Shown one piece after another: positions 1 to 64,000 of a DNA stretch of 64,000 bases. The notes beneath the pieces are model-generated. The model ran no database searches. It worked only from the letters and a program-made list of their open reading frames with translations, and was not told the origin of the DNA. Where the stretch lies: positions 186,001 to 250,000 of the forward strand of contig NZ_CP034864.1 of NCBI RefSeq assembly GCF_005080885.1, in the 5' to 3' direction. The stretch's first letter is position 1, and each line of letters begins with the position of its first letter. Source of the stretch: Buchnera aphidicola (Macrosiphoniella sanborni). GTDB taxonomy: Bacteria; Pseudomonadota; Gammaproteobacteria; Enterobacterales; Enterobacteriaceae. A program made the translations under genes and the position numbers.

Positions 1-2079
1 AATAGATTGATCAATAAATTTTTGCATAATACCAGCAAGTTGTAAATATCCTATATTATTTGGCATCTCCCAAAGTAATTCGTATTCTGATTTTAGTTTT
101 TTATATTCTGGTACTACTTGTCTTAATATTCCATCTTTAGATACCTTAATACTAACAAAACCTCTTGGAGGTTCAATTCCATTGGTTGCATTAGATATTT
201 GAGAAGATGTTTCTGAAGGCATTAAAGCAGATAATGTTGAATTTCTTAAACCATATTGTTTTATTTTTAAACGTAATTTATCCCAATTAAAATGGAGTGG
301 TTCATGACATATTTTGTCAATATCTTTTTTATATGTATCAATAGGAAGTTTACCTAAATAATAATTAGTATGATGAAATAAAGAACATTTTCCTTTTTCT
401 TTTGCTAGTTGACAAGAAGCTTCTAATAAATAATATTGCATAGCTTCAAAAGTTCTATGTGTTAAATTTTTTGCGCTACCATCTGAATAACGAACTTTGT
501 TTTTAGCTAAGTAATAAGCAAAATTAATTACTCCAATTCCCAGAGAACGTCTAGACATAGCTGATTTTTTAGCTGATATTACTGGGTAATTTTGATATTC
601 TAATATTTCATCAAGAGCGCGAACAGATAATATTGATAATTCTTTTAATTCATCAAGACTTTTAATCATACCTAAATTAAAAGCTGATAACGTACATAGT
701 GCAACTTCTCCATTCATATCATTAACATCGTTTAATGCTTTTGTTGGTAAAGTAATTTCTAAGCATAAATTAGATTGTCTTATTGGCGCAAGAAGAGGAT
801 TAAATGAACTATGTGAATTGCAATGATCAACATGTTGTATATAAATACGTCCAGTAGAAGTTCGTTCTTGCATTATTAATGAAAATAATTCTAATGCTTT
901 AATAGTTTTTTTTCTTATATTTGTATTTTTTTCATATGTTATATATATTTCTTCAAATTTTTTTTGATTAGAAAAAAAAGATTCGTATAAATCAGGAACA
1001 TCAGAAGGACTAAATAATGTTATCATTTCTCCAGACAACATTCTTTGATACATTAATTTATTAATTTGAATTGCATAGTCAATATGACGTACTCTGTTGT
1101 CTTCTATTCCTCTATTATTTTTTAATACTAACAAGCTTTCTACTTCTAAATGCCAAATAGGATAAAAAACGGTTGCAGCACCACCTCTAACTCCGCCTTG
1201 TGAACAAGATTTTACTGCACTTTGAAAATATTTATAAAAAGGTATACAACCAGTATGAAATGCTTCTCCATTTCTAATAGGACTGCCTAATGCTCGGATT
1301 TGTCCTGTATTGATACCAATTCCTGCACGTTGAGAAACATATTTAACAATTGTACTTGCAGTAGCATTAATAGAATTTAAATTATCAGCACATTCAATTA
1401 ATACACAAGAACTAAATTGACGAGTAGGTGTTCTAACGCCAGACATAATTGGTGTTGGTAAAGAAATTTTAAATGTTGAAATAGCATTATAAAAACGTTG
1501 AATGTAATTCATGCGAATATTTTTAGGGTATCGAGAAAATAAGCATGCAGATATTAAAATATATAGAAATTGTGCACTTTCATATATCTCTCCAGTGATT
1601 CGATTTTGTATTAAATATTTTCCTTCTAATTGTTTTACAGCAGCATATGAAAAATTCATATCTCTCCAATGATCAATAAAAGAATTCATATGTAAAAATT
1701 CTGAATAAGAGTAATCTTGTAATAATTTTTTGTCATATTTCCTTAATTTTACCATTTTTTTTACATGATCATATAATGCTGGTGGCGTAAATTGACCGTA
1801 AGCTTTTTTTCTAAGATGAAAAATAGCTAATCTTGCAGCCATATATTGATAATCTGGTGTTTTTTGTGATATTAGATCAGCTGCAGCTTTAATAATAGTT
1901 TCATGAATATTAATAGTAGTAATATTATTATAAAATTGAATACGAGAACATAACGCTACTTGTGATACAGAGACGTCATTTAATCCTTCTGATGCCCAAT
2001 TAAGTACTTTATGAATTTTATCTAAATTAATTTTTTCTGTTCTTCCATCACGTTTAGTAACAAAGAGATTATTTTTCAT
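1..2079 (-). CDS. nrdA: Ribonucleoside-diphosphate reductase subunit alpha (partial, 3' end outside window)
   Basis: Class Ia ribonucleotide reductase large subunit, which reduces ribonucleoside diphosphates to deoxy forms together with NrdB. My translation gives 693 codons from an ATG at 2079; the family is about 760 residues, so roughly the last 70, including the C-terminal cysteine pair, lie beyond the window edge. Visible are an N-terminal ATP-cone (FVTKRDGRTEKINLDKI), the first active-site cysteine in FSSCVLIEC, GVRGGAATVFYP, the radical-cysteine loop NLCLEITLP (equivalents of E. coli N437, C439, E441), the partner cysteine in CTLSAFNLG, and MPSETSSQISNATNG. gyrA lies 80 bp upstream on the same strand. 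In E. coli the two are near neighbours with other genes between, which fits genome reduction. Confidence 0.97.
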   Translation of the reverse strand, partial: MKNNLFVTKRDGRTEKINLDKIHKVLNWASEGLNDVSVSQVALCSRIQFYNNITTINIHETIIKAAADLISQKTPDYQYMAARLAIFHLRKKAYGQFTPPALYDHVKKMVKLRKYDKKLLQDYSYSEFLHMNSFIDHWRDMNFSYAAVKQLEGKYLIQNRITGEIYESAQFLYILISACLFSRYPKNIRMNYIQRFYNAISTFKISLPTPIMSGVRTPTRQFSSCVLIECADNLNSINATASTIVKYVSQRAGIGINTGQIRALGSPIRNGEAFHTGCIPFYKYFQSAVKSCSQGGVRGGAATVFYPIWHLEVESLLVLKNNRGIEDNRVRHIDYAIQINKLMYQRMLSGEMITLFSPSDVPDLYESFFSNQKKFEEIYITYEKNTNIRKKTIKALELFSLIMQERTSTGRIYIQHVDHCNSHSSFNPLLAPIRQSNLCLEITLPTKALNDVNDMNGEVALCTLSAFNLGMIKSLDELKELSILSVRALDEILEYQNYPVISAKKSAMSRRSLGIGVINFAYYLAKNKVRYSDGSAKNLTHRTFEAMQYYLLEASCQLAKEKGKCSLFHHTNYYLGKLPIDTYKKDIDKICHEPLHFNWDKLRLKIKQYGLRNSTLSALMPSETSSQISNATNGIEPPRGFVSIKVSKDGILRQVVPEYKKLKSEYELLWEMPNNIGYLQLAGIMQKFIDQSI

Positions 2080-2159
2080 AATAAATTTAACTTATTTTTA
2101 AATAGTATAAAGATGTATTTATTGAATTTACTTTAATAAATAACAAATAAACAGTTTTT

Positions 2160-4661
2160 TTACATAGGTTCAATAATTCTTTGTAAAGCAACTACTTTTT
2201 CATTTTTTGATGTTCTTATTAATATAACACCTTGTGTATTTCGTCTGAGTATTCCTACTTCTGAAACTCTAATTCTAACTAATGTACCTGCATTAGTAAT
2301 CATCATGATTTGATCTTGTTCGACTACTTGTATTGCTCCTATAATTTTCCCGTTTTTTTTTGTAATTTTAATTGATATTACACCTTGAGTAGCACGAGAT
2401 TTAATAGGAAAATCAGTAATTTTAGTACGTTTTCCATATCCATTTTGTGTTGCTATTAAAATACATCCTTTATTTTTAGGTACGATTAATGATACAACTT
2501 TATCATTTTTTTTAATTTTAATACCTTTTACTCCAGAAGCAGTACGTCCCATGGTGCGTACGCTTGTTTCTAAAAATTGTACTACTTTACCGTTTTGCGT
2601 AAATAACATAATATTATTATTACCATCAGTTAACGCTACGCCAATTAATTCGTCATTAGCATGTAAATTAATAGCAATAATGCCAGCAAATCTAGGTTTT
2701 TTGAATTGTTTTAAAGAGCTTTTTTTTACTCTTCCATGAGCGGTAGTCATAAAAATATTAAGATTATCTTTATATTCATGGACAGGTAATATAGCTGTAA
2801 TTCTTTCTTTGGCACTCAATGGTAAAATATTAACTATAGGTTTTCCTTTCGCATGTCTACTAGATTCAGGTAATTGATAAACTTTCATCCAATATAAAAT
2901 TCCTCTACTAGAAAAACATAGTATAGTATCGTGTGTATTTGCTATTATTAAACTTTCTATAAAATCTTCTTCTTTTATTTTTGCAGCTGATTTACCTTTT
3001 CCACCACGTCTTTGAGCATTATAATCAGAAAGAGGTTGATATTTTACATATCCTGAATGTGATAGTGTGACTACTACATCTTCTTGATTAATTAAATCTT
3101 CAAAATTAATATCAGTATGGTGATTAGTAATTTTTGTTTTTCTTTTATCACTAAAATTTTTTTGTATAGATAAGAGTTCTGATTGAATTACGTTCAACAT
3201 ACATTTTGGATTTTCAAGTATTTCTTTTAATTCTTTTTTTCTCTTTTTTAAATTATTATGTTCTGAAAAAATTTTATTTTGTTCTAAATTAGTTAATTTT
3301 TGTAGACGTAAATCTAATATAGCTTGTGCCTGTATTTCACTAAAATGATATTTTTTATTATCAGATAAAATATTTTTATTAAAAGGAGAATAACATTGTG
3401 TAATATTATGAGATGTCCATGCTTTTTGAATAATTAAATTTTTAGCATCTTTTGAATTTCCTGCACTTTTAATTATTTCAATAATTAGATTAATATTGAT
3501 AAAAGCAGTATTTAATCCTTCAAGAATATGAAGACGGTGAGAAATTTTATTTAATTCAAAAATACTACGTCTAATAATTATTTCTTGTCTATGAGATAAA
3601 AAATTTTTTAATATCTCTTTTAAAGATAAAATCTTTGGTTGTCCTTGACATAAAGCAACCATGTTAATACCAAAAGATATTTGCAATTGTGTTAACGAAT
3701 ATAATTGATTTAAAATAATTTCTGATATTGCTTCTTTTTTAACTTCTATAACAATTCTCATTCCATCTTTGTCAGATTCATCACGTAAACCAGAAATTCC
3801 ATCAATTTTTTTATCTTTTACTAATTCTGCTATTTTTTCAATTAAACGTGATTTATTTACTTGATAAGGTATTTCATCAAAAATAATAGATTCTTTTTTA
3901 TTTTTTTTATTTTTTTCAATTGTATGACGTGCGCGAATATAAATTTTTCCTTTTCCTGTACGATAAGCTTCTTTGATTCCTAATGTTCCATTTATAATAC
4001 CTGCTGTTGGAAAATCTGGTCCTGGAATATGTTTAATAAGTTCTTCAAGAGTAATATCTTGATTATTAATATAAGCCAAACATCCATTAATTACTTCATA
4101 TAAATTATGAGGAGGAATATTTGTCGCCATACCAACAGCTATACCAGAAGAACCATTGATTAAAAGATTCGGTATTTTGGACGGTAGTATTTCAGGGATT
4201 TTTTCAGTATCATCATAATTCGGTAAAAATTCAACAGTGTTTTTTTCTAAATCACTTAATAATTCATGGGCTATTTTAGACATGCGTACTTCTGTATATC
4301 TCATTGCTGCGGCAGAATCACCATCTATAGAACCAAAATTACCTTGACCATCAATAAGCATATAACGTAATGAAAATTTTTGTGCCATACGAACTATGGC
4401 ATCATATACAGCAGAATCACCATGTGGGTGATATTTTCCTATGACATCACCTACTACTCGAGCAGATTTTTTATATGGTTTGTTCCAATCATTATTTAAA
4501 ACATACATTGCAAATAGTATTCTTCTATGAACAGGTTTTAAACCATCTCGAACATCCGGCAATGCTCTTCCGACTATTACAGACATAGAATAATCTAAAT
4601 AAGAGCTTTTTAATTCATCTTCAATATTGACCTGTATAATTTTTTTCTCAGGTTCTTTCAT
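2160..4661 (-). CDS. gyrA: DNA gyrase subunit A
   Basis: Breakage-reunion subunit of DNA gyrase, acting with GyrB to introduce negative supercoils. The 833-residue product is slightly shorter than the E. coli protein (875) and lacks its acidic tail. The catalytic tyrosine is Y122 in [10 protein letters not shown]. The quinolone-determining positions S83 and D87 ([10 protein letters not shown]) are wild type. The C-terminal DNA-wrapping domain begins with the GyrA box QRRGGKG. The ATG start is supported by conserved [25 protein letters not shown] and an upstream AAAGAG. It is the upstream partner of nrdA on the same strand and is divergent from the DUF2076 gene. Confidence 0.98.
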
Positions 4662-4853
4662 AAAGCTTTCATCTCTTTAATAAGAAGTAATTTAATTAAG
4701 TAGAAAAGTATAACATAATTAAACAATTAGATGCATATAAAGAACATTATTCTGAATATCAAATAACTTTAAGATATTTTTTATATTAAAAATATTTGTT
4801 TATTTTAAATGAAAGTATTAATATAAAAAATAGTTATGAATATTAAAATTGTT

Positions 4854-4896
4854 AAAAGTAATATTATATTGCATAAAAAGTAATATTATATTGCAT
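4854..4896. repeat. Two tandem 21-bp repeats in the gyrA/DUF2076 divergent spacer
   Basis: The unit AAAAGTAATATTATATTGCAT occurs at 4854-4874 and again at 4876-4896, separated by one A, so the period is 22 bp. It lies about 35 bp upstream of the DUF2076 start codon. It could duplicate a promoter element or be a replication-slippage product; nothing in the sequence decides between them. Confidence 0.85.
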
Positions 4897-4931
4897 AATA
4901 TATAACTTAAACTTAACAATGAGATGCAATT

Positions 4932-5684
4932 ATGAAAGATAAAGAAAAGAATTTAATAGAAAATTTGTTTTATCGCTTAAAAAATACTGAATTAAACATG
5001 TCTGAAAGAGATGTATCAGCAGACAACTTAATTCAAAATTTGGTTTCTAAACAACCTTCTTCTCCTTATTATATGACTCAAACAATATTGATTCAAGAAA
5101 CAGCTATAAAAAAAATGGGTATGAAAATTGAAGAATTAGAAAAAAGAATTCAAGTATTAAATCAAGAAATATCAAATAAAAAGCCTAGTTTTTTATCTAG
5201 TTTTTTTAAAAAAAATACTGATTTTCAATCTTCTCAACCAATGTCTAATAATATTTGGAGAAATAAAGAAAATATTTCACAAACGCATGCTACTAATTTA
5301 CCTCCATCATCTATTACTCAACCTTCACCTATAGTTAATAATACAATCGGAAATAGTGCTACTAGAAGTAGTGGTTTTTTAAGTAGTGCATTACAAACAG
5401 CAACAGGAGTGGCTGGTGGTATGATTTTAGGAAATATGTTAATGAGTGCATTTAATCATGTGAATAAACCAGAAGAAGAAATCTTTGATACGGTTAATAA
5501 ATTCAATCAAGATGATAATGCAGAAAGACATTTTTTTGATAATCACACACAAAGTGATTTAGTGAATTATCAATCTGATGATATTATAGATTCTAACAAA
5601 TATAATGAATGTACTGCAGAAGACTTCAGTAGCGATGTTGATGATGTGAATAATTTTGATACTGATGATGATAATTTCATTTAA
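4932..5684 (+). CDS. DUF2076 family protein, function unknown
   Basis: A 250-residue protein that I recognise as DUF2076 (COG3416) from its N-terminal block, which includes LIENLFYRLKNTE, ADNLIQNLVSKQPSSPYY and MTQTILIQETAIKKM, followed by a coiled coil (about residues 50-70: KKMGMKIEELEKRIQVLNQE). The middle is serine/asparagine-rich and low complexity. Around residues 140-170 is a glycine-rich hydrophobic segment (GFLSSALQTATGVAGGMILG), as is usual in the family, and the tail is strongly acidic (many D/E). There is no signal peptide. The family has no established function. The gene stands alone between gyrA and ahpC, and ends in a terminator shared with ahpC. Confidence 0.85.
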   Translation: MKDKEKNLIENLFYRLKNTELNMSERDVSADNLIQNLVSKQPSSPYYMTQTILIQETAIKKMGMKIEELEKRIQVLNQEISNKKPSFLSSFFKKNTDFQSSQPMSNNIWRNKENISQTHATNLPPSSITQPSPIVNNTIGNSATRSSGFLSSALQTATGVAGGMILGNMLMSAFNHVNKPEEEIFDTVNKFNQDDNAERHFFDNHTQSDLVNYQSDDIIDSNKYNECTAEDFSSDVDDVNNFDTDDDNFI

Positions 5685-5749
5685 AAAAATATTTTATAAT
5701 CATATATTATTTGTTATCTATATCTATTAGTCTAAAATTTAAAAAAAAT

Positions 5750-5782
5750 AAAGCCAGCATAAAATATTTTTTTGCTGACTTT
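5750..5782. terminator. Bidirectional terminator between DUF2076 gene and ahpC
   Basis: Stem AAAGcCAGCA/TGCTGaCTTT with one C/A mismatch and a 13-nt loop, flanked by an A-run on the left and a T-run on the right. It sits between two convergent genes and would work in both directions. Confidence 0.7.
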
Positions 5783-5790
5783 AATTTTTT

Positions 5791-6384
5791 TTAAGAATAT
5801 TTGCTGAGATATTCAGCAATTCCTTCGGAAGAAGCTTTAATGCCTTTTTCTCCCTTAGTCCAATTAGCAGGACACACTTCTCCAAATTGATTATGAAAAT
5901 CTAATGCATCTACCATACGTATGGTTTCTTTAATGTTTCTACCAAATGGTAAATCATTAACAATTTGATGACGTATAATCCAATTAGAATCAATTAAAAA
6001 TGTAGCTCTTAATGCTACACTTAATTTGGGATGTTCAATACCATAAGCTTTTTGAATATCGTGTTTTATATCAGAGATCATAGGGAAAAGAATTTTTCCA
6101 ATACCACCATTTTTAGGTAATATGTTTTGCCATGCTTGATGAACAAAAACACTATCAATTGATACTCCTACAATCTTGACGTGTCTTTTTTCAAATTCTA
6201 AATAGAGTTGATTTAATTCAATGATTTCAGAAGGGCAAACGAAAGTAAAATCCATAGGCCAGAAAAATAATATGACAGATTGATTATTAGAATATTTTTT
6301 CAGATCAAAATCTTCAATAATTTTACCGTTGGATAAAACTGCTGGAGCGATAAAGTTTGGAGCAGTTTGTGTTACTAAAACCAT
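5791..6384 (-). CDS. ahpC: 2-Cys peroxiredoxin (AhpC/TSA family)
   Basis: Cytosolic peroxiredoxin that reduces hydrogen peroxide and organic peroxides. The 197-residue product has the peroxidatic cysteine C50 in DFTFVCPSE, the resolving cysteine C171 in GEVCPANW, the catalytic arginine in SVALRATF (R126), and the GGIG loop of sensitive typical 2-Cys enzymes. It ends EYLSKYS, without the usual C-terminal YF. It resembles the TSA-like peroxiredoxins more than classical AhpC. Its reductant (AhpF or thioredoxin) is not in the window. Start ATG with CTCC/GGAG complement 6 nt upstream. Confidence 0.93.
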   Translation of the reverse strand: MVLVTQTAPNFIAPAVLSNGKIIEDFDLKKYSNNQSVILFFWPMDFTFVCPSEIIELNQLYLEFEKRHVKIVGVSIDSVFVHQAWQNILPKNGGIGKILFPMISDIKHDIQKAYGIEHPKLSVALRATFLIDSNWIIRHQIVNDLPFGRNIKETIRMVDALDFHNQFGEVCPANWTKGEKGIKASSEGIAEYLSKYS

Positions 6385-6473
6385 ATTTTCTCCTTAATTT
6401 TTATAATATTAAAAAAATATTTTTTAATTGTAAAAAATGTTAAAATATCATTTTTAGCTGAAACTTTACTAAA

Positions 6474-7151
6474 ATGGAAAAAAATATGAAAAAAATTTTA
6501 TCTTGGACAGATGTTTTATCACAAGAAAAAAAAAAGTATTTTATTGATATTATGCGATTTCTTAAAAAAGAACGTTTAAAAAAAACGATTTATCCTCAAC
6601 AAAAAGATATATTTAACGCTTTTATTTTGACACATTTCAATGATATAAAAGTAGTGATTCTTGGACAAGACCCGTATTTTTCAAAAAATCAAGCACATGG
6701 TTTATCTTTTTCTGTTCCTAAATCTTATAATATACCACCTTCTTTACAGAATATATATAAAGAATTAAATAGTGATTTTAAAAAAAATGTTATTTTTAAA
6801 CATGGATGTCTTGAAAGTTGGGCTAATCAAGGTGTTTTTTTATTAAATACTATTTTAACTGTTGAATCAGGTAAGCCAAAATCACATAATTCTATAGGAT
6901 GGAACATTTTTACTGATACAGTAATTTCTAAGATTAATCAATATAGAAATTCTATTATTTTTTTATTGTGGGGAACTAATGCACAAAAAAAAGATATTTT
7001 TATTAATAAAAATAAGCATTATATATTAAGAGCGTCTCATCCCTCTCCTTTATCAGCATATAGAGGATTTTTAGGGTGTAAACATTTTTCATTAACTAAT
7101 CAAATTTTATTAAATAATAGAAAAAAACCAATTGATTGGTTCGCAATTTAA
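6474..7151 (+). CDS. ung: Uracil-DNA glycosylase
   Basis: Family 1 uracil-DNA glycosylase, which removes uracil from DNA in base-excision repair. The 225 residues match the full E. coli length. The water-activating aspartate is D66 in VVILGQDPY, and the second catalytic motif is HPSPLSAYRGF with H189. The uracil-binding LLNTILTV segment is present. One oddity is that the highly conserved histidine after GQDPY is phenylalanine here (F69). A run of 10 A lies inside the coding region at 6526-6535. It is convergent with grpE. Confidence 0.96.
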   Translation: MEKNMKKILSWTDVLSQEKKKYFIDIMRFLKKERLKKTIYPQQKDIFNAFILTHFNDIKVVILGQDPYFSKNQAHGLSFSVPKSYNIPPSLQNIYKELNSDFKKNVIFKHGCLESWANQGVFLLNTILTVESGKPKSHNSIGWNIFTDTVISKINQYRNSIIFLLWGTNAQKKDIFINKNKHYILRASHPSPLSAYRGFLGCKHFSLTNQILLNNRKKPIDWFAI

Positions 7152-7209
7152 AAAAATATTAATTTTTTTAATTAAAATTTAAATATCTCAATTTTTTATT
7201 ATTAAAAAA

Positions 7210-7767
7210 TTATTTTTTTGCAATTATTACAATAGCTTTTCTTAATAATACTTTATTAAAAGTAAATCCTTGTTTTTTAACAGAAATAATATGATTAGGT
7301 AATATATTTGAAGATGATTCTATCGCAATAGAAGTATGCAATTTAGAATTAAAAACTTCGTTTTTTTTGCCTTCAATTTTTAATCCGAATTTAGATAATA
7401 TATTTAATAAAGATTGTAATGTAAGTTTAATACCTTCTATGAAAGGTTGATCTTTTTTTTTAAATGAGTTAGATGATATTATAATATCTTCTAAAGTTTC
7501 TATGATGGGAAAAATAGTTTTTAAGAATTTTTCTATTTCAGTTTCTTTTATAATATTTATTTGTTCTAAAGTATTTTTTTGTATGTTTTCTATTTTTGCT
7601 AATGTACGTAATTTAATATCATTAATTTTATTTTGGTTTTGAGATAATTGTAATTTTAATTCTTCTATTTTTTTATTTTGGCATATAATGATATCATTAA
7701 TTTTTTCTTTATGATCTTCTATAATTGTTCTATTTTGATTCTTTTTATTATCCATAATATTTACCAT
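7210..7767 (-). CDS. grpE: Nucleotide exchange factor GrpE
   Basis: Exchange factor for DnaK. The protein of up to 185 residues has the expected long N-terminal coiled coil (residues about 20-70) followed by the C-terminal beta-wing domain, recognisable from KFGLKIEGKKNEVFNSKLHTS and the terminal KQGFTFNKVLLRKAIVIIAK, where the family norm is GY...LRPA.V.V. The start may be the ATG at 7767 or the in-frame ATG at 7755 (MDNKK). Buchnera is remembered to carry two grpE genes; which one this is cannot be decided here. A sigma-32-like promoter precedes it. Confidence 0.93.
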   Translation of the reverse strand: MVNIMDNKKNQNRTIIEDHKEKINDIIICQNKKIEELKLQLSQNQNKINDIKLRTLAKIENIQKNTLEQINIIKETEIEKFLKTIFPIIETLEDIIISSNSFKKKDQPFIEGIKLTLQSLLNILSKFGLKIEGKKNEVFNSKLHTSIAIESSSNILPNHIISVKKQGFTFNKVLLRKAIVIIAKK

Positions 7768-7790
7768 TTTTTTATATGAATTATTAAATT

Positions 7791-7819
7791 ATTATAAGGT
7801 TTATAATTAATCTTTCAAG
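7791..7819 (-). promoter_or_regulatory. Candidate sigma-32 heat-shock promoter of grpE
   Basis: On the minus strand CTTGAAA (7819-7813), an exact match to the sigma-32 -35 consensus, is followed after 13 nt by CCTTATAAT (7799-7791), close to CCCCATNT. The predicted start lies a few nucleotides upstream of the grpE ATG. grpE is a classic RpoH target, which supports the reading; AT-richness makes chance -10 matches common. Confidence 0.5.
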
Positions 7820-7879
7820 GTTATTTATTATTAAAATACAACATACATTACGTTATTTTTTATTAGGAAGTTTTTTTTA

Positions 7880-8758
7880 ATGAATCAATATTTTAGTTCT
7901 ATTGGTATTATTGGTCGTCCACGTTATACAAGTGCATTAATAACACATAAAAAATTATATAAATGGTTAATAAAAAATGGTTATGAGGTTTTTGTTGAAT
8001 CTTCTATTGCACAAGAACTAAAATTAGATAATCCTAAAACTGCTACATTAATTGAAATTGGGCAATCTTGTGATTTAGCTATTGTAATAGGAGGAGATGG
8101 TAATCTATTATGCGCAGCACGTATTTTATCGCTTTATGATATTAAAATTATTGGAATTAATAGAGGAAATTTGGGTTTTCTCACTGATTTAAATCCAGCA
8201 ACTAGTTTAAAAAAATTATCAGAAGTATTATCTGGAAAATATTGTTTAGAAAATCGATTTTTATTAGATGTACAAATTTGTGAAAAAAAAATGATTTCTA
8301 AATCTAGTATAGCAATTAATGAAGTAGTTGTACATACAAAAAATTTGGCTCATATGATAGAATTTGAAGTTTATATTGATAATAAATTTTCTTTTTCTCA
8401 GAGAGCTGACGGTTTAATTATTTCAACTCCAACAGGTTCAACTGGATATTCGTTATCAGCTGGTGGACCAATTATTTCAACATCTTTAGATGCTATTCTT
8501 TTAGTACCAATGTTTCCACATACTTTATCTGCACGTCCATTAGTTATTCATAATGATAGTGTTATTTGTTTAAAATTTTCTAATATTGAAAGAAATTTAA
8601 AAATTAGTTGTGATAATCAAAACATTTTAACTATAAAGAAAAATGAACGTGTATTTATTCGTCGGAGTGGTTATTATTTAAATCTTATTCATCCTAAAAG
8701 TTATAACTATTTTAAAATATTAAATTCTAAATTAAATTGGTCTAAAAAATTTTTTTAG
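7880..8758 (+). CDS. nadK: NAD kinase
   Basis: Phosphorylates NAD to NADP. The 292-residue protein matches the E. coli length. The diagnostic GGDGN motif is at 71-75, followed by [11 protein letters not shown] (about 94-104), the NE pair in AINEVVVH, and the glycine-rich [17 protein letters not shown]. The ATG is preceded by AGGAAG 9 nt upstream. It is divergent from grpE, as in E. coli. Confidence 0.97.
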
Positions 8759-8834
8759 ATATTTTTATAACTATTATTAAAACTATTTGTTTAAATAATG
8801 GATATTATGTGTTAATTATCAATATAAATGATTT

Positions 8835-9200
8835 TGGAGCTGGCGGGATTTGAACCCGCGTCCAAAATTTCTACGAATAAAGCACTACATGCTTAGTTTT
8901 TCTGCATTATATTTCATTATCTAATTTGGAAAAACACATTTTAGATATATAGCTTGTAATTTTTTTGTTCATGTCATCGTCAAGCTTGATAAACATGTTT
9001 TCTCTTTTTTTGACTTTCCTTTGTTCTCGTCCTAAGAGGGAGGCTGAGGAGGAAAGGCTTTAAAACAGTTTTTTAGGCTGCTAAAGCATAGTTATATTTA
9101 TTATTTGCAGCTATTTTTTTTACGGTTTTTATCGAGGCAAACCGTTCCTCGGCATGCACTTTACTTTGTTGATAATTTTGTCGAATCCAAAAACAGCCCC
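8835..9200 (-). ncRNA. ssrA: Transfer-messenger RNA (tmRNA)
   Basis: The tRNA-like domain has 5' GGGGCUG (from 9200) pairing with CAGCUCC near the 3' end, including the G3-U pair that is the alanine identity element, plus a T arm with GGATTTGAACCCGCG complement. The total of 366 nt is close to the E. coli 363. The resume codon GCA at 9108-9106 opens the tag ANNKYNYALAA, followed by TAA at 9075-9073; the ALAA protease signal is intact. The discriminator A is at 8835, and the next bases are AAA, so the 3' CCA is not encoded and must be added enzymatically. It rescues stalled ribosomes together with SmpB. Confidence 0.95.
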
Positions 9201-9330
9201 TTTTAAATTAAGTATTGCAAAAAAAAATATTTTTGTCTATTAATTATTTTAAAGTTTTTTAAAAATAGTTTTTATAGTATAAGATTTTTTTAAATATATA
9301 TATTGTATAATTTTACAAACAGGAATAAAT

Positions 9331-9669
9331 ATGAATATTATAAAAAAAATAAAGGATCAAATTAAAAATAATATTATTTTAATTTATATGAAAGGTACTC
9401 CAACGTCTCCTAGTTGTGGTTTTTCTGCTCAAGCGGTACAAGCTTTATCTGCGTGTGGTGAGAAATTTGCATATGTTGATGTTTTAGAAAATACAGATAT
9501 TAGAAACGAATTGCCAAAATATGCTAATTGGCCTACTTTTCCTCAGTTATGGGTAGATGGTGAATTAATTGGAGGTTGTAGTATTATACTTGAAATGTTA
9601 GAAAATGGTGAGTTAAAAAAATTAATATCAGAAAAAGTAAAAAATAATAGAATTATATCCGAAGAATAA
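9331..9669 (+). CDS. grxD: Monothiol glutaredoxin (Grx4 type)
   Basis: CGFS-type glutaredoxin that binds a [2Fe-2S] cluster with glutathione and takes part in iron-sulfur delivery. The 112 residues have the monothiol active site C29-G30-F31-S32 in SPSCGFSAQ, preceded by MKGTP, and the glutathione-binding WPTFPQLWVDGELIGGCSI. It is next to ssrA, and convergent with rnt with a shared terminator. Confidence 0.96.
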   Translation: MNIIKKIKDQIKNNIILIYMKGTPTSPSCGFSAQAVQALSACGEKFAYVDVLENTDIRNELPKYANWPTFPQLWVDGELIGGCSIILEMLENGELKKLISEKVKNNRIISEE

Positions 9670-9701
9670 TTAATATAAATAGAAAATATAATTAAAATAG
9701 T

Positions 9702-9769
9702 AAGATATGACATTATATAAAAGATTTTATTTTTCTAATCTGTTTTTATTAATGTCATATCTTTTTTTT
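9702..9769. terminator. Terminator between grxD and rnt
   Basis: A perfect 14-bp inverted repeat AAGATATGACATTA/TAATGTCATATCTT (9702-9715 and 9750-9763) is followed by a T-run. The intervening 34 nt is unusually long for a loop and may fold further. The position between convergent grxD and rnt supports a transcription terminator. Confidence 0.65.
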
Positions 9770-9815
9770 ATTGAATTATTTTGATATTTTTCATAAAAAA
9801 ATATTTTTAGAAATA

Positions 9816-10463
9816 CTATGTTTTCATGTTATGAATAGGCCATCCACCTAATCGTTTCCAACGATTAACTAATTCGCAAAAAAGATTAGCAGTTTGTAAA
9901 GTATCATATAGTGCTGAATGGGCTTGATTATTGTCAAATGATAATCCAATAGCTTTACAGGCTTTAGCTAATACTGTTTGTCCTACTACTAATCCACTTA
10001 AAGCTGCAGTATCAAATGTTACAAATGGATGAAAAGGGTTATTTTTTATATTTACTCTATGAATGGCAGCCATTAAAAAATTATGGTCAAAATTGGCATT
10101 ATGAGCTACAACAATCCCTCGAGTGCATCTTTCTGTTTGAATGCCTTTATTAACTATATCAAATATAGATTGAATTGCTTTTTTCTCGCTAACTGCACCA
10201 CGTAACGGATTAAATGGATCAATTTTATTAAAAGCTATTGCATCAGAATTTATTATTGAACCTTTAAATGGTTTTATATGAAAATGAAGTGTATTTTCTT
10301 TATGCAACCATCCTAAATTATCCATTTTTAGTGTAATCATAGCAATTTCTAATACTGCGTCAGTATTCGCATTAAATCCTGCTGTTTCAATGTCTATAAC
10401 AACAGGATAAAATGTGCGAAATCTATTGCTTAATAGATTAAATGATTGAGTTGTAGACATCAA
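9816..10463 (-). CDS. rnt: Ribonuclease T
   Basis: DEDDh-family 3'-5' exoribonuclease that trims the CCA end of tRNAs and matures 5S and other stable RNAs. The 215 residues match the E. coli size. The acidic active site is complete: D24 and E26 in [11 protein letters not shown]126 in [10 protein letters not shown], and H182 and D187 in AHSALYDT. tRNA end turnover is relevant because the nearby tmRNA gene lacks an encoded CCA. It is convergent with grxD. Confidence 0.97.
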
Positions 10464-10681
10464 AATCTCATGTTTTAAAAAACTTTGTGTTTAATATAGT
10501 TAATTTGTTATATATTTTGATAATTTTATCTCAGTAACTTTTAAAAAAATGTACAATGATTCTTGTATAATATTAAATAATTGTACTATAATTTGTAAAA
10601 ATATTTAATATTATAACATTAAGTTAATACTTAAAAGATATTGTATAATAATTTTTATTATAATGACATTGGAAAAATAAA

Positions 10682-11293
10682 ATGAGTTACATTCTCCCTG
10701 CTTTGCCGTATTCATATGATGCATTAGAACCTTTTTTTGATGAACAAACTATGAAAATTCATCATACTAAGCATCATCAAAATTATATTAATAATACTAA
10801 TACTATTTTAGAAAATACAACTTTTTCTTCATTATCTATTGAAGAATTAATTTCGATTTTAAATGAAATTATTTTAGACAATAAAAATGTATTACGTAAT
10901 AATGCAGGTGGACATATCAATCATAGTTTTTTTTGGAAGGGTTTAAAAATTGGAAGTGTTTTAACACATGATTTTAAAAGAGAAATAGAAAAACAATTTG
11001 GAGATTTTGAGTCTTTTAAAGAACAATTTGAATCAGTAGCATTGAATCATTTTGGATCTGGATGGGTTTGGTTAGTGAACCAAAATGGTATTTTGTCAAT
11101 AGTGTCTACTATTAATCAAGATAGTCCTCTTATGGGTAAAATAATATCTAAAACTTTTGGTAGTCCTATTATTGGATTAGATCTTTGGGAACATGCTTAT
11201 TATTTAAAATATCAAAATAGAAGATTAGATTATATTAAATCTTTTTGGAACATTGTTAATTGGGAACGAGCATCAGATCTTTTACAGAAATAA
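10682..11293 (+). CDS. sodA: Superoxide dismutase (Mn type)
   Basis: Dismutates superoxide in the cytosol. The 203 residues match MnSOD. Metal ligands are H27 ([11 protein letters not shown]), H81 ([10 protein letters not shown]), and D167 and H171 (LDLWEHAYY). The NNAGGH context and [15 protein letters not shown] favour the Mn rather than the Fe enzyme. Its start is well supported by [18 protein letters not shown] 218-bp spacer without a gene separates it from divergent rnt. Confidence 0.97.
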
Positions 11294-11454
11294 TTTTTTG
11301 ATTGCAATGGTAATATTTATTTTTTAAAAAAAATTGATTTTTTTGTATGTTCCAATTTATTTTAAAAGAATTTTTTTTTAAAAAACATATAATAAAAATT
11401 ATATGTTTTTTATATATTGAATCAAAATTTTATTTTTAAACGAAAGGATTTTTT

Positions 11455-12003
11455 TTGAATAATATCAAAATGATAGTAGGATTAGCTAATCCAAAAAAAG
11501 AATATCATAATACGCGTCATAATGTAGGTTCTTGGTATATTTACTCTTTAGTGAAATATTATTCACAGACTTTAAAAAGAGAAGATAAATTTTTAGGATT
11601 TACCACTTCTTTTAAAATAGAATCATATTATACTCGTTTTCTTATACCGAATATTTTTATGAATATTAATGGTCATTCAATTTTTAAAATGGCATCATTT
11701 TATCAAGTTCATTTAAATGAAATATTAATAGTACATGATGATTTAGAACTTGAACCTGGTTTAATAAAATTTAAATATAGTTATGGACATAATGGACATA
11801 ATGGATTAAGGAATATTATTCATATTTTTAATAAAAAAACAAATTTTTCTCGTTTAAGGATTGGCATTGGTCGTCCAAAAGATAAGAGAAAAGTAGCTTC
11901 TTTTGTTTTATCTATCCCAATTCAAAAAGAAAAAATATTAATTCAAAACGCAATTATTAATGCTATAGAAAATAATTTTCTAAAAAATTTTTTAATAAGA
12001 TAA
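11455..12003 (+). CDS. pth: Peptidyl-tRNA hydrolase
   Basis: Hydrolyses peptidyl-tRNA released from ribosomes. The start is TTG at 11455, with AAAGGA 7 nt upstream and no ATG giving the conserved N-terminus. The 182 residues are slightly shorter than E. coli (194). Catalytic H22 is in YHNTRHNVG, the conserved aspartate is in [10 protein letters not shown], and the GHNGLRNI loop differs from the usual GGHNGLRDI. It is immediately upstream of ychF, as in E. coli. Confidence 0.95.
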
Positions 12004-12040
12004 TAAAATAATACTTTTTTATTTTTTAAGGCATATAAAT

Positions 12041-13129
12041 ATGGGTTTTAAATGTGGTATCATAGGTTTACCTAATGTTGGAAAATCTACTTTATTTAAT
12101 CTTTTAACTAAAAGCAATTCGGCAGTTGCTAACTTTCCATTTTGTACTATTAAACCAAATGTAGGAATTGTCCCTGTAGTTGATAAACGTATTGATCATT
12201 TAGCAAAAATTTTATCTCCTAAAAAAATTATCCATGCTGCTATAGAATTTATAGATATTGCAGGTTTAGTAAAAGGAGCTTCTCAAGGAGAAGGATTAGG
12301 TAATCAATTTTTAAACAATATACGTGAAACACATGCTATTGCACATGTTATTCGCTGTTTTAAAAATGATAATATTACTCATATTTATAATAAAATAGAA
12401 CCTATTAGAGATATAGATATTATTAACACTGAACTCATATTATCTGATTTTGATTTATGTGAAAAAACAATATTACAATTACAAAAAAAAATAATATTGA
12501 AGAATAAAGATGCAGAAAAAAAAATATATGTTTTACAAAAATGTATGAATCATTTAAAAAATTTTCATATGTTAACAAATTTAGATTTGAATCAAGATGA
12601 AAAAAAAGTAATTAATTATTTAAATTTTTTAACTTTAAAACCCACTATGTATATTGCTAATGTTAATGAAGAAAAAGAATCAGATTATTTTTTAAACGAA
12701 TTATATAAAAAAGCTAATAAAGAAAATGCTACAGTTGTTCCAATTTATGCTAATTTAGAATTAGATTTACTTAAAATGAATTATGAAGAACAAAACTCTT
12801 TTATGGAAGCATTTAATATTAAAATATTAAGCTTACAAAAAATTATTTCTTCTGGTTATCAGTTATTGAATTTAATAACTTTTTTCACTGCAGGTAAAAA
12901 AGAAATTCGAGCATGGCCAATTCTTAATGGAAGCACCAGTATTCAAGCTGCTCATAAAATACATAGTGATTTTAGTAAAGGTTTTATTAGAGCACAAATT
13001 ATTAAATATGTAGATTTTATAAAATACAAAAGTGAATCTAAAATTAAAGAAATGGGAAAAATGAAAATAGAAGGTAAAGAATATTATATTCAAGATGGTG
13101 ATATTATTCATTTTTTATTTAATATTTAA
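12041..13129 (+). CDS. ychF: Ribosome-binding ATPase/GTPase YchF (Obg family)
   Basis: OLA1/YchF P-loop NTPase that prefers ATP in its family, associated with ribosomes and stress. The 362 residues are full length (E. coli 363). The P-loop is GLPNVGKST (9-17), switch II FIDIAGLVKGASQGEGLGNQF, an alpha-helical coiled arm in the middle, and a C-terminal TGS domain (TFFTAGKKEIRAWPI...GFIRAQII). The G4 motif is the atypical NVNE of this family. It follows pth by 37 nt and probably shares its transcript. Confidence 0.97.
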   Translation: MGFKCGIIGLPNVGKSTLFNLLTKSNSAVANFPFCTIKPNVGIVPVVDKRIDHLAKILSPKKIIHAAIEFIDIAGLVKGASQGEGLGNQFLNNIRETHAIAHVIRCFKNDNITHIYNKIEPIRDIDIINTELILSDFDLCEKTILQLQKKIILKNKDAEKKIYVLQKCMNHLKNFHMLTNLDLNQDEKKVINYLNFLTLKPTMYIANVNEEKESDYFLNELYKKANKENATVVPIYANLELDLLKMNYEEQNSFMEAFNIKILSLQKIISSGYQLLNLITFFTAGKKEIRAWPILNGSTSIQAAHKIHSDFSKGFIRAQIIKYVDFIKYKSESKIKEMGKMKIEGKEYYIQDGDIIHFLFNI

Positions 13130-13165
13130 AAGTAATAAATGTACAAAATTTTACTTATTTTATTT

Positions 13166-13197
13166 TAGAGAGGAAATATTATTTTTTATCCTCTCTA
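13166..13197. terminator. Bidirectional terminator between ychF and thrC
   Basis: Stem TAGAGAGGA/TCCTCTCTA (9 bp) with a 14-nt loop in the short spacer between convergent ychF and thrC. Flanking runs are AT-rich rather than pure T, so termination strength is uncertain. Confidence 0.65.
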
Positions 13198-13205
13198 TAT
13201 TATAT

Positions 13206-14495
13206 TTATTTTTCTATTAAAAATTTTTTTAACTTTTGAAAATCAGGATTAATATTGTAAGATAATAGTGGTAAATGCATACGACTTTCTAATGCATCAG
13301 GCAATTCAAGTTGAGTATTTAAAATTTCTTCTACAGTGTTTTTAAATTTAGCGGGATGAGCTGTTCCTAAAAATAAACCAAATTCTTCTTTTTTTAACTG
13401 ATTTTTTAATAATTGGTATGCTATTGCAGCATGAGGTTCAGATATATAGCCTAATTCAAATAATTCTTTTAATGCATTTTTTGTAGTAGAATCTGAAACA
13501 CTGCCGAATCTTAATTCTTTTAAATTCCATTTTTTTCTATGAAATAATTCTTCAATTCGAGCCCAATTATTAGGTTGACTAATATCCATAGCATTAGAAA
13601 TAGTAGAGATAGTTTTATTAGGATTCCATATTCCACTAGAGAGAAACCTTGGTACTGTATCATTAGCATTAGTACATGCTATAAATGCTTTAATTGGTAA
13701 ACCTAAAGTTTTAGACAATAAACCAGCAGTTAAGTTTCCAAAATTACCACACGGAACTGCTATTACTAAATTTTTTCTTTGTTTTTCTGACATTAAAGAA
13801 AACGCTTCAAAATAGTAACAGATTTGTGCTAGTAATCTACTTATATTTATAGAATTAGCTGAGTTTAATCCTATTGATTCTTTAAGTTTTTTATCATTAA
13901 ATGCTTCTTTAACTAGTTTTTGACAATCATCAAAACTACCATTAATTGATATAGTTTTTATATTTTGACCTAAAGTGCAAAACAATTTTTCTTGTAGAAT
14001 GCTAATTTTTCCTTTTGGATATAAAATAATAACGCGGACATTTTTCATTTTATAGAATGCATGTGCTACTGCTGCACCTGTATCGCCTGATGTTGCAGTT
14101 AAAATAGTAACAGTTTCATGATTTCTATTCATTAACATTATCATTTGAGCCATAAAGCGTGCTCCAAAATCTTTAAACGCTAATGTGGGTCCGTGAAATA
14201 ACTCTAAACAATCTATATTTTGTGTAATCTTTACTTTTAATGGATGTGTAAATGAAAAAGCTTTTTGAACATTTTTATATAGTTGTTTTTTAGATATTTC
14301 ATGATGAATAAATTTAGAAAGTATTTCAGTACTTCTTGTAATAAAATCCATCTCTAATATTTTTAATAATTCAATAGGTTTGAAAACTGGTAATTTTACT
14401 GGAAAAAATAATCCTTGTTGTTGTCCTAACCCTAATTTTACAGCTGTTTCAAAATTCACTTCTTCTTGATTGTGTTTTAAGTTATAAAGTTGCAT
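13206..14495 (-). CDS. thrC: Threonine synthase
   Basis: PLP enzyme converting O-phosphohomoserine to threonine, the last step of the pathway. The 429 residues equal the E. coli length (428). The PLP lysine is K108 in HGPTLAFKDFGARF, and the phosphate-binding ATSGDTGAAVAHAF and GNFGNLTAGLL loops are present. It is the third gene of thrA-thrB-thrC, 4 nt after thrB. Retention fits supply of essential amino acids to an aphid host. Confidence 0.98.
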   Translation of the reverse strand: MQLYNLKHNQEEVNFETAVKLGLGQQQGLFFPVKLPVFKPIELLKILEMDFITRSTEILSKFIHHEISKKQLYKNVQKAFSFTHPLKVKITQNIDCLELFHGPTLAFKDFGARFMAQMIMLMNRNHETVTILTATSGDTGAAVAHAFYKMKNVRVIILYPKGKISILQEKLFCTLGQNIKTISINGSFDDCQKLVKEAFNDKKLKESIGLNSANSINISRLLAQICYYFEAFSLMSEKQRKNLVIAVPCGNFGNLTAGLLSKTLGLPIKAFIACTNANDTVPRFLSSGIWNPNKTISTISNAMDISQPNNWARIEELFHRKKWNLKELRFGSVSDSTTKNALKELFELGYISEPHAAIAYQLLKNQLKKEEFGLFLGTAHPAKFKNTVEEILNTQLELPDALESRMHLPLLSYNINPDFQKLKKFLIEK

Positions 14496-14499
14496 TTAT

Positions 14500-15429
14500 T
14501 TATCCTATCTTTCTTACACCTTGTGAATCTAAAAAACAAATATGTACAAATCCAGTTTGATTTTGCAAATAATTTTTTTTTAACCATAAAGATATTTTTT
14601 GAGCTATAGAAATATTATCAGTAATAGAAAAAATAGTAGGTCCTGATCCAGATATACCAAAACTTATCGCTCCAATTTTTTTAATTTTTTCTTTTGCTTG
14701 TAAAAAATTAGGTAATAATTTAGTTCGATATGGTTCAGCTATTACATCTTGCATTAATCGTGCTGCTAAATCAGGTTGTTGACTATATAATGCATGAATA
14801 AAACCAGATAAATAACGACTGTTTTTAATACAAATTTCTTTTGTATATTTTTTTGGCAATATATTTCTAGCTGCTGAAGTAGAAACTTTAATTCCTGGCC
14901 AAGCAATTATCCAAAACCAATTTTTAAAATGGGGTATTTTTTGATTAATTATTTCTGAATCTTCTAGTATTAACTGTAATCCTCCAAAATAAGATGGTGC
15001 GACATTATCATAATGTATGCTTCCCGATATTTCACCTTCCATTTCTCCCATAAGAAGCAGTAATTCTTTTGAATTTAAAGGTTTATTAAACAATTCATTC
15101 ATTGCAACTAAAGTAGCTACTATTGAACAAGCGCTAGATCCTAAGCCTGATCCAATAGGCATATTTTTTTCAAGTACAATAGATACTGAAATATTTTTTT
15201 TTATTACTCGAGAAAATCTTAACCAACATTTCCAAACAATATTTTGTTCAGTATCAGCAGGTAATTGATTAGAAAATATACCTTTATTAACTAATGTAAA
15301 TTTTTTTGATAATTTTATTGTAACAAAATCACCCAATAAAGTGCCATCGATAGGTATAATTGCTGCACCTAAAATATCAAATCCCACTCCAACATTACCA
15401 ATAGAAGCTGGTGCATAAATTTTAATCAT
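14500..15429 (-). CDS. thrB: Homoserine kinase
   Basis: GHMP-family kinase phosphorylating homoserine. The 309 residues match E. coli (310). The ATP-binding GHMP motif is [10 protein letters not shown] at 91-100, with the N-terminal [16 protein letters not shown] and a C-terminal [11 protein letters not shown]. It lies 18 nt after thrA and 4 nt before thrC in one operon. Confidence 0.98.
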
Positions 15430-15447
15430 TAATATGTCCTGACGTTT

Positions 15448-17907
15448 TTATGATAGTGTGCGTAATAAGTCGGCAAATACTCCAGATGCTGTTACGTCAT
15501 TACCGGCACCATAACCTCTTAATACCAGAGGAATGGGTTGATAATAATTAGTATAAAATGCTAGTGCATTTTCACCATTTTTTACTTTATATAATGGATC
15601 ATCGATATTCACTTCTTCTAATTTGATAAAAAATTTTTTACTGCTTTCTATAGTAGCAATAAATCTTAATACATTACCTTGGATTAGTGCTTTTTTAACT
15701 TTTCTTGAAAAACACGAGTCTAATTGTTTTAATTTTTCTAAAAACTCATCAACATTTTGATTTTTTTTAAATGTATTTGGTAATAATGCTTCAATATTAA
15801 TATCTTTCAACTCAATATTATATCCAAATTCACGTGCAAGAATAAGCAATTTTCTAGCTACATCTAATCCAGATAAATCATCACATGGATTAGGTTCTGT
15901 AAAACCTAATTCTTTAGCTTCTCTAGTAGCTTCAGATAGTAAAATACCTTCTTCTAATCTTCCAAAAATAAAAGATAAAGAACCAGATAATATACCCTTA
16001 AAACGGATTAAAGTATCACCAGTTTGAAATAAATTTTTAATAGTTTCTATTACTGGTAATCCAGCTCCAACATTTGTTTCATAAAAAAATTTATTATTTG
16101 TTTCTAAAACAGCATGTCTTATTTTTTTATAATAATGTAATGTTCCAGTATTTGCTTTTTTATTTGAAGTAACTATATGAAAATTATTATAAAGAAAATC
16201 TATATATTTTTCTGATAACAATTGATCAGATGTACAATCTATAATTACTGAATTTGATAAATTGTTTGTTTTAATTACATCATCTAATATTTCAATATTG
16301 AATGATTTTGTAGATTCTTTGAAACTCTTTTTCCAATCAAATAGATTTTTTGTATTATCTAAATATAATATTTTTTTAGAATTAGCAATAACACGTATTT
16401 TAATTATTATATTTTTTTTATATAAATATTCTTTTTGTTTTAAGATTATATTAATTAAAGTGCTACCTACACCCCCTATGCCAATCAAAAAAACATGAAT
16501 AATTTTTTTATTACTGAATAGTCTATCATGAACATTTTTAACGGCTTGTAAAATATTTTTTTGATCAATAACTAGAGAAATTGAATGTTCAGAAGAACCT
16601 TGTGAAATTGCAAGAATATTAATTTTTGATTGACCTAAAGTAGAAAAAATTTTTGATGCAATATTGCATTTTTTATTAATATCAGATCCTATTACTGAAA
16701 GAATCGATAAATTTTTTTTCATTGTAAAAGGATTTAATAATTTATTTTTTAATTCTAGTTGAAATTCTTTATTTAATAAATATAAGATTTGAGAAATATC
16801 ATCTTCTGCAATACAAAACTTGATTGTATTTTTTGGAGATGATTGAGTAATCAGAAAGATATTAATATTTTTTCTGAAGAGTATAGCGAATATACGTGGA
16901 ATAATATTTTTTAAATCTTGAATATAAGATCCAGATACATTACACATTGCTATATGTTTAATATATGTCACGCCTTTTAAAAATTGTTTTTTAGTGTCAT
17001 CACTATTATTTTTTTTGCAAATTAAAGTTCCTTGGGCTTGAATATTATTAGTATTTTTAATCCAACAAGGAATATTAAATTGAGAAATTGGTTCAATAGT
17101 ATGTGGATGCAATACCTTAGCTCCAAAATAAGCAAGTTCCATAGCTTCTTCATATGATATTGATTCTAATAAAAAAGGATTTGAGACTATTTTGGGATCG
17201 CAAGTTAATATGCCATCTACATCCGTCCAGATTTCACAACACTTTGCGTTTAAACAAACGGCTAATACTGCAGCAGAATAATCAGATCCATTTCTTCCTA
17301 ATACTACTAATTCTTTATTTTGGTTACCTGCAATAAAACCAGGCATTAAAATAACGGTGTCTTTTTTTATTTTTAATTTTCTGATAAATTTTTTAGAATT
17401 ATATATGTCAATAGTAGAATCTAAATAATTTTTTCCTATTGATATAAAATTTTTAACAGGATCAATAATAGTAACATTATAACCTTTTGATTTAAGAATG
17501 CTTTTCATTATTAATACTGATAGTATTTCTCCGCGAGAGATTATAATTGCACGAATATTATCTGGACATTGTTGTAACAATGTAATGCTGTATGTTATAT
17601 CTTTTAATTTATTAAATTCTTTTTTGATGATATTTTCTATTTTTTGGTATAAAAAATTTTTTTCTATGTGTAATAAATTACGTATTAGTTCAATGAATAT
17701 ATTTTCTATAAGATTAATTGTTTCTAAACTATTTTTCTTTTTGATTATTTGTTCAACAATATTTACTAAATGATTAGTGATTTTAGCAGGAGCTGAAAGT
17801 ACTACTGCGATTTGATCTTCTTTAATATTTTTTTTTATAATATTAGCTACAGATATAAATCTTTCTGCATTAGCTAGTGAAGTTCCGCCAAACTTTAATA
17901 ATTTCAT
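15448..17907 (-). CDS. thrA: Bifunctional aspartokinase I / homoserine dehydrogenase I
   Basis: Catalyses the first and third steps of threonine synthesis. The 819 residues match E. coli ThrA (820). The kinase domain begins [13 protein letters not shown] and includes [14 protein letters not shown] and [20 protein letters not shown]-like elements. A pair of ACT regulatory regions follows (about 315-460; [18 protein letters not shown]). The dehydrogenase domain opens with a Rossmann loop [13 protein letters not shown] and contains [22 protein letters not shown] and [18 protein letters not shown] hairpin resembling the thr attenuator lies 38 nt upstream. Whether feedback inhibition by threonine persists cannot be read from the sequence. 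Confidence 0.97.
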
Positions 17908-17945
17908 ATTTTATAATTCCTTATAATTCTTTATATTGATGTCAT

Positions 17946-17980
17946 AAAAAAACCCGCTTTAGGTATGAGCGGGTTTTTTT
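17946..17980 (-). terminator. Attenuator-like intrinsic terminator in the thrA leader
   Basis: On the minus strand A7-CCCGCT, a 9-nt loop, then AGCGGG-T7 form a perfect stem followed by a U-run, a textbook intrinsic terminator and much more GC-rich than its surroundings. It lies between the spacer and the thrA start, not after any minus-strand gene: the next gene upstream on this strand is dksA, 1.6 kb away. Position and shape match the thr attenuator of E. coli. Confidence 0.8.
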
Positions 17981-17995
17981 GTAAAGATCATCTGA

Positions 17996-18037
17996 GCCCA
18001 CATCATGATTAGTTATAATAATTAGAATAGCTATTCT
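17996..18037 (-). promoter_or_regulatory. Relict thrL-like leader coding stretch
   Basis: Minus-strand codons 18037-17996 read RIAILIIITNHDVG, followed immediately by the terminator segment. E. coli thrL has RIST... rich in Thr and Ile, ending GNGAG just before its attenuator. The Ile-rich run, the trailing DVG from GATGTGGGCTC, and the spacing to the hairpin suggest common descent. No in-frame ATG, GTG or TTG precedes it before a stop, so it is probably not translated from a normal start. Inference, not proof. Confidence 0.45.
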
Positions 18038-18374
18038 AGTGAAGTAGTGCAGAAGCTATGAATAGACATTAATATTTTTTATTCTATGAAATAAAAATTT
18101 TGTAATTATATAGAAAATATAACATAAATTATATTTTGATATAGATAGAATCTATTTTTTAATTACAAAAAAATTGCAAATAAATTTTATTATCTCAGTA
18201 ATTTTTATAACATAACGATCATTATTACTGCAATAGTTAAAAAAAGAAATATTTTATTTTTAATTTTATATGAGTAGTTTATTTATTTAAAAAACTTTAT
18301 ATTTTTAATAAATGTAAGTATATTATTTAAAATTTTAATATATTTTCATTAAAACTAGAAATTTATTTAATATT

Positions 18375-18914
18375 ATGAAACATGATATTCGTATTATTAT
18401 TACTGAAAAAGAACTTAATATGCGTGTTCAAGAGTTAGGACAAGAAATTACTCATAAATATAAAGATAGTAAAAATAAAATGATATTAATTGCGTTATTA
18501 CGTGGTTCTTTTATATTTATAGCAGATTTGTGTCGAAGAATTAAAATTGAGCATGAAGTAGATTTTATGACTACTTCTAGTTATGGTCGTGGAATAACAT
18601 CCAGTGGAGATGTAAAAATTATTAAAGATTTAGATGAAGATATTTATAATAAAAATGTTTTAATTGTTGAAGATATTATTGATTCTGGAAAAACTTTGAG
18701 TAAAGTATTAGACATTTTAAAATTAAGACATCCAAAATCATTATCAATTTGTACACTTTTAGATAAACCAGAATGTCGTGAAGTAGATATTCATGTGGAT
18801 TTTATAGGTTTTTCTATTTTAGAAAATTTTTTTATAGTGGGTTATGGTATTGATTATGCTCAATCTTATCGTTATTTGCCATATATAGGTAAAGTTGTCT
18901 TTAATACAAAATAA
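18375..18914 (+). CDS. hpt: Hypoxanthine phosphoribosyltransferase
   Basis: Purine salvage enzyme converting hypoxanthine (and guanine) plus PRPP to IMP/GMP. The 179 residues match E. coli Hpt (178). The PRPP-binding motif is [14 protein letters not shown] (about 95-108), with [16 protein letters not shown] near the N-terminus and the base-binding [21 protein letters not shown]. It stands alone, divergent from thrA. It matters more here because guaC, another purine interconversion gene, is eroded in the same window. Confidence 0.96.
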
Positions 18915-19602
18915 AATATTTATTTTAAAATTATTATGATTGATTTTTAATAGAGTTATATATATAAATAGTTATATATAATAATTTTGATAAAAACACA
19001 AAGAATTTTAGAATATTCATATTGTAATAATATTTAAATAATTTAGATAGTGATATTTTATGATTGTTAAAATTTTATATATTTTTAATATATTTTAATT
19101 AATATATTTATAGTGAAAAAAATAATTTTCATCTTAAAATAGAATAAAAAAATGTTATTTTTTTTAAAATATTACAAATATATTGAATTGAATTTATTTA
19201 AATATTTTATTTTATTGTATTTAGTATGAAATAAATATTTCAAATACAAAAAATATAATAATTTTTTTATGATGAATGAATCAGTTGTCTTTTAAATAAG
19301 ATGTATTAAAAAATAAAAAAATTATAGTTTTTTAAATAATATATTTATTATTATTTTAATAATAAAAAAAATAATTATAAACAAAAAAATTATTTTAAAA
19401 ATTAAAAAAAATTGAAAATAATACTTTGTATATTTAATATGATAAAATGATATTTTTAAAAAAATTAATAAAATGTTTATTTATACTAGGATTAAAATAA
19501 AATTCATAAGCTTTTATTTATGAGAAGATTATGAGAAGAGATACCCTGATTGATAATATAAATCAATTGAATATCCTTCTCTAAATTTTTTAATATGTTA
19601 GA
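18915..19602. other. Gene-free spacer between hpt and dksA (688 bp)
   Basis: Extremely AT-rich sequence between the convergent hpt and dksA genes. I see no reading frame with recognisable motifs on either strand. From memory, pea-aphid Buchnera carries panC and panB near here, so this may be their eroded site, but no residual similarity could be read. The only clear structure is a hairpin next to dksA. Confidence 0.6.
19533..19581. terminator. Hairpin downstream of dksA
   Basis: GAGAAG-A-GATA (from 19533) pairs with TATC-CTTCTC (to 19581) with one bulged A; the interior TTGAT/ATCAA extends the stem. It starts 21 nt past the dksA stop. T-runs follow it on the plus side (taaatttttt), not on the minus side, so it may act as a processing or RNA-protecting 3' structure for dksA rather than as an intrinsic terminator. 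Confidence 0.5.
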
Positions 19603-20058
19603 TTAACCAGTCATTTGTTTTTCTCTAATTTCTGCTAATGTTTTGCAGTCAATACAAAGATTAGCTGTTGGTCTGGCTTCTAAACGACGAATTCCAATTT
19701 CAATTCCACAAGAATCGCAATAACCAAAATCTTTTTCTTGAATTTTTTTTAAGGTAATTTCAATTTTTTTAATTAATTTTCGACTTCTATCGCGGTTGCG
19801 TAAATCTAAACTAAATTCTTCTTCTTGTGTTGCTCTATCAATAGGATCAGGAAAATTTGTAGCTTTATCTTGCATATATAGAAGAGTGTGACTAATTTCA
19901 TCTTTTAATTGATTTCTCCAAGTTTTAAGAATTTTATCAAAGTGTAACATTTGGTTTTCATTCATATATTGTTCATCAATTTTTTTTTGATATGGTTTTA
20001 AACCTGCAATAGAAAGAACATTTAGAGATGATGTTTTTTTTTTATTTTCTGTTTCCAT
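19603..20058 (-). CDS. dksA: RNA polymerase-binding transcription factor DksA
   Basis: Inserts into the RNA polymerase secondary channel and, with ppGpp, adjusts rRNA and amino-acid promoters. The 151 residues are full length. Tip aspartates D71 and D74 ([14 protein letters not shown]) and zinc-finger cysteines C114, C117, C135 and C138 ([17 protein letters not shown]...CIDC) sit at the same numbers as in E. coli. The conservation implies real function in a genome with very few regulators. It is divergent from truA across 275 bp of featureless AT-rich DNA. Confidence 0.97.
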
Positions 20059-20333
20059 TTTTTTCTCTTATATAATTTTTTAAAAATTAAATATAAAATA
20101 TATTTAAAAAAATACATAATCAATATTAATTGATAATTAGTTATTTTTATAATTAGTCTCAATTTTATAAATATAATTTTATGTTGAATTTTTCTAAAAA
20201 GACATAATTATAATAAATTATGTTAACATAAACTATAACTAAATATATTTTTTATATATTTTAATATTAAATAAGAATGCATTAGAATCAAACATTATAA
20301 TTATAAAGTTATAAACTATCTAGGATTTTTAAA

Positions 20334-21134
20334 ATGATACTTAATGATATTAAAAAATTTGCTTTAGGAATTGAATACAATGGAAGTTCGTATCATGGAT
20401 GGCAAATGCAAAAAAACGTATCTAGTATTCAAGAAGAAGTTGAAAGAGCTTTATCTAAAATAGCTAATCACAAAATTAATATTGTTTGTGCAGGAAGAAC
20501 TGATGCTGGTGTACATAGTATAGGTCAAGTGGTACACTTTTATACAACAGCTAAAAGAAAAAAAATATCTTGGTTAATTGGAACAAATCGTTATTTGTCT
20601 CGAGATATTTCTGTAAAATGGGTTCAAGAAGTTCCAGGGAATTTCCATTCACGTTATAGTGCAATTGCACGTTCTTATCGTTATATAATATATAACAATG
20701 ATGTTCGTTCAGTTTTTTTTCCAAATAAATTATATTTTGTACATAAAAAATTAAATGAAAAAAAAATGTTTTCTGAAGCTCAATGTTTATTAGGAGAACA
20801 TGATTTTACATCTTTTAGATCAATAGGTTGTCAATCTTTTTCTTCTTGGAGAAAAATTATAAAATTGAATATTTTTCGTTCTAATAATTTTATAATTATT
20901 GATATTAAAGCGAATTCTTTTTTATATCATATGGTAAGAAATATTGTTGGTTCGCTAATAGAAGTTGGAGCTAATAAAAAAAAAGAATTTTGGATTCAAG
21001 AATTGTTAACAAAACAAAATAGAAATTATGCTGCTGCAACTGCTCCAGCTCGAGGTTTATATTTATCATCTATAGAGTATCCTTTACATTTTAATATACC
21101 AAGACCAAAGCATACTGCTATATTATTTTTTTAA
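20334..21134 (+). CDS. truA: tRNA pseudouridine(38-40) synthase
   Basis: Makes pseudouridine at positions 38-40 of tRNA anticodon arms. The 266 residues are near the E. coli length. The catalytic aspartate is D57 in [11 protein letters not shown], with [18 protein letters not shown] and [18 protein letters not shown] downstream. The start is an ATG at 20334; the E. coli protein has a few extra N-terminal residues. It precedes mrcB by about 100 nt on the same strand. Confidence 0.96.
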
Positions 21135-21230
21135 TATAAAAAATACAAATTAAATATTTATTTTATGTTTTTTAGACAAAAGTATTAAATTAAATACAAG
21201 TATTAAAAATCATATATAAAGGAACTGTTA

Positions 21231-23518
21231 ATGCATAATATTAAAAAAAAAAAATATTCATAAAAGTATTTTTTTCTGTTTTATTATTAATTCTTTTTTA
21301 TGGATTTTATTTATATGTTAAAATCAATCAATTAATTAATGGAAAAATATGGAATTTCTCAAATTCAATATACGGTCGTATAGTAAATTTAGAACCAGGT
21401 AATAATGCATATTCTCAAACAGAAATATTAAATATTTTAAAAGATACTATGTATAGAAAAGTAGATTGTGTAATGTTACCGGGAGAATATAGTGTAAAAA
21501 ATAATGTCATAGAATTTATAAGACGTTCTTTTGATTTTCCTGATATAAAAGAAGGAGAATTTTATACACAATTATTATTTGAGAATAATCTTCTCAAAGA
21601 GATTAAAAATCTTGAAAATGATCGCCATTTTAGTTTTTTTCGTTTAGAACCTAAATTGATTTCTATATTATCATCTCCTCAAGGAGAAAAACGTATTTTT
21701 GTTTCTCGTGATAAATTTCCAAAAATGTTAGTTAAAACACTTTTATCTGTTGAGGATAAACATTTTTATGAACATGATGGTATTCATATATCTTCTATAA
21801 TAAGAGCTTGTTTAGCTAATATAACAGCTGGTCGTGCGATTCAAGGTGGAAGTACGCTTACTCAGCAATTAGTAAAAAACTTGTTTTTAACAAATACACG
21901 TTCAGTTTTAAGAAAAATTAATGAAATATATATGGCATTAATTTTAGATTGTTTTTATACCAAAGATCGTATTTTAGAATTATATTGTAATGAAGTGTAT
22001 TTAGGTCAAGATGGTGATGAACAAATTCGAGGATTTCCATTAGCAAGTATTTATTATTTTGGATGTCCAATAAATGAATTAACTTTAGATCAATATTCAT
22101 TATTAGTCGGAATGGTAAAAGGACCATCTTTATATAATCCTTGGAATCATCCTATTTCTGCTTTAAAAAGAAGAAATTTAGTTTTATTATCATTATATAA
22201 TCAAGAGTATATCACAAAAAAAAATTATCAAGATTTATCTAAAAAATCTTTAAATATTCAACCTAAAGGTAATATTTTTTCACCTCATCCTGCTTTTATA
22301 CAATTAGTATCTGAAGAATTTAAAAAAAAAATAAAATATCCAATTGAGCATTTTTCAGGTATAAAAATTTTTACAACTTTTGATTCTATTTCACAAAATG
22401 CATTAGAAAAGGCTGTTGAAATTGGTGTGCCTATATTAAAGAAAAAAAAACAATTAAAAGATTTAGAAACAGCGATGATAGTTATAGATAAATTTACAGG
22501 TGAAGTGCAAGCACTCGTTGGAAGTGCTACACCAAAGTTTCATGGTTATAACCGAGTATTAAATGCTCGTCGTTCAATTGGTTCATTGTCTAAACCAATA
22601 ACTTATTTAACTGCTTTGTCACAACCTAATAAATACCATTTAAATACTTGGATTTCTGATCGTCCAATTGCAATTAAATTAGATAATGGAGAATATTGGA
22701 TTCCAAAAAATAATAATTTTTATTTTAGTGGAAAAGTTATGTTATTAGATGCATTAATTCATTCAATTAATATTCCTACGGTTAATCTGAGTGTAGATAT
22801 AGGTTTCGAAAAGTTAGTTGATCATTGGTTAAAATTAGGTATATCTAAAAATCATATTTCTCTTTTTCCATCAATATCTTTAGGAGCTATTAATTTAACA
22901 CCTATTGAAATAGCTCAAGTATTTCAGGTTATTGCAAATAGTGGTGATAAATCGTCATTATCTTCATTGAGATCAGTTATATCAGATAATGGTCAAGTAT
23001 TTTATCAAACTTTGCCCCAATTAGAACATGTAGAATCTGCTGAAGCTTCTTATTTAACATTATATGCTATGCAACAAGTAGTAAATAATGGTACAGCGAA
23101 ATCGTTAGGAAAAAATTTTAAAGAATTTTCTTTAGCGGGAAAAACTGGAACTACAAATAATTTGATTGATAATTGGTTTGTAGGAATTGATGGCAAACAA
23201 GTAGTTATTACATGGATAGGAAGAGATAATAATGAAACAACTAAATTATATAGTGCTTCTGGAGCAATGAAAATTTATGAAAGATATTTACAATATAAAA
23301 AACCAAAACCATTAGTATTAATACCGCCAAAAAACATTAATATGTTTTATGTTGATACATTAGGAAGATTATTTTGTAAAAAAGATCATCAACATCATCG
23401 AATAATACCAATATGGAATTTAAAAAATAAAAAAATTTGTGATGCTGATACAGAATTAGAATATTATTCAATAGATAAGAAAAAAAATATTTTATCTTGG
23501 TTTAAAAGTTTATTTTAA
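21231..23518 (+). CDS. mrcB: Penicillin-binding protein 1b; reading frame requires slippage at an A12 tract
   Basis: Bifunctional murein glycosyltransferase and transpeptidase. ATG 21231 with AAGGAACTG upstream opens MHNIKKKK and then stops at TAA 21261. After A12 (21243-21254) the +1 frame reads IFIKVFFSVLLLILFYG FYLYVKINQ, the expected type II membrane anchor, then SIYGRIVNLEPG and the whole enzyme. Adding one A (or removing two) joins them into about 762 residues. Without it, the first ATG in the catalytic frame is 21449, giving a protein with no anchor. Glycosyltransferase motif EDKHFYEHDG; GGSTLTQQLVKNLF; transpeptidase SLSK, SxN (SIN) and KTGTT are intact, so selection has kept the gene. 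Confidence 0.85.
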
Positions 23519-23661
23519 AAAATATCTTTTTAAGATTATAATCTTATATTTTTTTAGATATTAAATTATATATATATATTTATTATAACACATAATAAAT
23601 GAATAAAATAAAGAATATCTTTATTATAAATTTAAAAAATTTAAATATGAGAATTTATAGT

Positions 23662-26286
23662 ATGTTAATTAAATTTTTCAATAAAATATTTAGCAATCGC
23701 AATAATCGTATACTAAAAAAATTTAAAAAAATAGTATATTCTATTAATCAATTAGAAAAAGATTTTGAAAAATTATCAGATAAAAAATTACAATTACAAA
23801 CAGATATATTACGATTAAGATTAAAAAAAGGAGAAACTTTAGATAATATATTACCTGAAGCTTTTGCTACAGTTCGAGAGGCAAGTAAACGCGTTTTTAA
23901 TATGAGACATTTTGATGTACAAATATTAGGAGGTATTGTTTTAAATAAACAATGTGTTGCGGAAATGCGAACAGGTGAAGGAAAAACCTTAACTTCTACA
24001 CTACCAGCTTATTTAAATGCATTAACTGGAAAAGGTGTACACATAGTAACTATGAATGATTATTTAGCTCGTAGAGATGCCGAACAAAATACTCCTTTAT
24101 TTAAATTTCTTGGTTTGAAAGTAGGTTTAAATCTATCAGATATGTCTGCTAGTTTAAAAAGAGATGCTTATTTATCTGATATTACATATGGTACTAACAA
24201 TGAATATGGATTTGATTATTTGCGTGATAATATGGTTTTCTTTCCTGAAGAAAGAGTACAAAGAGAATTAAATTATGCATTAGTAGATGAAGTTGATTCT
24301 ATTTTAATAGATGAAGCTAGAACACCTTTAATTATTTCGGGACCTGCAGAAGATAGTTCTGAGCTATATCAGGAAATTAATACAATTGTTCCTCATCTAA
24401 TTGCTCAAACAAAAGAAGATTCAGATATGTTTCATGGGATAGGTCATTTTGTTGTTGATGAGAAATCAAAACAAGTACATTTAACAGAACGAGGATTAAT
24501 TACAGTTGAAAATTTTTTATTTGATAAAAAATTAATGAAAATAGGAGAATCATTATATTCATCTAATAATATTATATTAATGCATCATGTTTTAGCTGCA
24601 CTACGTGCTCACAAATTATTTATGCGTAATGTTGATTATCTTGTAAAAGATAATAATGTAATCATCGTAGATGAACATACTGGTCGTGCTGTTCCTGGAC
24701 GGAGATGGTCAGATGGATTACATCAAGCAATAGAAGCTAAAGAAAATGTGCCTATTAAAAATGAAAATCAAACTTTAGCATCAATAACATTCCAAAATTA
24801 TTTTCGTTTATATAAGAAAATAGCAGGTATGACAGGAACAGCTGAAACTGAATCTTTTGAATTCAATACTATTTATAATCTTGATACAATTGTAATACCT
24901 ACAAATAAAAAAATGATACGAAAAGATTTACCTGATTTAGTATTTATTACTGAAAAAGAAAAAAATAATGCTATTATTAAAGATATAAAAAGATGCTTTT
25001 CTTTAAAACAACCTGTATTAGTAGGTACAGTTTCTATTGAAAAATCAGAAATTATCTCTAGGGAATTATTAAAATTAAATATTCATCATAATGTTTTAAA
25101 TGCTAAATTTCATGCTAAAGAAGCAGAGATTATAGCACAAGCAGGAAAATCTAATTCTATTACTATTGCTACTAATATGGCTGGTCGAGGTACAGATATA
25201 GTTCTTGGTGGTAATTTAGAGGTGCAATTAAATAAAAATAAAAAACTTTCACTACAAGAGCTTGAAAATATTAAAAGAAAATGGCAGAGAGAACATGATT
25301 TTGTTATTTCTATTGGGGGATTACATATCATTGGCACAGAACGTCATGAATCACGGCGTATTGATAATCAGTTAAGAGGTCGGTCTGGTCGTCAAGGAGA
25401 TAGTGGTTCGTCTCGTTTTTATCTTTCTATGGAAGATCCATTAATGCGCATTTTTGCATCTGATAAAATTATAAATATGATGAAAAAATTAGGATTATCT
25501 TTTAATGAATCTATTGAACATCCATGGATAACTAAAGCTATAGAAAATGCACAAAAAAAAGTAGAAAATCGTAATTTTGATATTAGAAAACAATTATTAG
25601 AATATGATGATGTCATTAATCAACAACGTCGTGTTATTTACGCTCAACGTAATAAATTAATTGATAGTAAAGATATAAAAATTATGATACATGATATTTT
25701 TGAAGATGTTTTAAAAAAAAATATTTCTGTATATATACCAAATAATACTTCTAAAGAAAAATGGAAGATTATTGAATTAGAAAATATATTAAACACTAAT
25801 TTTCATTTAAAAATAAATATTTTAGAGTGGTTGAATATACAACCTAATTTAAATGATATAGAGTTGGTGATAAAAATAATTGATATTGCACAAAAACAAT
25901 ATGAAAAAAAAGAAACAATCATTGGTTTAAATAATATGCGTATCATAGAAAAAACTATTATGTTACAAACATTAGATACGCTTTGGAAAGAACATTTATC
26001 AGCAATAGAATATTTAAGACAAGGCATTCATTTAAGAGGTTATGCACAAAAAGATCCTAAACAGGAATATAAAAGAGAATCTTTTAATATGTTTTCGAAC
26101 ATGTTAGAATTATTAAAAAATGAAGTAGTATTATTTTTGAGTAAAATTGATTTATTTCATGCAAAAAAATATCTTTATCCAAGTAAATATTTTAAAGATT
26201 TTTTAGATAATATAAAAATTAGTCGAAATGCAATATGTATTTGTGGTTCAGGTAAAAAATATAAGCATTGTCATGGAAGATTGTAA
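23662..26286 (+). CDS. secA: Preprotein translocase ATPase SecA
   Basis: ATP-driven motor of the Sec export pathway. I choose ATG 23662 ([20 protein letters not shown]) because it aligns with E. coli MLIKLLTKVFGSRN; an upstream in-frame ATG at 23599 would add 21 unconserved residues. This gives 874 residues (E. coli 901). Visible are the Walker [60 protein letters not shown], and the C-terminal zinc motif [14 protein letters not shown]. It is followed by a gap where E. coli and relatives carry mutT. Confidence 0.97.
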
Positions 26287-26328
26287 AATAATATATCTGT
26301 AATCATTTTTATTTTAAATTAGTAAAAA

Positions 26329-26353
26329 AATTATATTTTTGTAAAATATAATT
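26329..26353. terminator. Hairpin between convergent secA and coaE
   Basis: A perfect 11-bp stem AATTATATTTT/AAAATATAATT with the 3-nt loop TGT, flanked on the left by A7, which becomes a U-run on the minus strand. It lies in the 282-bp spacer between secA and coaE. The stem is all AT, so its terminator activity is doubtful. Confidence 0.35.
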
Positions 26354-26568
26354 ATATAACTTAACTATTATTAAAAATAAAATAAAAAGTAATTTTTGAT
26401 TTTTAAATAATTATTTTTATATTATATCATAAAGTACATATGTAATTTTAAGTTTTCTAATTTTTTATCTTTAAAATAACAACATCATAAATTCTACTAA
26501 AAATTTTCAAAATTATCAAAATACAAATAATTTTTTAAAAATGATTATGATATTAAATATACTTAATA

Positions 26569-27216
26569 TCAATAAAATTTTGTTAGATAATTTTTTTTAA
26601 TTATATTTTTTTTTTGATGTTGTTTTGATAAATATAAATAAAATAAATTCAAATAATTAACATATAATTGAATTTTTCTATAGTTATAATTATTAAAAAT
26701 AATATCATCAGAAATAGATATTCTTTTTTTTCTAGTAGTTTGTAATGCAATAATTTTTTTTGCTTCTAAAATATTAATATTATCTCTTTTAATAATACGT
26801 GTAATTTGTTTTTTAACAGGTGCATCTACTAAAAGGATTCTATTAGCTTGTTTTTCTAAATTTTTTTCAATAAGTAACGGAACGACCCATAAACACCAAT
26901 GTGATTTTATATTGTATATTTGATTTTTGGTTTCTTGATAAATTTTAGGATGTAATAAATTTTCTAACCATAAACGATCATTTTTATTATTTAAAATATG
27001 TTTTCTAAGTAAATATCGATTAATTGAATTATTTACATTTAATACTTTTTTACCAATTTTTTTTTTAATAGAATATACTACTTTTAAATTACGTTCTACA
27101 ATATTTTTTGCAATCACATCAGTATCAATAATATTGACACCTATTTTTTTAAAACAATTAGAGACAGTAGTTTTTCCACTACCAATACCTCCAGTAAGTG
27201 CTACAATATAAGTCAT
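26569..27216 (-). CDS. coaE: Dephospho-CoA kinase
   Basis: Final step of CoA synthesis. The 215 residues start MTYIVALTGGIGSGKTT with the P-loop at 9-16, then DTDVIAKNIV, the HP motif in LLHPKIYQ, and LLVDAPVKKQITRIIKRD. It is slightly longer than the E. coli protein (206), with a lysine-rich tail. CoA made here feeds pyruvate dehydrogenase, encoded just beyond. It is convergent with secA. Confidence 0.96.
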   Translation of the reverse strand: MTYIVALTGGIGSGKTTVSNCFKKIGVNIIDTDVIAKNIVERNLKVVYSIKKKIGKKVLNVNNSINRYLLRKHILNNKNDRLWLENLLHPKIYQETKNQIYNIKSHWCLWVVPLLIEKNLEKQANRILLVDAPVKKQITRIIKRDNINILEAKKIIALQTTRKKRISISDDIIFNNYNYRKIQLYVNYLNLFYLYLSKQHQKKNIIKKNYLTKFY

Positions 27217-27639
27217 AATATATTAATTTTGTAATATTTTATATTAGAATACAGATGATAATTTTATATGTATTAAAAAAGATATTAAATTAGGTTTTAA
27301 AGATTTTTAAATCTTAATAAAATATTTTACGTTAAAAATGTTAGTATAAGTGAATTTTATAGATTATTTTCTCTTAAAAATATTTTCTGATCTTTAGTCA
27401 GAAACGCTTTTTATTTAAGATATATAAATATAATAAGTATTTTTGCAATAGTGAAAGTTTGATAAAAATTTAAAATATTAACAGATATTTATAAATATTT
27501 TTTTAAAAATTGTAAAGATTTTATAAGTAGACTTTTTGATAACATATTAAATTGTTTAATTATCTTAATAAAATATCTAATGAAGATTATTTAAAAGCTA
27601 AAAAGATTATTTTATGATTTTTTAAATAAGATACAACAT
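27217..27639. other. Gene-free DNA between coaE and guaC remnant (423 bp)
   Basis: AT-rich with stops in all frames. A short match to the guaC N-terminal region (KRFLFK near 27410) was considered, but its distance to the later guaC fragments is far too long. Nothing else could be supported. Confidence 0.5.
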
Positions 27640-28341
27640 TTATATTTAATATTAATGATTTAAATAGTTATTTTAGATATTTTATATCTTTTTAAAAAAT
27701 AAACAATTATTTTTTAGATAAAATTATTTATAGAACATATTGTTACTAAAGAAATAAGTATAGAATAGATGTTTTCTACATCTAATACAGTTGAATTCAA
27801 AATTAGTTTTAGGTAAGTATATACTACTATATATAATATATTGATAAAACTGATATTTGTTATTTTTATTGTTCAGATATAATAACATATCTAAATAAAG
27901 TTATTCATAAGATAAATTAATTATTTGTAATAGAACATCTACTACATCTAGGCACATGTCGAAATGATTTTAAGAAAAGACTGATTTTATTATTGTTTAT
28001 GTTCAAGAAAATTTAATCTTTAAATAAAGAATACACAGGGAAATAATAAAAGCAATATCTAAAATATATCTACTATTTTATAGTATTAATTTGGTTTCTG
28101 TAACATAACGCTATTTTAATAAAATTTAAGAATATTCTATATCTAAAAAGAATTTAAAATATCTTTTCTGAGAAAAATTTATAATATTATTATACATGAC
28201 TTCAAGAAAAATCAGTTTTTTTATATTAATATTGACGTCTCAATATTGAAGCAAAATCATTAAAAATAAATTTATAAGATAGAATTTATACAGGTTAATA
28301 AACAAGAAAATTATATTTTTAATATTTTTAAAATTGGATGA
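27640..28341 (+). pseudogene. guaC: Eroded GMP reductase gene (guaC remnant)
   Basis: No intact frame, but several ordered plus-strand fragments match GuaC as I remember it: near 27781 TNTV (from NMDTVGTF); 27951-27971 GTCRNDF, spaced exactly like GTSDADF, followed by KK and IL; 28035-28046 TGEI (from VTGEM); about 28093-28111 GSV..T (from GSVCTTR); and 28285-28332 FIQVNKQENYIFNIFK ending at TGA 28341, matching the C-terminus FIRVQEQENRIFNNL. They lie in several frames with stops between and with about half of the central and C-terminal part deleted. The coaE-guaC order is that of E. coli. The start coordinate is an estimate from spacing. Confidence 0.75.
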
Positions 28342-28476
28342 ATATTTTTAGAAAATATTTTATATTTTAAGCATCAATAACATTAACTATATTTATATAT
28401 AATTAATTTTATTGGTGTTTTTTAGATTAAAATAATTTAAATGTAAAACACATATAATGTATAAGGAATTTATACC

Positions 28477-31143
28477 ATGTCAGAAAATTTATATCATGAC
28501 GTGGATCCAATTGAAACTAATGATTGGGTGCAAGCTATTGAATCTGTTATCCGTGAAGAAGGTTATGAAAGAGCTCATTTTTTAATAGAACAAATATTAA
28601 AAAAATCTAAGATAAACAAAGTAAAATTTTTTAGATTATTTTTTACTAGTGATTATATTAATACTATTTGTAGTAACGATGAATATGAATATCCTGGCAA
28701 TCTTATTTTAGAAAAACGTATACGTGCAGCAATTCGGTGGAATGCTATCATGATGGTATTACGTGCATCAAAAAAAAATTTAGAATTAGGTGGCCATTTA
28801 TCATCTTTTCAATCGTCTGCAACAATATATGAAGTATGTTTTAATCATTTTTTTCAATCTAGTAATTGTGAAAATGGAGGGGATTTAGTTTATTTTCAAG
28901 GTCATATTTCTCCTGGAATTTACGCTCGTGCTTTTTTAGAAGGACGATTATCAAAAGAACAACTAGATAATTTTAGACAAGAAGTTGATGGAAAAGGTTT
29001 ATCATCTTATCCCCATCCTAAATTAATGCCAAATTTTTGGCAATTTCCTACTGTATCAATGGGTTTAGGACCTATTTGTGCTATATATCAAGCAAGGTTT
29101 TTAAAATATTTAAAACATCGTCAGTTAAAAAATACTGAACGACAAACAGTTTATGCTTTTTTAGGTGATGGTGAGATGGATGAACCAGAATCCAAAGGGG
29201 CTATTTCTATAGCAGTACGTGAAAAATTAGATAATTTAATATTTATTATTAATTGCAATTTACAAAGATTAGATGGACCTGTAGTTGGTAATGGGAAAAT
29301 TATAAATGAATTAGAAAGTTTTTTTTACGGTGCTGGATGGAAAGTAATAAAAGTAATCTGGGGAAGTAATTGGGATATTTTATTTAAAAAAGACACCACA
29401 GGTAAATTAATTCAATTAATGAATGAAACTGTTGATGGTGACTATCAGACTTTTAAATCTAGAAATGGAGCATATGTTCGTAAATATTTTTTTGGAAGAT
29501 ATAAAGAAACATATGAATTAGTAAAAGATATGACTGATGAAGAAATATGGCAATTAAATAGAGGAGGACACGACCCTAAAAAAATATTTAATGCTTTAAA
29601 ACAAGCTAAAGAGACACAAAATAAACCAACAGTTATTTTAGCACATACTGTGAAAGGTTATGGCATGGGAATTGCCGCAGAAGGCCAAAATATTGCTCAC
29701 CAAATAAAAAAAATAAATTTAGAAGGAATAATGTATATTCGAGATCGTTTTAATATTCCTATATCTAATAATGATATTAATAAGTTACCATATATTACTT
29801 TTAAAAAAAATTCTAAAGAATATTCTTATATACATGCTCAACGAAGAAAACTAGGTGGTTATGTTCCTTATCGTTTATCTAAATTCACTAAAAAAATAGT
29901 TATTCCAGAATTAACAGAATTTAAAGTATTGTTAGAAGAACAAAAAAAAGAAATTTCTACAACTATAGCTTTTATTCGTATTTTAAATATTATTTTAAAA
30001 AATAATTCCTTAAAAAATTTAATAGTACCAATAATTGCTGATGAAGCACGTACATTTGGAATGGAAGGTTTATTTCGTAAAATAGGCATTTATAGTCCTC
30101 ATGGTCAAAAATATATTCCTCAAGATCAAGGACAATTAGCATATTATAAAGAAGAACAAAAAGGGCAAATTTTACAAGAAGGAATTAATGAATTAGGTGC
30201 AGCTTCATCTTGGTTAGCTGCAGCGACTTCTTATAGTACTAATAATTTTCCTATGATTCCATTTTATATTTATTATTCAATATTTGGTTTTCAAAGAATA
30301 GGAGATTTATTTTGGGCAGCTGGAGATCAACAAGCAAGAGGGTTTTTGATTGGAGGAACTTCTGGAAGAACCACTTTAAATGGTGAGGGATTACAACATG
30401 AAGATGGTCATAGTCATATACAATCTTTGACTATTCCTAATTGTATATCTTATGATCCTGCATTTTCTTATGAAATTGCTGTAATTATACAAGATGGATT
30501 AAAACGAATGTATGGGCCTAGTCAAGAAAACATATATTATTATATTACTACTATTAATGAAAATTTTTATATGCCAGCTATGCCTATAGGTGCAGAAGAA
30601 GGTATTTGTAAAGGTATTTATAAATTAAAAACTTTATATAGTACTACTGAATTAAAAATTCAATTAATAGGATCTGGTGCAATTTTGCATTCTGTTTGTG
30701 CAGCTGCAGAAATTTTATATAGAGATTATTCTATTACAATAGATATATATAGTGTAACTTCTTTTACAGAATTAGCTAGAAATGGACAAGATTGTGAACG
30801 ATGGAATATGTTACATCCTAATGAAAAAAATAAAATAGCATATGTTAAAACAGTAATGAACACATATCCGACTGTCGCAGCAACTGATTATATGAAATTG
30901 TATGCTGAACAAATTCGTCATTATATTCCTTCAAAAGAATATCATGTTTTAGGAACAGATGGTTTTGGTCGTTCAGACAGTCGTGATAAATTACGTATTC
31001 ATTTTGAAGTAAGTGTACATTACATAGTTATAGCTGCTTTAAATTTGTTAGCTAAAATAAAACAGATTAAGATAAAGGTAGTAGAAGATGCGATTATTAA
31101 ATTTAACATTAATCCTGATAAAATTAATCCGCGTTTAGCTTAA
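28477..31143 (+). CDS. aceE: Pyruvate dehydrogenase E1 component
   Basis: Thiamine diphosphate-dependent, homodimeric E1 of the PDH complex: decarboxylates pyruvate and acetylates E2. The 888 residues match E. coli (887) from MSENLYHDVDPIETNDW to FNINPDKINPRLA. The ThDP-binding motif is GDGEMDEPESKG...NLIFIINCNLQRLDGP. GLQHEDGHSHIQS and RTFGMEGLFRKIGIYS are conserved. It begins the aceE-aceF-lpdA operon; an AAGGAA ribosome site is 9 nt upstream of ATG. The pdhR regulator found upstream in E. coli is missing. Confidence 0.98.
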   Translation: MSENLYHDVDPIETNDWVQAIESVIREEGYERAHFLIEQILKKSKINKVKFFRLFFTSDYINTICSNDEYEYPGNLILEKRIRAAIRWNAIMMVLRASKKNLELGGHLSSFQSSATIYEVCFNHFFQSSNCENGGDLVYFQGHISPGIYARAFLEGRLSKEQLDNFRQEVDGKGLSSYPHPKLMPNFWQFPTVSMGLGPICAIYQARFLKYLKHRQLKNTERQTVYAFLGDGEMDEPESKGAISIAVREKLDNLIFIINCNLQRLDGPVVGNGKIINELESFFYGAGWKVIKVIWGSNWDILFKKDTTGKLIQLMNETVDGDYQTFKSRNGAYVRKYFFGRYKETYELVKDMTDEEIWQLNRGGHDPKKIFNALKQAKETQNKPTVILAHTVKGYGMGIAAEGQNIAHQIKKINLEGIMYIRDRFNIPISNNDINKLPYITFKKNSKEYSYIHAQRRKLGGYVPYRLSKFTKKIVIPELTEFKVLLEEQKKEISTTIAFIRILNIILKNNSLKNLIVPIIADEARTFGMEGLFRKIGIYSPHGQKYIPQDQGQLAYYKEEQKGQILQEGINELGAASSWLAAATSYSTNNFPMIPFYIYYSIFGFQRIGDLFWAAGDQQARGFLIGGTSGRTTLNGEGLQHEDGHSHIQSLTIPNCISYDPAFSYEIAVIIQDGLKRMYGPSQENIYYYITTINENFYMPAMPIGAEEGICKGIYKLKTLYSTTELKIQLIGSGAILHSVCAAAEILYRDYSITIDIYSVTSFTELARNGQDCERWNMLHPNEKNKIAYVKTVMNTYPTVAATDYMKLYAEQIRHYIPSKEYHVLGTDGFGRSDSRDKLRIHFEVSVHYIVIAALNLLAKIKQIKIKVVEDAIIKFNINPDKINPRLA

Positions 31144-31157
31144 GAGGTGTCACACTA

Positions 31158-32387
31158 GTGGATATAGAAGTAAAAGTTCCTGATATTGGCTTAGATGAGT
31201 TAGAAGTAACGGAGATACTTGTTCATATTAATGAATATGTTGCATTAGAACAAGGTTTAATTACTGTAGAAGGAGATAAAACTTCTATGGAAATACCGTC
31301 TCCTATTTCAGGTATTGTAAAAAAAATTCATATAAAAATTGGTGATAAAGTAAAAACTGATTCTTGTATAATGATATTTAAGGTGGATAGTTTAACTACT
31401 CCTTTATCTGAAATAGACAATAATAAAATAGATGATAATCATCATCTAGAAAAAAGTGTTTCATACAATCCAAAATATTCAGATTTTCCAAAAAATGTTA
31501 AAAAAGATAATATTTTTCATGCAACTCCAGTGATCAGACGTTTAGCTAGAAATTTAAATATTAATTTATGTGAAGTGGTAGGAACAGGTCCTAAAAAACG
31601 TATTTTAAAAGAAGATTTAGAACTATATAAAAACACTCTTGTTACACAAAATAATCAAAATCATTTAAATATTGTTAATGAATCTGAAATAAAAGAGTTA
31701 AAGTTAAGTAACATGCAAAAAACAGTGGGTTATAATCTTCATCAAAATTGGATTAATATACCTCATGTTACACAATTTGATGAAGTAAATGTTACTTTAT
31801 TAGAAGAATTTCGTAAAAAATATAATAATACAAGAAAAATACAAAAAAAAATAGGTAATAATATTACTATGTTAATTTTTGTGATTAAAGTAGTATCATA
31901 TGCATTAGAAAAATTTCCTATTTTCAATAGTTTTTTAACTGCACATAATAAAAAAATTATTTTAAAAAAATATATTAATATTGGCATAGCTGTAGATATT
32001 GATAATGAGTTGTATGTACCTGTATTAAAAGATACTAATAAAAAAAATGTTAAGCAATTATCCAATGAGTTAAGATTACTTTTAGAAAAAGCAAAAAATA
32101 AACAATTACATGCTACAGATATGACAGATGGATGTTTTACAATCTCTAATTTAGGAGGTATTGGAGGCAGTTGGTTTTCTCCAATAATTAATGCTCCTGA
32201 AGTTGCTATTCTTGGGGTATCTAAAATTCAGACAAAACCATTATGGGACGGAAAACAATTTATTCCATCTTTAATGTTACCTCTATCTTTATCTTATGAT
32301 CATCGTGTAATTAATGGAGCTATTGCAGCTCGATTTCTTACATTTATTGGAAAAATATTATCTGATATACATTTTTTGATTATGTAA
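31158..32387 (+). CDS. aceF: Dihydrolipoyllysine acetyltransferase (E2), single lipoyl domain
   Basis: E2 core of PDH. It starts at GTG 31158 behind AAGAGGTG, 14 nt after aceE. The 409 residues have one N-terminal lipoyl domain (lipoyl lysine K41 in GDKTSME), a linker, the subunit-binding domain (ATPVIRRLARNLNINL...GTGPKKRILKEDL, about 118-152), and the catalytic domain. E. coli AceF has three lipoyl domains and 630 residues, so two are gone. The active-site motif reads SYDHRVINGA: H382 is kept, but the usual aspartate of DHRxxDG is N386. Confidence 0.96.
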   Translation: MDIEVKVPDIGLDELEVTEILVHINEYVALEQGLITVEGDKTSMEIPSPISGIVKKIHIKIGDKVKTDSCIMIFKVDSLTTPLSEIDNNKIDDNHHLEKSVSYNPKYSDFPKNVKKDNIFHATPVIRRLARNLNINLCEVVGTGPKKRILKEDLELYKNTLVTQNNQNHLNIVNESEIKELKLSNMQKTVGYNLHQNWINIPHVTQFDEVNVTLLEEFRKKYNNTRKIQKKIGNNITMLIFVIKVVSYALEKFPIFNSFLTAHNKKIILKKYINIGIAVDIDNELYVPVLKDTNKKNVKQLSNELRLLLEKAKNKQLHATDMTDGCFTISNLGGIGGSWFSPIINAPEVAILGVSKIQTKPLWDGKQFIPSLMLPLSLSYDHRVINGAIAARFLTFIGKILSDIHFLIM

Positions 32388-32447
32388 TTTTCATATTTGT
32401 TTTATTAAAATGTTTTTTAATTCAAATATACTATACGTGAGGTTGTA

Positions 32448-33863
32448 ATGAATGAAAAAATTCATGCTCAAGTAGTAATTATTGGATCTGGACCTGCAGG
32501 GTATTCTGCAGCTTTTCGTTGTGCAGATTTAGGTTTAGATACTGTTTTAATAGAGCGTTATAATAAATTAGGAGGAGTGTGTTTAAATGTGGGTTGTATT
32601 CCTTCAAAAACGTTATTACATATAGCTAAAGTTATTAAAGAAGCAAAAGAATTATATGAATCCGGTGTTATTTTTAATACACCAGTAATCGATATTAAAA
32701 AAATAAAAATTTGGAAAGAAAAAATTATTAATAAATTAACTCATGGTTTATCTCAGATGAGAGATAAAAGAAAAATAAGAATTTTTCAAGGAGATGCTAT
32801 TTTCAATACTGATAAAAGTATTTATGTGAATAATAAAGAAGATAAATTAACTATTTTTTTTGATTATGCTGTTATTGCAACAGGTTCTAAACCCACAAAA
32901 ATTCCTTCAATACCATATAACGATACGAGGATTTGGGATTCAAGTGATGCTTTATCATTAAAAAATATACCAAATCGTTTTTTGATTATAGGTGCAGGTA
33001 TTATTGGTTTAGAAATGGCAACAATATATAGCGCATTAGGTTCAAATGTTGATATTATTGATCGATTTAATCATTTTCTTCCTGCAGTAGATGAAGATAT
33101 TTCTAACGCATATATCAAATCTATTAATAAAAGATTTAATTTAATGCTAAATACTCATATAGAAAAAATTAAATTAGAACAATCTAGTCTGATTGTAAAC
33201 ATAGTACGAGATGGTGTTGATCAAAAAAATATATTTTATGATAATATCTTAGTTGCTGTAGGAAGAACTCCTAATATTGACAAATTAGGTTTAGATAAAA
33301 TTGGACTAAAAATTAATAATTTTGGTTTTATTGAAGTGAATAATCAATTGCAAACAAATATACCTTATATTTATGCGGTAGGTGATGTAACTGGTTTTCC
33401 TATGTTAGCTCATAAAGGTGTTCATGAAGGGCGTATTGCAGCTGAAGTTATTTCTGGTCAAAAGCATTATTTTGAACCAACAGTTATTCCATCAATAGCA
33501 TATACTGAACCTGAAGTTGCTTGGGTTGGATTAAATGAAAAACAAGCTAAAAAAGAAAATATAGATTATTCTGTCTCTACTTTTCCCTGGAATGCATCAG
33601 GAAGAGCTATGGCTTCAAATTGTACTATGGGTTTAACAAAATTACTTTTTAATAAAAGAAATAATAAAATTATTGGAGGATCTATTATAGGAACAAATGC
33701 TGGTGAATTAATTGGAGAAGTAGGACTTGCTATTGAAATGGGGTGCGATGCTGAAGATATTGCATTAACTATTCATGCTCATCCTACTTTATATGAATCC
33801 ATTGGTTTATCTGCAGAAATTTTTCAAGGAACAGCAACAGATGTATTAAATGTTAACAGATAG
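32448..33863 (+). CDS. lpdA: Dihydrolipoamide dehydrogenase (E3)
   Basis: FAD-dependent oxidoreductase that reoxidises lipoyl groups of PDH (and 2-oxoglutarate dehydrogenase if present). The 471 residues match E. coli (474). FAD fold VVIIGSGPAGYSAA, redox-active C45/C50 in GGVCLNVGCIPSK, NAD-binding IIGAGIIGLEMA, and the dimer-interface catalytic HAHPTLYES. It ends the operon at a strong hairpin terminator. The start ATG has GAGGTTG upstream. Confidence 0.98.
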   Translation: MNEKIHAQVVIIGSGPAGYSAAFRCADLGLDTVLIERYNKLGGVCLNVGCIPSKTLLHIAKVIKEAKELYESGVIFNTPVIDIKKIKIWKEKIINKLTHGLSQMRDKRKIRIFQGDAIFNTDKSIYVNNKEDKLTIFFDYAVIATGSKPTKIPSIPYNDTRIWDSSDALSLKNIPNRFLIIGAGIIGLEMATIYSALGSNVDIIDRFNHFLPAVDEDISNAYIKSINKRFNLMLNTHIEKIKLEQSSLIVNIVRDGVDQKNIFYDNILVAVGRTPNIDKLGLDKIGLKINNFGFIEVNNQLQTNIPYIYAVGDVTGFPMLAHKGVHEGRIAAEVISGQKHYFEPTVIPSIAYTEPEVAWVGLNEKQAKKENIDYSVSTFPWNASGRAMASNCTMGLTKLLFNKRNNKIIGGSIIGTNAGELIGEVGLAIEMGCDAEDIALTIHAHPTLYESIGLSAEIFQGTATDVLNVNR

Positions 33864-33883
33864 TGAGATATGTTTCTAAAGAA

Positions 33884-33920
33884 AAAAAGATTATAGAAAT
33901 ATCATTTCTATAATCTTTTT
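33884..33920. terminator. Bidirectional terminator between lpdA and speD
   Basis: A perfect 17-bp stem AAAAAGATTATAGAAAT/ATTTCTATAATCTTTTT with the 3-nt loop ATC, bearing A- and T-runs at the ends. It sits between the convergent lpdA and speD genes. Confidence 0.8.
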
Positions 33921-33943
33921 GTTGTTTAAAAAAAATTTTATTT

Positions 33944-34798
33944 TTAACAATTGATTTTTGAAAGATTTTTAATTGTATTTTTATGGATTAAATCTGATTT
34001 TGATATATTTCTACCATAATATATTTCTCGCATCTCTCTTAATAGTAGATTAACAACATGAGAGTATTTTTCTTTTTCTAAATCTTCTAAATGAATGTTA
34101 AATAAATAATTTTTTAAATTAAAATCTTTTAATAGCATTCGAGTATGAAAAATATTTTCTTGATACATATTTACATCAAACATTTCATAAGTTGATTTTA
34201 TATGATGAGACATAAAATTTTGAATAGAACTAATTTTATGATCAATAAAATGTTTTTTACCATTAATATCTCGAGTAAACCCTCTTATACGATATTCAAT
34301 AGTGACAATATCTGATTCTAATTGATGTATAAGATAATTTAGTGCATTGAGAGGTGATATAACACCACATGTTGAAACTTCAATATCAGCTCGAAAAGTA
34401 CAAATTCCATTTTGAGGATGACTTTCTGGATATGTATGCACACAAATATGACTTTTATCTAAATGAGCAATTACAGAAGATGATGTAAATGTATTATTTA
34501 AAATATTGATTTTTTTTGTATTTTTCCTCATCGGTTCTTCTGATACTGAAATCGTTACACTGGCTCCCTGAGGTTCATAATCTTGATGAAATATATTTAA
34601 AATATTAGCACCAATAATTGAGCAGGTTTTTTTTAAAATATTAGTTAACCGAATGGAATTATACTGTTCATCAATATAAGAAATATAACTATTACGCGAA
34701 TCATCAGTATTTGCATAGCAAATATCATAGATACAAAAACTTAGGCTTTTAGTTAAATTATTAAAGCCATATAATTTTAGTTTTTGCAATTTAATCAT
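33944..34798 (-). CDS. speD: S-adenosylmethionine decarboxylase proenzyme
   Basis: Pyruvoyl enzyme that decarboxylates SAM to provide the aminopropyl donor for spermidine. The 284-residue proenzyme (E. coli 264) has the self-processing site K115-S116 in [16 protein letters not shown], where the serine becomes the pyruvoyl group. [23 protein letters not shown]-type elements follow. It is 17 nt after speE on the same strand, the E. coli order. Confidence 0.97.
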
Positions 34799-34815
34799 TC
34801 TCCTATAAAAGGATT

Positions 34816-35676
34816 TTAATTTTTATTTAATTCATTTATAATATATTGAGGTAAATAAAAACTACTAATATGAATTTTAGCATTATAGTAATTAAAATTT
34901 AATTTTGTATTATTAATAGATAATTGTATGTCTTGTATATTTTTTTTACGTAATTTTATATTATCTGTACCCCATGCAAACATCATAATTCCTCCATAAT
35001 AAGTAGGAATAGCAGCTTGATAAAATTGTGTGTCATAAAAAATATTTTTTAAATGTTTATAAGTAAGAATAGTTTCATCTTTTTGAAGAAAAAAAACACC
35101 ATTTTGTGCTACAAAAAGACCGTTTTTATTGAGGCATCGTTTACAGTTCCAATAAAATTCTAATGAGAATAAATTTTTTCCATAATTGATAGGATCTGTA
35201 GAATCAGATATTATTAAATCAAATGTTTCTTTTGTTTCACGTATAAAATTCAAACCATCATCAATTATTAATTTTAAACGTAAATCTTGATAAGCATTAT
35301 AACTATGATTTGGAAAATATTTTTGGCATAAGTTAATTATAGTATGATCAATTTCTACCATAGTAATATTTTTAATATCTTTATGTCGGCATACTTCTCG
35401 AAGTATTCCTCCGTCACCTCCTCCTATGATTAGTACATTTTTTACTAAACCATGAGAAAATATAGGAACATGAGTCAGCATTTCATGATATATAAATTCA
35501 TCATGTTCAGTTGTTTGTACAATGCCATCTATTACCATGATTTTCCCAAATCTAGAATTTTTAAAAATGATTACTTCATGATATTCAGTTTTTTTTTTAT
35601 ATAGTATTTCTTGAATTATGAAATATTGCCCGAAATGATTATATAATTTTTCATGCCATGTTTTTGCGTGAGCCAT
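34816..35676 (-). CDS. speE: Spermidine synthase
   Basis: Transfers aminopropyl from decarboxylated SAM to putrescine, releasing methylthioadenosine. The 286 residues match E. coli (288). The binding loop is [15 protein letters not shown] (81-95) and the catalytic region [13 protein letters not shown]. First gene of speE-speD. Putrescine must come from elsewhere; no ornithine decarboxylase is in the window. Confidence 0.97.
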
Positions 35677-35971
35677 GGTTATATTTATACATCCTATTAT
35701 AATATATAATTAATTTGATTATTTTGGGAGTAATGAAACAATTATGAATACTATTAATATGAATACTATCAAATAGTAGATTGTATTTTTAGAATTTAAA
35801 AAATAAGAAGGATAATAATTTTTATCAAAAATTAAGTTTTAAAAAGTATTTTTTATATTATAATATTAATTGAATATTTTTACATAATACATCTTATAAA
35901 AAATTGTATGAGTTAAGATTATCAAAAATATTAATAGAATACTAATTTTTATTAAATAGATTAAATAATAT

Positions 35972-36670
35972 TTATATTTTAATTAAGTTTTCTAAGATAT
36001 ATTTTACAAATCTAAAAGAATGTAGAGATGCAATAGATATATTTTGTTTAAAATTAAATATAGCATTTTCATTTGATAAGTCTGATATAGATTTGACGAC
36101 TATTAATGGAATATCAAACTTATAGCAAACTTGAGCTATTGCTGCTGACTCCATATCTACAGCTATCGCTGTAGGAAACTTGTTTTTTAAAATATTGATA
36201 TCAGAATTATTATTAATAAATGAATCACCACTAACAATCAGTCCTTGTTTCAATGTTAATGTATTATTAAAATAATCTTCGTAAAAATATTTATATATTT
36301 TTTTGTTAATTATAAATTGTTTTGGATATTCAGGTATTTGTCCATATGAATAACCAAAATTTGTTAAATCTACATCATAATAACAAATGTTTTTAGGAAG
36401 AATAATATCTCCAATTTTTAATGATGCTGATAAGCTTCCAGCAGAACCACTATTAATAATAATATCTGGTTGATATAAATTAATAAGAAGCATAGTTGAT
36501 ATGCTTGCAGAAACTTTTCCAATTCCTGATTGTATTAAAAAAATATTACTTTTTTTAAATTTTCCAATATTAATTTGATAATCTTGAATTATTTTCGTTT
36601 TAAATGGATTTATAATTTTTGTAAATATTTTAATTTCTTCTTGTAAAGCACCAATAATTCCGATTTTCAT
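35972..36670 (-). CDS. mtn: 5'-methylthioadenosine/S-adenosylhomocysteine nucleosidase
   Basis: Cleaves MTA and SAH, removing by-products of spermidine synthesis and methylation. The 232 residues equal the E. coli length. The catalytic glutamate region is MKIGIIGALQEEI; substrate-binding AVDMESAAIAQV replaces E. coli VEMEATAIAHV; SISDLSNEN carries the catalytic aspartate. It lies 295 bp downstream of the speED start region; the spacer holds no gene. Its position beside speE, not dgt/degP as in E. coli, is functionally apt. Confidence 0.96.
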   Translation of the reverse strand: MKIGIIGALQEEIKIFTKIINPFKTKIIQDYQINIGKFKKSNIFLIQSGIGKVSASISTMLLINLYQPDIIINSGSAGSLSASLKIGDIILPKNICYYDVDLTNFGYSYGQIPEYPKQFIINKKIYKYFYEDYFNNTLTLKQGLIVSGDSFINNNSDINILKNKFPTAIAVDMESAAIAQVCYKFDIPLIVVKSISDLSNENAIFNFKQNISIASLHSFRFVKYILENLIKI

Positions 36671-36735
36671 TTTAATAAAGTATATAATTAATTATAAAAA
36701 ATTGTGTATTATCAATTAATATATCTTGTTGATTA

Positions 36736-37080
36736 TTAAATACTAAATGATGAACCACAACCACATGTATTTTTTGCATTAGGATTGAATACTATAAATT
36801 TAGAACCTTCTAAATTTTCTAGATAATCTATTTTTCCACCATACAAATATTGTAAACTAATAGGATCAATAATTAATGAAACACCTGATTGTGTAATTAT
36901 AATATCATCATCATTTTTTGATGAATCGAAAATAAATTGATATTGAAATCCGCTGCATCCTCCACCATTTATATAAATTCTTAATTTTAAATTATGATTA
37001 TTTTTTATTTTAATGATTTTTTGTAATTTTTGAATTGCTTTTTCTGTAAGTTGTAACGAATTTTCAGAAAATTTTTTCAT
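36736..37080 (-). CDS. erpA: Iron-sulfur cluster insertion protein ErpA
   Basis: A-type carrier delivering Fe-S clusters to apoproteins. The 114 residues equal the E. coli length. Cluster ligands C42 ([10 protein letters not shown]), C106 and C108 ([11 protein letters not shown]) are present. Works with GrxD-like glutaredoxins; grxD is in this window. It lies between mtn and the structured element that follows ftsZ. Confidence 0.97.
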
Positions 37081-37179
37081 ATTTATTATGTTCTCAAAAT
37101 ATTTAAAAATATTTAAATATAAATTTTTTTATTTATTTTCAATGATATATTAAATATTTATTTAATTATTAGAAATTTG

Positions 37180-37308
37180 TTTTGTATAACAAAAGATCCT
37201 GGCGCCGATATATGATCTAGTCTTTATTGGCGCAGGTTATTAAAATGATAATATTATTAATCAGCATTGAATTCAATATTTTTTAAAAATATTCATCGTT
37301 ATACAAAA
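37180..37308. other. Structured spacer after ftsZ
   Basis: An outer 11-bp inverted repeat TTTTGTATAAC (37180-37190) / GTTATACAAAA (37298-37308) starts 2 nt after the ftsZ stop on the minus strand. Inside is a GC-rich stem CCT-G-GCGCC (from 37198) / GGCGC-AGG (to 37236), with one bulged G, and an AATATTTTT/AAAAATATT hairpin near 37276-37294. It could be a processing or termination structure of the dcw transcript. Function inferred only. Confidence 0.5.
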
Positions 37309-37309
37309 T

Positions 37310-38464
37310 TTAATCTGATTTTTTGCGAAGAAAAGATGGAATATCTAAATATTCTGCTTCTTTATTAATTTTATCTTCTGAATGTTTTATTTCTTTTTTT
37401 ATAATTTTTTTATCTATTTTAGATGGAGAAACATTTAAATATTGATAACGATAATCCATTAGTACTTCTCTAGAAGATTTGTTTTTCATATGATTAAGAT
37501 CTGAATGTTTTTCCATACCAATACCTGTAGCAACAACTGTGACACGTAAAGTATCATTCATATCAGGATCTAAAGAAGTACCTATGACCACCGTTGCATT
37601 ATCTGAAGCAAATGATCGAATAGTATTTCCTACTGTTTCAAATTCATCTAACTTTAAATCAAAACCAGCAGTAATATTTACTAAAACACCTCTAGCACCT
37701 GATAAATCTATATCTTCTAATAAAGGACTAGATATAGCTATTTCTGCAGCTTCTTCCGCACGATTATCTCCAGAAGATATTCCAGTTCCCATCATAGCAT
37801 ATCCCATTTCAACCATAACGGTACGTACATCAGCAAAGTCTACATTCATTAATCCAGGTCTTGTTATTAATTCAGCAATACCTTGTACTGCACCTTTTAA
37901 TACATTATTAGCGGCACTAAAAGCATCAAGTAAAGAGATCCCTCGATTAAGAACTTTTAATAATTTATCATTAGGAATAGTAATTAAAGAATCTACATAT
38001 TTTGATAATTCAATTACACCCTGTTCTGCTACAATCATTCTTTTTTTTCCTTCAAAATTAAAAGGTTTAGTTACGACTGCTACAGTCAAAATTCCTAATT
38101 CTTTTGCTATTTCTGCTACAACAGGAGCTGCCCCAGTACCAGTTCCACCTCCCATACCAGCTGCGATAAATACCATATCAGAACCATCTAAAGCAGATTT
38201 TAATAATTCTTTATCTTCTTCTGCTGATGTACGTCCGATTTCAGGATTAGCTCCAGCCCCTAATCCTTTAGTAACATTATTACCTATTTGTATTGTTTGT
38301 CCTACTTCTATTTTTCTTAATGCTTGTGCATCTGTATTAATTGCAAAAAATTCTACTCCTTCAATGCGTTCTCTAACCATATGTTCTACTGCATTTCCAC
38401 CACCACCTCCAACTCCAATCACTTTAATAATCGCATTATTACTTAATTCTGTAGGTTCAAACAT
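37310..38464 (-). CDS. ftsZ: Cell division GTPase FtsZ
   Basis: Tubulin-like GTPase forming the division ring. The 384 residues match E. coli (383). N-terminal [13 protein letters not shown], tubulin signature [16 protein letters not shown], and the synergy region are intact. The C-terminal peptide [14 protein letters not shown] matches the conserved tail that binds FtsA, so that contact is preserved. It is the last gene of the dcw cluster, 58 nt after ftsA. lpxC, which follows in E. coli, is absent. Confidence 0.98.
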
Positions 38465-38522
38465 GATGTTTTTCCATTATATATCTATATTTTATTTTAT
38501 AAATTTTTGAGTATGCTATATT

Positions 38523-39776
38523 TTAAAATTCTGTTTGAATCCAATCATTAATTTTTTTAAAAACTCTGTCAATAAAAGAATTGTCTCGTTTTTTCTCATC
38601 AGCATTTATGTAACATTCTTTAGCATAATGTAACAAACCTGCTGCTGTTGCATAATGTGGTTCAATGATATTTTCTATTAATCCAGAAAGATGTAAAGGT
38701 TTAGCAAGTCTTACTTTTTTATGAAAAATTTTTTCTGCACACTCAGTTAAACATGTAATATTTGATCCACCTCCTGTAAGAACGATACCACTTAATAATT
38801 CATATTTTTTTCCTCTTTGATAAAGTTGTTTTTGCATATTAAGAATAGAATCTTTTATTAAAGATAGTAGTTCAACATATCTTGATTCAATAACTTCTAT
38901 TAATGCATCTTGTTGTAAAGTGTCTGTAAAATTATTATTGATATTAGAAAAATCAATATTTTTTGAAGATCCTAAAGATGATTTAATTGCAGATCCATAT
39001 TTAATTTTTATAATTTCTGCATCATGATGAGAGGTTCTAAAAGCATAAGCAATATCACTAGTAACAATATTTCCTGCATATGGAATAACTTGACTATGTT
39101 GTATAGCACCATCAATATAAATATTAAAATCTATTGTCCCTCCCCCTATATCAATCATACATACACCGAGTTTACATTCTTCTTCAGTTAAAACAGCTTT
39201 ACTTGAAGCTAAACCTGAGAAAATAACTTGATCTACTTGTAAATCACATTTTTCTACAGCTTTAACAATGTTTTTTATTGTATTTTTATGGCAAGTAATT
39301 AAATGGACTGTGACTTGCATGCGTATTCCAGATAGTCCTAATGGATTTTTTATGCCAGATTGTTGATCAATAGAATATTCTTGTGGTATTACATGTAAGA
39401 TGTGATGTTCATTTAAAATTTGAACAGATTTTGCAATATGTATAGCATTTTCTAGATCTTCTTGTGTCACTTCGTCTGTAAGTGGAACAATTCCTATTTC
39501 ATTTTGACAATTGATATATTCATTAGATAAAGATAAATATACAGAAGTAATATGACAATCTGCCATTTTTTCAGCTTGATTAATAGATTCTTGTATGCAT
39601 GTAATAATTGCATCTAAATTATTAATTTTTCCTTTATCTATCCCCTTAGATACACAAGTTCCAAATCCAATAATTTTAATTTTTTCATCTATTAATATTT
39701 CTCCTACTAAAGTTACTACTTTATTAGTACCAATTTCTAATCCAACTACTAATTTTTTATCTTGTGATATGATCAT
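38523..39776 (-). CDS. ftsA: Cell division protein FtsA
   Basis: Actin-like ATPase that tethers FtsZ to the membrane. The 417 residues match E. coli (420). N-terminal LVVGLEIGTNKVVTLVGE, ATP-binding GVCMIDIGGGTIDFNIY, LTGGGSNITCL, and a C-terminal amphipathic helix (DRVFKKINDWIQTEF) for membrane targeting. In E. coli ftsQ lies between ddlB and ftsA; here the 162-bp spacer holds no trace of it. Confidence 0.97.
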   Translation of the reverse strand: MIISQDKKLVVGLEIGTNKVVTLVGEILIDEKIKIIGFGTCVSKGIDKGKINNLDAIITCIQESINQAEKMADCHITSVYLSLSNEYINCQNEIGIVPLTDEVTQEDLENAIHIAKSVQILNEHHILHVIPQEYSIDQQSGIKNPLGLSGIRMQVTVHLITCHKNTIKNIVKAVEKCDLQVDQVIFSGLASSKAVLTEEECKLGVCMIDIGGGTIDFNIYIDGAIQHSQVIPYAGNIVTSDIAYAFRTSHHDAEIIKIKYGSAIKSSLGSSKNIDFSNINNNFTDTLQQDALIEVIESRYVELLSLIKDSILNMQKQLYQRGKKYELLSGIVLTGGGSNITCLTECAEKIFHKKVRLAKPLHLSGLIENIIEPHYATAAGLLHYAKECYINADEKKRDNSFIDRVFKKINDWIQTEF

Positions 39777-39938
39777 TATTCCCTGACCTATACTTTTTTT
39801 AGTTTTTTTTAAAAAAAACTATTTTTTAATATTCATACTATGTTTAATTGATAAATTGTATTTTTATAATTATATGAAATGTATAAAATTAAGATAAAAA
39901 TATTTTAAAAATCATGTTTGATGTTATATAGATTTTAT

Positions 39939-40871
39939 CTATTTTAAATTTTTATTATTCATATTTAAAATTGATAATACTAATTCATCAAATGATATCC
40001 CAAATGCTTTTGCAGCAATAGGAGTTAAACTTCTATTTGTCATGCCGGGTATAGTATTAATTTCTAATAACCAAAATCGATTTTTATGATCTAATATGAA
40101 ATCAATTCTTCCACAACCACTACATCCTAATGTTTTCCAAGCAATCATCGCTATTTTTTTTATTTTTTTTTCTTGAATTATATTTAATCCACTTGGACAT
40201 GAATATTTAGTAGAAGAAGATATATATTTCGCATGGTAGTCATAAAATGAATTTTTAGTAGAAATATGAATAGGAGGTAAAACTTCTTCTCCTAAAATAG
40301 ATACAGTATATTCTTGTCCTTTAATAAATTTTTCAATTAGAATATGATCATCATAATTAAATGCTATCTTGATAGAATCATAAAGTTGTTCAATAGAAGA
40401 AATTACTGTTATGCCAATACTTGAACCTTGTTGATTAGGTTTAATTAAAACTGGCAATCCTAATTGTAATATTTTTTTTTTTATGCGAGAATATAAACAA
40501 TCAATATTTTTTTTTTTTGAAATATAAATATCAGGTGCTATTAAAAGACCACAAGATTTCCATAATAATTTAGTTCTAAACTTATCTATAGAGATTGAAG
40601 AAGCCATAATTCCACTACCTGTGTAAGGTATATTTAAATATTGAAGAACCCCTTGTATACTACCATCTTCTCCACCTTTTCCATGTAATGAAATATATGC
40701 TGTATCAAATCCTTTTTCTCTTAATTCCATAATAGAATTATCACGAATATCAATTGGATAAGCATTTAATTTTGATTTTAATAAACTGTTTAGAATAGCA
40801 TATCCTGATTTAATAGAAATTTTTCTTTCGGGAGATGTGCCACCTAATAAAACTGCTATTTTTTTGTTCAT
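39939..40871 (-). CDS. ddlB: D-alanine--D-alanine ligase
   Basis: ATP-grasp ligase making D-Ala-D-Ala for the murein pentapeptide. The 310 residues match E. coli DdlB (306). Conserved are VLLGGTSPERKISIKSG, LHGKGGEDGSIQG, KPNQQGSSIGI, and the C-terminal EINTIPGMT. Two long A-runs (11 and 12 nt, near 40472-40482 and 40507-40518) are read in frame. It follows murC by 12 nt. Confidence 0.96.
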   Translation of the reverse strand: MNKKIAVLLGGTSPERKISIKSGYAILNSLLKSKLNAYPIDIRDNSIMELREKGFDTAYISLHGKGGEDGSIQGVLQYLNIPYTGSGIMASSISIDKFRTKLLWKSCGLLIAPDIYISKKKNIDCLYSRIKKKILQLGLPVLIKPNQQGSSIGITVISSIEQLYDSIKIAFNYDDHILIEKFIKGQEYTVSILGEEVLPPIHISTKNSFYDYHAKYISSSTKYSCPSGLNIIQEKKIKKIAMIAWKTLGCSGCGRIDFILDHKNRFWLLEINTIPGMTNRSLTPIAAKAFGISFDELVLSILNMNNKNLK

Positions 40872-40883
40872 TTTATCACTTTT

Positions 40884-42320
40884 TTATTTTTGAAATAAAT
40901 ATTTTTTTATTATTTGATCTATATTTCCTGCTCCCTGTATTAAAATAATATCATTACCAGTTAATCTAGGAATAAGCGTATCTAATATTAGATTATTATC
41001 AGTAATAAAATTAACATATTTTTTTTTGTATTTTTTAATTTCATTGTAAAGTGAAAAACTATCTGCTCCAAGAATATATTTTTCATTTGCAGAATATACA
41101 TTTAATATTAATAATACATCGACTTGAGATAAAATTTTAACAAAATCATAATATAAATTATGAGTTCTTGTATATCTATGAGGTTGAAATATCATTATTA
41201 AATTCTTATTGGGCCATCCAGTTCTTATTGTATTGATAGTTTCTAATAATTCTGTCGGATGATGTCCATAGTCATCTATCAACATAGTTTTTTGATTATT
41301 GATAATGTTTTTTTGAATTAAATATTTTCCTAAGAATTCAAATCTTCTGGATGTACCTTGAAAATTTTTTAAAGACGAAATTATATTACAATGTGTTATT
41401 TTTTCGTTAAGGGCTAGAGCAACAGCAGCTGTTGCATTTAATGCATTATGTTTTCCAGGAATATTTAATGTTATATTTAATTTAATTTGATTTTTTATGA
41501 TTATTTGAAAACTCCCAATAAAAGCATCTTGCTTATAAGAACAGATGCAAAAATCGGCATTTTTATTAAATCCATATGTAAGTATTTTGCATTTAATATT
41601 TGGTAATATATCACAAATAGCATCATTATCTATACATACAATGGCTGTTCCATCTAATGAAATTTTTTGTAAAAAAGTTAAAAATGTTTGTTTTAATTTT
41701 ATAAAATTATTATCATAATGATTCATATGATCAGATTCAATATTAGTAATAATTCCTATTTTAGGATTTAAATATAAAAATGAAGCATCACTTTCATCAG
41801 CTTCTACAATAAAATAACGAGAATGTCCTAATCTTGCATGAGAGCTAATTGATTTTATTAAGCCACCGTTAATTATTGTTGGATCTAGATTATTTTCAAT
41901 AAAAATATCTGTAATCATTGAAGTAGTAGTAGTTTTACCATGTGTGCCAGAAATTGCAATGCCATATTTAAATTTCATTAATATTTCAAGCATTTCTGCT
42001 CTTAATAATATAGGAATATTGTTTTTTTTAGCATAAATAATTTCTTGATTATGTGATAAAATAGCGCTAGATTTAATAATAAAATCAATATTTTGAATAT
42101 TTTTTTCGGAATGTTGAAAATATATTTTTGCTCCTAAATCAATTAATTTTTTTGTCATACTGTTTTTCAGTAGATCAGAACCACTAATTTTATGTCCTAG
42201 TTTTAGTAAAATTAAAGCAATTCCTGACATACCTGAACCGCTGATACCAATGAAATGAATATTTTTATTATTTTTATCAGTGATGAAAAAATTTATATCT
42301 TTTATATTTTTTATATGCAT
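40884..42320 (-). CDS. murC: UDP-N-acetylmuramate--L-alanine ligase
   Basis: First ligase of the murein stem peptide. The 478 residues match E. coli (491). Rossmann start [19 protein letters not shown]-loop [26 protein letters not shown] and [12 protein letters not shown] are the family marks. It is 28 nt after murG. Confidence 0.97.
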
Positions 42321-42348
42321 ATTTTGATCTTTTATTAATTTAATTTAT

Positions 42349-43425
42349 TTATATAAAATCTATATTTTTTTTAGACATCTTATTAATGATATTAAAAATA
42401 TTTTTTGTTGCATTTCGCATACCTAAAGAAAAAGCTTTTTCTGCCATAATTAATAGTGTTTTTCTATTTAATGAATTTAGTATGTTTACTATTAATAAAG
42501 TATTAAAATTAGATTGATCAATTATTTTAGCAGCTCCAATTGCTTCTAATTCTTCTGCATTTCGATGTTGTTGTTTGTCTTTATGCGGATAAGGTATAAA
42601 TATAGCAGCTAATCCTACTATAGTTATTTCACTTACGGTTAAAGCTCCAGAACGACTAATAATTATATCAGCCCATTCATATGCAGAGGCAATATTTTCA
42701 ATAAAACAAGTAATAAAACATTTACTTAATCCAAATTTTTTATATTTTTTTTTTGTTTTTTCTAATTCATTATTACCTGTTTGATGCCAAATAATACATT
42801 TTTCTTTTAATAAGGCAAATGCTTCTGGTAAAACACGATTGAGAATAGATGCTCCTTGGCTGCCTCCAAGAACTAGTATTCTTAAAAATCCTTGTCTATT
42901 TTGAAAACGTTTAATAGGGATAGGAATTTTGATAATACTTTCGCAAACTGGATTACCTACTGCGATTGCATTTTTTAATGTTCCTGGGTGCGCTTGTATA
43001 TTTTTTGTAGATATTTTAGAAAGCCAACGATTAGTCATACCTGCTATTTTATTTTGTTCATGTATAATCAGTGGGGTATTGGAATGCCAAGCAGCTATCC
43101 CTCCTGGACCTGATACATAACCTCCCATCCCTAATACAATATCTGGAGCCCAATTTTTTATTATTTTTTTTATATTATAATAAGAACGCAATATATATAT
43201 TGGTGAATAAAATAAATTTTTTAAATTAGCATTACGTAATCCTTTAATTCTTATAAAATGCATTTTAATACCATATTTTGGTACAATTTTAGATTCTATA
43301 CTATTTTTAGTACCTATCCAGTTTACATGCCATCCCTTTTTAATTAAATAACGTGCTATAGTTAATCCTGGAAAAACATGACCACCGCTTCCACCAGCCA
43401 TAATTATTATTTTTTTTGCAATCAT
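42349..43425 (-). CDS. murG: UDP-N-acetylglucosamine--lipid I transferase
   Basis: GT28 enzyme that adds GlcNAc to lipid I on the inner face of the membrane. The 358 residues match E. coli (355). AGGSGGHVFPGL, GMGGYVSGPGGIAA and VLGGSQGASILN are the donor/acceptor loops. Its ATG overlaps the ftsW stop by 4 nt, implying translational coupling. Confidence 0.97.
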   Translation of the reverse strand: MIAKKIIIMAGGSGGHVFPGLTIARYLIKKGWHVNWIGTKNSIESKIVPKYGIKMHFIRIKGLRNANLKNLFYSPIYILRSYYNIKKIIKNWAPDIVLGMGGYVSGPGGIAAWHSNTPLIIHEQNKIAGMTNRWLSKISTKNIQAHPGTLKNAIAVGNPVCESIIKIPIPIKRFQNRQGFLRILVLGGSQGASILNRVLPEAFALLKEKCIIWHQTGNNELEKTKKKYKKFGLSKCFITCFIENIASAYEWADIIISRSGALTVSEITIVGLAAIFIPYPHKDKQQHRNAEELEAIGAAKIIDQSNFNTLLIVNILNSLNRKTLLIMAEKAFSLGMRNATKNIFNIINKMSKKNIDFI

Positions 43426-44618
43426 TTAGATCCTCTAGGAAAAGCTTGTAATGTTTTTAACTTTAGTTCGAAATCAATTCTTAATAAAAAAAAAATAGCT
43501 ATTGAATTTATTATTAAACTAGAACCTCCATAACTAACAAATGGTAAGGTTAATCCTTTAGTAGGTAAAAGACCAGTAGCTGCTCCAACATTAATAAATG
43601 TTTGAAAGTTAAACCAAATACCAATTGAAGAGGCTAAAAATCCTGAGAAAATTTGGTTCTTTTCTAGAGATTTTTGTCCAATATATAAAGCTCGAAAAGA
43701 AATTATAAAAATAATTAATAATATAAAAATTGAACCAATACAACCTAATTCTTCACCGATAATAGAAAATATAAAATCGCTATGTGCATCCGGTAAATAA
43801 TTTAACTTTTGTATTGAATTACCTAATCCTTCTCCTAAAAAATTACCTCTACCTAATGCGATTAATGATTGTGTTAATTGATATCCATTACCGAATGGGT
43901 CTTCCCAAGGATTCCAAAAAGATAAAATTCTTTTAATACGATACGGTTCTAGCAATATTAATAGAAAAATTATCAATATACTTAGAGTAATAATAAATAA
44001 AAATTGTTTTATTTTTACTCCTGATAGAAATAAAACTGATAAAGTAGTGAAAATAATAACAATTACAGCCCCTAAATCAGGCTCTGATAAAAGAAGAATT
44101 GACTCTATAATTACGATACTAATAGGTTTTAAAAAACCCCAAATATAATTTTTTACTTCGTGATGTTTTCTTGACAAGTAACTAGATATATAACAAAAAG
44201 AAGAAACTTTGCATATTTCAGATGGTTGTATATGTAAAAAACCTATATTGATCCATCGAAAAGATCCATGTATTGAATGACCAACTATTAATACAAAAAA
44301 GAGTAATAATATTGATGTAATAAGTATAAAACTACTATTTTTTTCCCAAAAAATAATGGGTGTACGTAAAAAAATAAAAGACAATAAAAATATTAAAAAA
44401 AAATAAAATACTTCTCTTTTAATAAAAAAAAATGAATTATGATACATACTTTGACTAATAGGAATAGATGTAGAAATCACCATAATGAATCCGATAGACA
44501 TTAAAATTAATGTCAACCATAATAATATACGGTCATATAGTATTATATAAGATTTTTTTTTATTATATTTTTCTTCAATGTTTTTCTTATTTTTTATTTT
44601 TTTTTTTTCTTTCATCAA
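43422..44618 (-). CDS. ftsW: Septal peptidoglycan polymerase FtsW
   Basis: SEDS-family multispanning membrane glycosyltransferase partnering FtsI. The 398 residues (E. coli 414) have about ten hydrophobic segments. Conserved are GHSIHGSFRWINIGFLHIQPSE, LLSEPDLGAV, LPDAHSDFIFSIIGEELG, and GLLPTKGLTLPFVSYGGSS. The lysine-rich N-terminus contains an A12 run (44597-44608) read in frame. It overlaps murD and murG by 4 nt each. Confidence 0.96.
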   Translation of the reverse strand: MMKEKKKIKNKKNIEEKYNKKKSYIILYDRILLWLTLILMSIGFIMVISTSIPISQSMYHNSFFFIKREVFYFFLIFLLSFIFLRTPIIFWEKNSSFILITSILLLFFVLIVGHSIHGSFRWINIGFLHIQPSEICKVSSFCYISSYLSRKHHEVKNYIWGFLKPISIVIIESILLLSEPDLGAVIVIIFTTLSVLFLSGVKIKQFLFIITLSILIIFLLILLEPYRIKRILSFWNPWEDPFGNGYQLTQSLIALGRGNFLGEGLGNSIQKLNYLPDAHSDFIFSIIGEELGCIGSIFILLIIFIISFRALYIGQKSLEKNQIFSGFLASSIGIWFNFQTFINVGAATGLLPTKGLTLPFVSYGGSSLIINSIAIFFLLRIDFELKLKTLQAFPRGSK

Positions 44619-45937
44619 GTTATTTCCTTGGTTAACTTTACAAAAAGATTGCCTCTCTCTTCAAAATTAGTAAATTGATCTAAACTGCTACATCCAGGAG
44701 ATAAAAGAACAGTATCACCTGATTTAACTCTTGTAGAAATTAATGTCATTGCTTTTTTTAAATCTTCTACATAAATAGATTTTTTTTTACATATTCTTGA
44801 AATTTTTATTCCATCTTTTCCAAAACAGTAAATTTTTATTTTTTTTTTATTGAAATATATTTTTAATGCATTAAAATCACCAGATTTACTATCTCCACCT
44901 AATAATAAATGTATTGTGCCTTTTTTTTTTGTTACAGAATCAAGAGCAACTTGTGTACTGTTTACATTAGTAGATTTAGAATCATTAATCCAATCGATAC
45001 CGTTTTTGCTTTGTATTGTTTGAAAACGATGTGGTAAATTTGAAAAATTTTTAAGTGTATGTATTGTATATTTTCTAGAAAATTTCATTGCATCTGCAAT
45101 AGCAATAGAGACTAATACATTATGATAATTATGATAACCAGATAATAATAGTTCAGAACTATTTAATATTTTTTTATTTTTATGATAAAAAAGAAAAGAA
45201 GCATTATTTTTTTTAATATAGTAATCACTGTCTTTTTTTCCAAAACTAATGTAGTGTTGATTATTTTTATAAAAAATATCGTTTAATTTATCATATGCAT
45301 TCATAATACAAATATCTGCTTTATGATAAATAGATAATTTAGTTTTTTTGTATTGTTCAAAACCTTTTGGATATCGATTTATATGATCTTTATGAATATT
45401 TAGAATTACAGCTATTTTTGCTTTTAAATTAAATGTATTTTCTAGTTGAAAACTAGATAATTCTATTATGTATAAATCTGTATTTTTATCAAGTAAGTTT
45501 AGTACAGGATACCCAATATTACCACCTAGTAAAGCATTGCAACCAGAATTTTTTGCAATTTTTGTAATCATTGTAGCAACAGTACTTTTTCCATTAGTTC
45601 CCGTAATAGCAATAATTGGAGAAGATATTTCTCTAACAAATAATTCAATATCACTAATAATTTCAATTCCTAATGAACGTGCTTGTATTAAGATTGGTCT
45701 AAAAGAAGAAATACCTGGACTAATAATAATTAAATCTGATTCTAAAATCCATTTATGTTCTAAACTGCCAAGACTATATTCGATATTTTTAGGTATTTTT
45801 ATAAAAAATATAGGATTTTTAGATTCATCGATAATTTTGGGTTTTATTCCTTGTTTTAAAAAAAAATGAATACAAGATATCCCTGTTAATCCTATACCTA
45901 AAATTAATATTTTTTTACCAAAATAATTATATACCAT
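44615..45937 (-). CDS. murD: UDP-N-acetylmuramoylalanine--D-glutamate ligase
   Basis: Second ligase of the stem peptide. I place the start at ATG 45937 ([19 protein letters not shown]), whose first base overlaps the mraY TAA as TAATG and which has AAAGGTGG upstream; a longer frame into mraY is not conserved. This gives 440 residues (E. coli 438). P-loop ITGTNGKSTVATMI, NDSKSTNVNST and LLLGGDSKSGDF are conserved. Confidence 0.96.
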   Translation of the reverse strand: MVYNYFGKKILILGIGLTGISCIHFFLKQGIKPKIIDESKNPIFFIKIPKNIEYSLGSLEHKWILESDLIIISPGISSFRPILIQARSLGIEIISDIELFVREISSPIIAITGTNGKSTVATMITKIAKNSGCNALLGGNIGYPVLNLLDKNTDLYIIELSSFQLENTFNLKAKIAVILNIHKDHINRYPKGFEQYKKTKLSIYHKADICIMNAYDKLNDIFYKNNQHYISFGKKDSDYYIKKNNASFLFYHKNKKILNSSELLLSGYHNYHNVLVSIAIADAMKFSRKYTIHTLKNFSNLPHRFQTIQSKNGIDWINDSKSTNVNSTQVALDSVTKKKGTIHLLLGGDSKSGDFNALKIYFNKKKIKIYCFGKDGIKISRICKKKSIYVEDLKKAMTLISTRVKSGDTVLLSPGCSSLDQFTNFEERGNLFVKLTKEIT

Positions 45938-47013
45938 TAACGTACCACCTTTAAGGAAAGAAGTCCTATTAATAAAAATATAAACGAGATGATCCAAAAT
46001 CGTACAATAATTAAATTTTCTGATATTCCTTTTTCTTCATAATGATGGTGAATAGGTGCCATTTTGAAGATTCTTTTTTTTCTAATTTTAAATGATATAA
46101 TTTGTAATATTACAGATATTGTTTCACATACAAAAACACCGCCTAGGATAATTAATAATAATTCTTGATGTAATAAAATAGCTATTATTCCTAAGGAACC
46201 GCCTAATGATAATGATCCAACATCTCCCATAAATATTTTAGCTGGATAACTGTTAAACCATAAAAAACCTAAACTTGATCCAATAATTGCTGTACATAAT
46301 ATCGCTAATTCACTTGAGTTTTTTATATAAAAAATATTTAAAAAAGTAGAATTATTTATGTTATCGCTCAATAAAGATATTAATGCTAAACCAGATGTTA
46401 AAAAAATAATTGGCATAATAGCTAATCCATCTAATCCATCTGTTATGTTCACTGAATTACTAGTACCAACGATTACAAAGTAAGCAAGAAAAATAAATAA
46501 ATAATTTGTTTCAAAAGTATTTTTTATATAAAAAGGAATGATTAATTTTTTTAAGGAAATATCTTGAGTATTGATTATCATGATATATATTAAAAATAAG
46601 GCAAAAATAGACATCCAAAAATATTTCCATAATAATTTTAATCCTTGACTATTTTGATGTTTAATTTTTTTATAGTCATCAATTAAACCAATAATTCCAT
46701 ATCCTATCAAAATACTTATAACAAACCAAATATTGATATTTGATAAATTACAATATAGTATTGTTGAAAAAAATATAGAAAAAATAATAAAAATGCCACC
46801 CATAGTAGGTGTGTTTTTTTTTGAGTAATGTGTTTTCGGACCGTTATGACGTATAATTTGAAATTTTTGATATTTTTTTAAAAAACGAATAAAATATGAT
46901 CCAATATATAAATTAATAAAAAAAGATGTCAGTAAACTAAAGATCATACGATATGCAACATGAGAAATAATATTTTCATTGAAAGTGAAGTATTTATTTA
47001 AGAAAATTAACAT
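45937..47013 (-). CDS. mraY: Phospho-N-acetylmuramoyl-pentapeptide transferase
   Basis: Integral membrane enzyme making lipid I. The 358 residues (E. coli 360) have about ten hydrophobic segments. Conserved are [24 protein letters not shown] with catalytic aspartates, [24 protein letters not shown] and [11 protein letters not shown]. The start lies inside the murF 3' end (20-nt overlap). Confidence 0.97.
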
Positions 47014-48376
47014 TTTTTTTACTCTCTTGAATAAGATTTTCTACTACTTCTTCCATTTTTGTATTACGAGATCCTTTGATAAGTATTGTAATTTTTATTT
47101 TTTGTAAAAAAAAATTTTTTAGATATTTATTTAAATCTTGTTTATCAAGAAAATGTTTGCCATTACGAAAAATTTTTGTAACTTCATAACTAATATTTCC
47201 AATACTCAAAATTTTATTAATTTGAGATAAATTAGCAGCATTTCCTATCATTCTATGATATAAAAGACTTTTTTCTCCTAATTCAGACATATCTCCGATA
47301 ACTAATATTTTATAACCAGGCATTTTTTCCAATACTTTTATTGCTGTAATCATAGATGCAACATTAGAGTTATAGGTATCATCAATTAAAATTTTATTAG
47401 AACTTAAGATGATAGATTCTAATCGTTTTGATATAATAGGAGTATCTGATAGTCCTAGTTTAATTATTTTTAGCGGTATTTTGAGAGCAAAAGAAAGAGC
47501 ACTAGCAGCTAATGCATTCGAAACATTTTGATAACCTAAAAAAGGTAGAGAAATATTTATTTCTCCATTCGGAGTATGCATTATAAAAGATGTTCCGTAT
47601 ATGTTGATATTAATATGACTAGAAAAAAAATTACTATTCTTTTTTTTTTTAATAGAGAAGTAAAGAATATGATGATTGTGAATTTTTTTTTTCCATTTTG
47701 AAAGATGATGACTATCTAAATTAATAATTACTATACCATTAGATTTCAAACCAGAAAAAATTTCGGATTTAGCTTGAGATACACCTAATAATGATTTAAA
47801 ACCTTGCAAATGAGAATATTGAATATTATTAATTAATATAATTTCTGGTTGACTTATTTTACTAATGTAAGCAATTTCACCTAATTTGTTAGCTCCTAAT
47901 TCAATTACACCATATTTATGTGATTGGTTTAATTGTAAGAGAGTAATAGGAACACCAATATTATTATTTAAATTACCAATAGTAGAAATTGTATTACCAT
48001 ACTTTCTGAGTATAGATGCTGTCATTTCTTTCACTGTAGTCTTTCCACAAGAACCAGTAATTGCTAATATTTTAGCATTTGTTTTTTTGCGAATCCAAGC
48101 GGCAATTTGACCTAAGGCAAGAGATGTATTTTTTACACAAATATATGAAATATGATATTTGATATTTTTTTGTGTCATTATAGCAGAACAACCCTTTTTG
48201 ATTGCATCTTGAATAAAAATATGTGCATCAAAATTACGACCTATTAAAGCAATAAACAGGCAACCAGGTATGATTTTTTTAGTATCAATGACAATTTCAT
48301 TTATAAATAAATCTTTTTTTCCATATAGTTTTCCATTAGTAATAGAAGCGAGTGTTTTTAAAGATACAGAAATCAT
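46994..48376 (-). CDS. murF: UDP-N-acetylmuramoyl-tripeptide--D-alanyl-D-alanine ligase
   Basis: Adds D-Ala-D-Ala to the murein tripeptide. The 460 residues match E. coli (452). P-loop [41 protein letters not shown] and [12 protein letters not shown] are family motifs. An A11 run near 47640-47650 is read in frame. Start overlaps the murE stop (ATGA). Confidence 0.97.
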
Positions 48377-49881
48377 ATATGTTTTTCCAATAAATTTAAT
48401 ATTGTTTGTTGATCTGAATAAATAATAGATCTATTATGAAAAATTTGTTTATTTTCATGTCCTTTTCCAGCTACAAAAATTATATGATTGTTTTTTGCTT
48501 TGAAATAAGCATAAGATATTGCTTTTTTCCTATTTGGAATAACAAATATTTTATTTTTTTTTTTACAACCACTTAAAATGTTTTTAATAATATTTCTTTC
48601 TTTTTCATTTCTTGGATTATCATTAGTAATAATTACTTGATTAGACATTTTTTCCGCAATAGCTCCCATAATTGAACGTTTAGTGATATCTTTTTCTCCT
48701 CCACATCCAAATATACACCATATATATTTTTTATAGTGTAATTTAATAGCATTTAGTGTTTTTTTTAAGGCATCAGGTGTATGTGCATAATCGACGATAA
48801 AAATTGGTTTATTATTTTTAGTAAATATTTGCATGCGACCATTTATAGGTTGTATGTTTTTACAAAGAGTTACAATATCTGATAAATTATGTCCAATTTC
48901 TAAAAGAGCAGCTAAAGATAATAAAAGATTTGTTACATTGAAATCTCCGATTAAACAAGATGATATTTCACTATCCCCCCAACTAGATTCAAATTTAATA
49001 TTAACATAGTTATTATAATATTTAATATGAGTAGCATTTAACCATTTTTTAGCATATTTTTTTTGAGTAGGATTTTTAATGGTCACAGCTACTGTATAAC
49101 AATTAAATAATTTTTTTAACCATTTTTGACCATATTGGTCATCAGCGTTCAATATAATTTTTTGTACTTTGTGTTTGCTAAATAATAACCATTTTGCTGA
49201 TGCATATTTTTCCATATTTTCATGGTAATCTAAATGATCTTGTGTTAGATTTGTAAATATTGCAATATAAAAAGGAATAGATTTTACGCGATTTTGTATT
49301 AAACCATGTGAAGATACTTCCATAGTAACTAACTTAGTTTTTTTTTTGTATACTTTTGATAAAAACGAATGAATAAAAATAGGAGAAGATGTGGTATTTT
49401 TTGTTGGATATAGATGATTATGAAAACCATTACCTAAAGTTCCCATAGTTGCTGTTTTTTGTCCTAAAAGATGATTTAATTGATTAATTAATTGTATTAC
49501 AGTAGTTTTTCCATTAGTTCCAGTGACACCAATAATTTTTAATTTTTTTTCTGGTTCGTGATAAAATCGACTTGCTAATATAGATATATTCTTAGATAAA
49601 TCAAGAAATTTTATTATAGGAATATTATAAATATATTCACATATTCCATGTTCTTCTTTTATTTTAGTTTCATATAGTATAGCTGCTGCTTTTTTTTTAA
49701 TAGCTTGAAAAATAAAATTACGTCCATCTTTTTTCGTGCCTGAAATAGCTAAAAATAATTCTCCTTTATTTATAGTTCTGCTATCTGTATTTAAATTAGA
49801 AATATTTTTTTTTGGAATATATTTTAACCATGGGGATAATAAATATTTTAAGCAAGTTTGATTCATTAATTTCCTTTTCAT
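48373..49881 (-). CDS. murE: UDP-MurNAc-L-Ala-D-Glu:meso-diaminopimelate ligase
   Basis: Adds the third residue of the stem peptide. The 502 residues match E. coli (495). P-loop VTGTNGKTTVIQLI, SSHGL, and the DNPR motif in TNDNPRNEK, which marks enzymes using meso-diaminopimelate. That links it to dapD in this window. The start may be M1 (49881) or the in-frame ATG at 49866 (MNQTCLKYLLSPW). It lies 9 nt after ftsI. Confidence 0.97.
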   Translation of the reverse strand: MKRKLMNQTCLKYLLSPWLKYIPKKNISNLNTDSRTINKGELFLAISGTKKDGRNFIFQAIKKKAAAILYETKIKEEHGICEYIYNIPIIKFLDLSKNISILASRFYHEPEKKLKIIGVTGTNGKTTVIQLINQLNHLLGQKTATMGTLGNGFHNHLYPTKNTTSSPIFIHSFLSKVYKKKTKLVTMEVSSHGLIQNRVKSIPFYIAIFTNLTQDHLDYHENMEKYASAKWLLFSKHKVQKIILNADDQYGQKWLKKLFNCYTVAVTIKNPTQKKYAKKWLNATHIKYYNNYVNIKFESSWGDSEISSCLIGDFNVTNLLLSLAALLEIGHNLSDIVTLCKNIQPINGRMQIFTKNNKPIFIVDYAHTPDALKKTLNAIKLHYKKYIWCIFGCGGEKDITKRSIMGAIAEKMSNQVIITNDNPRNEKERNIIKNILSGCKKKNKIFVIPNRKKAISYAYFKAKNNHIIFVAGKGHENKQIFHNRSIIYSDQQTILNLLEKHI

Positions 49882-49890
49882 GCAGTTGTT

Positions 49891-51615
49891 TTAAATTTTT
49901 TTATTTAATAAATTATCAGGTTTAATATTCATTTTTTTTAATATTAATTGCATAATTTTTCTAAATACTGGAGCAGAAACTGCGCCTCCATAATATTTTT
50001 TTCCTTGTGGATTATCTATAATGACAACTAATGAAAACATTGGATTACTAACTGGAGAAATTCCTGCAGTATAAGCTATATATTTTTTGATATATTGTCC
50101 ATTTATTCCTAATTTTTTCGCGGTTCCTGTTTTAATAGCAATACGATATCCTTTAATTGCAGCTTGTACCCCCCCTCCACCTGGTTTTGCAACATTTTCC
50201 ATCATATTCATTACTTTATCAACATATTCTTGAGGAAAAATTCTTACTCCCGGAACAGGTTTATTCACTTTCAGAATAGAAAGAGGTCGGTATATTCCAC
50301 CACTACCAATAGTAGCGTATAATCGTGTGAGTTGAAGAGGAGTTACCATGAGTCCATAACCAAAAGAAAAAGTAGCTTTTTCTAAATTAGACAAATTTTT
50401 TTTTTTAGGCAGTAATCCATTTTTTTCCCCAATTAATCCTAATTGAGTTGGTTGTCCTAATCCAAAATTAATATAGCTATTAATTAATTTTATAGTAGGT
50501 ATGGACAATGCTATTTTTGATATTCCTACATTGCTTGATTTTTGCAAAATTCCAGTTATACTAAGTTTTTCGTTATAAGTAACATCTTGAATTTTATGTT
50601 TTTTAATAAAAAATGGCTTTGTTTGAATAATAGAATTTTCTTTGATGACGCCTAATCTTAATGCTTCCATAATGACTATAGGTTTTACTGTTGAGCCAGG
50701 TTCAAACATATCTGTAATTGCTCTATTACGGATATTTTTTTTAACTGCATATTGTATATTATTAGGATTATATGATGGGCAATTTGCCATTGCTAATATT
50801 TCTCCAGTTTTAATATTTATTAAAATAGCAGTTCCAGAATCAGCATTATTTTTTATAACTGCTTCATACAATTTATGATATACAATAGTTTGTAGTTTTT
50901 GATCAATACTTAATGTCAAGTTATTTGATTTATTTTTTTGAATTAAAGATATATTTTCAATAACATGACCTTTGTTATCTTTTTGTATTTTTCTTTTTCC
51001 TGGTTTTCCTATTAAAAGTGTATTAAAGCTTTTTTCTATTCCTTCAATTCCTATACCATCTATATTTGTTATACCTACAAGTTGAGCAGCAATTCTTCCA
51101 GAAGGATAATATCTTTTCGATTCTTGTAATAAAAATATGCCGGGTAAATGTAATTGTTGAATATATTCTCCAATATTAGGAGTTATTTGGCGTGCTAAAT
51201 AGATGAATTTAGATTGTTTGTGATGCTGAATTCGTAAAAATATAGTTTTTAATGGAATAGAAAGAACTTTGGATAAAGCTTTCCAGCGTTGATTATTCAG
51301 AATATTACCACTATTAATAATTTCTGATGGATTTGCGCAAATTGCATTAACTGATACAGTTACAGCTAATGGATATCCTCTACGATCATTGATAATACCT
51401 CTTGTATTAAGTAAAGATTCTATTCTTGATGTTCTCAGATCACCTGCTAGTATTAATTTGTCTGAATTAATAATTTGTAAAAATATGACACGAAAAATTA
51501 AAATTAGAAAAGATAGAATAATAAAAATATATAATATAAAAAAACGCCAATTTAAATAAATATTTTTTTTTATGGTTTGCTCTTTAAAAGAAATTATTTT
51601 GTCTTTCTTGTACAT
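49891..51615 (-). CDS. ftsI: Peptidoglycan D,D-transpeptidase FtsI (PBP3)
   Basis: Septum-specific transpeptidase. The 574 residues match E. coli (588). Cytoplasmic tail, a transmembrane anchor at about 23-47 ([17 protein letters not shown]), the RGIINDRRG pedestal motif, catalytic S308-x-x-K311 in [11 protein letters not shown], the SSN motif at about 360-362, and KTGTAKKLG. It partners FtsW and FtsL, encoded in the same operon. Confidence 0.97.
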
Positions 51616-51667
51616 TTTTTACATAATATCCATTAATTAAATGTTTTATTAAAAAAATATTATTTTT

Positions 51668-51913
51668 TTAAATTGTAGAATGATTCGATAAAGCATTTTT
51701 TTCAATAATTAAATTTCTCCAATCATCATTCTTTTTTTTTTTTTGAATTAAAAGTTCTTCTTCTTGACTAATTAATAAACGAGTTTCGTATACTGTGATA
51801 ATAATAAAACTAGCAGATAATATTATTATGAATAATAATATTAAATGCATTTGAGTGTATAAAATAAAATCATTTTTAATAATTTTAAATAAATCATAAC
51901 GTTGAATCTTCAT
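51668..51913 (-). CDS. ftsL: Cell division protein FtsL (short)
   Basis: Small bitopic division protein. The 81 residues (E. coli 121) have one transmembrane segment (about 22-41, LILLFIIILSASFIIITVY) followed by a short heptad-like region, ETRLLISQEEELLIQ. The sequence is weakly conserved, so the call leans on position between rsmH and ftsI and on topology. An A13 run (51732-51744) is read in frame. In E. coli FtsL works with FtsB and FtsQ; ftsQ is missing from this cluster. Confidence 0.85.
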   Translation of the reverse strand: MKIQRYDLFKIIKNDFILYTQMHLILLFIIILSASFIIITVYETRLLISQEEELLIQKKKKNDDWRNLIIEKNALSNHSTI

Positions 51914-51914
51914 T

Positions 51915-52853
51915 TTATTGTTTTATTTCCGCTATTCTAAGTATTGAACTTCGTGCTCTAGGATTATAATTGATTTCTTTTTGACTCGGTAATATACGAT
52001 TGATCATCTGCAATTTACATATTTTTAATTTTTTTAATTGTTTTTCTGTAATAGGCATTCCATATGGAACAATGGCTTTTTTACTATTATATGTGATAAA
52101 TTTTTTTGCTATTCTATCTTCTAAAGAATGAAAACTAATAATTAATATACGTCCTCCAGGCTTTAATATTTTTAAAGTACTATCTAAAGCTTTTTTTATT
52201 TCTTCTAATTCTTGATTAATATAAATTCTAATAGCTTGAAAACTTTTTCTTGCTGGATGTTTAAAAGGATGTTTTATTGGTATAGCTTTTTTTATAATAT
52301 TTGCTAATTCTAAAGTACTTGTTATTTTTTTTATATTACTAAAATATTTAATCGCATGAGCGATTTTTTTTGCAAAACGTTCTTCTCCAAAAGTTTTTAA
52401 TACAAAAGCAATTTCTTTAGTATTGCTATAAAACAACCAATCTGCAGCAGAAATTCCAGATTGAGGGTTCATTCTCATGTCTAAAGGTCCATCTTGTTTA
52501 AATGAAAAACCTCTTTGAGCATTATCAAGTTGCATGGAAGAAACTCCTAAATCAAAGATAATTCCATGAACTTTTCCTATAATTTGATTATTTTGTGCAT
52601 AATCTAATAATTTTGAAAAATTCTGATTAATAATATGAAAACGTGAATCTTGTATATTTTTGCCAATAGCATAAGACAATGGATCTTTATCAAGAGAATA
52701 TAATCTTCCGTGTTTGCCTAATTTTTTTAAAATTTCTTTAGAGTGTCCACCCATGCCAAATGTGCTATCAATATAAATACCATTTTTTTTTATTTCTAAA
52801 GCCTGTATGATTTCTTCTTTCATTACTGGAATATGTTTTAGTATATGATTCAT
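51915..52853 (-). CDS. rsmH: 16S rRNA (cytosine1402-N4)-methyltransferase
   Basis: SAM-dependent methyltransferase (former mraW). The 312 residues match E. coli (313). SAM loop [42 protein letters not shown] and the C-terminal [14 protein letters not shown] are conserved. First retained gene of the dcw cluster; mraZ and cra, which precede it in E. coli, are absent in the 268-bp spacer toward ilvH. Confidence 0.97.
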
Positions 52854-53121
52854 TTGAAAATATTTTTGATAAATAAAATAATGTGAATTAAGAATATTTT
52901 ACATGGTCATTTTAAAAGCACGACCATGTTTAATACAGTTGATACTACTGATAAATATAGTATTAGTATATGAAATTTATTATTTTTTGTTTTTTAAAAA
53001 AAATTTTAATATATAAAAAGAAATATATAAAAATAATTATAATGTTTTATTAATTGATTGAAAATTTTTGATTGAAAATTTTTATATATTTAACAATATA
53101 ATCTATAAAAATTTTTCTTGT

Positions 53122-53601
53122 TCATCCTCTTACAATACTTACAATTCCCGATCGAGTAACTTCAATAACTTCTGATATATTGCGTATTATTTTTAAAAAA
53201 GAATCAATTTTTTTTGTTTTTCCAGATAATTGTAATATGTACGTAGTAGATGTTACATCTACAATTTGTCCTCGAAATACTTCAGTAATATCTTTTATTT
53301 CATCTCTTGTATGGTTATGAATCTGAACTTTTAACAACATAATTTCACGTTCTACAATATCATATGGATTTCCAATTTGAGTGACTCGCAGTACATCTAT
53401 TAATTTATGTAATTGTTTTTCAATTTGTTCAATAGATTTTTCATTTCCGACTGTTTGTATAGTCATCTTTGATAAAGAAGGATCCTCAGTTGGGGCTAAT
53501 GTAATAGTTTCTATATTGTATCCTCTTTGTGAAAATAATCCTATTACCCGTGATAATGAACCTGATTCGTTTTCTAATAAAATAGATAAAATTCTGCGCA
53601 T
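53122..53601 (-). CDS. ilvH: Acetolactate synthase III regulatory subunit
   Basis: Regulatory subunit conferring valine sensitivity and activity on IlvI. The 159 residues match E. coli (163). N-terminal ACT domain [42 protein letters not shown], and the C-terminal [17 protein letters not shown]. It begins 3 nt after the ilvI stop. Confidence 0.97.
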
Positions 53602-53604
53602 ATT

Positions 53605-55320
53605 TTAGGAAGCCTCTTTTTTCCTTAACCACATTTCATTCATTCCACCACCTTGAATTTGCATTGGATAAACGTGCTCAGAATTATCTACTTGAACATC
53701 TACAAAAACTAAATTACCGTTAGATAATTGCTTCAATGCTAGTTTTAATTTTTCTTTTAATTCTTCAGGTTTGGTAATTTTAATACCAACATGTCCATAA
53801 GATTCTGATAATTTAATAAAATTTGGAAGTGAATTCATATAAGAATGAGAATGTCGTCCAGAATAAATCATATCTTGCCATTGTTTTACCATACCTAAAG
53901 AAGAATTATTTAGATTTAATATTAATATTGCTAAATTATATTGTCGTGCTGTAGAGAGTTCTTGAATATTCATTTGAATACTACCGTCTCCTGTGACACA
54001 AATAACAGTTTCTTTAGGATAAGCTAATTTTACACCTAATGCTGCAGGTAGTCCAAATCCCATAGTACCTAATCCGCCTGAATTAATCCAACGTCTAGGT
54101 TTTATAAATGGATAATATAATGCTGCAAACATTTGATGTTGTCCAACATCTGACGTAATATAAGAATTACCCTTAGTTAATTCAAAAAGTATTTCAATAA
54201 CTGTTTGAGGTTTGATTTGTTTAGTATTTTTTTGATATTCTAAACTATTGATACTTTTCCATTTTTTAATAGTTTTCCACCAATCTTTTAAAGATGGAAT
54301 AATTTTTTCTTTTTTCAGCAACTCTAGCATTTTTTTTAAGACATATTTTGCATCTCCGACAATAGGAATATTAGCTGAAACAGTTTTAGAAATAGAAGTA
54401 GGATCAATATCGATATGTATAATAGTAGCATTAGGACAGTATTTATTTAAATTGTTTGTTGTACGATCGTCAAACCTAACACCAATTGCAAAAATTACAT
54501 CTGCATTATGTATTGTCATATTAGCTTCATAAGTACCGTGCATTCCTAACATAGCAATGCTTTGCTCATGATTACCTGGAAATGCACCTAATCCCATTAA
54601 AGAAGTTGTTACAGGACATTTTATTTTTTCTGCAAACTCTTTTAATTCTTTACTACTGTCAGAACTAATAATTCCACCACCGGCATAAATTACAGGTTTT
54701 TTAGCTTTTAAAAATGTGTCAAGAGCTTTTTTAATTTGTTTAATATGACCTTTATTCGTCGGACTATAAGAACGTATATTAATCTTTTCTGGCCATTTAT
54801 AGTAAATATTACTTGTCTTTTTTAAGATATCTTTAGGTAAATCAATTACAACAGGTCCTGGACGGCCAGTAGATGCTAACCAAAAAGCTTTCTTAAAAAT
54901 TATTGGTATATCTTCAGTTTTTTTTACTAAAAAACTATGTTTGACTACTGGACGAGAAATACCAATCATATCACATTCTTGAAAAGCATCGTATCCAATT
55001 AATGAAGAAGAGACTTGACCAGATATGACTACAATAGGAATCGAATCCATATATGCAGTAGCAATACCAGTAATAGCATTAGTTGCACCTGGTCCAGAAG
55101 TAACTAACACTACACCTATTTTCCCAGTAGAACGAGCATAACCATCAGCCATATGAGTGGCTGCTTGTTCGTGTCTGACTAGAATATGTTCGATTCCACC
55201 AATAGTTTTTAGAGCATCATAAATATCTAGTACAGCACCGCCAGGATAACCAAATATATGCTGTATTCCTTGATCAATTAATGATCGGATAACCATTTCG
55301 GCTCCTGATAATATTTCCAA
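53605..55320 (-). CDS. ilvI: Acetolactate synthase III catalytic subunit
   Basis: ThDP/FAD enzyme forming acetolactate and acetohydroxybutyrate for valine, leucine and isoleucine. The 571 residues match E. coli (574). The start is TTG at 55320, preceded by a strong GGAGG 5 nt away; [14 protein letters not shown] aligns with the E. coli start. The ThDP glutamate is in [16 protein letters not shown], and the ThDP/Mg motif is [12 protein letters not shown]...[10 protein letters not shown]. Operon ilvI-ilvH, with no attenuator seen. Confidence 0.98.
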
Positions 55321-57014
55321 TTTTTCCTCCAGGATACTAACTAATTTATTAGGTTTGATTTTTTAGTTCTCTATCTATCAGTTTATCCTGTAGTTTACCT
55401 AGATAAAATTAGCGCTATATGATTTGTAAATGTATAATAGATAAAAAATATAATAAAATGAATATTTTTTATATTATTAATTTTATTATTAAAATAATAT
55501 TATTTATAATTATAATAATATCAGATATTATCAATTAATAGAAAGTATTAAGTATAATTTATATTATTAAAATATTAAATTTTAGATGTTAAAATGTATT
55601 AAATAAAAAATAAAAAAAATAACAGTGTAAGTTATATTAAAAAAAATACTGTGTTAATATTTAGTTATTTTAGTTATTTTAAAATTTAATATTTATAATC
55701 TTATATCTTATTCTATCTAAGAAGTACCTTTTTGAAGTATTTTTTGCTAAATACGAAAAGATCAATGCTAAAAATTTTCAATTATGTTTTACCAGTGTTT
55801 TGTTATCTACGTATACATAGTTTTATATATGTATACATCATAGATTAGATTTGATTTTTTTTAACAATACTCGTTATAATCACTTGCGACAGAATTGATT
55901 AATTAGTTTCTGAAAATATTTCATTTAGTATATTTTTCTATAATATTATTTTGTCTATAATCTTATTGATATTTTTAATCAATACAGTGTTATCTTTAAT
56001 ATGCTATCTAGATAGTTTAATCTTTTATTGGAAATAATATAGTGGAAATAATATAGTTAGTGTATCTATTAGTCTATATAGATAGACTATAAAATCTTTT
56101 AGTATATAGTACTAAGTATATAGTATATCATCTTCTATAAAATCTTTATTTGGTATAAAAACATTGGTATAGAAACTTTAATTTCTATGCCATATCTATT
56201 TTTTTCTATTTTTTCTACTTCTATAACATATCCTAAAAATATCCTGAAAAGTTTTTTATAAGTTTAAAATATTGAATACTAAATAAATATTTTTTTATTT
56301 TATGCTCAGTAAAAATTTAGTTTTTTGTATACTTGTCCTCATATTATATTATTAAAGGTAATATCTATTTTTTTGCAATTTTTTATTAGTTATTAGAACT
56401 TGTGATACAATTTTAAAAATTTTTTGATTAATTATTTAAAATCTATTTTTTTATTTAGTTCAATTATATAACAAAATCTTCATTCTATTTAAGAAGAAAG
56501 TGTTCATATGTATTTATAAAAGGTATATTTTTATTAATCTTGTTATACATGATATTTTTAAATTAAGTATTTTAACTTAAAAATATATTCTTAACTACTA
56601 GTAATATGTTCCTATATTTTCATTAGTTAATACTATTATATTTTTTATTTATTTTTTTAATAAAAACTGCTAATTTTGAATATTGTTATAATAAGTATGA
56701 TGATTTTATAAAACATATTAACAATATTAAAGAATACAGAAAATACCAGTCTCTTAATTTAAAAATAAAAAAATAATCAAATGATAGGTTTTGACAATTT
56801 TAATATTTTTAAAATATAAAATATTAATATTTTGTATTGCATTGCAATATTTTAAAATTTTGATATTAAAATAAATTTTTATATTCTATGTTCAGATATA
56901 AAAGAGCAATAGAGTTAAATAGTTATGAAGTGTATAATAAAAATTTATCTCGTTACATAATGCATTATAATAATATTTATTTTTAGATTAGACTGTAATT
57001 ATGAGAAAGAAATA
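55321..57014. other. Gene-free region between ilvI and degP (1.7 kb)
   Basis: No long reading frame and no RNA gene I recognise. It contains inverted repeats at 55811-55836 (GTATACATA/TATGTATAC) and about 56070-56089 (TAGTCTAT/ATAGACTA), a 14-bp direct repeat GGAAATAATATAGT near 56030-56056, and a 42-codon minus-strand open stretch at 56135-56263. Its size suits a dead gene, but I could not identify one; in E. coli dgt precedes degP. Confidence 0.6.
56791..56820 (+). promoter_or_regulatory. Possible sigma-70 promoter upstream of degP
   Basis: TTGACA at 56791-56796, then 18 nt and TATAAA at 56815-56820, upstream of degP by about 195 nt. The -35 box is exact; in AT-rich DNA the -10 is weak evidence. 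Confidence 0.4.
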
Positions 57015-58445
57015 ATGAAAAAATTAGTTACAATATTAAGAGAAACAATTCTAATTTTAACTGTATTATTTAGTTTAGGAATGTCTTGGAGAAATAATGC
57101 TTATGTTGAACAAAATAAGATTACTTCTAAAGAGATATATCCCAGTTTAGCTCCAATGTTAGAAAAAGTGATGCCTTCAGTAATTAGTATCAATATTGAA
57201 GGAAGTACAGTAGTACATACTTCACGTTTACCTCATCCATTTCAACCGTTTTTTGGTGATAATTCACCTTTTTGTCAAGAAAATTCTCCATTTCGTAATT
57301 CACCTTTTTGTCAATTTAGTCCTGATAATACTAATGAAAAATTTCGTGCATTAGGTTCAGGTGTTATTATTAATGCTGAAAAGGCATATGCAGTAACTAA
57401 TCATCATGTGGTAGAAAATGCGAACAAAATTCAAGTACAACTAAGTGATGGACGTCGTTATGATGCGCACATCATTGGAAAAGATTCACGTTCTGATATT
57501 GCTTTAATACAATTAAAAAATGCAAGTAATTTAAAGGCTATAAAAATAGCTGATTCTGATACTTTACGGGTAGGAGATTATACTGTAGCTATTGGGAATC
57601 CATACGGACTAGGAGAAACAGTTACATCAGGAATTATTTCTGCTTTAGGCCGCAGTGGATTAAATATTGAACATTATGAAAACTTTATTCAAACTGATGC
57701 TGCAATTAATAGAGGCAATTCTGGTGGAGCATTAGTTAATTTGAATGGAGAGTTAATTGGTATTAATACTGCTATTTTAGCTCCAGATGGTGGTAATATT
57801 GGGATAGGATTTGCTATTCCAGGTAACATGGTTAAAAATTTAACTGAGCAAATGGTAAAATTTGGACAAGTTAGACGCGGAGAGTTAGGTATAATAGGAA
57901 TGGAACTCAATTCAGATTTAGCACAAATTATGAAAATTAATATACAAAAAGGTACTTTTGTAAGCCAAGTACTACCTAATTCTTCTGCATTTGAAGCAGG
58001 TATTAAAGCTGGTGATATTATTATTTCCTTAAATAAAAAACCTATCTTTAGTTTTTCTGCATTACGTGCTGAAATAGGATCATTACCAGTGACTACTAAA
58101 ATGGAATTAGGAATATTTAGAGAAGGAAATATTAAAAATATTATTGTTGAATTAAAAAATTCTCATAAAAATCATTTTAATTCAGAAAGTATTTATGTCG
58201 GAATAGAAGGTATAGAATTAAATAATTATATATTTAATGGGAAAAAAGTTATAAAAGTAACAAATGTTAAATTGCATAGTCCAGCATCAAAAATTGGTTT
58301 TAAAAAAAATGATCTGATTATTGGTGTTAATCAAAAATTAGTTAGTAGTATAGAAGAACTAAAACTTGTATTAGATACTAAACCTAAAATTTTAGTGTTT
58401 ATTGTAAACAGAGATGGTAATACTATATATCTCGTTAGTAGTTAG
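57015..58445 (+). CDS. degP: Periplasmic serine protease/chaperone DegP
   Basis: HtrA protease-chaperone of the cell envelope. The 476 residues match E. coli (474). An N-terminal hydrophobic export segment (about 6-24) lacks an obvious AXA site. The LA loop with two cysteines (SPFCQENSPFRNSPFCQ) resembles E. coli. Catalytic triad H131, D161 and S236 (GNSGGAL), then two PDZ domains (about 285-380 and 390-470). The start is preceded by GAGAAAGA. It ends in a strong terminator. Confidence 0.97.
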   Translation: MKKLVTILRETILILTVLFSLGMSWRNNAYVEQNKITSKEIYPSLAPMLEKVMPSVISINIEGSTVVHTSRLPHPFQPFFGDNSPFCQENSPFRNSPFCQFSPDNTNEKFRALGSGVIINAEKAYAVTNHHVVENANKIQVQLSDGRRYDAHIIGKDSRSDIALIQLKNASNLKAIKIADSDTLRVGDYTVAIGNPYGLGETVTSGIISALGRSGLNIEHYENFIQTDAAINRGNSGGALVNLNGELIGINTAILAPDGGNIGIGFAIPGNMVKNLTEQMVKFGQVRRGELGIIGMELNSDLAQIMKINIQKGTFVSQVLPNSSAFEAGIKAGDIIISLNKKPIFSFSALRAEIGSLPVTTKMELGIFREGNIKNIIVELKNSHKNHFNSESIYVGIEGIELNNYIFNGKKVIKVTNVKLHSPASKIGFKKNDLIIGVNQKLVSSIEELKLVLDTKPKILVFIVNRDGNTIYLVSS

Positions 58446-58469
58446 TTGGTAAAAAACAGTTTTTACAGT

Positions 58470-58498
58470 CCGCCCGAAAAAATACGGGCGGTTTTTTT
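58470..58498 (+). terminator. Intrinsic terminator of degP
   Basis: CCGCCCG (58470-58476), 8-nt loop, CGGGCGG (58485-58491) and T7. It is 24 nt past the degP stop and unusually GC-rich for this genome. The convergent dapD stop codon lies in its T-run. Confidence 0.9.
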
Positions 58499-59321
58499 AT
58501 GTTATATTTCTTAATAATTGATTAATTGCTGTTTTTTTTAATGTTTTTGAATCTACTTTTTTAACAATAATAGCAGCATAAAGATTATATTTTCCACATT
58601 GAGATGGTAAACTTCCAGGAACTACAACAGAATTAGCTGGAACTTTTCCATAAAAAATTTTTTTGTTTTCTCTGTCATAAATTTTAGTACTTTGACCAAT
58701 AAATACACCCATAGAAATTACACATCCTTTTTCTACAATCACTCCTTCTACAATTTCAGATCGAGCGCCAATAAAACAATTATCTTCAATAATTGTTGGA
58801 TTGTTTTGAAGAGGTTCTAAAACACCCCCTATTCCTACGCCTCCAGATATGTGTACATTTTTTCCAATTTGAGCACAAGATCCTATAGTAGCCCAAGTAT
58901 CTATCATACTTCCTGTATCAATATATGCACCAATGTTTATATAAGATGGCATAATAACTGTTTTATAATTAATAAATGCACCATATCTAATAGTTGCTGG
59001 AGGTACGATTCTAATTTGTTCTTTTTGAAATTTTTCTTCATCATATTGTTCATATTTTAGAGGAATTTTATCATAATAGTTAGTATGGTTGCCTTTTATT
59101 AATCTATTTTGTTTAATATATATATATAGTAAAACTGCTTTTTTCAACCATTCGTGTGTAATCCAAGAATTACCTTTTTTTTCTGCAATTCTTATAGAAC
59201 CAGAATTTAATGATGAAATGATTTCGAAAATACTTTTTAAAAGATCATGATCAATATCATTGAAATTAATTTTATTTTTATTTTCATATACTTTTTCAAC
59301 TATTTTTTTTAATTGTTCCAT
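58497..59321 (-). CDS. dapD: Tetrahydrodipicolinate N-succinyltransferase
   Basis: Succinylates tetrahydrodipicolinate in lysine and meso-diaminopimelate synthesis. The 274 residues equal E. coli. The left-handed beta-helix with hexapeptide repeats is clear ([58 protein letters not shown]). Its product pathway feeds host lysine and MurE. Confidence 0.98.
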
Positions 59322-59366
59322 ATTTTAAAACCTATGTTAATAATATATTTAAGATTTTTAAAAAAT

Positions 59367-60161
59367 TTAATGTTTATTAATTAGTTTTGGAGAAATTGTT
59401 TCATTTTTTTGCCATGTTAAAATATCACATCCATATTCTGTTACTAAGATAGTATGTTCATATTGTGCCGATAAAGAATGATCTTTAGTTTTTATAGTCC
59501 ACCCGTCTTTCATGCATGTTACTTGTGGATTACCAGCATTAATCATAGGTTCAACAGTAAAAATCATTCCCTTCTTTAAAGTAATATTATTTTCTTTATT
59601 AGCATAATGTAAGATATGAGGTTCTTCATGAAAATTTCGACCAATTCCATGACCACAATATTCTTTCACCACAGAAAAATTATTTTTTTTTACATAATTT
59701 TCAATAATTTCACCAATTTTATATAGTGGCATACCTGGTTTAATTGATTTTAAAGATAGATAAAGACTGTCTTGAGCAACTTGACATAAACGTTTTGATA
59801 AAACACTCGGTGTGCCTATAAAAAACATTTTAGAAGTATCACCATAATATTGATTTTTAATGATGGCGATATCGATATTAACTATATCTCCTTCTTGAAA
59901 TATTTGTTTTTTATTAGGAATACCATGACAAACTACATCATTAATAGAAATACAGATTGATTTTGGAAATCCATGATAGCCTAAACATGCTGGAATAGCT
60001 TTTTTTTTATTAACAATATAATCATGACAAATTGTGTTAATATCTTCTGTATTTATCTTTGGTTGAATATATTTTTCTATCATTTCTAACACTTCTGCTG
60101 CTAGTTTTCCAGACATGCGCATTTTTTTTATCTCTGATTCTGTTTTAATTATGCGATTCAT
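59367..60161 (-). CDS. map: Methionine aminopeptidase
   Basis: Removes N-terminal methionine from nascent proteins. The 264 residues equal E. coli. H79 and metal ligands D97 and D108 (NIDIAIIKNQYYGDTS) match the E. coli numbers; the CGHGIGRNFHEEPHI histidines and FTVEPMI glutamate complete the site. Divergent from rpsB, as in E. coli. Confidence 0.98.
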   Translation of the reverse strand: MNRIIKTESEIKKMRMSGKLAAEVLEMIEKYIQPKINTEDINTICHDYIVNKKKAIPACLGYHGFPKSICISINDVVCHGIPNKKQIFQEGDIVNIDIAIIKNQYYGDTSKMFFIGTPSVLSKRLCQVAQDSLYLSLKSIKPGMPLYKIGEIIENYVKKNNFSVVKEYCGHGIGRNFHEEPHILHYANKENNITLKKGMIFTVEPMINAGNPQVTCMKDGWTIKTKDHSLSAQYEHTILVTEYGCDILTWQKNETISPKLINKH

Positions 60162-60319
60162 AGTATTTAACCGTGTTATATATTAATTTTAAATATTTGA
60201 TGTTTATTTAAATTATACTTGAAAATATATATTTTTTTTTAGATTTAATTTAAAATATATCAATATCAATAAATTTTTATAAAAAATATGGTATAAATAT
60301 ATTGTGTGTTATATAAAGA

Positions 60320-60354
60320 AAATAATAAAGCAAATAATAAAGCAAATAATAAAG
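60320..60354. repeat. Three short tandem repeats upstream of rpsB
   Basis: Copies of CAAATAATAAAG at 60331-60342 and 60343-60354, preceded by AAATAATAAAG at 60320-60330, so the period is 12 bp. Located 60-95 bp before the rpsB start; likely a slippage product in the leader. Confidence 0.85.
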
Positions 60355-60414
60355 AAAATAAAATAAACAAAAAGTTAATATATAATTTTATTTTTAACAT
60401 TTTAAGGAGTATCT

Positions 60415-61116
60415 ATGGCAGTTGTATCAATGCGTGATATGCTTCAAGCAGGAGTTCATTTTGGTCATCAAACACGATATTGGAATCCAAAAATGAAGCC
60501 TTTTATTTTTGGTATTCGTAATAAAGTACATATTATTAATTTAGAAAAAACTCTTCCTATGTTTAATTTTGCTCTTTCTGAATTAAAAAAAATCTCTTTG
60601 AAAAAAGGAAGGATATTATTTATTGGAACAAAGAGAGCTGCTAGAAAAGGAATAAAAGAAACCGCAATTAATTGTGATCAATTTTATGTAAATCATCGTT
60701 GGTTAGGTGGAATGTTAACAAATTGGAAAACGGTTCGACAATCTATAAAACGTTTAAAAGATTTAGAAATAGAATCAAAAGATGGTACTTTTTCTAAATT
60801 AACAAAAAAAGAAGCTTTAATTAGATCGAGAGAATTATGCAAATTAGAAAATAGTTTAGGTGGTATTAAAAATATGGGAGGATTACCTGATTGTTTATTT
60901 GTGATTGATGCTTCACATGAAAATATTGCTATTAAAGAAGCTAATAATTTAGGTATACCTGTTTTTGCCATAGTTGATACTAATTCTAATCCTGATGGGG
61001 TAGATTATATTATACCCGGTAATGATGATGCTATCAGATCAGTTAATCTTTACTTGAAATTTGTGTCACAGATTATTTCTAAAACAAATGATAATGATGA
61101 ATTCATAAATTTATAA
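60415..61116 (+). CDS. rpsB: 30S ribosomal protein S2
   Basis: Small-subunit ribosomal protein. The 233 residues match E. coli (241). [27 protein letters not shown], the [17 protein letters not shown] region and [25 protein letters not shown] are conserved. AAGGAG lies 6 nt upstream of ATG. First gene of rpsB-tsf-pyrH-frr. Confidence 0.98.
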
Positions 61117-61188
61117 AAATTCATGAATATTACATAAACAGTAGCAAATATTTTTTTAAATAAAATATTTTAAGAAAAGGAATGTAAC

Positions 61189-61998
61189 GTGACAAATAGT
61201 AGTATTACTGCTTCTCTTATTAAAAATCTTAGATCTCGTACAGGAATAGGTGTTTTAGAATGTAAACGAGCGCTAATAGAAGAAAATGGAAATATTGAAT
61301 TAGCAATTGATAATTTAAGGAAATCAGGAAAACTAAGTGCTGAAAAAAAAAATAATAAGATAACAAATCAAGGAGTAATTTTTTCAGGTATTAAAAATAA
61401 TATTGGTATAATGTTAGAATTAAATTGTGAAACTGATTTCGTATCTAAAGATGATTTATTTATTAATTTTGGGAAAAATATTTTATCAACAGCATTAGAA
61501 AAAAAAATAAAAGACATTAATGAAATTAAAGATATTTTTGAAGAAAAAAGAACAGATTTAATTTTTAAAGTAGGAGAAAATATTAATATTCGACGATTTT
61601 GTTGGATTGAAGGAGAAAATATTTGTTCATATGTTCATAGTTTTAGAATTGGTGTGTTAGTCAGTGGAATTACATCAAATAAAATTATATTAAAAAATAT
61701 TGCAATGCATATAGCTGCAAGTAAACCAGAATATTTACATCCTACAAATATTCCTAACACAGTTTGGAAACGTGAATATAAAATTCAATCAGAATTAGTA
61801 AAAAATTTAAAAAAACCTCTTAACGTATTAAAAAAAATTATTGATGGGAGAATGAATAAATTCACAAATAATATTTCGTTAATCAGTCAAAATTTTATTA
61901 TGGATCCTACAAAAACAGTAGGTGATATATTAAATAAAAGTAATTCACGTATAATATCATTTATTAGATTTGAATTAGGTGAAAATATTTCTATATAG
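61189..61998 (+). CDS. tsf: Elongation factor Ts
   Basis: Guanine exchange factor for EF-Tu. It starts at GTG 61189 behind AAAAGGAA. The 269 residues (E. coli 283) have the N-terminal UBA-like domain with [19 protein letters not shown] and the exchange motif TDFVSKDD. The C-terminal region is shorter and more diverged than in E. coli. In operon with rpsB. Confidence 0.97.
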
Positions 61999-62065
61999 TT
62001 AGTATAGTATAGATAGATTAGATTGAAAAATATTAATATATAAATAAATATATGTAGGTTGGAAT

Positions 62066-62794
62066 ATGTCTCAAAATAAGAAATTTTTATATCGACGTAT
62101 TTTGTTAAAAATAAGTGGAGAAGTATTACAAGGATCTAATAATTTCGGAATTGATATAAATTCTTTAAAAAGAATCGTGAAAGAAATAAAATCTGTAGTA
62201 GATATAGGTATTCAAGTAAGTTTAGTTATTGGAAGCGGTAATTTATTTCGAGGAGCTACTTTATCTGAATTAGGTCTTGATCGAGTGGCTTCTGATCATA
62301 TTGGTATATTATCAACAATTATTAATAGTGTTGCTATCAGAGATATGATAAATTCAAATTTGTCTATCCGAACTTGTTTAATGTCTGCAATACCGATTAA
62401 TGGTATTTGTGAAATATATAATTGTGAACAAGCAATAAATTTATTGTCTAATAATTTTGTTATTATTTTTGCTGCAGGAACAGGTAATCCTTTTTTTACG
62501 ACAGATTCTGCTGCTTGTTTACGTGCTATTGAAACTAAATCTGATATTATTTTAAAAGGTACTAAAGTAGACGGAGTATATTCGAAAGATCCTGAAAAAA
62601 ATTCAGATGCTATTTTATATAGAAAATTAACGTATAAAGACGTATTAAAAAAAGAACTAAAAGTAATGGATTTATCTGCTTTTATACTAGCTAGAGATTA
62701 TCATTTGCCTATTAGAGTTTTTAACATAAATAAACCTGGATCTTTATACCGTATTGTTACGAATCGTTCTGAAGGTACTATTATAAGTAAGTAG
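62066..62794 (+). CDS. pyrH: UMP kinase
   Basis: Phosphorylates UMP to UDP for pyrimidine nucleotides. The 242 residues equal E. coli (241). KISGEVLQGSNNFGID, VIGSGNLFRGATL, AAGTGNPFFTTDSAACLRAIE and KVDGVYSKDPEK are family motifs. Confidence 0.97.
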   Translation: MSQNKKFLYRRILLKISGEVLQGSNNFGIDINSLKRIVKEIKSVVDIGIQVSLVIGSGNLFRGATLSELGLDRVASDHIGILSTIINSVAIRDMINSNLSIRTCLMSAIPINGICEIYNCEQAINLLSNNFVIIFAAGTGNPFFTTDSAACLRAIETKSDIILKGTKVDGVYSKDPEKNSDAILYRKLTYKDVLKKELKVMDLSAFILARDYHLPIRVFNINKPGSLYRIVTNRSEGTIISK

Positions 62795-62838
62795 TTAAAT
62801 AGATAATTATTTTAGTTAAATAAAACAATAATATGCAG

Positions 62839-62873
62839 TAATAGTATTTACAGAATAATAATAGTATTTACAG
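62839..62873. repeat. Tandem duplication upstream of frr
   Basis: TAATAGTATTTACAG occurs at 62839-62853 and 62859-62873 (period 20 bp) in the pyrH-frr spacer, about 50-80 bp before the frr start. Confidence 0.85.
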
Positions 62874-62919
62874 TAAGATGTCTTTTTAATAAATTAGAAC
62901 TATTTTTACAGGTAATCAT

Positions 62920-63477
62920 GTGATTAATCAAATTGATATAAAAACTCGTGAAAAAATGAAATTATGTCTGCAAATATTTCAAAATAATATTAATAATATT
63001 CAAACTGGTCGAGCATCACCTCATTTATTAAATAATATTTATATAGAATATTTTGGTACTAAAACTCATTTGAATCAATTATCTAACATCACAGTTGAAA
63101 ATTCTCATACTCTTAAAATTAATATTTTTGATATTTCTATTACATCATTGATTCAAAAAGCTATCTTAAATTCAAAGTTAGATTTAAATCCAATTATACG
63201 GGGTAAAGATATCTTAATACCGATACCAGTCTTGACAGAAGAAAGAAGAAAAAAATTAGTTAAAGTAATTCGTAATGAGGCTGAAAATAGTCGTATTAGT
63301 ATTCGTAATATTCGCAGAGATGCAAATGATAAAATTAAAAAATATCTTAAAAAAAAAATAATTAATGAAGATGATGAACATACTTCACAAAGTAAAATAC
63401 AAATGATAACTAATGAGTATATTAAACAAATAGATTCTATTTTATTAAAAAAAGAATTAGAACTAATGAAATTATAA
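62920..63477 (+). CDS. frr: Ribosome recycling factor
   Basis: Releases ribosomes from mRNA after termination, with EF-G. The start is GTG 62920; the overlapping ATG at 62918 leads straight to a stop. The 185 residues equal E. coli. INNIQTGRASPHLLN, PVLTEERRKKLVKVIRNEAE and SIRNIRRDANDKIKK are conserved. Confidence 0.97.
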   Translation: MINQIDIKTREKMKLCLQIFQNNINNIQTGRASPHLLNNIYIEYFGTKTHLNQLSNITVENSHTLKINIFDISITSLIQKAILNSKLDLNPIIRGKDILIPIPVLTEERRKKLVKVIRNEAENSRISIRNIRRDANDKIKKYLKKKIINEDDEHTSQSKIQMITNEYIKQIDSILLKKELELMKL

Positions 63478-63534
63478 AATTTTTTTAAAATTATATATAT
63501 TTTAATTAATTCATAAAATATAGTAAGAAAATTT

Positions 63535-64000
63535 ATGAAAAAAATAACCATTTTAGGATCTACTGGTTCTATTGGTATTAATACATTATCTATTATCCAA
63601 AAAAATCCGAATTTATTTAAAGTGATTGCTTTAGTAGCGAATAAAAATGTTACTGTTATGCTGCATCAATGTGAGTTATTTACACCAGATTGGGTGGCTA
63701 TGAGAGATGAAAAATCTGCTAATATATTACGAAAACAAATAAAAAGAAAAAAAATAAAAACACAAGTTCTATCTGGTGAGAAAGATATTTGTTATTTAGC
63801 TGCTTTAAAAGAAACAGATCAAGTAGTAGCAGCAATTGTTGGAATGGCAGCTTTATTACCAATATTATCTGCAATATATGCTGGTAAAACAATATTGTTA
63901 GCTAATAAAGAATCTTTAATTACTTGTGGTTCTCTTTTTATGAAAGCGTTACTTTCTAGTGGAGCTAGAATATTACCAATTGATAGTGAACATAATGCTA
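63535..64000 (+). CDS. dxr: 1-deoxy-D-xylulose 5-phosphate reductoisomerase (partial, runs off window)
   Basis: Second step of the MEP isoprenoid pathway. From ATG 63535 I read 155 codons, opening [18 protein letters not shown] (NADPH loop) and including [13 protein letters not shown] and PIDSEHNA at the edge. E. coli Dxr is 398 residues, so over half is outside the window. Its products reach undecaprenyl phosphate, the lipid carrier used by MraY and MurG. Confidence 0.96.

Follow-up and report, generated by a model that had tools for sequence, protein, structure and literature searches.

Out-of-frame start of mrcB at a poly(A) tract, shared among Buchnera species and probably corrected by transcriptional slippage

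The mrcB gene of Buchnera from Macrosiphoniella sanborni raises the question of how PBP1b can be produced when its start codon and its membrane anchor lie in different reading frames. This genome of 632,796 bases, with a leucine plasmid closest to that of the Buchnera of Uroleucon ambrosiae (84.5%), is denoted G000 below, and the other G numbers denote related Buchnera. In the window, that is, the whole 64-kb stretch of DNA that was analyzed and to which the coordinates of the mrcB locus refer (all features are on the + strand), a Shine-Dalgarno-like AGGA (21220..21223) is located 7 nt 5′ of an ATG at 21231, and GGA or AGG motifs are also found 5′ of the corresponding ATG in many Buchnera relatives. 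From this ATG, frame 0 enters an A12 tract (21243..21254), the proposed slippage site, and terminates after 10 codons with a TAA at 21261; the product of the uncorrected transcript of this short ORF (21231..21263) would be the peptide MHNIKKKKYS. The frame of PBP1b is open from 21245, and its first ATG, GTG or TTG is the ATG at 21449, so that the membrane anchor and the start of the UB2H domain (21254..21448) are left without a standard start codon. The main ORF (21449..23518) is intact and consists of 689 amino acids from this first in-frame ATG, including UB2H, the GT51 transglycosylase and the transpeptidase. To join the two frames, the message needs 13, or 10, A, and the addition of one A to the run yields MHNIKKKK-IFIKVFFSVLLLILFYGFYLYVKINQ...SIYGRIVNLEPG. 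An earlier note on this DNA had described the ATG with its ribosome site, the A12 tract and the ensuing stop, all of which are reproduced exactly, and had proposed that one added A joins KKKK to the anchor and an intact PBP1b, which is borne out by translation, alignment and domains. The break falls at codons 5-8 of mrcB, ahead of the membrane anchor, and about 91% of PBP1b remains in a single ORF, so that a filter used in the literature to recognize broken genes, which requires truncation to less than 80% of the length (PMC3164680), would miss it. A12 is not rare in the conserved ORFs of G000, which contain six A12 and four A13 runs. On the coding strand of these ORFs, runs of at least 9 number 424 for A vs 54 for T.

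Read from 21254, the frame matches E. coli PBP1b (5fgz, E 1e-273) in an alignment that starts at its 6th residue and spans the protein from within the membrane helix almost to the end. The score against TIGR02071, the PBP1b equivalog, is 1113 bits (cut-off 718), which places the protein in the PBP1b family, and the UB2H, Transgly and Transpeptidase domains are all recognized. In this reading, UB2H starts at residue 51 whereas the ATG at 21449 corresponds to residue 66; a product initiated at 21449 would therefore have no anchor, and its UB2H would be short by about 15 residues. A Shine-Dalgarno-like site was looked for at this ATG, and none was found. Initiation in frame upstream of the run is ruled out by a TAA in the PBP1b frame (21242..21244), and in G016, G026, G027 and G032 a comparable stop separates the ATG from the run. 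The use of a non-standard start codon (AUA, AUU) beside the anchor, for which ATA or ATT codons in the right frame are available directly 3′ of the run, appears extremely improbable given that no Shine-Dalgarno site is found near these codons and that a conserved ATG with its own site sits upstream, out of frame; the TTG codons that could serve as starts in some relatives lack conservation, and none is present in G000 upstream of 21449.

The mrcB gene was sought in 36 Buchnera species, in 24 of which the start could be read (among them G016, from Uroleucon ambrosiae, hereafter Ua; G029, from A. pisum; and G026, from Myzus persicae). The start is in frame in 12 of these species (G006, G029 (A6), G003, G004, G008, G010, G013, G014, G017, G018, G021 and G033), whereas 10, perhaps 11, need one additional A and one, G016, needs one fewer. 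The run that needs +1 is A10 in G002, G009, G011, G012, G026, G027 and G032, A11 in G022, A12 in G000 and A13 in G019; in G007 (A10), +1 is needed from the ATG with the ribosome site, and a second, in-frame ATG lies upstream. Thus, the inspection of the run in related genomes, which the earlier note had proposed as a check, finds the tract out of frame in 11-12 of the 24 species, so that the break in G000 is more than chance. As judged from the genome sequences, the mrcB break is not private to G000, and it is newly recognized here as widely shared.

The same comparison bears on the possibility that A12 is an assembly error, or that run lengths are mixed among chromosome copies such that intact DNA copies exist. 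Although A12 is hard to sequence, the out-of-frame state recurs in about 10 other assemblies, and its phase is almost always the same. Buchnera is polyploid, and deep sequencing of Ua and Ak revealed single-base indel polymorphism (PMC3164680), in line with mixed copies; however, only about seven single homopolymer breaks are present in G000, comparable to the 8-18 of finished Aphidinae genomes (PMC3164680). We consider an origin of the break in assembly or in mixed copies quite improbable.

In the protein tree of mrcB, one seven-species clade is wholly in frame, and the remaining species, including the symbionts of Myzus, Acyrthosiphon and Uroleucon, are mostly out of frame; the four start states require 7 changes on this tree, and equally few are obtained in 5 of 200 shuffles. 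Five diverged species from two clades (G002, G009, G011, G026 and G032) have in common the form ATG..-T-A10-GAAAAAT.TT, from which the in-frame G003 differs by two bases fewer before the run, the run length being the same. Accordingly, the lesion of the five-species group may have arisen by the insertion of two bases 5′ of the run, and parsimony suggests that in these species the A run may be where the frame is restored and not where it was broken. The persistence of the A run was considered as an unusual feature in itself and dropped, given that approximately 30-46% of coding runs of A9 or longer persist between species.

The main argument for in-frame reading of the anchor comes from its conservation as protein. 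Between out-of-frame species of the groups just described, the pN/pS of the anchor is 0.16-0.37 (G032-G011, 0.16; G026-G009, 0.22; G009-G022, 0.26; G002-G032, 0.28), compared to 0.15-0.40 for pairs including intact starts. The out-of-frame anchor of these species thus appears to be subject to about the same purifying selection as in the intact relatives, and the frames evidently are joined in the cell. Selection appears more relaxed among G000, G016 and G019, which form a clade, with pN/pS of 0.51-0.56 for the anchor and 0.33-0.45 for the body (0.56 and 0.33, respectively, for the G000-G016 pair); for the whole ORF, the G000-G016 pair yields a pN/pS of 0.38, the 75th percentile of 483 genes. 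The raised values in this clade could be taken as signs of early decay, whereby mrcB in the G000 lineage has been silenced by the frameshift too recently to have gathered further lesions, and the same direction is indicated by the degraded or missing mrcB in about 12 of the 36 species, although murG is kept in 35. Nevertheless, all three members of the clade are out of frame, which suggests that the break is old, and yet their bodies are full-length open frames; moreover, both anchor and body are still constrained in species with the shared break. Early decay therefore seems rather unlikely. In the absence of selection, 0.05-0.17 substitutions per site should have introduced 7-23 nonsense changes into the 689-codon ORF of G000, but no further lesion was found there. 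The hallmarks of a pseudogene, lost constraint and further lesions, are not seen in G000 mrcB. The gene instead displays the sequence-level features of a slippage-rescued poly(A) frameshift gene, namely a 1-nt break at a run of at least about 9, an otherwise intact sequence under purifying selection (weaker in the G000 clade) and conservation of the break between species.

Two routes are available for joining frames at an A run: polymerase slippage, which operates from a length of about 8-9 A, and ribosomal −1 frameshifting, for which 7 suffice in the presence of stimulators (see also PMC3711429). Ribosomal frameshifting on A_AAA_AAA would join the frames during translation as in dnaX, which shares with mrcB a slippery site rich in A and the net change of frame: the tandem slippery AAA codons are in the correct phase, and −1 yields the needed frame. 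However, the stimulating elements of dnaX were not found at mrcB, where the heptamer is accompanied neither by a stable downstream structure (z −0.86) nor by a Shine-Dalgarno element at stimulating distance, and every out-of-frame copy has at least 10 A where 7 nt would suffice. The absence of out-of-frame copies with fewer than 10 A, together with the absence of structure and of a spaced Shine-Dalgarno element, favors polymerase slippage and makes the ribosomal route distinctly unlikely. Runs of at least 10 are found in 12 of 12 out-of-frame copies vs 6 of 12 in-frame copies (Fisher p 0.014, uncorrected for kinship), although indels, too, arise more readily in long runs; the shortest runs among the in-frame copies are 5 A.

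The best reading of these observations, to which we assign a probability of about 0.65, is that mrcB is a live gene, the break in which is corrected during expression by transcriptional slippage at the A run. RNA polymerase would slip backward on the run and add one A in a fraction of the transcripts; the corrected transcripts would give rise to full-length anchored PBP1b and the rest to the 10-residue peptide. The break could be tolerated if little PBP1b suffices, or if some lineages can do without it. In Buchnera, the errors that arise during transcription of A/T runs are mostly single-base insertions and increase exponentially with run length up to 11 (PMC5574713), so that an A12 tract in need of +1 lies in the rescuable direction. 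In comparable symbiont genes, the corrected fraction of transcripts is 12-50% (PMC5009743) or 30% (PMC3017870). Similarly to mrcB, the tssM1 gene of Citrobacter rodentium involves +1 slippage, in that case at A11, where about 20% of the transcripts are corrected and encode the full-length product as determined by mass spectrometry of cDNA (PMC4256274); however, both tssM1 products are needed, whereas the short product of mrcB, a 10-residue peptide, has no likely role.

Slippage had also been the reading of the earlier note, and as the best explanation it is now backed by comparative evidence, namely the shared break, the constrained anchor and the runs of at least 10; the uniqueness and the essentiality that the note implied are not supported (see below). 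A stronger version, under which the out-of-frame start is a conserved set-point and the amount of the only class A PBP is set by how often slippage occurs, is considered unlikely. Under this scenario, the ancestor of Macrosiphini Buchnera would have moved the ATG out of frame through two extra bases before A10, and selection would since have maintained a run of 10-13 A in the phase that needs +1.

The murein enzymes of G000 include one GT51 protein (mrcB), two transpeptidases (ftsI and mrcB) and one SEDS protein (ftsW), which makes PBP1b the only bifunctional polymerase of this genome. The claim that no other frame of a complete murein pathway is broken is valid for the mur/fts cluster that was checked, the genes of which (ddlB, murC, murG, ftsW, murD, mraY, murF, murE and ftsI) are all full length in the window. 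An apparent break in G000 murF (233,623) proved to be an artefact of the broken Ua reference, the G000 gene being intact. The implied essentiality of mrcB, by contrast, is not supported, given its loss or wreckage in about one third of the Buchnera species, nearly all of which retain murG; in G012, one of the species that need +1, the mrcB body is decaying as well, and murE is whole or nearly whole in most species. Thus, mrcB is not indispensable, and the murein pathway can persist after the loss of PBP1b, which may explain the tolerance of a leaky start. As murG is nearly always intact, the species that lack mrcB appear to go on making lipid II in the absence of a class A PBP.

Rescue by transcriptional slippage of frameshifts at poly(A) tracts in Buchnera and Blochmannia was reportedly described by Tamas et al. 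in PNAS in 2008, and ancient frameshifts in homopolymers that are maintained by selection are said to have been found by Wernegreen et al. in 2010. Slippage rescue in these two symbionts is cited in passages of PMC5009743, PMC3164680 and PMC3017870. The 2008 cases resemble mrcB in that a single base breaks the frame within a long A tract, in genes of AT-rich insect symbionts that are otherwise intact and still constrained, and cell-wall genes are among those published; mrcB, examined here at the DNA level, differs in the position of the break, before the anchor, with most of the protein in one ORF. As in the 2010 cases, the break in mrcB is common to several species and the gene is not decaying, whereas Buchnera mrcB shows several architectures and switches between in-frame and out-of-frame states. 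The mechanism of slippage rescue is thus already known, and the shared case of mrcB is new; no earlier mention of a Buchnera mrcB frameshift was found in the literature searched, although the 2008 study may list one. With the same gene and the same tract in or out of frame across two dozen symbiont species, mrcB represents a natural series that allows direct testing of slippage rescue and bears on the question of whether breaks of this kind are damage that is put up with or are retained to control the dose of the sole bifunctional murein polymerase. It also illustrates that a broken frame can be concealed behind the annotated start of a symbiont gene.

The mrcB break is not unique within G000 either, where at least six other genes are broken at runs of A9-A13. 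Breaks at A9 or longer were compared among four genomes (G000, Ua, M. persicae and A. pisum) using at least two reference genomes; G029 was covered minus 40,000 masked bases and G026 minus the last 3.5 kb, and the partial G033 was excluded. The breaks in G000 that need +1 are in tilS (A11), nth (A9), rsmC (A11), ybeY (A10) and recC (A13), and tsaB (A10) needs −1. Ua has +1 breaks in ispA, murF, lolE, fabD and a holB-like gene and a −1 break in tsaB; M. persicae has one −1 break and five +1 breaks, one of which lies in truA, immediately 5′ of mrcB; A. pisum has five +1 breaks, including ddlB, fabD and lolE. The holB-like, rnhA-like and nadD-like genes are named from sequence resemblance alone. 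Altogether, with the three mrcB cases included, 22 of the 26 breaks need +1 (22 vs 4; by gene, 17 vs 3), a bias that fits rescue by +1 and that deletion-biased mutation would give, too.

Several of the individual breaks merit mention. The recC gene of G000 is out of frame at A13 (C1 ~479,872), with +1 needed, and tsaB, with −1 at A10/A11 in both Uroleucon-type genomes (G000 C1 351,068; G016 C1 345,995), is an exception to the +1 rule. A genome scan for start-less genes was noisy owing to the extension of mechanical ORFs to upstream GTG or TTG codons, and an apparent start-less gene at about 460,600 in G000 turned out to be prfB, in which a programmed frameshift is normal. An rsuA/rluB-like pseudouridine synthase gene (G000 C1 298,106) is out of frame near residue 22, at a site without a long run. 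The gene for the essential tRNA-modifying enzyme TilS is split in G000 (C1 ~114,841, outside the window), G019, G020 and G030. Finally, 10 of the 36 Buchnera species (G016 C1 367,992, G029 C3 384,384 and eight more) have the essential fatty-acid gene fabD split near residue 155, possibly another long-kept frameshift.
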